Below are positions 1-33,219 of a stretch of 33,219 nt of DNA, one piece after another. The notes under the pieces are model-generated. The model was not told the DNA's origin. It worked only from the letters and a program-made list of their open reading frames with translations, and made no database searches. A program made the translations under genes and the position numbers. Positions within the stretch are counted from its first letter, which is position 1. The number at the start of each line of letters is the position of its first letter. The DNA is from Cypionkella sp. (lineage in GTDB: Bacteria; Pseudomonadota; Alphaproteobacteria; Rhodobacterales; Rhodobacteraceae), in the NCBI GenBank assembly GCA_025458525.1, contig JALOSF010000059.1, forward strand, positions 1 to 33,219, read 5' to 3'.

Positions 1-2
1 TG

Positions 3-893
3 CCGGGCGAGGATTGGCCCGCCTATCTGATGCGGAGCTTTGGCATCAAACGGGGGGATGTGTTCTGGCAGTGGATCGAATCCGAGCTGTGGCAAATCAC
101 CGAAAACAGCCCGCAAGGGGCCGGTCTGCGGATTGCCTATATGCTCGACTACGGTGTGCCGGTTGACCATGTCGAGATCGCGATGGGCCAAGCCCATACG
201 GATTACGACGAGAGCGGGTTTCTGTGGGAAAGGCTGGATCTGGTGCCCACCCCTGCGCAATCGGTCCGTCTTGCCAATTGGCCGAAATGGGTCGGGGCGG
301 TGGAACAGGCCGCCCGGCGTGCGGCGATCCCCCTGTCAGCTGAAACGCTGGTCGCGCGTGTCCTGAGCGCGGGGCGCTGCAAGCCTGCGGATATCCGCCC
401 GATGACGGCGGCCGACCTTGCCACACTCGAGGACCAGCTTGGCCCGCTGCCGGACAGCTATCGCAGCCTGCTGGGCCTGATCGGGCTGCGGGCGCTTGGG
501 CGACTGGGGGACGGCACCGTCAGGGTCCATGCAGACACCCTGGCGCAACACGGCGGGCAGGTTCGCGGGCGGTTGCCGGCGCTTGGCCCCGCCCTTGGGG
601 CCGTGCCCGCCGACGCGATCTTCATCGCACAGACAAAAGCGGACGATCCTTTGTTCATCCTGTGCGGGCCACGCACCGACAGCCCGGTGTTCCGCATCGA
701 CATGGCCACCGGCAAGGTCAGCCAGAGTGCCCCGTCGATCTGGGCCTGGCTCGATGCGCTGCTTCCTGCCGCGCCACAGGCAAGGCCGGTCGGGCAAGCC
801 CGCGCAACCCGGCGCGCCGACTGGATTGTTCTGACGATCGGGGTGGCCAGCCTGATCCTTGCGCTGATCCTCGCCTATGTGCCGCTGCGCTGA
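3..893 (+). CDS. SMI1/KNR4 (SUKH)-like protein with C-terminal membrane anchor, 5' partial
   Basis: The frame is open to the window edge and an ATG at 30 is preceded by coding-like codons, so the gene probably starts upstream. The middle of the protein (the stretch LEDQLGPLPDSYRSLLGLIG and following) resembles the SMI1/KNR4 (SUKH) fold, in which an acidic helix precedes a Pro-x-x-Tyr element. The last ~20 residues form one hydrophobic helix (IVLTIGVASLILALILAYV) after a basic stretch, so a C-terminal tail anchor with a cytoplasmic body is likely. SUKH proteins are often immunity proteins or protein-binding modules, but no toxin gene is visible here and the upstream context is cut off. The SUKH assignment rests on the short motif and on length. 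The N-terminal ~130 residues I do not recognise. Confidence 0.6.
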   Translation, partial: PGEDWPAYLMRSFGIKRGDVFWQWIESELWQITENSPQGAGLRIAYMLDYGVPVDHVEIAMGQAHTDYDESGFLWERLDLVPTPAQSVRLANWPKWVGAVEQAARRAAIPLSAETLVARVLSAGRCKPADIRPMTAADLATLEDQLGPLPDSYRSLLGLIGLRALGRLGDGTVRVHADTLAQHGGQVRGRLPALGPALGAVPADAIFIAQTKADDPLFILCGPRTDSPVFRIDMATGKVSQSAPSIWAWLDALLPAAPQARPVGQARATRRADWIVLTIGVASLILALILAYVPLR

Positions 894-910
894 CCCAAGG
901 ATAATGAAAA

Positions 911-934
911 CGCGCCACCCTTGCGGGTGACGCG
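911..934. terminator. Hairpin between convergent genes
   Basis: Ten-base arms (911-920 and 925-934) with one mismatch enclose a TTGC loop. It lies between the stop of the SUKH-like gene and the stop of the PQQ dehydrogenase gene on the opposite strand. There is an A run on the left (907-910), which is a U tract for the minus-strand transcript. It fits a terminator for the dehydrogenase transcript and possibly for both. Confidence 0.55.
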
Positions 935-961
935 CCTTGCGTTTGCCCTGACCGGAGGGGG

Positions 962-2728
962 TCAGTTTGCAGCGGCAAGCTGTTTGGGCAGGCGGAAGGT
1001 CCAGAGCGTGCCGCCCTGGTTCAGGTAGTTGACCTTCTTGGCCACCTCGCCGCCCCAAAGCGGAACAGCACCCCCCCAGCCCGAGATGACCGAGACATAT
1101 TGTTCGCCATCCTGTTCCCAGGTGATCGGCTGACCCACGATGCCCGACCCGGTCTGGAACGACCACAGGACTTCGCCCGTGGCATCATCCAGCGCAAGGA
1201 ACTCGCCTTCCGGCGTGCCCGTGAACACCAGACCGCCTGCCGTGGTCATCACGCCGCCCCAAAGCGGTGCCTCGTTCTTGTATTCCCACTTCCATTCGCC
1301 GGTCATGGGATCGATCGCCTTCAGGCTGCCGATATGGTCCTCGTAATTGGGCTTGATGGTAAAGCCCGACCCAAGATAGGCGGCGCCCTTCTTGTAGGTG
1401 ACAGGCTCGTTCCAGATGTCCATGCCCCATTCGTTCGACGGGACGTAGAACAGGCCGGTGTTCTGGCTATAGGCCATCGGCATCCAGTTCTTGCCGCCAA
1501 GAAAGGACGGCGACGAGAACACCATTTCCCCCTTGGCCCCATCGGCGGCCTTGGCCGGATCGCCGGGACGGTTTTCCTCGACAAAGATCGGGCGCCCGGT
1601 GTCGTCGATCCCGCTGGCCCAGGTGATGTCCTTCACAAAGGGCCAGGCATCGACAAAGGACCCGTCCTCGCGGTTCAGCACATAGAAGAACCCGTTGCGG
1701 TCGGCCGTCGCAAACTTCTTGTTGCCGTCCTTGTCCACAAAGGCCACGACCTCGTTCACGCCGTCATAATCCCAGCCTTCGCGCGGGGTGGTCTGGAAGT
1801 GCCACTTGATCTCGCCCGTGGCGGGGTCCATCCCGATGCGGCTGGCGGCATAGAGGTTGTCGCCGACATTGCCTTCGGTCGGGGTGCCCGCGTTGCGCAG
1901 ATGGCTGTTCCATGGCGCAGGGTTGCCGGCGCCAAAGACGATGGTGTTGGTGTCGGCATCATAAGACCCGCCAAGCCAGGTTGCCCCGCCGCCCGTTTTC
2001 CACAGATCGCCCGGCCATGTGGCGTTTAGCGTGCCGGTCATGGTGCTTTCCTTGCCGTTCAGGGTGCCCATGTGGCCTTCGATCACCGGACGGGTCCAGA
2101 CGGTTTCGCCGGTCAGCGCATCGCGAGCCTGCACCTCACCCACGATCCCGAACTCGCCGCCCGAATTGCCGGTGATGACCAGACCGTTCACGATCAGCGG
2201 GGCGGCGGTATAGGAATAGCCTTCCTTGTATTCGGCGATCTTCTTGTTCCAGACCACATCGCCGGTCTTGAGGTTCAGCGCCACGATGCGGGCATCCAGC
2301 GTGCCGAAATAGATGTTGTCGCCATAGATCGCGCCGCCGCGGTTGATCACGTCGCAGCAGGGCAGGATGCCTTCGGGAAGGCGGGCGTCGTATTGCCAGA
2401 CCTCTTTGCCGGTCTTGATGTCGATCGCATACATCCGGCTGTAGGATCCGGTGATATACATCATCCCGTCATGCACCAGCGGCTGGGTTTCCTGCCCGCG
2501 CTGCTTTTCGCCGCCAAGGCTGAAGGCCCAGGCCGGAAGCAGGTTCTTGACGTTGTCCTTGTTCAGCGTGGTCAGCGGGCTGAAGCGTTGCAGATCGCGG
2601 CCCATGCCGTTTGTCAGCACGTCACCCGTGGTGACAGCGTCAGTTGCAAGCTGCTCCTCCGTTACCTCGGCAAAGGCCGGAACGGCGGCAACCAGTGCGG
2701 CCGTCACGGCCACGATAAAGCGGTTCAT
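962..2728 (-). CDS. PQQ-dependent alcohol dehydrogenase, lanthanide-type (ExaF/PedH-like)
   Basis: Periplasmic quinoprotein of 588 residues that oxidises primary alcohols (probably ethanol or similar) and passes electrons to a cytochrome c. A signal peptide ends near AFA (about residue 19). The eight-bladed propeller carries the vicinal disulfide C124-C125 of the PQQ pocket, the metal-ligand Glu in GGEFG, an Asn in GNPAPWN, and the catalytic Asp in W319-D320-Y321-D322. The extra Asp two residues after the catalytic one is the known mark of lanthanide-dependent XoxF/ExaF/PedH enzymes; calcium enzymes have Ala, Ser or Thr there. The GEFGIVG sequence is nearer to ExaF-type ethanol dehydrogenases than to XoxF (GEFGVRG). 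The start at 2728 is chosen for the GGAGGAAA ribosome site seven bases upstream and the immediate signal peptide. The gene is monocistronic, downstream of the cytochrome gene, with a terminator between them. Confidence 0.93.
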
Positions 2729-2815
2729 CTGTTTCCTCCCAAGGATGATGCCGACAAGACCGCAGCGACTCGCCCCCTCCTGCGGGAAGCTCTGGTCATC
2801 CGGTATCTTGGGCCG

Positions 2816-2833
2816 TTTCACGGGGTCGTGAAA
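2816..2833. promoter_or_regulatory. Inverted repeat upstream of the PQQ dehydrogenase
   Basis: TTTCACG and CGTGAAA form perfect 7-base arms around GGGT, about 90 bp upstream of the dehydrogenase start and just downstream (in transcription direction) of the shared CCTACGACCA motif. This fits an operator or activator site. The regulator is unknown. Confidence 0.4.
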
Positions 2834-2842
2834 ATTGAACAA

Positions 2843-2852
2843 TGGTCGTAGG
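2843..2852 (-). promoter_or_regulatory. Shared motif CCTACGACCA, copy A
   Basis: The minus-strand motif CCTACGACCA lies 115 bp upstream of the PQQ dehydrogenase start. Identical or near-identical copies, in the same orientation relative to the gene, lie upstream of the cytochrome c gene (3438-3447) and the Sel1-repeat gene (7044-7052). Alcohol-oxidation regulons in other bacteria are often run by LuxR-type response regulators (ExaE/AgmR/ErbR, FlhR). Assigning this motif to such a regulator is inference. Confidence 0.5.
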
Positions 2853-2892
2853 ACGGGCAAAGGCGGCCGGACAAACCCTCCACCATGCCCGG

Positions 2893-2920
2893 AAAATGGG
2901 GGGCGCGTCCTCCGCCCCCC
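2893..2920 (-). terminator. Intrinsic terminator after the cytochrome c gene
   Basis: An eight-bp GC stem (2898-2905 with 2913-2920) and a seven-base loop are followed on the minus strand by ATTTT. It sits 20 bp after the cytochrome stop codon and separates that transcript from the dehydrogenase promoter. Confidence 0.65.
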
Positions 2921-2940
2921 TTGACAGCAAAATGCTGCGG

Positions 2941-3342
2941 TTACTTGGGTTGCACCGAGCGCAGATAGGTCAGGATGAATTCCGCCTCGACCGGGTCGGT
3001 GATGCCGACATGGCGCATCTTGGTGCCGGGGATCAGCCCCTGATTGTCAGCCATCCATGCCACAAGCGCGGGCTCGGTCCAGACGATGCCCGCCTCTGAC
3101 AGGGCAGAGGAATAGGCATAGCCGGGGGCCGAACCGCTTTTGCGGCCAATTATGCCATCCAGAACAGGGCCATAACTCTTGTCGGTTGCTTCGGTGCCAT
3201 GACAGCGTCGGCAGTCGGCGTCAAAGAGCTTGGCTCCGGCTTCCAGCTTGATCCGCTCAAAGGCGGCGGTTCCGGCGGGGGCGGTTTGTGCCACGCCCGA
3301 AAGAGCAAGGGCAAGGCAGCACAGCAGCATGCGGGGGGGCAT
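2941..3342 (-). CDS. Class I cytochrome c, probable electron acceptor of the PQQ dehydrogenase
   Basis: Secreted 133-residue monoheme cytochrome. It has a signal peptide (about residues 1-23), the heme-binding C44-x-x-C47-H48 and a likely axial Met109 in GTKMRHVG. The spacing and the segment around [17 protein letters not shown] are typical of the c2/c550 (mitochondrial-like) class. Of two in-frame ATGs six bases apart, 3342 is preferred because GAGGAG sits at proper spacing before it and would abut the one at 3348. It lies directly upstream of the PQQ dehydrogenase, as cytochromes c550 often do (exaB, pedF, xoxG). Its own terminator and two upstream regulatory sites (FnrL-like box and shared motif B) show it is a separate transcript. 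The partner role is inferred from position. Confidence 0.88.
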
Positions 3343-3407
3343 TGTCATCTCCTCAAGGTGGGTGCGCAGGTGCCCACCAGCCATGCGCGCACCCGGATTG
3401 CCGGGCC

Positions 3408-3421
3408 TTGACCTGCATCAA
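3408..3421. promoter_or_regulatory. FnrL/Crp-family box upstream of cytochrome c
   Basis: TTGAC-CTGC-ATCAA matches the FNR-type consensus TTGAT-N4-ATCAA with one deviation that is common in Rhodobacteraceae FnrL sites. Its centre is about 72 bp upstream of the cytochrome start codon, a position compatible with activation. It suggests oxygen (or NO, if an Nnr/Dnr protein binds) control of the cytochrome. Confidence 0.6.
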
Positions 3422-3437
3422 GCCTTGCCTTGTGCTT

Positions 3438-3447
3438 TGGTCGTAGG
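3438..3447 (-). promoter_or_regulatory. Shared motif CCTACGACCA, copy B
   Basis: Ten bases identical to copy A, 96 bp upstream of the cytochrome c start on the same strand and 17 bp upstream of the FnrL-like box. The flanks resemble copy C: GGCAG before the motif and AGC after it. Confidence 0.5.
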
Positions 3448-3465
3448 CCCTGCCCTGCCCGGTCG

Positions 3466-4632
3466 TCAGATGCGGTCGCCAAGACCCCGCGCCACCAGAT
3501 TGCGCACAAGGGCCGTGGTGCCAAAGGTCCATTCCGGGCAACGGTCGGTGCGTTCGACCCAGTTCACCAGCCGACCAAGCCGGGGCGAGGCGATCTCGAC
3601 CCGGTCGCCGGTTTCGTGGGTAAAGCCCAGCCCCACGCCGCGCCGGTCCTTGACCGGGGCGAACATGGTGCCCAGAAACAGCACCACCCCATCGGGGTAT
3701 TGATGCGAGCGGTTGAGCAACTGGGCCACCAGATCCGCCGGCTTGCGGCTGATCGCGTGCAGCGGGCTTTCGCCGGTCATGTCGAAACCGTCCTGCCCCG
3801 TGACGTGCAGCGACACCGTCTCCTGCTCCAGATCCGCCAATGTGAAGCGGTCGTCCAGCAGCCGGATGAACGGGCCAAGCGCGCAAGACGCGTTGTTGTC
3901 CTTGGCCTTGCCCAGCAGCAGGGCCGAGCGCCCCTCGACATCCCGAAGGTTCACGTCATTGCCCAGGGTCGCGCCGAGGATGGTCCCATCCGACCGGACG
4001 ACCAGCACCACCTCTGGTTCCGGGTTGTTCCAATCCGAGATCGGGTGAATCCCCACCAGATCGCCGCAGCCGACCGAAGCCATCGGCTGCGCCTTGGTGA
4101 AGATTTCGGCATCGGGCCCGATCCCCACTTCCAGATACTGCGACCACAGGTTCATCTCTTGCAGCAGCGCCTTGACCTCGGCCGCTTTTTGCGACCCTGC
4201 GGCAACGCCGCGCAGACTGTCCCCGATCACCGGGGCAAGGCGGGCGCGAAGGTCGGCGGCACGCGCGCTGTCGCCGCGGGCCTGTTCCTCGATCACGCGC
4301 TCCAGCATGCTGCCCGCAAAGGTGACACCCGCGGCCTTGACCGACTGAAGGTCGATCGGGGCAAGCAGCCGCCCGGCGCTGCCGTCCAGAAAGCGGTCCA
4401 GCGGCCCCAGATCCGGCAGGTCGGGGCGCGTGACCAGCTGGGCCAGATCGGCGCGCTCCAGCAGGCCCGACATCGTGGCCGCGATGGCGGACAGATCAAG
4501 CACCCGCCCCCCGCGCAGCACCACCGGGCAAGGCCCGCCCTGTGCGTCGGACCACACCCGACCCAAAAGCAGGGCTGTGTCGGCATCTGTCGGCAGAATT
4601 TCGGCAGCGGTCAGGGCGGTTTGCGGTGTCAC
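3466..4632 (-). CDS. Fumarylacetoacetate hydrolase-fold enzyme, XylX/AraD1-like
   Basis: Cytoplasmic enzyme of about 388 residues. The C-terminal two thirds is an FAH-fold catalytic domain, with metal-ligand acidic residues in the segments SDWNNPEPEVVLVV and GNDVNLRDVEG. The N-terminal part (TALLLGRVW...VVLRGGRVLDLS) matches the longer FAH members that dehydrate 2-keto-3-deoxy sugar acids (XylX, AraD1) rather than the short acylpyruvases. The substrate is not determined here. I prefer a GTG start at 4632, which has GGAGG eight bases upstream; an ATG at 4650 would add six residues that overlap that ribosome site. It sits between the PQQ/cytochrome genes and a divergent transporter, which hints at a link with oxidation of alcohols or sugars. 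That link is inference. Confidence 0.82.
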   Translation of the reverse strand: MTPQTALTAAEILPTDADTALLLGRVWSDAQGGPCPVVLRGGRVLDLSAIAATMSGLLERADLAQLVTRPDLPDLGPLDRFLDGSAGRLLAPIDLQSVKAAGVTFAGSMLERVIEEQARGDSARAADLRARLAPVIGDSLRGVAAGSQKAAEVKALLQEMNLWSQYLEVGIGPDAEIFTKAQPMASVGCGDLVGIHPISDWNNPEPEVVLVVRSDGTILGATLGNDVNLRDVEGRSALLLGKAKDNNASCALGPFIRLLDDRFTLADLEQETVSLHVTGQDGFDMTGESPLHAISRKPADLVAQLLNRSHQYPDGVVLFLGTMFAPVKDRRGVGLGFTHETGDRVEIASPRLGRLVNWVERTDRCPEWTFGTTALVRNLVARGLGDRI

Positions 4633-4847
4633 GTCATTTTCCTCCGGCATCAGGTCCGCCCCGTTGGCACGGCGCATGGGCGGCCAGCTCTTGTGCTGAC
4701 GAGGGTGTAACGGCGCGCGGCCCCGCCTGTCCAGCCCTGCCTGACTTGCCGCCGCGGGGCCGCCGGGGCCACCCTCTGCGCCTTTGGTCGGATTTCGGGA
4801 ATCCCTCAGCCTGCTATGGTCAGTCATGCTTTCGGGGAGGAAAGACC

Positions 4848-5822
4848 ATGAGCCTTTTGCGCACCATCCGCCTGTCTGCGGTGGCAACGATCCTTGGCCT
4901 GTCTGCCGCGCAGGCAGAGCCGACACCGCTTCGCATCGCGACCCAGGTCAGCGGAACGGTGAACTGGGAACTGACAACGATCGCAAGCCGAGGGCTTGAT
5001 GTGGCAAACGGCTTTACGATGGTGGTGCAGGATGTGGCCGCCGGGCCTGCCGCGCAACTGGCGTTTCAGGCCGGAGAAGCGGATGTGATCGTGTCGGACT
5101 GGCTTTGGGTCGCGCGGGAACGCGCGGCAGGTCAGGATTATGTCTTTATCCCCTATTCCCGCGCGGTGGGGGCCCTGCATGTGCCAAAGGACAGCCCGGC
5201 ACAATCGCTGACCGATCTTAAGGGAGGGCAGATCGGAATCGCCGGGGGGCCGATCGACAAAAGCTGGCTGATCCTGCGCGCCTATGCCCAGCAGGAAGCG
5301 GGCTTCGACATCGCGGCCGAGACGGAGCAGGTGTTCGGCGCGCCGCCCCTGATCTTTGAAACCGCGGTGGCGGGCGATCTGGATGCGGCGGTCAATTTCT
5401 GGCACTTCGGCGCCAAGATGGAGGCGGCGGGGATGCGCCCGCTCATCACCGTGGCCGAGGCGGCGGCGGCCCTTGGGCTTGATCCGCAGACCCCGCTTCT
5501 GGGCTATGTGGTGCGCGGCCAGATGCTGCGTGACACCCCCGAACTGGTGGCGGGCCTTGCCGCGGCAAGCCGGGGGGCCAAAGAGATTCTGGCGCAGGAC
5601 GACACGGCATGGGAGGCGTTGCGCCCGATCATGAACGCCAAATCCGACGCCCAGTTTACCGCGCTCGTCGCAGGGTTTCGCGCCGGTATTCCCGCACCCG
5701 GAGCGGTGGATGAGGCCGCAGCACAACGCATGCTGACGCTGATGGCACAGCTGGGGGGCGAGGAGCTTGTCGGCAAGATGACGGATCTGCCCGCAGGTGT
5801 TTTCGTCCAGCCGGAAAGCTGA
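4848..5822 (+). CDS. NMT1/SsuA-like ABC transporter substrate-binding protein
   Basis: Periplasmic protein of 324 residues. A signal peptide ends at AQA (about residue 23) and is followed by LRIATQVSGTVNWELTTIAS, the first strand and helix of the SsuA/ThiY/NMT1 (type II) binding fold; ADVIVSDWLWVAR is the usual ligand-pocket strand. A strong ribosome site (GGGGAGG) lies before the ATG at 4848. The stop overlaps the start of the ATPase gene (TGATG), so the two are translationally coupled. Unusually no permease gene lies between or after them. Relatives bind sulfonates, nitrate, thiamine precursors or aromatic compounds; the ligand here is unknown. Being next to PQQ-dehydrogenase genes, it could serve alcohol or acid uptake or signalling, as XoxJ-type binding proteins are proposed to do. 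Confidence 0.85.
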   Translation: MSLLRTIRLSAVATILGLSAAQAEPTPLRIATQVSGTVNWELTTIASRGLDVANGFTMVVQDVAAGPAAQLAFQAGEADVIVSDWLWVARERAAGQDYVFIPYSRAVGALHVPKDSPAQSLTDLKGGQIGIAGGPIDKSWLILRAYAQQEAGFDIAAETEQVFGAPPLIFETAVAGDLDAAVNFWHFGAKMEAAGMRPLITVAEAAAALGLDPQTPLLGYVVRGQMLRDTPELVAGLAAASRGAKEILAQDDTAWEALRPIMNAKSDAQFTALVAGFRAGIPAPGAVDEAAAQRMLTLMAQLGGEELVGKMTDLPAGVFVQPES

Positions 5823-6427
5823 TGACCTTCGCGCTGTCCCTTGATCTGGAACAGGCAAGCCATGGCAAGGTCCCGATCCTCGGGGCCTTGTCCTTGCGGG
5901 TCAAGGCGGGCGAGACGGTGGCCATCACGGGGCCGTCAGGGGTGGGAAAATCCACATTGCTGCGAGTGATTGCCGGCCTGCATGTCGGCTGGACCGGCAC
6001 GCTTGATCTGAGCGGGCGGGTGGCAATGGTGTTTCAGGAACCCGTGTTGATGCCATGGCGCAGTGCGCTGGAAAACATCTGCCTGCCTGCGCAATGCAGC
6101 CCGGCACAGGCCCGGGCAGCACTTGCCTCGGTCGATCTGGCAGACAAGGCGGAATCGTTCCCCGATGCCCTGTCGCTGGGCCAGCAGCGGCGGCTGTCGC
6201 TGGCGCGGGCCTTTGCGGCAGAGCCGGACGTCCTCTTGCTGGATGAGGCCTTTGTTTCGCTGGATGCGGTCTTGGCAGACGAAATGATGGCGCTGTTCGA
6301 ACGGCTGCGCGCGCATCGGACCCTTGCCACGGTCCTTGTCACCCATGACAAGGCCGAGGCCGCGCGGCTTGCCAGCCGCATCGTGGTGCTTGCAGGGAAA
6401 CCCGCGCGCCTTGTGCAGGTGGATTAG
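5822..6427 (+). CDS. ABC transporter ATP-binding protein (NitT/TauT/SsuB type)
   Basis: Compact 201-residue ATPase. Walker A is GPSGVGKST (residues 37-45), followed by a Q-loop in VAMVFQEPVLMPW, a signature motif reading LSLGQQRR instead of LSGGQ, Walker B DVLLLDEAF (D141, E142), and a switch His in VLVTHD. It fits the SsuB/TauB/NrtD class, which partners with the NMT1-like protein encoded immediately upstream; the start codon overlaps the stop of that gene. It is shorter than the usual ~250-260 residues, lacking most of the C-terminal extension. The 3' end overlaps the convergent Sel1-repeat gene by four bases, so there is no room for a permease in this operon. Confidence 0.88.
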   Translation: MTFALSLDLEQASHGKVPILGALSLRVKAGETVAITGPSGVGKSTLLRVIAGLHVGWTGTLDLSGRVAMVFQEPVLMPWRSALENICLPAQCSPAQARAALASVDLADKAESFPDALSLGQQRRLSLARAFAAEPDVLLLDEAFVSLDAVLADEMMALFERLRAHRTLATVLVTHDKAEAARLASRIVVLAGKPARLVQVD

Positions 6428-6969
6428 AACAGCGGCGCGTATTTCCAGGTGTCGGCGTCCGGCGTCACCTCGTCCAGATCATAGCCTGCCGATTGCAGGC
6501 GCCGTGCCACCGGCAGGCCAAGGGCTGCGGCGCGGTCGATCATCTGGCGACCGGCCTCGACGTCCTGCGCGATGCCGCGCCCGCGCATCATGTCCAGCCC
6601 ATGATTGAACATGCCGACCGGATCACCAAGTTCGGCCGCGCGCTTGTCCCATTGTGCCGCGGCGTCGGGGTTTTCCGGCGCGCCAAGGCCATTGTCGTCA
6701 AGCTGCGACATCCAGGTCATCGCGGCGGTGTAACCCGCGTCCGCGCAGCGTTCAAACACCTCACGCGCGGCGGCGTGGCGACCTGATTTTGTCATCAGAT
6801 ACCCCGAAGCACAGACCGACATCGACGTCTTGCCCTGCCCCGCATCCTCGACCATGCGGCCCAGGCTCATTTCGTCGGGGTTGAGGCTGCCGTAGCTTTC
6901 CTGTTCCGCCAAGGCCGGCGACAGCAGGATTGCGCCCAGAAGCGCTCCCAGAGGCAGAACATGTGACAT
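6424..6969 (-). CDS. Secreted Sel1-repeat protein
   Basis: A protein of 181 residues with a signal peptide (cleavage near ALA-EQ, about residue 22). Two Sel1-like (TPR-related) repeats follow: AAMTWMSQLDDNGLGAPENP... and PVGMFNHGLDMMRGRGIAQD.... The preceding helical pair (ASGYLMTKSGRHAAAREVFERCADAG) looks like a degenerate first repeat. Such proteins act as periplasmic protein-interaction scaffolds; no enzymatic role is visible. It has its own copy of the CCTACGACCA motif 75 bp upstream, linking it to the PQQ dehydrogenase and cytochrome genes. The start at 6969 has AAGGGA upstream and begins the signal peptide. Its function is unknown. Confidence 0.8.
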   Translation of the reverse strand: MSHVLPLGALLGAILLSPALAEQESYGSLNPDEMSLGRMVEDAGQGKTSMSVCASGYLMTKSGRHAAAREVFERCADAGYTAAMTWMSQLDDNGLGAPENPDAAAQWDKRAAELGDPVGMFNHGLDMMRGRGIAQDVEAGRQMIDRAAALGLPVARRLQSAGYDLDEVTPDADTWKYAPLF

Positions 6970-7043
6970 GGCGGTCCCTTCGGCCAAGGCTGCGCGAACA
7001 GCCACCAGCCTGCCGTCCTTAGGCCCGCAGGGCAAGCGCGCTG

Positions 7044-7052
7044 TGGTCGTAG
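7044..7052 (-). promoter_or_regulatory. Shared motif CTACGACCA, copy C
   Basis: Nine bases identical to copies A and B (the first C is replaced by A), 75 bp upstream of the Sel1-repeat gene and in the same orientation. The wider context (GGCAGA before, CAGC after) resembles copy B. Confidence 0.45.
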
Positions 7053-7064
7053 TCTGCCCCCTTG

Positions 7065-7367
7065 TCAGAGCTTGCGCAGATAGGCGGCAGAGACATAGCC
7101 CTTCAACCCGCGCGCCTCCCTTAGCGCGACCCGGCACCAGCTGGTATTGCCCGACCGCTCGCACCCCTGAAGAAACACCACGGTGCCATTGGGCAGGCCG
7201 ACCACAATCCGGTAGCCTGTGCCGGGCCCGGCCCGCATCTTGAGCATGTCCTCCGGCTCTACCCCCACCACCTCGTAATAGCCGCGTGTCTCGGCCAACG
7301 CGGGCAGGCTGGCCATGGGAATGGCAAGACTGATCGCCGCGGCGATCGAAAGGATGATCCTGTGCAT
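7065..7367 (-). CDS. Small secreted SH3b-domain protein
   Basis: A 100-residue protein with a signal peptide ending near ALA-ET (about residue 25), followed by a single bacterial SH3-like domain. The segment MLKMRAGPGTGYRIVVGLPNGTVVFLQGC...WCRV...GLKGYVSAAYL shows the usual L-x-x-R-x-G-P order. A Cys pair (in LQGCERSGNTSWCRV) may form a disulfide. Bacterial SH3 domains usually bind peptidoglycan or protein peptides. It lies 95 bp upstream of the Sel1-repeat gene on the same strand and may be co-transcribed with it, although that gene also has its own motif copy. Confidence 0.82.
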   Translation of the reverse strand: MHRIILSIAAAISLAIPMASLPALAETRGYYEVVGVEPEDMLKMRAGPGTGYRIVVGLPNGTVVFLQGCERSGNTSWCRVALREARGLKGYVSAAYLRKL

Positions 7368-7450
7368 CGATGTGCCCTGTTTGTTTTCTGCCTCGGCGCG
7401 AGTGTAGCGCCGCTTTGGGGCGCGGCGCAACACGCCGGGGGCAGGGTCGC

Positions 7451-8356
7451 CTAGGGATCGGCCGGGTCTGGCAGGCCGGGCGCCTTTTGCAAGATGGAAA
7501 GCAAGGCAAGGGTCGCGCGTGACGGATGGCGGCGCGGATCCCGAATGGCCCGGAAGCTGCGCGCCGGAAGGGCGATGTCCACCTCGCGCAGCGCGCCGCC
7601 GGGCCGCGCCCCAATTGCCCGGCGCGACAAAACAGTGGCCGCGGCCCCGGCCTCGGCTGCGGCGATGCAAGCCTCGTTCGACGGCAGGTCCAGCACCACG
7701 CGCAAGGCCGCCGGATCCATCCCGAGCGTTGTCAGGTGCCGTTCGAATTCGGACCGCGTGCCAGACCCGCGCTCGCGCAGGATCCAGCTGCTGCCGAGCA
7801 GATCGGCGGCAGACACCGGCCCCCCCGCATGCCAAGGGTGCCGGGGGCCGACAAAAACCGACATCTGGTCCGAAGCAAGGCTGATCACCTCAAACTCCGT
7901 TTCGGAAAAGGCGCCTTCGACGACCCCAAGGTCAACCACACCACTGGCCACATCGCGCACAACGGTTTCGGTGTTCCCCGCCGACAGGTGCAGATCGACG
8001 GCCGGATAGGCGTCGTGAAAGGCCATGAGCCGCGACGGCAGCCAATAGCTGGCCACCGTCTGGCTGGCGGCAAGATGCAAGCTGCCGCTTGGCCCGCCGG
8101 TCAGGTCGCGTAGCAGACCTTCGGCCTCGGTCGCGCGCGACAAGACGGCCTCGGCTGCCGCCACAAAGCGTCGCCCCGCCGCGGTAAGCTCGATGCCGCG
8201 CCCGATCCGATTGAACAGAAGGACATCATGCCGCTGTTCCAACGCGGTGATCGCCGCGCTGACCGCCGATTGGGTCAGGTTCAACCGGGCCGCCGCCCGG
8301 GTCACATGCTCGCATCGGGCCACTTCGACAAAGATGCGCAGTTGATCCAGGGTCAA
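7451..8356 (-). CDS. LysR-family regulator divergent from yeiH-like gene
   Basis: A regulator of 301 residues. The winged helix-turn-helix lies near residues 15-40 (TRAAARLNLTQSAVSAAITALE) and the C-terminal part is a two-subdomain effector domain. It is divergent from the YeiH/UPF0324 membrane protein, the same arrangement as yeiE-yeiH in enterobacteria, where YeiE is tied to sulfite response. A role controlling its neighbour is therefore likely. The start is TTG at 8356, as the nearby ATG (8359-8361) is out of frame and stops at once. AAGG lies eight bases upstream of the TTG. Confidence 0.88.
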   Translation of the reverse strand: MTLDQLRIFVEVARCEHVTRAAARLNLTQSAVSAAITALEQRHDVLLFNRIGRGIELTAAGRRFVAAAEAVLSRATEAEGLLRDLTGGPSGSLHLAASQTVASYWLPSRLMAFHDAYPAVDLHLSAGNTETVVRDVASGVVDLGVVEGAFSETEFEVISLASDQMSVFVGPRHPWHAGGPVSAADLLGSSWILRERGSGTRSEFERHLTTLGMDPAALRVVLDLPSNEACIAAAEAGAAATVLSRRAIGARPGGALREVDIALPARSFRAIRDPRRHPSRATLALLSILQKAPGLPDPADP

Positions 8357-8452
8357 TTCATCGCCTTAGTCGATTGTATCAAGAAATATTATTCGTTTTC
8401 TTTCATCAAAAGACAAGGCCATAGCGGGGGGAGATCTTGCCAGAGGCCTCCC
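8357..8452. promoter_or_regulatory. Divergent AT-rich promoter region with imperfect inverted repeat
   Basis: This 96-bp interval is strikingly AT-rich (around 8376-8412) compared with its surroundings. It contains AAGAAA (8381-8386) facing TTTCTT (8397-8402) with a ten-base spacer. A LysR regulator normally binds such a dyad between itself and its target, so this is the likely operator for both genes. Confidence 0.45.
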
Positions 8453-9472
8453 ATGCCACGACCTGCCCTTTCCCTGCCCAGCACCCTGTTGCCGAAGGTT
8501 CCCATTGCTGGCCTGGTGCTGCCTTGTGCGGTCACGGCCGTTGCGTTGGTGGTGCACCGGCTCCCCGGATTTGAACGTGTCAGCCCGATGATGCTTGCGA
8601 TCCTGCTGGGGATCGTGCTGCGCAACAGCCTGCCGCTGCCCGCGGCGGCCCTGTCGGGAACCGGGTTTCTGGTGCGCCACGCCCTGCGGCTTGGCATCGT
8701 CCTTCTGGGCATCCGACTGACGCTTGGCGACATCACGGGTCTTGGCGCCGTGACGATGGGGATCGTGGTTGCCTGTGTTGTCGGAACATATCTTGCCACG
8801 CTTGCAGCTGGCCGGATGCTGGGGGTGGACCGCAACCTTGCGCAGCTGATCGCGGCAGGCTGTTCGATCTGCGGCGCGTCGGCGATCGTGGCAATCCATG
8901 CCGTGCGCCGCGGGCCAGAGGCCGATCTGGCCTATGCGATCGCCAGCGTGACCCTGTTCGGCACGATTGCGATGATCAGCTATCCGCTGCTGGCCCTGCC
9001 CCTTGGTCTTGATGCCACCGCCTATGGCATCTGGACCGGGGCCAGCATCCACGAGGTCGCGCAAGTGACTGCCGCCGCCTATCAGCACAGCGAGACGGCG
9101 GGCAGCGTGGCGACCGTGACCAAGCTGGGCCGTGTCGCGCTTTTGGTGCCGGTTGCACTTGGCGTGGCGCTTGCGATGCGGCTTGGCGCCCGGGGCGGCG
9201 ATGAACCGGCAGGCAAGGCGCCGGTGCCCTGGTTCGTGCTTGGCTTTTTGGCCGTTGTCACGCTCAACAGCGTCCTGAACATTCCCGCACGGCTTGGCAG
9301 CGCGATGCAGGTGCTTTCCGAGGTGCTTCTTGTTCTGGGCCTGGCTGCGGCCGGATTGCAGGCGCATCTGGCCAGCCTGCTAAAGGTGGGGCTGCGGCCC
9401 GTGGCGCTGGCCATCTTTGCGTCAGCCTTCATAGCCGCGTTGTCGCTGGGGCTTGTCAAGGCACTGCTTTGA
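8453..9472 (+). CDS. YeiH/UPF0324 family membrane protein, putative sulfate/sulfite exporter
   Basis: Integral membrane protein of 339 residues with about nine or ten hydrophobic helices. Family hallmarks are the segment LIAAGCSICGASAIVAI (a Cys-rich glycine-containing pocket) and the GIWTGASIHEVAQVTAAA motif. The family is annotated as a putative sulfate exporter; direct proof of substrate is lacking. The ATG at 8453 is the first in frame after the divergent promoter and has only a weak ribosome site (AGAGG). It is probably controlled by the adjacent LysR protein. Confidence 0.85.
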   Translation: MPRPALSLPSTLLPKVPIAGLVLPCAVTAVALVVHRLPGFERVSPMMLAILLGIVLRNSLPLPAAALSGTGFLVRHALRLGIVLLGIRLTLGDITGLGAVTMGIVVACVVGTYLATLAAGRMLGVDRNLAQLIAAGCSICGASAIVAIHAVRRGPEADLAYAIASVTLFGTIAMISYPLLALPLGLDATAYGIWTGASIHEVAQVTAAAYQHSETAGSVATVTKLGRVALLVPVALGVALAMRLGARGGDEPAGKAPVPWFVLGFLAVVTLNSVLNIPARLGSAMQVLSEVLLVLGLAAAGLQAHLASLLKVGLRPVALAIFASAFIAALSLGLVKALL

Positions 9473-9491
9473 CCCCGGCGCGGGCGGGGTC
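9471..9491 (+). terminator. Possible hairpin terminator after the yeiH-like gene
   Basis: A seven-bp stem (9471-9477 with 9485-9491) starts within the stop codon. It is followed by only a short T pair, so it is weak as an intrinsic terminator. Confidence 0.35.
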
Positions 9492-9609
9492 TTCCCTCGG
9501 ATACCCCGCATTTTAGGCAGATTTCCTGCCGTCCGACCGACGAGATTGACGTTTGCTTCACGCCGGGCACGGCAGGCTGGCGCGCAGTTTGAACCGATGT
9601 GAGGACGCC

Positions 9610-10764
9610 ATGAAACTCTTTGCCCTGCCCACGGTGATGGCCCTGCTGGCCTGCCTCGGCGCGCCCCTTGCCGCGCTTGCACAAGAAGGGGTCACAGATA
9701 CAACGGTGCGCTTTGCGCAGGTGGCCGCGATGGACGGCCCCGCCGCCGCGCTTGGCACCGGCATGAACCTTGGGATTCGCGCCGCCTTTGAGGAGGTAAA
9801 CCGCGCAGGCGGCATCAACGGGCGCAGTCTGGCCCTCGACTCCTTTGATGACGGTTACGAGCCGGAACTCTCGGTCGATCATGTGCGCCGCGTCATCGCG
9901 GAAAACAGCCATATCGCACTCATCGGGCCCGTGGGCACGCCGACCACCCAGGCCACACAACCCCTGGCGACCGAAGGGGGCGTTCCGGTGATCGGCCCGT
10001 TCACGGGCGCGGGCTTTCTGCGCGCTGCCGACATGCGCAACGTCTTCAACGTGCGCGCCTCGTATGATGCTGAAACCGAACGCTGGATCAAACATCTGGT
10101 GGACGAAAAGGGCCTGAAGAAAATTGCGATCCTGTATCAGGATGACGGCTTTGGCCGCGCGGGCCTGTCGGGTGTGGTCGCCGCACTCGACCGTCGTGGC
10201 ATGACGCTGGTGGCCGAAGGGCTTTATGCCCGCAACACTGTGGCGGTCAAATCTGCCCTGATCGACATCCGCAAGTCCGAGGCAGAGGCGGTGGTGATGG
10301 TCGGCGCCTACAAGCCGGTGGCAGAGTTCATCCGACTGTCGCGCAAACTGGACTTCAACCCAGTTTTCATGAACATTTCCTTTGTCGGCACCGACGCCCT
10401 GCTTGCCGAACTGGGGACCGACGGGGCGGGCGTGATCATCTCGCAGGTGGTTCCCTTCCCCCAGGACACCACAATCCCGTTGGTTCGCGACTATCACGCC
10501 GCGCTGGCCGCCATCGATCCGGCGGCCAAACCGGGGTTCATCTCGCTTGAAGGTTATATTGCCGGGCGTCTTGCGATCGAGGCACTGAAAGCCGCGGGGC
10601 CCACACCGACACGCGCGGGCCTGCTGACCGCCCTTGCCGGACTGTCCACCGTGGAAATGGGCGGGATCACCCTGCAATTTGGCAGCGGCGACAATCAGGG
10701 CATGGACGATGTGTTCATGACCGTCATCACGCCCGATGGTCAGATCGAACCCTACGCCGGCTGA
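9610..10764 (+). CDS. LivK-like type I periplasmic binding protein, orphan
   Basis: Secreted 384-residue protein with a signal peptide (LAALAQ, about residue 25) and a Peripla_BP_6 type I fold. Typical strands are TVRFAQVAAMDGPAAALGTGMNLG, IALIGPVGTPTTQATQPL and KIAILYQDDGFGRAGLSGV. LivK-type proteins bind amino acids, amides or ureas as part of an ABC importer, but no LivHMGF genes are nearby. Instead the next gene, 64 bp downstream, encodes a chemoreceptor. This suggests it delivers a ligand signal to that receptor, as TorT does for TorS and LuxP for LuxQ. The ligand is unknown. Confidence 0.85.
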   Translation: MKLFALPTVMALLACLGAPLAALAQEGVTDTTVRFAQVAAMDGPAAALGTGMNLGIRAAFEEVNRAGGINGRSLALDSFDDGYEPELSVDHVRRVIAENSHIALIGPVGTPTTQATQPLATEGGVPVIGPFTGAGFLRAADMRNVFNVRASYDAETERWIKHLVDEKGLKKIAILYQDDGFGRAGLSGVVAALDRRGMTLVAEGLYARNTVAVKSALIDIRKSEAEAVVMVGAYKPVAEFIRLSRKLDFNPVFMNISFVGTDALLAELGTDGAGVIISQVVPFPQDTTIPLVRDYHAALAAIDPAAKPGFISLEGYIAGRLAIEALKAAGPTPTRAGLLTALAGLSTVEMGGITLQFGSGDNQGMDDVFMTVITPDGQIEPYAG

Positions 10765-10772
10765 TCCGTTCC

Positions 10773-10801
10773 GGCCCAGCTCCGTTTGGTCGAGCTGGGC
10801 C
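10773..10801 (+). terminator. Strong hairpin between binding-protein and chemoreceptor genes
   Basis: A perfect ten-bp stem (10773-10782 with 10792-10801) and a nine-base loop begin nine bases after the stop codon. No T run follows. It may protect or attenuate the transcript so that the binding protein is made in excess over the receptor, as is common for such pairs. Confidence 0.5.
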
Positions 10802-10828
10802 CGCCCGCCCTTTGCCCCGAGGTTTCAG

Positions 10829-13588
10829 ATGAACACGCTTCGCACAGTTGCAGCCAGTCTCGGCTTCAAGATCGTTGGACTGATGGCCGTGCTTGCCTTG
10901 ACCACGGCCGCCGCAATCAGCGTCAGTCTGCTTGCCTTTTCAAACACCACCCGGCTGATCGATCGGCTGGTCGGGGAACAGGTGACGGTGCTGGAGGAAA
11001 GCTCGGCGCTGATTTCCGAACTGTCCGTGATGGAACGCGCCTTTGGCACCGTTCTTGCCGCACAAAGCGAAAGCGATCTTCAAGCGCGCACGGCTGCGCT
11101 TGACCCGATCATGGCAGGATTGACTGCGCGGATCGACACGGCCCTGGATCCGGCGATCCGGGCCATGGCACCCGATCTGGTGGCGATGCAAGACAGCATC
11201 GCCCAGATGACGCGGGCGCGCACAGATGAATTTCTCAGGCTGAGCGAGATCAACGCCACGCTGCAAGGCATGGACAAGGCAAGCCAAAGCATCGCACAAC
11301 TGACCGCCGAGGCTGCCGACACCGCCTATTTCGATCTGGTCGCCGGCGGGGAAAGCACAGTGGCCGATGTGAAGGGCACGCTGGAACGGCTGATCTCGGG
11401 CGATGTCGGGACCATCCAGCTTGTGTTATCGGTGCGGGTGGAGGTGAATGTGCTGCGCGGGGTGTTGCTGGCCCTCGGGGCGGCACCGGATGCGGCGCGC
11501 ATCGCCATCTTGACCGACATCTCCTCCGCTGCACTCGATCGGCTTGAAAACCATCTGGCCAGACTGCGCGAGACAGAGGGCGGCGCCGACAGGGCGGACG
11601 TGGTCAGCCAGATCATGGAAGACACCCGGGCGGTTCTGGCCCAGCCCCGCACTGCCGCGACCCTTGCACGGCCGATTCTCGCCACGATCGAGCAGTTGGA
11701 TACCGATATCGCGGTCTGGCAGGACGATCTGAACTTCACGCTGGAATTTGCCGCGATCGAGGCCACGGACGCCAATGAAACCGCTATCCTTGGCCTGATC
11801 GAAACCCATGTCGAACCCCTGCGCCATCTGGCCCAGCTGGATGCCGGGGCACGATCGATGTTTGCAGCAGCCGTGGCGGTTGCCTCGGCCCAGACCGAGG
11901 ATGACCTGCGCCTTGCCGATGCCAACCTGACCAATACCGCCCAAAGCCTGAGCCGAAGCCTTGACCATGTGACAGGCCCGCTTGCGACCCGGATCACCGA
12001 TCTCATTGCCTATGCCGATCCCAAAAGCGGCCTCCCGATCCGGCAGGCGAGCCTGCTTGCGGCGCGCGAGGCGGCGGTTCTTGCCTCTGACGCCGCAGAA
12101 AGCACGATGGAGGGCATAAAGGAAGCCGCACAGCGGTTGGGTGACAGCACTTTGGCCACGGTTCTGGTGGCGGGACAGACGATCCAGCAGGTCACAGCCC
12201 AATCGATGGACCGGCTTTGGATGATCAGCGCAGTTTGCCTTGGTCTGGTGCTGGCCACGCCGATCATCGCATGGTGGACAGCGCTGCGCCCGATCGGGCG
12301 CGCAACGCGGGCCACGGCGCATCTTGCGGCGGGCGATCTGACGGCTGTTGACGGGCTTCGCCCCGGGCGCGGCGAAATCGGGCAGCTTGTGGCGGCGTTG
12401 CATGTGTTTCGCGACAACCTTCAGCAAAAGGCCCGGATGGAACAGGAGGAGCGTCGGATGGCCGAGGATCAGGCCGCCCGCGCCTTGGCCGAGGCGCGCG
12501 CCGCGAGTGAGCGCGCCCTGGCAGAGGCCGCCGCCAAGGCCGAGCAGGAGCGACGCGAGCGCGAGCGTGCCCTCGCCGATGAGGCGGAACGCAAACGCCT
12601 GCGCGACGCGGCGGATGCCACGCGCCAGCAGCTGATGGATGCGCAGAACCGCGTGGTCGATCTTCTTGCACGCGGTTTGCGCGATCTGGCGGCGGGAAAG
12701 CTCGATACCGAAATCGCCGAACCGTTTGCCGAAAATTTCGATCAATTGCGGCAGGACTATAACCTGGCAGTCTCGCGCCTGCGCACCGTGATGACCACGA
12801 TCCTTGACACGGCGGAAAGCATCAACGGCGGTGCGGCAAGCGTGTCGAGTGTCGCAGATGATCTGGCCCGCCGCACCGAGAGCAGCGCCGCCACGCTGGA
12901 GCAATCATCCGCCGCCCTTTCAGAACTGACCCAACTGGTCAAGGGCACCGCAGCGCGCACCGGCACTGCGCGGCAGATTGCGGGCGATGCCAACACCAAA
13001 TCCCTCGAAGGCCGCGAAACCGTGCAAAAGGCGATGGGTGCCATGCAATCCATCGCCGAGTCCTCGGCCCGGATTTCAAGGATTGTCGAACTGATCGAGG
13101 GGATTGCGTTTCAGACCAATCTTCTTGCGCTCAACGCCGGGGTCGAAGCGGCGCGGGCGGGCGAATCGGGGCGCGGCTTTGCGGTTGTCGCATCTGAAGT
13201 GCGCGCGCTGTCACAGCGCACCACACAGGCCGCACAAGAAATTTCGGGCCTGATCAGCGAAAGCAGGACCGAGGTCGAACGTGGTGTTCAGATGGTGGCA
13301 GATGTCGATGTCTCGCTGAAGGCGATCCTTGCCTCCATCTCGGTGCTGGGCGAACAGATCGGCACGATTTCCGCCTCGGCCACCGAACAATCCGTCGGGC
13401 TGAGCGAGATCGACAGCGCCGTGTCACAGCTTGACCGCAACACCCAGCAGAACGCCGCAGTGGTGGAGGAAACGATGGCGGCAGGGCAAAACCTGTCAGC
13501 TGAGGCTTCGCGCCTGGTGTCGATGCTGGAACAGTTCACGCTGTCTGCGGCTGACCGCCGGCCGCGGCCCCAGGGCCAGGCTGCATGA
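10829..13588 (+). CDS. Methyl-accepting chemotaxis protein with large helical sensor domain
   Basis: Chemoreceptor of 919 residues. TM1 is at about 14-36. A very long periplasmic part (37-461) is composed almost wholly of predicted helix. TM2 is at about 462-486 and a HAMP domain follows (RPIGRATRATAHLAAGDL...). A charged Ala/Glu/Arg coiled coil lies at about 545-605, then a second HAMP-like segment (LLARGLRDLAAGKLDTEIAEPF). The signalling domain has the conserved hairpin tip near 751-800 (RIVELIEGIAFQTNLLALN, EAARAGESGRGFAVVASEVR). No CheR/CheB-binding pentapeptide is seen at the C terminus. The ~425-residue sensor is much larger than 4HB, PAS or dCache modules and recalls the helical TorS sensor that binds a periplasmic binding protein. 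The upstream gene encodes such a protein. Start 10829 has GAGG upstream. Confidence 0.9.
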   Translation: MNTLRTVAASLGFKIVGLMAVLALTTAAAISVSLLAFSNTTRLIDRLVGEQVTVLEESSALISELSVMERAFGTVLAAQSESDLQARTAALDPIMAGLTARIDTALDPAIRAMAPDLVAMQDSIAQMTRARTDEFLRLSEINATLQGMDKASQSIAQLTAEAADTAYFDLVAGGESTVADVKGTLERLISGDVGTIQLVLSVRVEVNVLRGVLLALGAAPDAARIAILTDISSAALDRLENHLARLRETEGGADRADVVSQIMEDTRAVLAQPRTAATLARPILATIEQLDTDIAVWQDDLNFTLEFAAIEATDANETAILGLIETHVEPLRHLAQLDAGARSMFAAAVAVASAQTEDDLRLADANLTNTAQSLSRSLDHVTGPLATRITDLIAYADPKSGLPIRQASLLAAREAAVLASDAAESTMEGIKEAAQRLGDSTLATVLVAGQTIQQVTAQSMDRLWMISAVCLGLVLATPIIAWWTALRPIGRATRATAHLAAGDLTAVDGLRPGRGEIGQLVAALHVFRDNLQQKARMEQEERRMAEDQAARALAEARAASERALAEAAAKAEQERRERERALADEAERKRLRDAADATRQQLMDAQNRVVDLLARGLRDLAAGKLDTEIAEPFAENFDQLRQDYNLAVSRLRTVMTTILDTAESINGGAASVSSVADDLARRTESSAATLEQSSAALSELTQLVKGTAARTGTARQIAGDANTKSLEGRETVQKAMGAMQSIAESSARISRIVELIEGIAFQTNLLALNAGVEAARAGESGRGFAVVASEVRALSQRTTQAAQEISGLISESRTEVERGVQMVADVDVSLKAILASISVLGEQIGTISASATEQSVGLSEIDSAVSQLDRNTQQNAAVVEETMAAGQNLSAEASRLVSMLEQFTLSAADRRPRPQGQAA

Positions 13589-13590
13589 CA

Positions 13591-13605
13591 GGCGCATGTG
13601 GCGCC
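13591..13605 (+). terminator. Weak hairpin after the chemoreceptor gene
   Basis: GGCGC-ATGTG-GCGCC, with five-bp arms, lies just after the chemoreceptor stop. No U tract follows. The rest of the 143-bp gap before the next gene holds another small hairpin (13682-13694, CGCCC-GAA-GGGCG) but no clear promoter. Confidence 0.25.
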
Positions 13606-13731
13606 GTGTTGGACTTTCGGTGCCAGCGGCCTAAGTGCCGCGGATGACCCAGTGCGTTTTGCCTTTTGCGCCGTTGACGACCGCCCGAAGGGCGTTGCTG
13701 CATCGCGTGGGGCGCCGCTTGTTCGCGGGCC

Positions 13732-15084
13732 ATGATGTCTGACCGCAGCCCCACCCAGCGCGAACAGGGTGCGGCGGTGCCCATGGGGCGGGCGTCGCGG
13801 CTTTTGCATTTTGGCGGCATGGCCTCGGGGATTGCCGGCAATGTTGCGATGGGTGGCCTGCGCGCCTTGGCCAGTGGGCAAAGGCCCGATCTGGCAGCCC
13901 TGTTGCTGACCCCTGCGAATACCCTGCGTCTGACCGAAGGCTTGTCGCATCTGCGCGGGGCGGCACTGAAACTGGGCCAGATGCTGTCGATGGACAGCGG
14001 CGTCGTCTTGCCGCCCGAATTGACCGCAATCCTTGCGCGGATGCGTGACGATGCCCGTCCCATGCCGCCAAAGCAGTTGCAGTCGGTGCTGAACGCCGAA
14101 TGGGGGCCCGGCTGGTATGGCCGTTTTGCCCGTTTTGACGTGCGGCCCTTTGCAGCGGCTTCGATCGGACAGGTTCACCGGGCGCGCACCCGCGACGGTG
14201 AGGAATTGGCCATCAAGGTGCAATACCCCGGGGTCAGCGACAGCATCGACAGCGATGTCGATAACGTGGCCACGCTGTTGCGGCTGCCGGGTCTGCTGCC
14301 CCGCGCGATGGATGTGACGCCCCTGCTGGACGAAGCAAAGCGGCAGCTGCATGCCGAGGCCGATTATCTGGCCGAGGCGCGGAATCTGACGCAGTTCGGC
14401 GCGCTTCTCGACGGGTCAGAGGTGTTCGCCCTGCCCCGGCTGCACCCGGACCTGACGACGCCGAAAGTGCTTGCCATGAGCTATATCGAAAGCAAGCCGC
14501 TGGACGTGGTGGAGACAGCGCCACAGGCGGAACGCGACCGTGTTGCCGCCGCGCTGATCGACCTTGTGTTGCGCGAATTGTTCGACTTTGGCGCGATGCA
14601 GACCGATCCGAACCTTGCCAATTACAGGTATCAGCCCGAGACGGGCCGCATCGTGCTTTTGGATTTTGGCGCGGTGCAGCCGATTGCCCCCGCATTGGCC
14701 GCGGCATTCCGCGATCTGGCACAGGTGGCGCTGGAGGGTGGCGCAGAGGCCACGCGCGCTGCCATGCTGCGGATCGGCTATTTCGGCCCCGATACCGCGG
14801 TGCCGCATCAGGCCCTGATCCAAAGCATGTTCGACACAGCCATGGCCCCGCTGCGGCAAGCCGAGCCCTTCAATTTCGGAACCAGCGACCTTTTGGACCG
14901 CCTGCGCGACATGGGGCTTGCCCTTGGCACCGAACGCGATCTGGCCCATGTGCCGCCGGCGGCCACCTTGTTCCTGCATCGCAAGATCGGCGGCATGTAT
15001 CTGATGGCGGCACGGCTGCGGGCCCGTGTTGCCTTGGGTCCGATGGTCGCGCAACGCGCAGGGCTTACGCTGTCGCCCCATTGA
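13732..15084 (+). CDS. ABC1 atypical kinase, COQ8/UbiB family
   Basis: A protein of 450 residues of the ABC1/ADCK kinase-like family, which supports ubiquinone biosynthesis. It has the invariant K80-L-G-Q83 motif, the alanine-rich loop AAASIGQVH that replaces the glycine loop, the ATP-site lysine in AIKVQYPG, the catalytic-loop sequence QTDPNLANY (D292, N297), and DFG with D311. The TDPN-x-AN form is the one found in COQ8 rather than E. coli UbiB. No C-terminal membrane segments are evident, unlike UbiB. Two ATGs in tandem (13732, 13735) are both possible and neither has a strong ribosome site. It lies 61 bp upstream of the photolyase-like gene, probably in one operon. This may be an accessory paralog rather than the main UbiB. 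Confidence 0.88.
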   Translation: MMSDRSPTQREQGAAVPMGRASRLLHFGGMASGIAGNVAMGGLRALASGQRPDLAALLLTPANTLRLTEGLSHLRGAALKLGQMLSMDSGVVLPPELTAILARMRDDARPMPPKQLQSVLNAEWGPGWYGRFARFDVRPFAAASIGQVHRARTRDGEELAIKVQYPGVSDSIDSDVDNVATLLRLPGLLPRAMDVTPLLDEAKRQLHAEADYLAEARNLTQFGALLDGSEVFALPRLHPDLTTPKVLAMSYIESKPLDVVETAPQAERDRVAAALIDLVLRELFDFGAMQTDPNLANYRYQPETGRIVLLDFGAVQPIAPALAAAFRDLAQVALEGGAEATRAAMLRIGYFGPDTAVPHQALIQSMFDTAMAPLRQAEPFNFGTSDLLDRLRDMGLALGTERDLAHVPPAATLFLHRKIGGMYLMAARLRARVALGPMVAQRAGLTLSPH

Positions 15085-15145
15085 TTTTCTGCGTCCCTGC
15101 AACAGGTTGCTGGCAGATTTTGGTCATGCGAAGCGGAGCGATGCG

Positions 15146-16354
15146 ATGATCCCCACAAGAGCGGCGGGCGAGCGGTTGATGCAGGACTTTGTGCCGCGCA
15201 TGGGGCGGCGCTATGCCAACGGGCGCAACACCGACCATGGCCCCGGGGCGCACAAGGCGGTGTCGATGCTCTCGCCCTATATCCGGCGCAGGCTGGTGCT
15301 GGAAAGTGACACGGTGGCTGCGGCAATGGCTGCGCATGGGCCGGATGATGCCGAAAAATTCGTGCAGGAAGTCGTCTGGCGTGGCTATTTCAAGGGCTGG
15401 CTCGAACGCCGCCCGCAGGTCTGGGCCAGCTATCGCACCGGGCTTGCCAATGATCTGGCCATGCTCGACCGCGACCGCCGCCTGCGCCGGGATGTGGAGC
15501 GGGCGATGGCAGGGCAGACGGGTCTGGACTATTTCGACGCCTGGGCCACGGAACTGGTCGAAACCGGCTATGTGCACAACCATGCGCGGATGTGGTTCGC
15601 CTCGATCTGGATTTTTACGCTTGGGCTGCCGTGGCGGCTTGGGGCCGATTTCTTTTATCGCCACCTGCTGGATGGGGATGCCGCCTCCAACACGCTGGGC
15701 TGGCGCTGGGTTGCGGGGCTTCATACCCGGGGCAAGCCCTATCCCGCCGATGCGCAGAACATTGCGACCTATACTGCCGGACGCTTTGCCCCGCGGCGGT
15801 CTGATCTGGCCGAGGTCACGCAAGGGTTGGAGGCGACAGAGCCAGAGGGTCTGCCGCCCGTGTTGCCGCTGCGTGCCATCACGTCGCCAAAGCCCGGTGT
15901 GCCGACGGCGCTGCTGCTGACGGACGAGGATTGCCGGCTGGAAGATTTCGCGCCGCAAAGGCTTGATCTGCGGTCGGTGGCGACGCTGTGCACCAGCACC
16001 ATGCGGTCCGTGCTGCCGGTGTCTGATCTGGTGCAGCGGTTCGAGACGGGCGCGCTGGCCGATGCGGCGGCGCGGATCGGGGCAGACCCTGTGGCCTTGG
16101 CGCCTGGGGATCCGGCGGCGCTGGCGAAATGGGCAAGGGCTGCGGGGGCATCGCAGATCGCCACCGCCTATGTCACCACCGGCCCGCTGCGCGATTGGCT
16201 GGACGAGGCCGCACCGATGCTGGCCGAAGCCGGGATCACCTTGTGCGAATGGCAGCGCCCTTGGGACCAGGCGATCTGGCCCCATGCAACGGCGGGCTTT
16301 TTCAAGGTCAAACAGGCGATCCCGCGCATCCTTGCCGAAGTTTTGCCGGGCTGA
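15146..16354 (+). CDS. Photolyase/cryptochrome-like flavoprotein with FAD domain first
   Basis: A protein of 402 residues. Residues ~35-225 match the photolyase FAD-binding domain. They contain the helix motif AVSMLSPYIRR, EVVWRGYF, the segment TGYVHNHARMWFASIW (H144-N145-H146, R148) and LLDGDAASNTLGWRWVAG (D176, D178, N182). The usual N-terminal alpha/beta antenna domain is absent. Instead, residues ~252-395 resemble it: LLLTDEDCRLEDFAP recalls the FRRDLRLxDN start. PGDPAALAKWARAAGASQIATA, LRDWLDEAAPMLAEAGI and the closing WPHATAGFFKVKQA recall its later parts. The domain order thus looks swapped. It could be a repair enzyme or a light sensor; FAD binding is likely and the antenna unknown. 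The start ATG at 15146 is in the operon with the ABC1 kinase. Confidence 0.82.
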   Translation: MIPTRAAGERLMQDFVPRMGRRYANGRNTDHGPGAHKAVSMLSPYIRRRLVLESDTVAAAMAAHGPDDAEKFVQEVVWRGYFKGWLERRPQVWASYRTGLANDLAMLDRDRRLRRDVERAMAGQTGLDYFDAWATELVETGYVHNHARMWFASIWIFTLGLPWRLGADFFYRHLLDGDAASNTLGWRWVAGLHTRGKPYPADAQNIATYTAGRFAPRRSDLAEVTQGLEATEPEGLPPVLPLRAITSPKPGVPTALLLTDEDCRLEDFAPQRLDLRSVATLCTSTMRSVLPVSDLVQRFETGALADAAARIGADPVALAPGDPAALAKWARAAGASQIATAYVTTGPLRDWLDEAAPMLAEAGITLCEWQRPWDQAIWPHATAGFFKVKQAIPRILAEVLPG

Positions 16355-16390
16355 CGCCCCGGCCAGGGCATGCGCGGCGCGCTGCTGGCC

Positions 16391-17014
16391 CTAGCGGCGA
16401 CGCGCAACCACCGCCAGCGACGGAATGGTGCCCGGCTCTCCCGGCATCGAGACATAGGGCGGCGTGGTTTCCATAATCTCGATCCCCGGCTGGCCGTGCA
16501 GAGCGGCGGCAAATCCGCTGTCCCAGAGCGAGGTCTTGACGGTCAGGACCAGCGGACCACCCGGCGCGGTGATGCGGATCAGCTCGGGCAAGGCCTCGGC
16601 CCCGACATGGCCGGTCGTGAAAACTCCGGTCGAGATGACGGCGGCGAACTGCCCGTCCGCAAAGGGCAACGCCCGACCCAGCGCAAGCTGATGCAGGCGG
16701 GCATAGCGCCCCTTGGACCGCGCAACCGCCAGCATTCCCGGTGACAGATCCAGCCCTTCGACCGGATCAAAGCCAAGAATGAACAGCCAATCGCCCAAAA
16801 GCCCCGTGCCGCAGCCCGCATCCAGCACCGGCCCGGTGCCGCGCGGCGCGTACCGTGCCAGAAGCGCGCACCCGATGGACGGGTGCCGATAGCCCGCCGC
16901 CGCCATTTCGGCATCATAGCTGGCCGCCCAGGCATCATAGGCGGCTGCCACCTGTTCGGGGGCCTTGGCCTCATAGACCTTGCCCAGATGACCGTCATGT
17001 TGGCCCGTGCTCAT
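16391..17014 (-). CDS. Class I SAM-dependent methyltransferase
   Basis: A 207-residue methyltransferase. Motif I is VLDAGCGTGLLG (residues 63-74), followed by motif II near PVEGLDLSPGMLAVAR and a motif IV-like segment at FAAVISTGVFTTGHV. The class is broad (Methyltransf_11/25), and the substrate cannot be read from the sequence. AGAGGAG sits seven bases before the ATG at 17014. It is divergent from the choline-kinase-like gene, with a 70-bp shared promoter interval, and convergent with the photolyase-like gene. A role in lipid head-group methylation would suit the neighbours but is a guess. Confidence 0.88.
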   Translation of the reverse strand: MSTGQHDGHLGKVYEAKAPEQVAAAYDAWAASYDAEMAAAGYRHPSIGCALLARYAPRGTGPVLDAGCGTGLLGDWLFILGFDPVEGLDLSPGMLAVARSKGRYARLHQLALGRALPFADGQFAAVISTGVFTTGHVGAEALPELIRITAPGGPLVLTVKTSLWDSGFAAALHGQPGIEIMETTPPYVSMPGEPGTIPSLAVVARRR

Positions 17015-17084
17015 GCTAGACTCCTCTTTGCAACTAAAGGTAGTTTGGGCCAGAGGCGCGCGCGAAGCAACGAGAGAGAGACGG

Positions 17085-17984
17085 ATGCAGGATGATATCG
17101 CAAAGCTGATCCGGGACATTCCCGCGCTGGCGGGGTGGCACGGAGAGGCCGAGCGGCTGGGCGGATTGACCAACCGCGTCTATCGGCTGGGCGATGTCAT
17201 ATTGCGCGTGCCGGGCGAAGGCACCGCCGCCTATATTGACCGCAAGGCCGAAACGATCGCCGCAAGGGCCGCCGCAGCCGTGGGGGTCAGCCCAGCGGTT
17301 TTGTTCAGCGACCCGGACCGCGGTCTTATGGTCACGCAATTCGTTGCGGATGCGGTGACGATGACACCGGACCAGTTCCGCCAGCGCAAGGGGGCACCAG
17401 AGCGGGCGGCGCGTGCCCTGCGCCAGTTGCACCACTCGGGGCAGGACTTCGCGGCACGTTTTGATCTGTTCGCGATGATCGACGACTACCTGCGCTTGCT
17501 GTCGGGCAAGGCGGTCGCGCTGCCGCCGGGCTATACCGATGTGGTGGCCGAGGCCGAGGCGGTGCGACTTGCGTTGCGGCGCAACCCGGCTGCGCTTGTG
17601 CCCTGTCACTGCGATCCCTTGTGCGAGAATTTCCTCGATACCGGGGCGCGCATGTGGATCGTCGATTGGGAATATTCGGGCATGAACGATCCGATGTGGG
17701 ATCTGGGGGATCTGTCGGTCGAGGCGGGCTTTGACGCGGCCCAGGATGAGGCGATGTTGACCGCCTATTTCGATGGGCCTGCGCCCAAGGCAGACCGCGC
17801 GCGGATGGTGATCTACAAGGCGATGTGCGACCTGCTCTGGACGCTGTGGGGGCTGATCCAGCTTGCCGATGGCAATCCGGCGGATGATTTTCGCGCCTAT
17901 GCCGACGGGCGCTTTGCGCGCTGCCGGGCCTTGATGCAAAGCCCGGATTTTGCGCGATCCCTCGCCGATCTTCAGCGCGGATGA
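17085..17984 (+). CDS. Choline/ethanolamine kinase-like phosphotransferase (LicA type)
   Basis: A 299-residue APH-fold kinase. The Brenner box is H175-x-D177-x4-N182 (CHCDPLCENFLD) and the metal-binding Asp is D194 in IVDWEYSGMNDPMWDLGDL, followed by the choline/ethanolamine-kinase-like DPMWDLG segment. LGGLTNRVYRL at the N terminus is the nucleotide loop of the family. It would phosphorylate choline, ethanolamine or a related alcohol. It lies convergent with the ugp importer operon, separated by a hairpin. Together they might feed phospholipid precursors, but this is only positional. GAGAGAGAG precedes the ATG at 17085. Confidence 0.85.
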   Translation: MQDDIAKLIRDIPALAGWHGEAERLGGLTNRVYRLGDVILRVPGEGTAAYIDRKAETIAARAAAAVGVSPAVLFSDPDRGLMVTQFVADAVTMTPDQFRQRKGAPERAARALRQLHHSGQDFAARFDLFAMIDDYLRLLSGKAVALPPGYTDVVAEAEAVRLALRRNPAALVPCHCDPLCENFLDTGARMWIVDWEYSGMNDPMWDLGDLSVEAGFDAAQDEAMLTAYFDGPAPKADRARMVIYKAMCDLLWTLWGLIQLADGNPADDFRAYADGRFARCRALMQSPDFARSLADLQRG

Positions 17985-17985
17985 T

Positions 17986-18011
17986 GCATCGGGGCCAAGC
18001 CGCCCCGATGC
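17986..18011. terminator. Bidirectional hairpin between kinase and ugpC
   Basis: A perfect ten-bp stem GCATCGGGGC/GCCCCGATGC (17986-17995 with 18002-18011) around a six-base loop lies exactly between the two convergent stops. No long U run is present on either side. Confidence 0.65.
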
Positions 18012-18024
18012 CACAGGCCGGGCC

Positions 18025-19083
18025 TTAAAGCCGTTTGCCGGTATCTGCGGAAAACAAATGCCAGCGCCCTTCGGGCGGGGCCACGTGGATACGGTCGCCG
18101 CGCGCGGCGGCGGTGCTTCCGGCAAGGCGCAGCGTGACACGCTCCTCTGACCCGTCGATCACGCCATAACCAAAGGCATCGGCCCCGAGCCATTCGACCG
18201 AGCGCAGCACGACCGGGATCGAGGGCACGCCGGCATCGACGATCTCCAGATCTTCGGGGCGCAGGCCAAGCCGCACCTGGCCGCTGGCGGGCAGCGCCGC
18301 CAAAGGCAATCGATGCCCGCCCGGCAGAATGGCCATACCCTTCTCGGCTTGCACGGTGAAGATGTTCATTGCGGGGGAGCCGATGAAGCCCGCAACAAAT
18401 TCGCTGGCAGGGGTGGTATAGACCTCGTGCGGGGTTGCGATCTGTTCGGCCACACCCTTGTTCATCACGATGAGCCGGTCGGCCAGTGTCATCGCCTCTA
18501 CCTGGTCGTGGGTGACGTAAAGCGTGGTCTGGCCGGTGCGCTGATGCAGATCCTTGATCTGCAACCGCATCTGCACACGCAGCTTGGCATCCAGGTTCGA
18601 CAGCGGCTCGTCCAGCAAAAAGGCCGCCGGTTCGCGCACCAGCGCGCGCCCCATCGCCACCCGCTGCCGCTGCCCGCCCGACAGCGCGCGCGGCTTGCGG
18701 TCGAGATAGGGTTCAAGCTCCAGCATCGTGGCAGCCTTGGCCACGCGCTGGTCGATCTCGTCCTTCGACATCCGGGCGATCTTCAGCCCGTAGGCCATGT
18801 TTTCCCGCACGCTCATATGCGGGTAAAGGGCATAGTTCTGGAACACCATCGCGATATCGCGCTGACGCGGCTCAAGATCGTTGACCACACGGTCCCCGAT
18901 GGAAATCGTGCCCGAGGTGATCCCCTCCAGCCCCGCCACCATCCGCAGCAGGGTGGATTTACCGCAGCCGGATGGTCCGACGATCACGACGAATTCGCCG
19001 TTTTCGATATCCATGGTGATGCCGTGGATGACCTCTTGCCCCGCATAGCTTTTGCGCAGGTCTTTCAGTTGGATGCGTGCCAT
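18025..19083 (-). CDS. ugpC: sn-glycerol-3-phosphate ABC importer, ATPase subunit UgpC
   Basis: ATPase of 352 residues in the MalK/UgpC class. Walker A is GPSGCGKST (36-44), the signature is LSGGQRQR, Walker B is [13 protein letters not shown], and the switch is YVTHD. A C-terminal OB-type regulatory domain holds the segments [12 protein letters not shown] and [11 protein letters not shown]. It drives uptake of glycerol-3-phosphate or glycerophosphodiesters. It is the last gene of ugpBAEC; its start abuts the ugpE stop, so translation is coupled. The MalK-like fold also occurs in other sugar importers, but the companion binding protein and permeases fit Ugp. Confidence 0.9.
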
Positions 19084-19953
19084 TTACTTCTCCGTCTCGA
19101 CCAGGCCCTTCACGAACCAGCGCTGCATGACCACGACCACAAGGATCGGCGGCAGGATCGCCAGAACAGAAGTCACCATCACGAGGTTCCAGGGGGTATC
19201 GGCATCGGCAAAGGAAATCATCTTCTTGAGCGCAATGACGATGGTGTTCATTTCATTCGAATTCGTGACCAACAGCGGCCAAAGATACTGGGTCCAGCCA
19301 TAAATGAACTGGATCACGAAGATCGCGGCCACATTGGTCAGCGACAGCGGCCACAGGATATCCTTGAAGAACCGCCAAGGCCCGGCACCGTCCACGCGCG
19401 CGGCCTCCAGCAATTCGTCCGGGATGGTCATGAAGAATTGCCGGAACAGCAGCGTGGCGGTGGCCGAGGCGATCAGCGGCAGGATCAGACCGGCATAGGT
19501 GTCGATCAGGCCCAGATCGACCATGACCTTGTAGGTCGGCTGGATGCGCACTTCGACCGGCAGCATGAGGGTGATGAAGATCAGCCAGAAACAGGCCATC
19601 CGGAACGGAAAGCGAAAGAAGACGATGGCATAGGCCGAAGCCATGGAAATCGCGATCTTTCCAAGGGCGATGCCCACGGCGATCAGCGTGGTGTTGCCAA
19701 GCAGGCGCCACAGGCTCACCCCGCCGATGCGGTCGATCTCGCCGGAAAAGGCGCCGCCATAATTCGCCGCGGCCTCTGGTCCGGGCAAAAGCGGCAGCGG
19801 CGGGCGCAGGATGGTCTGCACCGAATGGGTCGAGGCGATAAAGACGTAATAGACCGGAAACGCCACGATGATGACACCAAGGATCATCCAGAAATGCGCC
19901 ATGATCCGGGCTGGCCCCCGTGCGGCCAGCGGGTTTTGCGTTCCATCACCCAT
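19084..19953 (-). CDS. ugpE: sn-glycerol-3-phosphate ABC importer, permease UgpE
   Basis: Inner-membrane permease of 289 residues with six predicted helices. The EAA coupling motif is at [24 protein letters not shown], where the ATPase docks. The insert [38 protein letters not shown] after the first helix is typical of UgpE. It overlaps the end of ugpA by eight bases and abuts ugpC. Confidence 0.92.
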
Positions 19954-20827
19954 AATGCACCCGTTTTTCGATGAACCGGAACTGGAAGGCGGTAAGGGTG
20001 ATCACGATCACCATCAGGATGACGGATTGCGCCGCCGAATCCCCCATGATCAGGTTGACGAAGCCATCATTGTAAACCTTGTAAACCAGGGTCTCTGTCG
20101 CCTTGCCGGGGCCACCGCCGGTGACGGCATGGATGATCCCGAAGGTGTCAAACAGCGCATAGACCGTGTTGACAACCAGAAGGAAAAAGGTGGTGGGCGC
20201 CAGAAGCGGAAAGACGATGGTCCAGAACGCATGGCGCCGGCTGGCCCCATCGATTGCTGCAGCTTCGAGCAGCGATTTGGGGATGGCCTGCAAACCCGCC
20301 ACGAAGAACAGGAAATTATAGCTGATCTGCTTCCAGGTCGCCGCGGCCACCACAAGCGCCATGGCCTGTTCCCCGTCCAGCAACGGGTTCCAGTTGATGC
20401 CAAGCTGGCGCAGTGGCCAGGCCAGGCTGCCGAAGGACGGGTTGAACATGAACAGCCACAACATGCCCGCGATGGCCGGGGCCACCGCATAGGGCCAGAT
20501 CATCAGGGTCCGGTAGAACCCCTTGCCCCGGATGATCTTTTCCGCCTGCACCGCAAGAAACAGCGCGATCGACATCGCGAAAAACGCCACCAGCAGCGAA
20601 AACACGACCGTCACCTGCACCGAGTTGAGATAGTTCGGGTCGCTCAGGACTTTGCGGAAATTGGCCAGACCGACGAAGGTGCTGCTTAGTCCGAACGGAT
20701 CCTCGCGCAGGACGGATTGACGAAAGGCCTGCGCCGCAGGCCAATAAAAGAACACCAAGGTGATTGCCAGTTGCGGCGCCAGCAGCAGCCACGGCAAGAC
20801 CTTGTGTGGAAAGACGGTTCTTCGCAT
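19946..20827 (-). CDS. ugpA: sn-glycerol-3-phosphate ABC importer, permease UgpA
   Basis: Permease of 293 residues with six helices and the EAA motif [24 protein letters not shown]. The segment [34 protein letters not shown] is characteristic of UgpA. The ATG at 20827 is chosen because an AAGGG site precedes it and it begins the cytoplasmic [15 protein letters not shown] helix start; the upstream reading frame is not membrane-like. Confidence 0.92.
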
Positions 20828-20848
20828 CCAATACCCTTGCGATCCAGA

Positions 20849-20876
20849 AGAAAAGGGCGCGCATCCGGCATGGCCC
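20849..20876 (-). terminator. Attenuating hairpin between ugpB and ugpA
   Basis: On the minus strand a bulged hairpin (GGGC and CAT arms pairing with ATG and GCCC, 20855-20876) is followed by TTTTCTT. It lies in the 55-bp gap between ugpB and ugpA. Such a site would let the binding protein be made in excess over the permeases. The stem is short, so this is tentative. Confidence 0.35.
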
Positions 20877-20882
20877 TGCGTG

Positions 20883-22178
20883 TCAGCCGCCGGTTGCCTC
20901 TCGGATTGCGGCGTTGCCACGCTCTGCCGCCGCTTTCAGCGCGGTTGCGGCGTCCTGCTGACCGGCGAGCATCTTTTCGAATTCTTCGTTCAGGATGTCA
21001 CGGATCTGCGGCAGGTTCGGCGCGCGCACACCTTTGGAGTTTTCGGTCGGTGGCTTGCCCATCATCTGCGTGATCGGAACCTCGCGCGCGGGGTTCTTTT
21101 CATAAAAGCCCGAGGCCTTCGACGCCTCGTAGGCCGCCATCGTCACCGGCAGGTAGCCCGACACTTCGTGCAGATACTGCTGCACATCGGTCTGCGAGAG
21201 ATAGTTGAAGAAGGTGCCGACGCCTTTGTAAACCTCGTCGGACTTGCCCCCCATCACCCAAAGCGACGCGCCGCCCGGAACCGTGTTCTGGGGTGCGCCT
21301 TCGACGGTGTCGTCATAGGGCAGTTGCCCGATGCCATAGTTGATCCCCGCCTTGACGATATCGCCCAAGCCGCCCGAGCTTTCGGTCAGGATGCCACATT
21401 CGCCCGAGGTGAAGTTCTGCTTGGCCTCTGACGTGCGGCCGCCATAGACAAAGACGCCCTCTTTGGCCAGATCGGCCAGCGCCTGGAAGTGATTGACAAA
21501 CACCGGGCCATCGACCGCAAGCTCTGGCACGCCGGCCAGACCGTTTTCGTTGCTGGCCCAGGACACGTTGTTCCAGGCGGCAAAGTTCTCGGTGTGGATC
21601 CAGGTCAGCCAGGTCGAGGTATAGCCGCAGGTTGCCGCACCGCTCGACTTGATCTGGCGCGCCGCTGCCCAGACTTCGGCCCAGGTTTTCGGCGGGTTGT
21701 TCACATCCAGACCGGCCTTTTCGAAGATGTCCTTGTTGTAATACAGAATCGGCGAGGACGAGTTGTAGGGGAAGGACAGCATCTCGCCTTCGGGGCTGGA
21801 ATAATAGCCCACGATGCCCGGCAGATACTGGCTCTTGTCAAAGCTGAAGCCTGCCTCGGTCAGCACTTCGGCGACCGGCTTGATGGCGCCCTGCGCGCCC
21901 ATCATCACGCCCGTGCCCACATCAAAAACCTGAATGATGTCAGGGGCCTGACCGGCGCGGAACGCGGCGATCCCGGCGTTCAGCGTCTCGGGGTAGGTGC
22001 CCTTGAACACGGGAACGACCTTGTAATCCGATTGGCTTGCGTTGAAGTCGGCGGCAATCTTGTCCACCACTTCGGAATTGGCGCCCGTCATCGCGTGCCA
22101 CCACGAGATCTCGGTCTGCGCCTGCGCGGACATCGGCAGCGCCATCAACCCAACGATCATCAGGTGCGTGTGTTTCAT
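20883..22178 (-). CDS. ugpB: sn-glycerol-3-phosphate-binding protein UgpB
   Basis: Periplasmic protein of 431 residues with a signal peptide ending at AQAQ (about residue 20). The mature start [21 protein letters not shown] is the hallmark of UgpB. Other hallmarks are [22 protein letters not shown], the Trp-rich [20 protein letters not shown] pocket and [12 protein letters not shown]. It captures glycerol-3-phosphate or glycerophosphodiesters for UgpAEC. AGGAGGAA lies eight bases before the ATG at 22178. It is the first gene of the operon, and the control region lies in the 320-bp gap toward hemP. Confidence 0.93.
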
Positions 22179-22231
22179 CTGTGTCTTCCTCCTACGGATT
22201 AACTGACGGCGCACGTATCCCCGAAAAGTGC

Positions 22232-22249
22232 GACAGTCTTGTAACTGTC
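22232..22249. promoter_or_regulatory. Inverted repeat GACAGT-N6-ACTGTC near ugpB
   Basis: Perfect six-base arms 22232-22237 and 22244-22249, 54-71 bp upstream of the ugpB start, make a plausible operator. It is not the direct-repeat CTGTCAT arrangement of a classical Pho box, so phosphate control is not shown. Confidence 0.4.
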
Positions 22250-22294
22250 TCCCCCGCTTTTCTGCGCAGTCGCCGCCTAAAGTTAACGCTATCT

Positions 22295-22310
22295 TTGACC
22301 AACAAGTCAA
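22295..22310. promoter_or_regulatory. Inverted repeat TTGAC-N6-GTCAA in ugpB-hemP interval
   Basis: Perfect five-base arms. It is about 120 bp upstream of ugpB and 190 bp upstream of hemP. On the minus strand TTGACT is a good -35 element. It could be a repressor site over the ugp promoter or an iron-related site for hemP; the sequence alone does not decide. Confidence 0.4.
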
Positions 22311-22407
22311 TTCAGCTGATGTGCAGAGTTGAGCGGCGCACGCAAGATACACGCAGAAATCAGGGCGGCACCGGAAGAATCGAATTCCAAGTGAAATAAT
22401 CAACTTT

Positions 22408-22424
22408 ACAAAAAGTATTTTTGT
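22408..22424. promoter_or_regulatory. Palindrome ACAAAAA-GTA-TTTTTGT upstream of hemP
   Basis: Perfect seven-base arms around GTA, 75 bp upstream of the hemP start, in an AT-rich patch that suggests a promoter (TATTTTG follows at 22429). hemP is normally iron-regulated, so this is the best candidate site for an iron-responsive regulator (Irr, RirA, IscR or Fur type). I could not match it to a specific consensus. Confidence 0.45.
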
Positions 22425-22498
22425 CGGGTATTTTGTGGCGTGAAGGCCTGCTGTGGCAACCGCTCTGGCACGGCTGTCTTGCCCGCAAGGACCACCGC

Positions 22499-22693
22499 GT
22501 GACCCAATCGCCAGACCCAAATCCCCCGCAGGCCAAAGCCCCGATGACCGATGCCGATACGGCAGAGGGCACGGCACCGATCCACCTGGCACAGACCCTG
22601 ACGAACGGCGGCACAACGGCCCGTATCTACCTGAACGATCAGGTTTATTCCCTGCGCATCACGCGGCAGGGCAAACTTATCCTTACCAAATGA
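22499..22693 (+). CDS. hemP: Hemin uptake protein HemP
   Basis: Small 64-residue protein. The conserved HemP/HmuP C terminus is present (ARIYLNDQVYSLRITRQGKLILTK), preceded by a short variable Pro-rich N terminus. Members are encoded with heme or iron uptake genes and promote expression of heme receptors. I chose the GTG at 22499, which has AAGGA seven bases upstream; an ATG at 22544 (49-residue product) lacks a ribosome site. It is first in the iron locus, 15 bp upstream of the imelysin gene. Confidence 0.88.
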   Translation: MTQSPDPNPPQAKAPMTDADTAEGTAPIHLAQTLTNGGTTARIYLNDQVYSLRITRQGKLILTK

Positions 22694-22708
22694 CACAAGG
22701 TTTCTGAT

Positions 22709-23968
22709 ATGACGCGCCTGATCTCTGCTGCTCTTGTCTCCACCGCGCTGATGGCTGCGCCCGGCTTTGCGGCGGATCCGCAGGCGGTTGTCAGCCATTA
22801 CGCCGATCTTGCGGCGGCCAAATATGCCGACAGCCTGACCACAGCGCACCGGTTGCAAGAGGCGGTGGCTGCGCTGATCGCGGCCCCTTCGGACGCCACC
22901 CTGGCCGAGGCGCGTGCGGCATGGGTGGCGGCGCGCGTCCCCTATCAGCAGACCGAGGTCTTTCGTTTTGGCAATGCGATCGTCGATGACTGGGAAGGCC
23001 GGGTCAACGCATGGCCGCTGGACGAGGGGCTGATCGACTATGTCGCCACCGGGTCGGCGGTCAACGAAGACAACGGCCTTGCCACGCTGAACGTGATCGC
23101 AACGCCGGCCTTTACCCTGTCAGGGCGCCAGATCGATGCCTCTGTCATCACGCCAGAACTGATCGCGGACAGCCTGCACGAAGCCGACGGGATCGAGGCG
23201 AATGTCGCCTCTGGCTATCATGCGATCGAATTCCTGCTTTGGGGGCAGGATCTGAACGGCACGGGGCCCGGCGCAGGCGCGCGCGCCTTTACCGACTATC
23301 TGCAAGGCGACGGGTGCACCAACGGACAGTGTGATCGACGTGCGGCCTATCTGATGGCCGCGACGGACCTGCTTGTGTCGGACCTGGAATTCATGGCGGC
23401 GGCATGGGCCGAGGGTGGCGAGGGCCGCGCCGCCGTGACCGCCGATCCGCAGGCGGGGCTTCTGGCCATGCTGACCGGGATGGGCAGCCTGTCTTATGGC
23501 GAACAGGCAGGGGAACGGATGAAGCTGGGGCTGATGCTGAACGACCCCGAAGAAGAACATGACTGCTTTTCCGACAACACCCACAACAGCCATTATTACG
23601 ATGGCATCGGCATCCGAAACGTCTATCTGGGCAGCTATACCCGGATTGACGGCACCGTTCTGAGCGGCCCATCGCTGTCTGATCTGGTGGCAGAGGCGCA
23701 GCCGACGGTCGATGCACAGCTCAAGGCAGAGCTTGACGCCTCTGTCGCGGCCCTTGCCGCCATCAAGGCGGCGGCAGAGGGCGGGTTCGCCTATGACCAG
23801 ATGCTGGAGCCGGGCAATGCCGAAGGCGAACGGCTGATCTTGGTGGCGGTTGACGCGCTGATCACCCAGACCGCATCGATCGAACGCGCGGTCGGCGCAC
23901 TTGGCCTGTCGCAGATCGACTTTGAAGGGTCTGACAGCCTCGACAACCCCTCGGCCGTGTTCCAGTGA
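22709..23968 (+). CDS. Imelysin (peptidase M75 fold) iron-regulated protein, IrpA-like
   Basis: Secreted 419-residue protein with a signal peptide (GFA-ADP, about residue 21). It has two four-helix bundles of the imelysin fold. The signature GxHxxE is present as G169-Y170-H171-A172-I173-E174 (GYHAIEFLLWGQD), and WEGRVNAWPLDEGLIDYV matches the IrpA/ICMP segment. The family is tied to iron uptake or storage at the cell surface. It lies between hemP and bfd in a gapped but unidirectional run, so co-regulation by iron is likely. Confidence 0.92.
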   Translation: MTRLISAALVSTALMAAPGFAADPQAVVSHYADLAAAKYADSLTTAHRLQEAVAALIAAPSDATLAEARAAWVAARVPYQQTEVFRFGNAIVDDWEGRVNAWPLDEGLIDYVATGSAVNEDNGLATLNVIATPAFTLSGRQIDASVITPELIADSLHEADGIEANVASGYHAIEFLLWGQDLNGTGPGAGARAFTDYLQGDGCTNGQCDRRAAYLMAATDLLVSDLEFMAAAWAEGGEGRAAVTADPQAGLLAMLTGMGSLSYGEQAGERMKLGLMLNDPEEEHDCFSDNTHNSHYYDGIGIRNVYLGSYTRIDGTVLSGPSLSDLVAEAQPTVDAQLKAELDASVAALAAIKAAAEGGFAYDQMLEPGNAEGERLILVAVDALITQTASIERAVGALGLSQIDFEGSDSLDNPSAVFQ

Positions 23969-23975
23969 GGCGGCC

Positions 23976-24245
23976 ATGATCGTCTGCCATTGCCAATCGA
24001 TCAGCGATCATGACATCCGCGCCGCGGTAAACTGGATGCGCGCCGCCGATCCTGAAACCATCATCACACCGGGCAAGATCTATCATGCCCTTGGCAAACG
24101 GGCGGATTGTGGCGGCTGCATGCCGCTGTTCTTGCAGACCATGCGGTCGAACCAGAACTTTGGCATCCCGGCGCGCGAGGATGCGCCACCCCTGCTGCGC
24201 CCCGGCCGGCGTGCCGTGCCCGGCGGCGGATACACAGGCCCGTAG
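23976..24245 (+). CDS. bfd: Bacterioferritin-associated ferredoxin Bfd
   Basis: A [2Fe-2S] protein of 89 residues. The cluster ligands are C4-x-C6 and C45-x2-C48 (CHC ... DCGGC), with a longer gap than the ~31 residues in E. coli Bfd. It reduces the heme of bacterioferritin to release iron. The C-terminal tail (LLRPGRRAVPGGGYTGP) is longer and less conserved than in relatives. It starts 8 bp after the imelysin stop, with GAGG before the ATG. Confidence 0.9.
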   Translation: MIVCHCQSISDHDIRAAVNWMRAADPETIITPGKIYHALGKRADCGGCMPLFLQTMRSNQNFGIPAREDAPPLLRPGRRAVPGGGYTGP

Positions 24246-24364
24246 CCCCCGCGCCAAAGATCATGGACAAGCCCCAACGCGATCAGTAGCGTTTGCACGA
24301 TCCAAGCCACGGCCAGAGGCCGAAGCCAGGAAAACTCATGCACAACGCTAGGGAGAGTTTGCCA

Positions 24365-24850
24365 ATGAAGGGCGACGCAAAAGTCATCGAATATCTGAAC
24401 GCAGCCCTCCGGTCCGAACTGACCGCCGTCAGCCAGTATTGGCTGCATTTCCGATTGCAGGAAGATTGGGGCTTTGGCCATCTGGCCGCCAAAAGCCGCG
24501 CCGAAAGCATTGAGGAAATGCATCATGCCGACAAGCTGATCGCGCGCATCATCTTTCTCGAAGGCCATCCGAATCTGCAAAAGCTCGATTCGCTGCGGAT
24601 CGGGCAGAGCTTGCGCGAAACGCTGGAATGCGACCTTGCCGCCGAGCACGAGGCGCGCACGCTTTATATCGAGGCGCGGCGCCATTGCGACACGGTCGGC
24701 GATTTCGTGACCCGCGCGCTGTTTGACGAGCTGATCGCCGATGAAGAGGGCCACATCGATTTTCTGGAAACCCAGCTTGGCCTGTTCGACCGGCTGGGCG
24801 AGGCGCAATACGGCCAGTTGAACGCAAAGCCCGCCGATCAGGCAGAATAA
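24365..24850 (+). CDS. bfr: Bacterioferritin
   Basis: A 161-residue heme-containing 24-mer iron-storage protein. All ferroxidase ligands are in their standard places (E18, E51, H54, E94, E127, H130), as is the heme-ligand Met52. The motif [18 protein letters not shown] is typical. GGGAGAG precedes the ATG at 24365; the in-frame ATG at 24338 would add nine residues and is disfavoured. It follows bfd by 119 bp. Confidence 0.95.
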
Positions 24851-24863
24851 GGCGGAGGTTCAT

Positions 24864-24886
24864 TTTCCGATTGAAAAAGTCGGGAA
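24864..24886 (+). terminator. Weak hairpin between bfr and the di-heme gene
   Basis: A seven-bp stem with one G-U pair (24864-24870 with 24880-24886) and a nine-base loop lie in the 67-bp gap. Its role is uncertain: it may be a partial terminator for the abundant bfr transcript. Confidence 0.25.
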
Positions 24887-24917
24887 TTTAGAGCAGGAGG
24901 GGGCGAGAGGTGTTTTG

Positions 24918-26426
24918 ATGCTGCGCCCCCTTGTCCTGCTTATGATATCGGCCCTGCCTTCCCTCGCGCAGGGGCTTGACGACCGCCACCTGATGACCGT
25001 CCCGCGCACCGAGGAAGAACAGGCGCGGGTGGCCGCGATCCTTGCACCCCCCACCGATTTCCTGCGACCCGAAGCATTCGAGTCGATGTCGGCGGGCGCT
25101 GCGACCGTGCGCGCGCGGTCCAGTGCGGATGCGTTCAGCCAAAGTTCGGCCAATATGGCTTTCGCGCGCGAGTTGGATTTCAAACTGGGCAACGGGCTGT
25201 TCCGCAAGACATGGGTCGCCTCGCCCGCATCGACCCTGGCCTCAGACGGGCTTGGCCCGCTTTACAACGCGCGGGCCTGTCAGGATTGCCATCTGAAGGA
25301 CGGGCGCGGCCATGTGCCTTCCGGGCCCGAGGACAGCCGCATTTCCATCTTTCTGCGCCTGTCCATTCCGGGCGGCCCGTCGCCAGAGGCGATCCGCGAC
25401 TGGCTGGCCACCAGCCCCGAGCCGACCTATGGCGAGCAGATGCAGGATTTTGCAGCCCCCGGCCATGCCGCCGAGGGCTGGATGGACATCCGCTATCAGG
25501 AGCAGGCGGTCGATCTGGCCGATGGCACCCGTGTGATGCTGCGCGCGCCGACCTATGCGGTCAAGAACCTTGGCTATGGGCCACTGCACCCCAATGTGAT
25601 GCTTTCGCCGCGCCTTGCGCCGCAGATGATCGGGCTGGGCTTGCTGGAGGCGATTCCGGCGGCAGATATTCTGGCGCGCGAGGACCCGGAAGATGCGGAT
25701 GGCGACGGCATCTCGGGCCGGGCGCAGATCGTGATGTCGGTCGAACACGGCGTGCCGATGCTGGGGCGCTTTGGCCTCAAGGCGGGCAGCCCGTCGGTCA
25801 AAGAGCAATCCGCCGCCGCCTTTTCCGGCGACATGGGCCTGTCCACGCCGCTGCATCCCGCCCCCTATGGCGAGTGCAGCGCCGCGCAGGCGGCCTGTCG
25901 CTCCGCCCCGCACGGGCAGGAACCGGGCAGTCGCGACGGGCTGGAGGTGGATGGGCAAAGCCTTGATCTGGTGACGTTCTACGCCCGCAACCTTGGCGTG
26001 CCGGAACGGCGCGATGTTGCCGACCGCCAGGTCTTGCGCGGCAAAGAGCTGTTCCATGCGGTCAACTGCACCGGCTGCCATACCCCAAAGCACGTGACCC
26101 ATCGGCTGACCGGCCAGCCCGAACAAAGTTTCCAGCTGATCTGGCCCTATACCGACCTGCTGCTGCACGACATGGGCGAGGGGCTGGCCGACCACCGGCC
26201 CGAGGGACGGGCAAACGGACGGGAATGGAAGACGCCCCCGCTCTGGGGTATTGGTCTGACCAAAGCCGTCAGCGGCAAGACCGAGTTCTTGCACGATGGG
26301 CGCGCGCGATCGCTGCTGGAAGCGATCCTGTGGCATGGGGGCGAAGCGCAAGCCGCGCGAGATGCCGTGATGGCCCTGCCATCCCCCGACCGCGCAGCCC
26401 TGATCGCCTTTCTGGAGAGCTTGTGA
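24918..26426 (+). CDS. Di-heme oxidoreductase (DUF1111, 'thiol oxidoreductase')
   Basis: A protein of 502 residues with a signal peptide (LAQG, about residue 18) and two heme-binding sites, C121-x2-C124-H125 (ACQDCHLKDGRG) and C384-x2-C387-H388 (NCTGCHTPKH). These are the two CxxCH motifs of the periplasmic DHOR family, which is related to MauG-type and cytochrome c peroxidases. It also has the Asp-rich DPEDADGDGISGRAQ calcium-like loop. It is often encoded with imelysins, as here, and is thought to assist iron oxidation or uptake; the reaction is not established. A TTG just before would add one residue. Its stop overlaps the next start (TGATG). Confidence 0.9.
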   Translation: MLRPLVLLMISALPSLAQGLDDRHLMTVPRTEEEQARVAAILAPPTDFLRPEAFESMSAGAATVRARSSADAFSQSSANMAFARELDFKLGNGLFRKTWVASPASTLASDGLGPLYNARACQDCHLKDGRGHVPSGPEDSRISIFLRLSIPGGPSPEAIRDWLATSPEPTYGEQMQDFAAPGHAAEGWMDIRYQEQAVDLADGTRVMLRAPTYAVKNLGYGPLHPNVMLSPRLAPQMIGLGLLEAIPAADILAREDPEDADGDGISGRAQIVMSVEHGVPMLGRFGLKAGSPSVKEQSAAAFSGDMGLSTPLHPAPYGECSAAQAACRSAPHGQEPGSRDGLEVDGQSLDLVTFYARNLGVPERRDVADRQVLRGKELFHAVNCTGCHTPKHVTHRLTGQPEQSFQLIWPYTDLLLHDMGEGLADHRPEGRANGREWKTPPLWGIGLTKAVSGKTEFLHDGRARSLLEAILWHGGEAQAARDAVMALPSPDRAALIAFLESL

Positions 26427-27388
26427 TGATGCTGCGCGCCCTTGGATTTGCCCTGCTGTTTGCCAGCCCAGCGCTTGGCGACACGGCAGAGGTGGTGAAG
26501 GACCATATCCGCGCGGGATTTCAAACCTTTGCCGATCAAACCCGTGCCTTGTCGGAGGTTGACAGTTGCGACGAGGCCCTCCTGCGGCCTGCGTTTCAAG
26601 ACAGTTTTGATGCCTGGATGGCGGTGGCCCATCTTCACCTTGGCCCGGCAGAACAGGGCGGGCGGGCGCTCGCGATCTTTTTCTGGCCTGACCCAAAGGG
26701 CCAGGGCTGGAAGGCACAGCAAAAGCTGCTGGCGGCCGATCCTGCCCGGCTTGATCCGACCTTCATCGCGGCGCAATCGGTGGCCGCGCGCGGATTGGCG
26801 GGGTTGGAGCGGCTGCTTTACCCGGCCCCCCCCTTGGCACAGGACCCCTGCCCGCTGATCCACGCCACCGCCGATGATCTGGCCCGCACGGCCCAAGAGC
26901 TTGCAGCGGAGTGGGGGCCGTTCGGCGCCCTGATGCTGACACCGGGCGCGCCGGGAAACACCCGTTTCCTCGACGACTCCGAAGTCAGGCAGGCGCTTTT
27001 GACCCAGCTTGCAACCGGGATCGAGGTCAATGCCGACAGCCGACTGGGCCGCCCGCTGGGCACATTTGAAAAGCCGCGGCCCGATCTGGCCGAAGCGCGG
27101 GCATCGGGCCGGTCGTTGCGCAATGTGGTTTTGTCGGTGCAGGCGCTACAGGATCTGACCAGACGGCTGAGCCCCGACAGCGTGAAAACCCAAGCCGGGT
27201 TTGACCGCGTTCTGCATCTTGCGCGCACTCTGGACGATCCGGTCTTTGCAGGCGTGGCCGATCCGCAACGCCGGTTGAAGGTTGAAATCCTGCAATCCAC
27301 CCTGCGCGGCTTGCGCGACACGGCCATTGCCGAACTGGGCGCCGATCTGGGGGTGGGCATCGGCTTTAACGCATTGGATGGGGATTGA
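26426..27388 (+). CDS. Second imelysin-family protein, degenerate GxHxxE
   Basis: Secreted 320-residue imelysin paralog with a signal peptide (ALG-DTA, about residue 18). In the signature position it reads G123-L-A125-G-L-E128, so the His of GxHxxE is Ala while the Gly and Glu remain. The bundle helices (FQDSFDAWMAVAHLHLGP, SLRNVVLSVQALQDL) are family-like. It is shorter than the first paralog (320 versus 419 residues). The ATG overlaps the stop of the di-heme gene, and the next gene starts 1 bp after its stop, so it is tightly coupled to both. Confidence 0.9.
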   Translation: MMLRALGFALLFASPALGDTAEVVKDHIRAGFQTFADQTRALSEVDSCDEALLRPAFQDSFDAWMAVAHLHLGPAEQGGRALAIFFWPDPKGQGWKAQQKLLAADPARLDPTFIAAQSVAARGLAGLERLLYPAPPLAQDPCPLIHATADDLARTAQELAAEWGPFGALMLTPGAPGNTRFLDDSEVRQALLTQLATGIEVNADSRLGRPLGTFEKPRPDLAEARASGRSLRNVVLSVQALQDLTRRLSPDSVKTQAGFDRVLHLARTLDDPVFAGVADPQRRLKVEILQSTLRGLRDTAIAELGADLGVGIGFNALDGD

Positions 27389-27389
27389 C

Positions 27390-28448
27390 ATGCAGCGACG
27401 CGGCTTTCTTGCGGGTTTGGCTGCCCTGACCCTTCCAGCGCCTAGCTGGGCCGAGGCGGGCAGCCCCGCCTTTCTGGCGGCGGGAAAGGGGGGCGAGGCC
27501 TTTGTGCTGCACGGTCTGTCCGCAGCGGGCGAAAGCGTCTTTGACATCGCCTTGCCCGGGCGCGGCCATGCCGCCGCGGCCCATCCGCAACAGCCCTTTG
27601 CCGTTGCCTTCGCGCGCCGTCCGGGCGTCTTTGCCCTTGTCATCGATTGCCGCAGCGGGCAGATCGCCCATCGCCTTTCCCCACCGGACGGGCGGCAGTT
27701 CAACGGGCATGGCGTCTTTTCGGCGGATGGCGCACTCCTTTACACATCCGAAGTGATTGCCGAAACCTCGGAAGGGCGCATCGGCCTGTGGGACGGTGTG
27801 CAATTCACGCGCCTTGGGGAATGGGCTTCGGGCGGCATCGGCCCGCATGACATCAGACTTCGGCGGGATGGCACGCTGATCGTCGCCAATGGCGGCATCG
27901 CAACCGATCCGACGGATCGATCAAAGCTCAACCTCGCCACAATGCGGCCCAATCTGACGCAGATTTCCGCGCAAGGGGACATTCTTGCCCAGGCCGAACT
28001 GATGCCCGAGCTTGCGCAGAACTCGATCCGGCATCTTGCGATAGGGCGCGATGGCCGTGTCGCCTTTGCGATGCAATGGGAGGGAGAGCCAACAGAACCC
28101 GTCCCGCTTTTGGGCCTGTGGCAACCGGGGCAAGCACCCGAGCTTTGTCCCGCGCGCCAGGATGAGGCGTTCTTGATGCGCGGCTATGCCGGATCGATTG
28201 CCATGACCGGCGGCGGAAAGATCGCCATCACCTCGCCCCGCGGTGGGGTGGTGATGATCCATGCGATGGACGGAAGCCCGATTGCCACGCATCACCGCAC
28301 CGATGTCTGCGGCGTGGCGGCCAGGGGGGACGGGTTTGTTCTGAGCGACGGGACGGGACGACTTTGGTCCTGTGACGAAGCGGCGCTTCGTCCGCTGCGC
28401 AAGGATGGTCCGGCCTGGGACAATCATCTTGTGACCTTGACCACCTGA
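27390..28448 (+). CDS. DUF1513 beta-propeller-like protein, Tat-type signal
   Basis: A 352-residue protein starting MQRRGFLAGLAALTLPAPSWA, a short twin-arginine-like signal (RRGFL). The body has repeated beta-propeller elements (GHGVFSADGALLYTSE, GIGPHDIRLRRDGTLIVANGG). The DUF1513 family is regularly last in imelysin/di-heme loci, and its role is unknown. Tat export would suggest a pre-folded or cofactor-bearing protein in the periplasm. It is the final gene before a strong terminator. Confidence 0.9.
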   Translation: MQRRGFLAGLAALTLPAPSWAEAGSPAFLAAGKGGEAFVLHGLSAAGESVFDIALPGRGHAAAAHPQQPFAVAFARRPGVFALVIDCRSGQIAHRLSPPDGRQFNGHGVFSADGALLYTSEVIAETSEGRIGLWDGVQFTRLGEWASGGIGPHDIRLRRDGTLIVANGGIATDPTDRSKLNLATMRPNLTQISAQGDILAQAELMPELAQNSIRHLAIGRDGRVAFAMQWEGEPTEPVPLLGLWQPGQAPELCPARQDEAFLMRGYAGSIAMTGGGKIAITSPRGGVVMIHAMDGSPIATHHRTDVCGVAARGDGFVLSDGTGRLWSCDEAALRPLRKDGPAWDNHLVTLTT

Positions 28449-28461
28449 CCCCGCAAGGTGG

Positions 28462-28494
28462 TGGACCATGCCCGCAGCCATCGGGCATGGTCCA
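28462..28494. terminator. Strong bidirectional terminator
   Basis: A perfect 13-bp stem (28462-28474 with 28482-28494) encloses a seven-base loop, with TTTGTT after it on the plus strand. It lies between the end of the iron locus and the end of the RND pump gene, which converge here. Confidence 0.85.
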
Positions 28495-28499
28495 TTTGT

Positions 28500-31400
28500 T
28501 CAGGCACTGCCGAAGGCTTTTTCGACCGACCGTTTGTGCATCAGGAAATCGGCATCGCTGCGCGAGATGAAGGTGTAGAACATCGGCACCACAAACAGGG
28601 TGAAGATCGTGCCGATCAGCAGGCCGGTAAAGATCACCAGACCCATTGCCTGACGTGCCGCAGCCCCGGCACCTTCGGCGATAATCAGCGGCACCACGGC
28701 AAGCACCATGGCTGCGGTGGTCATCAGGATCGGGCGCAAACGGATCTTTGCCGCCGAAACGATCGCCGCCCGACGCGACATGCCATGCAGTTCGCGTTGC
28801 TGATTGGCAAATTCGACCATCAGGATGCCGTGCTTGGTGATCAGACCGATCAGCGTGATCAGACCGACCTGCGTATAGATGTTAAGCGTGCTGGCCCCAA
28901 GATACAGCGGCAACATCGCCCCAAAGATCGAAAGCGGCACCGACATCATGATGATGAACGGGTCACGAAAACTTTCGAACTGGGCAGCAAGCACCAGATA
29001 GATGACGACCAGCGCCGCCGCAAAGGCGATCAGGATCGTGTTGCCTTCGGATTTTTCCAGCCGCGACTGGCCGGAATAGTCAAGGAAGAACCCGTCTGGC
29101 AAGACTTCGGCGGCGATCCTTTCAAGTTCGGCCAAGGCGACGCCCGTGGACAGCCCCGGCATCGGCAGAGCCGACAGGGTTGCCGAGTTGAGCTGGTTGA
29201 ACTGCTCGATGGCGCTTGCCGCGACGCCGGGATTGAGGCTGACGACCGACGACAGCGGCACCATCGCACCCGAGCTTGACCGCACGAAGAATTCGGTAAG
29301 TTTTTCGGGGTTGTCGCGCCAGTCGTCAGGCACCTGCATGATGACATCATAGCTGTTGGAGTCGCGGTCGAACTGGGCAATCGCCCCTCCGCCGACCAAC
29401 AAGCCAAGGGTGCTGCCGATCTCGGCCACCGACACGCCAAGGTTTGCGGCCCGATCCCGGTCAATCGTGATGCGGACCTGCGGCGAGTCAAAGGACAGAC
29501 TGTTCTGCACCACGATGAACATGCCCGACTGCATGGCCCTTGCGCGCAATTCGTCGGCGATTTCGGCAACGCGCTCGGGCCCGTAAATCGACTGGATGAC
29601 CAGCGATACCGGCAGGCCGCCCCCTGCGCCGGGCAGCGAGGGTGGGGCGAAAACATAGCCTTGCAGACCCGGAGACCCATCAAGCGTGGCCTGAATCTGG
29701 GCCTGAATCTCGGCTTGGCTGCGCTCTCTGTCGGCCCAGTCCTTCAGCGACCAGATATAGAACCCGGTATTGCCAGCGCCCCCCATGCCGGCGACAGAGA
29801 ACGAGGTTTGCACCTCCTCGATATCCGCCGTGCGTTTGGAAATCTCGGTCGTGAAGGCATTGGTATAATCAAGCGTGGCGTAGCGCGGCCCGTTCAGAAT
29901 GGCAAACAGGGCGCCCTGATCTTCTTCGGGGGCAAGTTCGGACGAGGTGTTGACGAACATGAACCCCAAGGCCCCCACCAGCGAGACCACCATCAGCAGC
30001 GTGACCGGCCGATAATCGAGCGAGGAGGACACGCGCCGTTCATACCAGTTGGACAGCCCGTCCAGGGTGCGGTCCACGATCCGCTGAAAGCGACCCGCCT
30101 CGCCGTGCTTGAGGATTCGGGCCGACATCGCCGGCGTGATCGTCAAGGCGACCACCCCCGAAATCAGCACGGACCCCGCGAGGGTAAGCGCAAATTCGGT
30201 GAAAAGCGACCCGGTCAGACCGCCGGTAAAGGCCAGCGGCGCCAGCACCGCGACCAGCGTGATGGTCATCGCAATCACCGGGCCGGTGATTTCCTTCATC
30301 CCCTTGATCGAGGCGGCGGCGGGCGACATGCCCTCCTCGATATGGCGGTGAATGTTCTCGACGACCACGATCGCATCATCGACCACAAGCCCGATCGCAA
30401 GCACCATGGCAAGCAGGGTCAGCAGATTGATCGAATAGCCAAGCGCCAGCATCATCGTGCAGACCCCGATCAACGACAGGGGAATGGTGACGATGGGCAT
30501 AAGAACGGATCGGAACGAGCCAAGAAACAGCAAGATGACCACCACGACGATGGCCACAGCCTCGGCGATGGTTTTGAACACCTCGTTGATCGAGGCCGAG
30601 ATCGTCTCGGTCGAGTCGTAAACCAGATCGATGGTCATGCCCTGCGGCAAGGTCTGCGCAAGCGCGGGAAGCTCGGCCCGCACATTGTTTGCGACATCAA
30701 GCTGGTTCTCGCCGGGGGCGGGAACGATGCCCATGAAAATGCCCGGCTGACCGGCGAAGGTCACGATCGCATCGGCCGCGCCAGAGGCAAGTTCGATCCG
30801 CGCGACGTCACGCAAACGCACCACGCCATTTGTGCCCTGCCGAAGCGGCAAGGCACCAAAGGCTTCGGCGGTCTGAAGCGTCGACTCGAGCGTCAGCGAA
30901 TAGGCGAAATACTCGTTCTCGGTCTTTCCCGGGGCGGACAGCACGTTTGCGCTGCGGATCGCGCCAAGCACTTCGGATGCGGTGACACCGCGCGCCGAAA
31001 GCTGGAGAGGGTCAAGCCAGATGCGCATGGCGTATTCCGACGCGCCCAGGATTTCCATCTGCGCCACGCCGTCGATGTTCGTGACCCTTGGGCGCACCAC
31101 GCGCTCCAGATATTCGGTCAGCTGTTCTGGCGTCATGTTCGGGTTTTGTACCGCCAGATACATCAGCGCGAAGGTCTGCCCCGTGCCCTTGAGCACCACA
31201 GGATCCTCGGCATCGGGCGGCAGCTGACCGCGCACCTGCTGCACCTTCGACATCACCTCGGTCAGGGCGATGTCGGGATCGGCCCCAAGCTGCATCTGCA
31301 CTGTCACGACTGACGCAGATTGGCGGGACTGGCTGCTGATGAAGTCGACATTCTCGGTCGTGGAAACGGCCGAGGCAATCGGTGCGGTCACAAACCCCTG

Positions 31401-31577
31401 GATAAGGTCGGGTGCCGCGCCCGGATAGACGGTGGTCACGGTCAGCACCGTTTCCTCGACCTCGGGATATTGCCGGATCGGAAGGTTGAGCACCGAAGCA
31501 AGACCGACGAACAGGATCAAGGCGGCCAGAACCGTGGACAGGACGGGGCGGCGGATAAAGACTTCAGAGAAATGCAT
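28500..31577 (-). CDS. RND multidrug efflux transporter (AcrB/MexB/HAE1 type)
   Basis: Inner-membrane proton-driven pump of 1025 residues, the usual length of the family. The N terminus FIRRPVLSTVLAALILFVG is typical. Proton-relay Asp residues D400-D401 (LVVDDAIVVVEN) and K915 (LITKHGILMVEFANQ) are present, as is the periplasmic GFVTAPIASAVSTTENVDFISS porter element. It exports drugs or other amphipathic compounds. ATG 31577 is preferred over the GTG at 31580. It is encoded 9 bp downstream of its membrane fusion partner. No outer-membrane channel gene or regulator is in the window. Confidence 0.94.
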   Translation of the reverse strand: MHFSEVFIRRPVLSTVLAALILFVGLASVLNLPIRQYPEVEETVLTVTTVYPGAAPDLIQGFVTAPIASAVSTTENVDFISSQSRQSASVVTVQMQLGADPDIALTEVMSKVQQVRGQLPPDAEDPVVLKGTGQTFALMYLAVQNPNMTPEQLTEYLERVVRPRVTNIDGVAQMEILGASEYAMRIWLDPLQLSARGVTASEVLGAIRSANVLSAPGKTENEYFAYSLTLESTLQTAEAFGALPLRQGTNGVVRLRDVARIELASGAADAIVTFAGQPGIFMGIVPAPGENQLDVANNVRAELPALAQTLPQGMTIDLVYDSTETISASINEVFKTIAEAVAIVVVVILLFLGSFRSVLMPIVTIPLSLIGVCTMMLALGYSINLLTLLAMVLAIGLVVDDAIVVVENIHRHIEEGMSPAAASIKGMKEITGPVIAMTITLVAVLAPLAFTGGLTGSLFTEFALTLAGSVLISGVVALTITPAMSARILKHGEAGRFQRIVDRTLDGLSNWYERRVSSSLDYRPVTLLMVVSLVGALGFMFVNTSSELAPEEDQGALFAILNGPRYATLDYTNAFTTEISKRTADIEEVQTSFSVAGMGGAGNTGFYIWSLKDWADRERSQAEIQAQIQATLDGSPGLQGYVFAPPSLPGAGGGLPVSLVIQSIYGPERVAEIADELRARAMQSGMFIVVQNSLSFDSPQVRITIDRDRAANLGVSVAEIGSTLGLLVGGGAIAQFDRDSNSYDVIMQVPDDWRDNPEKLTEFFVRSSSGAMVPLSSVVSLNPGVAASAIEQFNQLNSATLSALPMPGLSTGVALAELERIAAEVLPDGFFLDYSGQSRLEKSEGNTILIAFAAALVVIYLVLAAQFESFRDPFIIMMSVPLSIFGAMLPLYLGASTLNIYTQVGLITLIGLITKHGILMVEFANQQRELHGMSRRAAIVSAAKIRLRPILMTTAAMVLAVVPLIIAEGAGAAARQAMGLVIFTGLLIGTIFTLFVVPMFYTFISRSDADFLMHKRSVEKAFGSA

Positions 31578-31586
31578 CACGCGCCC

Positions 31587-32687
31587 CTATTGATCGGCCA
31601 AGGCATCAAGGGCCACCGACGTGTCGATCGTGACCGCTGCCCCCGAGGTCAGGCGGTTCTGGCCCGAGGTGACGATCTGATCGCCCGCGGCCAGCCCCTT
31701 GGTGACTTCGATCCGCCCGCCATTGCGCCGGCCAAGTGTCACGAAGGCCTGCTCGACCTTCAGCGCGCCCTCGCCCTCTCCGGCCCGCACGACAAAGACC
31801 GAATCGCCATAAAGGCTTGAACTGACGGCCGTTTGCGGCACGGCGATCACGCCCTGTTCCGCTGGCAATCCGATGCGCACCCGCAGGAACTGACCCGGGA
31901 AAATCTGCTCTGACGTGTTTTCAACCAAGGCCCGCACCGTGACCATGCGGGAATTTGCATCCACGCGCGGCTCGATCGCAAGAATGCTGCCCGTGGCGCT
32001 GAAGCCGCCCACTTCGGTCGCAACCGTGACCGGCCCGCCAAGTTTCAAAGCCCCGATCTGTTGTTCGGGCACCGCGAAATCGACCCGCATCTGGCTCAGG
32101 TCCTGCAAGGTCGCATAGACCGTGCCGGGGCTGACGTATTGGCCAATCTCGACCTGCGGAATGCCGATCACCCCATCAAAGGGCGCGGTCAACAGCTTGC
32201 TGTCCAACTGGGTCTGCACCTGTGCGACCTGCGCCCGCGCGCTTTTGGCCTGTGCCTCGGCCGTGTCTGCGGTATTGGCGGCGCTGACACCGCGTTGCGA
32301 CAGGGTTTGGGCCCGGCGGGCATCCGCGAGGGCCACGTCAAGCGCGGCCTCTGCCGCGGCAAGCGAGGCGCGCTCGCTTGCATCATCGATCTGCAAAAGC
32401 ACCTGCCCTTCGGTGATCTTGTCATTGGCCTTGAAGTCGACCGACCGCACCAGACCGCCCGCTTCGATGGCAAGATCCACGCCACGCGCGGCAAGGGCCG
32501 TGCCGATGGCATCGATCCCCGGTTCCCATGTCACGGGCTCGATCTGTTCAACCGTCACCGGAACCGGCGCAGGCGTCATGCCGCCCAGAAACTGCGCAAT
32601 CATCTGATCGCGAAACACCTTGAAATAAACGATGCCGCCAACGATGAGGCCCAACAGGATGACTGCAATGAAAAGCCGCTTGAACAT
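31587..32687 (-). CDS. RND efflux periplasmic adaptor (membrane fusion protein)
   Basis: A 366-residue adaptor. The N-terminal membrane helix (residues 5-23, LFIAVILLGLIVGGIVYFKVF) has no lipobox, so it is anchored by the helix. A lipoyl/hairpin domain follows (LAIEAGGLVRSVDFKANDKITEGQVLLQID, then the coiled coil ASLAAAEAALDVALADARRAQTL, then LTAPFDGVIGIPQVEIGQYV). Beta-barrel and membrane-proximal domains come next. It links the pump to an outer-membrane channel of the TolC type. It is the first gene of the two-gene operon. The start at 32687 has GGAAA upstream. Confidence 0.93.
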   Translation of the reverse strand: MFKRLFIAVILLGLIVGGIVYFKVFRDQMIAQFLGGMTPAPVPVTVEQIEPVTWEPGIDAIGTALAARGVDLAIEAGGLVRSVDFKANDKITEGQVLLQIDDASERASLAAAEAALDVALADARRAQTLSQRGVSAANTADTAEAQAKSARAQVAQVQTQLDSKLLTAPFDGVIGIPQVEIGQYVSPGTVYATLQDLSQMRVDFAVPEQQIGALKLGGPVTVATEVGGFSATGSILAIEPRVDANSRMVTVRALVENTSEQIFPGQFLRVRIGLPAEQGVIAVPQTAVSSSLYGDSVFVVRAGEGEGALKVEQAFVTLGRRNGGRIEVTKGLAAGDQIVTSGQNRLTSGAAVTIDTSVALDALADQ

Positions 32688-32850
32688 GTGATTTTCCAGC
32701 GATGGTATGAGTGATCTGGGTATCAAGGATAAACCTTTTTCCTGCCAGAGTAACTGCGGCCTTCGCCACGCAGCGTCAACCCTGAACTGCGGCCGGGACA
32801 GGCGCATCCCGCGCAACGTGCCTCACGTTCCTATTACTTTTATGCGCAAG

Positions 32851-32878
32851 ATTCATGATTCTTGTGAAAAACATGAAT
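32851..32878. promoter_or_regulatory. Inverted repeat ATTCATG-N14-CATGAAT, efflux/metH interval
   Basis: Perfect seven-base arms in the AT-rich core of the 265-bp divergent region. A nested dyad TTCA-N9-TGAA is also present (32852-32868). MetR sites have the TGAA/TTCA type but with other spacing. It could regulate either the RND pump or metH. Confidence 0.4.
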
Positions 32879-32952
32879 TTGCTTCTTTGGTCCACGCTTC
32901 CTAAGTGGGTGGTTTGATCTGTCTGCGACGGGTCAGTCAGGATCGGACCTTT

Positions 32953-33219
32953 ATGATGCACATGTCCCCCAAACTCTCTCCCGCTTTCGACCAGCTCAAG
33001 TCCGCGGCCGCCGACCGGATCCTTGTCCTCGATGGCGCGATGGGCACGCAAATTCAGGCGCTTGGTTTTGGCGAGGCAGAGTTCACCGCGCATGGTGCGG
33101 GATGCCAGTATCTCCTCGGTCGTGCAGGGCACGCGCGGCATGGGGCGTCCTCCTTTTCGGCCGGTCGGCGCGGGGCGCGCGGCCGCCTGCCCTGGCGACC
33201 GTGCGGCTGTTCGCAATGC
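32953..33219 (+). CDS. metH: Methionine synthase MetH N-terminus, interrupted at the window edge
   Basis: The first ~50 codons match cobalamin-dependent methionine synthase: SPAFDQLKSAAADRILVLDGAMGTQIQALGFGEAEFTAHGAGC, including the LDGAMGT motif of the homocysteine-binding domain. The protein methylates homocysteine using methyltetrahydrofolate. After codon 33103-33105 (the Cys of HGAGC) the reading stops matching; CQYLLGRAGHARHG... does not resemble the expected CxCHH...NNDLL sequence. Either the gene is truncated by a rearrangement or the window end is chimeric. The start at 32953 has ATGs also at 32956 and 32962. Confidence 0.75.
   Translation, partial: MMHMSPKLSPAFDQLKSAAADRILVLDGAMGTQIQALGFGEAEFTAHGAGCQYLLGRAGHARHGASSFSAGRRGARGRLPWRPCGCSQC
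33106..33219 (-). other. Foreign-looking edge segment with an apparent gene start
   Basis: The last 114 bases do not continue metH. On the minus strand AGGAGG precedes an ATG at 33141 reading MPRVPCTTEEILAS, which then runs into the antisense of metH. This looks like the beginning of another gene joined to metH by a rearrangement, a mobile-element end or an assembly error. I do not recognise the protein from this stretch. Confidence 0.35.

Follow-up and report, generated by a model that had tools for sequence, protein, structure and literature searches.

In Pseudomonas, the LuxR-type response regulator CrbR/ErdR acts at the acs and actP promoters through the ACTU motif, a 17-bp imperfect inverted repeat; at acs, the site TACTACCATCGTCGAAT spans -52 to -36, directly in front of the RpoD promoter, and is needed for activation (PMC5715377, excerpted text). 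In Pseudomonas aeruginosa, ErdR is required for the expression of a 17-gene cluster that includes exaA (PMC8546858, excerpted text). The FlhR-orf2-FlhS system of Paracoccus and the AfdRS/RfdRS systems of Rhodobacter sphaeroides have formaldehyde and methanol (C1) oxidation as their targets (PMC4776306, PMC8879981, excerpts); the excerpts that treat AgmR, FlhR and AfdR describe these regulators without a DNA binding site (PMC12997753, PMC4776306, PMC8879981).

Here, we have analysed a window of 33,219 nucleotides (the whole stretch under study) from a Cypionkella genome, in which an earlier note had pointed out a 10-mer repeated upstream of three genes. From sequence comparison, we consider it probable (at about 0.82) that these repeats are sites of a single LuxR/NarL-type response regulator of the ErdR(CrbR)/AgmR/FlhR kind, which would switch on a periplasmic alcohol-oxidation regulon. 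The features that are involved are the following:

962-2728, minus strand: PQQ-dependent alcohol dehydrogenase, PedH/ExaF-like (TIGR03075, 766 bits, cut-off 480)
2802-2809, minus strand: AAGATACC, candidate -10 of the dehydrogenase promoter, read from the sequence
2834-2850, minus strand: site A, TACGACCATTGTTCAAT, upstream of the dehydrogenase
2941-3342, minus strand: c-type cytochrome with a signal-like N-terminus (PF00034)
3408-3421, minus strand: FNR-like box, TTGATGCAGGTCAA, starting 24 bp past the start of site B
3429-3445, minus strand: site B, TACGACCAAAGCACAAG, upstream of the cytochrome c (14.2 bits)
4777-4792, plus strand: site D, TGCGCCTTTGGTCGGA, in front of the divergently transcribed transporter gene; of its two halves, the promoter-proximal one is conserved
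4815-4820, plus strand: TATGGT, candidate -10 of the transporter operon, by comparison with aligned promoters
4848-5822, plus strand: NMT1/SsuA-like ABC substrate-binding protein (PF09084), matched in 36 of 80 related loci
5822-6427, plus strand: ABC transporter ATPase (PF00005)
6424-6969, minus strand: Sel1-repeat protein with a signal-like N-terminal sequence (PF08238, 29.7 bits, just below the cut-off of 30.7)
7007-7012, minus strand: CAGGCT, one base off TANNNT, at offset 40 from site C
7035-7051, minus strand: site C, TACGACCACAGCGCGCT, upstream of Sel1, with only the left half matching (4.8 bits)

The three copies are genuine: those at 2843-2852 and 3438-3447 read exactly CCTACGACCA on the minus strand, and the one at 7044-7053 (minus strand) reads ACTACGACCA, a match at 9 of 10 positions that fits the "(G)" with which the motif had been written. 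All three genes are on the minus strand, and the distances from motif to start lie within the 75-115 bp originally given (dehydrogenase, 115 bp from 2728; cytochrome c, 96 bp from 3342; Sel1, 75 bp from 6969). Of the flanks described as common to the second and third copies, AGC is in register, but GGCAG is not, being two bases nearer TACGACC in the third. With up to one mismatch to the 10-mer, the window holds 5 matches versus 1.03 expected, and at least 5 were reached in 0 of 100 shuffles. The genome-wide count that had been proposed as a check has revealed no enrichment of the exact word (5 copies in 3.43 Mb versus 21 for the reversed word); outside the window, one copy is located in a tRNA-Asn gene and two in long open frames, which by eye resemble a TRAP-transporter binding protein and an argininosuccinate synthase. 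We have rejected the 10-mer as a functional unit, because it is rarer across the genome than its reversed word and also occurs in a tRNA gene and two open frames. The 10-mer makes up the left-hand portion of a dyad of 16-17 bp with the consensus TACGACCA[TA][TG]GT[GC]CAAT; the meaningful unit is this longer dyad, and its 10-mer part is not specific alone. The statement that no further copy exists holds for the exact word, but not for the half-inverted version at 4777-4792 (site D), a fourth site in the window that had been overlooked; further sites occur elsewhere in the genome. Mismatch scans of this single genome are uninformative, since the genome-wide counts for the motif with up to two mismatches (88 forward and 68 reverse) resemble those of the reversed pattern (83 and 94).

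Alignment of the upstream regions of relatives has borne out the expectation of conservation: the motif is kept before the same genes and concentrated between genes. In 80 related loci, with genes called by a simple codon-score script rather than a gene finder, TACGACCA has 115 intergenic copies (257 kb) versus 8 within genes (1.09 Mb); among composition-matched controls, the one with the most intergenic matches, ATGGTCG (110), overlaps the motif itself. The exact 7-mer is found upstream of the dehydrogenase in 64/77 cases, the cytochrome c in 16/24, Sel1 in 23/39 and the divergent transporter in 26/33, versus 11/461 for other genes, counts which, like all cross-genome counts here, take related genomes as independent; against a uniform regulon, it precedes pedF in only 14/47 loci, PQQ_ABC_bind in 17/51, coxG in 1/8 and the regulator's own gene in 4/49. 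At a threshold of >4 bits, which admits some weak scores, the motif is scored in 80 of the 81 upstream regions of the lanthanide-type (PedH-like) PQQ alcohol dehydrogenase, with exact TACGACC in 62. Neither T-N-C/A-GACC nor GGTCGTA occurs in 9 of these 81 regions, some of which carry near variants; in four of them (L066, L067, L075, L085), no variant could be recognised. When site and -10 are combined, 51 matches are intergenic and 0 lie in genes, compared with 2 and 5 for the reversed control, although the two counts are not strictly alike (a site counts as coding when even one of its 17 bases is coding, a control match when more than half of its 46 bases are). The FAH and SH3 genes of the window are matched in none of the 80 loci and its LysR gene in 2, and all three have been left out of the regulon.

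The best solved-structure match of the dehydrogenase is PedH (6zcv/6zcw), and its WDYDG aligns with WDFDG of PedH, the corresponding segment of ExaA being WDFSG. A second Asp in the D-Y/F-D motif marks lanthanide use; this residue is present, and by its sequence the enzyme is assigned to the lanthanide type (PedH/ExaF). Site A is the window's top match to the 17-bp matrix (29.7 bits), being itself among the 80 sites from which the matrix was built. In many relatives, GATGAT, GATACT or ATAATG stands some 40-47 bp past the motif start, and the window's element is located slightly farther, at offset 42-49; in general, dehydrogenase promoters prefer xATxAT at offset 40-45, and TANNNT is rare there.

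At the transporter, the site is seen with its other half: CTTTGGTCGGATTTC at 4782-4796 is the genome's sole exact match to CTTTGGTCGNATTNC; with up to two mismatches, CTTTGGTCGNATTNC has 72 matches genome-wide versus 52 for the reversed pattern. GGTCGNAT occurs in 28 orthologous transporter promoters besides the window's, in rows that were selected for that pattern, and TANNNT is located at offset 40-41 in 26 of the 29 aligned transporter promoters selected for the motif. Since site D scores -21.0 with the dehydrogenase-type matrix, it is recognised by this other half only.

Around the cytochrome c, for which tblastn has found matches in 29 of 80 loci (including weak ones that probably belong to paralogues), TACGACCAAAG sites are present in many orthologous promoters. 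The FNR-like box is found in 23 of 28 cytochrome c promoters, the window's included, and in 22 of 28 the site and the box downstream of it are separated by whole helical turns. In the 23 aligned rows with a TTGAY-N4-RTCAA box, a search over 75 bp has identified 13 TANNNT elements, all at offset 36-38 from the box, which would place the box near -41.5; the window's own row has no TANNNT within these 75 bp. The window's 14-mer is identical to a recognition sequence listed for R. sphaeroides in the dksA2 row of a table (PMC4634722, excerpt). Two CRP/FNR proteins of the genome exceed the cut-off, one of which (L183:1456-2184, minus strand) begins with the cysteine cluster CRSCPLRQC.

The Sel1 protein, matched in 54 of 80 loci and ending in a conserved VTPDAD tail, had been brought into the pathway by the earlier note, and its synteny and co-occurrence with the dehydrogenase agree with this: among 81 genomes, 9 have both, 2 the dehydrogenase only, 1 Sel1 only and 69 neither (p = 2e-9, uncorrected for kinship). 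TANNNT occurs at offset 40-41 in 23 of 40 motif-selected Sel1 promoters, one genome being counted twice (L007, L087). Copy C is weak: under a Markov model, the window should contain about 6.5 matches of at least 5 bits, and the -10 of this copy departs from the pattern at one position. In this genome, copy C might thus be a decayed remnant, with the other three sites (A, B and D) functional, a reading that we regard as unlikely, given that each of the 6 genomes of the genus in which a close orthologue of Sel1 was identified has TACGACC upstream of it, and that the 7-mer is also present in the 23 of 39 Sel1 upstream regions counted above.

The proposal of a common LuxR-type activator has gained support from gene linkage and from a published site. 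In 47 of 80 loci, genes for a LuxR-type response regulator, a FIST protein and a hybrid kinase are located directly behind the dehydrogenase; a regulator orthologue (at least 55% identity) is present in 52 of 80, and in 47 it is on the same strand, starting 149-334 bp past the dehydrogenase match. In the window's genome, the trio is located on contig C78 and is followed by a coxGSLM-like operon. The C78 regulator combines a receiver (PF00072, 75.8 bits) with a LuxR-type helix-turn-helix (PF00196, 72.9 bits); its neighbours are a FIST protein (PF08495, PF10442) and a kinase with HisKA, HATPase and receiver domains. Among NCBIfam models, the regulator matches ErdR best, with the highest ErdR score of the 5 proteins tested among the genome's 7 GerE-domain proteins, at 157.9 bits versus an equivalog cut-off (NF041830) of 390; NosP (378.8/450) and the NahK C-terminal model (350.7/400) are likewise under their curated cut-offs, and the trio is therefore assigned to a kind and to no named equivalog. 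Inspected by eye, the regulator's promoter in this genome shows no site in the required register. When six of the published CrbR sites tabulated in PMC5715377 (excerpt) are scored with the dehydrogenase-promoter matrix, the site at Pseudomonas fluorescens acs and the PFLU5314 site each reach 20.1 bits, a value attained by 0 of 1,000,000 random words, and the other four range from 6.1 to 11.5 bits.

It is improbable, and more so than the decay of copy C, that another LuxR-type regulator binds these sites, e.g. the one encoded on contig C111 (L118), with the C78-type trio near the dehydrogenase of relatives by coincidence. There are seven GerE-domain proteins to choose from, ErdR is matched by the L118 regulator too, at a lower score (107.9 bits), and the C78 type is present in genomes without the dehydrogenase; against this stand the position of the C78 type directly downstream of the dehydrogenase in those 47 loci and its adjacency, on C78, to a coxG operon that carries its own site. 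The regulator must have other targets as well, because it is found in more genomes than the dehydrogenase (23 versus 12 of 81, at the E-values used).

Very improbable is a promoter element, TACGACC, that RNA polymerase would read directly with a particular sigma factor: the constant -10 distance at the transporter and Sel1 promoters would suit it, but the site is a dyad, its conserved half is inverted at the transporter promoter, and its distance to the FNR-like box shifts by about whole helical turns. A chance repeat, with which the scarcity of the exact 10-mer (5 versus 21 reversed) would agree, has been rejected, as the motif is conserved at the same promoters across genera.

Elsewhere in the genome, 12 of the listed motif matches comprise eight inside predicted genes (L124, L125, L126, L127, L133, L143, L144, L148), two intergenic matches (L128, L135) and two that were kept, before coxG (L129) and a NosR-like gene (L132); a match on contig C101 was dropped, being located between convergent genes. 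A filter of 9 of 14 dyad matches found none on contig C146 and missed even the NosR-like site there, which the mismatch scan had listed and the scan for site plus -10 recovered. Between pedF and PQQ_ABC_bind, we have picked out TGCGACCATGGTCTAAT and CGCCACGAAAGTCCAAT by eye, with the -10 in mind, after an automatic scan had failed; CGCCACGAAAGTCCAAT scores only 3.6 bits, and the evidence for both as sites is weak.

In the regulon that we favour, under one ErdR/AgmR/FlhR-kind regulator, an alcohol or aldehyde would be sensed by the hybrid kinase and its FIST partner, leading to phosphorylation of the C78 regulator, which would then bind the dyad TACGACC-N2-GGTCGTA and, as we infer, activate rather than repress. 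The site would take the place of a -35 element in the promoters of the dehydrogenase, transporter and Sel1 genes, its end lying 22-23 bp from the -10, as with the CrbR site at acs; at the cytochrome c, it would act from upstream of the FNR-type box, in helical step with it, for a response to alcohol and low oxygen. We tentatively suggest, at somewhat less than even odds, that one site serves two geometries (beside the -10 at the former three, and 23-24, 34-36 or 47 bp upstream of the FNR box at the latter), which would make the electron-acceptor gene the only one to integrate both signals, alcohol and low oxygen, and that the Sel1 protein is an undescribed, dedicated part of the lanthanide-type dehydrogenase system. 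The favoured regulon would provide a concrete DNA code for the regulation of the lanthanide-type PQQ alcohol dehydrogenase in Rhodobacteraceae and Rhizobiaceae, with the Sel1 protein, the ABC transporter, the coxGSLM-like aldehyde oxidase, the NosR-like protein and possibly the PedF-region genes as likely members; it predicts oxygen control of the cytochrome c as well, and ties a little-studied Sel1 protein and an oxygen-response site to alcohol oxidation.

The comparison with described systems, as represented in the excerpts cited, places this site closest to the ACTU motif: both are 17-bp imperfect inverted repeats associated with a LuxR-type response regulator, and both are located immediately before a sigma-70 promoter, predicted here from TANNNT in 26/29 transporter and 23/40 Sel1 promoters. 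The two differ at the fourth base, mostly G here and T there, and in their targets, which would be PQQ alcohol oxidation here and acetate use for CrbR; in contrast to CrbS, the C78 kinase lacks an SLC5 domain by Pfam, which recognises PAS, HisKA, HATPase and receiver domains in it. With the FnrL sites of Rhodobacter, the cytochrome c promoters share the TTGAY-N4-RTCAA box (PMC4634722), which here is paired with an alcohol-regulator site at about whole-turn spacing. FlhR-orf2-FlhS and AfdRS/RfdRS belong to related bacteria and likewise cluster regulator, ORF and kinase (PMC4776306, PMC8879981), the likeness of the C78 regulator and FIST gene to FlhR/AfdR and orf2/afdT being one of cluster layout, by description. 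The AgmR(ErbR)-NosP(GfdT)-NahK(PedS1) trio of the Pseudomonas ped cluster also unites a LuxR-type regulator, a FIST/NosP protein and a hybrid kinase, with ties to PQQ alcohol dehydrogenase, PedF and Ped transporter genes (PMC12997753); unlike it, the trio of the relatives stands behind the dehydrogenase, and that of this genome precedes the coxGSLM-like operon.

From sequence comparison, the repeated element that precedes genes of the PQQ-dehydrogenase region appears to be a conserved regulon site, a variant of the Pseudomonas-type site. The earlier note had placed three copies of a 10-mer 75-115 bp 5' of three minus-strand genes and had reported no further intergenic copy; the positions of the three have been confirmed, all on the minus strand, and a fourth site, carrying the complementary half, has been found before the transporter gene:

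962-2728, minus: PQQ dehydrogenase (TIGR03075, 766 bits; cut-off 480)
2843-2852, minus: copy A, exact 10-mer, 115 bp before the dehydrogenase gene start
3438-3447, minus: copy B, exact 10-mer, 96 bp before the cytochrome c gene start
3466-4653: fumarylacetoacetate-hydrolase-like gene, between the cytochrome c and the divergent transporter genes
4782-4796: fourth site, complementary half CTTTGGTCGGATTTC, before the divergent transporter gene starting at 4848
7044-7053, minus: copy C, 9/10 match to the 10-mer, 75 bp before the Sel1 gene start

Around the dehydrogenase, Pfam places a c-type cytochrome, the binding protein and ATPase of an ABC transporter, and a Sel1-repeat protein whose score stays slightly below the cut-off. 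The nearest solved structures are those of Pseudomonas putida PedH (6zcv, 6zcw); the window's enzyme contains WDYDG, PedH contains WDFDG and the calcium-type ExaA (1flg) contains WDFSG. Since the second Asp of this D-Y/F-D motif is linked to lanthanide-type alcohol dehydrogenases and the nearest solved relatives are PedH, the enzyme is read as a putative member of that type. The hydrolase-like gene has no match in the stretches covering the relatives' 80 dehydrogenase loci, and the cytochrome c and transporter genes, which it splits here, each retain their own site. At 7451-9472, a LysR-type regulator, which comes nearest to the YeiE model but stays under its cut-off, is divergent from a membrane protein that is YeiH-like by eye.

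The genome (3.43 Mb in 197 contigs, one of which, C108, is the entire window) contains the exact 10-mer five times, against 21 times for the reversed control word, so that the word shows no genome-wide excess; of the three copies outside the window, one lies inside a tRNA-Asn gene and two in open frames, and thus the word alone proves nothing: the evidential weight lies in its placement. CTTTGGTCGNATTNC has a single exact match in the genome, at 4782-4796.

The motif was modelled from the sequence (at most 250 bp) upstream of the dehydrogenase gene in the window and in the best 80 of 592 dehydrogenase relatives, mostly Rhodobacteraceae with some Rhizobiaceae. A 17-bp matrix with the consensus TACGACCA[TA][TG]GT[GC]CAAT converged using 80 of these 81 upstream regions (score above 4 bits, several weak), the relative's locus L085 being without a site; exact TACGACC is present in 62, and TACGACC or its complement in 69. 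Nine lack TACGACC, its complement and T-N-C/A-GACC, and among these L066, L067, L075 and L085 have no recognisable motif variant. The rhizobial dehydrogenase promoters of L066 and L067 contain an altered dyad (GTATACCAAGGTACAC, GTGTACCAAGGTACTA), possibly reflecting a changed site specificity, and the stretches examined there have no match to the regulator trio described below. In the window, copies A, B and C score 29.7, 14.2 and 4.8 bits, and since about 6.5 positions are expected to reach at least 5 bits by chance, the case for copy C lies in conservation only.

Across the 80 loci, intergenic DNA (257 kb) contains TACGACCA 115 times and coding DNA (1.09 Mb) eight times (reversed control: 9 and 47); an equal frequency in coding DNA, which the earlier note had named as counting against its proposal, is thus not what is seen. 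TACGACC occurs 199 times in intergenic and 97 times in coding DNA, the intergenic mean of 200 composition-matched words being 29.9 (sd 18.5), and the site combined with a -10 element occurs 51 times in intergenic DNA but not once in coding DNA, against 2 and 5 for the reversed control. Orthologous upstream regions, whose alignment had also been called for, keep the motif at some genes, as a comparison of the dehydrogenase with all other genes shows:

Upstream regions (at least 40 bp) with TACGACC or its complement in the 80 loci; related genomes are treated as independent, so that p-values overstate
Dehydrogenase: 64/77
ABC binding protein: 26/33
Cytochrome c: 16/24
Unnamed small gene adjoining the dehydrogenase: 10/15
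Sel1: 23/39
NosR-like: 3/7
PQQ_ABC_bind: 17/51
pedF: 14/47
coxG: 1/8
Regulator gene: 4/49
Transporter ATPase: 0/52
Kinase: 0/30
FIST: 0/41
All other genes: 11/461 (reversed word: 25/461)

In sets selected for presence of the motif, 26 of 29 aligned transporter promoters and 23 of 40 Sel1 promoters have a TANNNT -10 whose first base lies 40-41 bp from where the motif starts. The transporter thus retains the promoter-proximal half, whereas the genes for the dehydrogenase, cytochrome c and Sel1 retain the promoter-distal one, and the register hardly differs. Among the cytochrome c upstream regions of 27 relatives and the window, 23 of 28 contain an FNR-like box, TTGAY-N4-RTCAA (in the 80 loci, 25 intergenic occurrences and two in genes), and 22 of these 23 also contain a motif-like T-A/G-CGAC site; the starts of site and box are 23-24 bp apart in 11, 34-36 in ten and 47 in one, measured from the fitting site nearest to the box, some promoters having extra sites at other distances. 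Because these distances step by about one helical turn, the arrangement suggests two proteins on one DNA face. TANNNT occurs 13 times among the 23 box rows, each time at a distance of 36-38 bp from where the box starts, so that the centre of the box would fall at -41.5; the window's row has no TANNNT. Two CRP/FNR proteins of the genome, both candidates for binding the box, exceed the cut-off, and a cysteine cluster stands at the N-terminus of one of them.

The Sel1 protein, which the earlier note had drawn into the pathway, is indeed associated with the dehydrogenase: a Sel1 match lies nearby in 54 of the 80 loci, and among 81 genomes nine have both genes, two the dehydrogenase only, one the Sel1 orthologue only (in a 4.4 kb contig) and 69 neither (p = 2e-9, relatives treated as independent), at thresholds of 1e-54 or better for Sel1 and at least 80% identity for the dehydrogenase, which exclude a 57% dehydrogenase in one genome (G017) and 36 genomes with weak Sel1-repeat matches only. 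Its VTPDAD tail is conserved in nine aligned sequences; no paper linking it to PQQ enzymes is evident among the open-licence papers listed for this subject.

The LuxR-type regulator that had been envisaged has a candidate among the seven GerE-domain proteins of the genome: a 220-aa protein on contig C78, followed by genes for a FIST-domain protein resembling NosP and a hybrid kinase resembling NahK, both under model cut-offs. Its best NCBIfam model is ErdR (157.9 bits, well below the curated cut-off of 390). An orthologue (at least 55% identity) is found in 52 of the 80 loci, and in 47 it adjoins the dehydrogenase on the same strand, starting 149-334 bp past the dehydrogenase match, a placement in keeping with its predicted binding to the motif; in G014, a genome of the same genus, it follows on the same strand after another 1.8 kb. 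On contig C116 (L120), a LuxR protein resembling the autoinducer-binding family (under cut-off) adjoins a synthase that is LuxI-like by eye, possibly a quorum-sensing pair.

Two further contigs carry related sites:

C78, L153:2787-7030: coxG-coxS-coxL-coxM-like operon of the molybdenum aldehyde oxidase type, directly behind the hybrid kinase
C146, L163:6639-16274: ped-type cluster with pedF and PQQ_ABC_bind, next to genes for a NosR-like protein and an SsuC-like permease

The cox operon is preceded by TACGACTTTGGTTCCAT with TAATCT at offset 40, and a near-identical site precedes coxG in the two other genomes examined (G002, G004); among the 80 loci, few have coxG near the dehydrogenase. At the NosR-like gene stands TGCGACCTTGGTCCAAT, accompanied by TAGGCT at offset 41, and G002 has the identical 17-mer; the gene's start codon is oddly close to the expected transcript start. 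Candidate sites at pedF and PQQ_ABC_bind were spotted by eye only. Genes resembling those typed as beta-propeller and Ped ABC genes in L007, a relative's locus, are likely also present on C146, and its SsuC-like permease may be the component that the ABC transporter of the window lacks; in locus L034, a permease of this type sits between the binding protein and ATPase genes.

In the open-licence papers examined, no such site was found for alcohol oxidation in Alphaproteobacteria; the original AfdR/RfdR work (Hickman 2004, cited in PMC4776306) may contain binding data. Sites and regulators of this kind are already known from acetate use in Pseudomonas. According to the papers cited here, CrbR activates P. 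fluorescens acs through TACTACCATCGTCGAAT, an imperfect inverted repeat of 17 bp that spans -52 to -36 (PMC5715377), ErdR and CrbR are one protein (PMC8402216), and in P. aeruginosa a 17-gene ethanol cluster, exaA included, depends on ErdR for its expression (PMC8546858). The acs site scores 20.1 bits with the dehydrogenase-promoter matrix, which was built without it, a score equalled by none of 1,000,000 random words; the six published CrbR sites scored, in their source a mix of experimentally tested and merely predicted ones, range from 6.1 to 20.1 bits. AgmR, NosP/GfdT and PedS1 of the Pseudomonas ped cluster equal the C78 trio in gene content (PMC12997753), and FlhR-orf2-FlhS and AfdR-AfdT-AfdS, compared by description only, have a similar order (PMC4776306).
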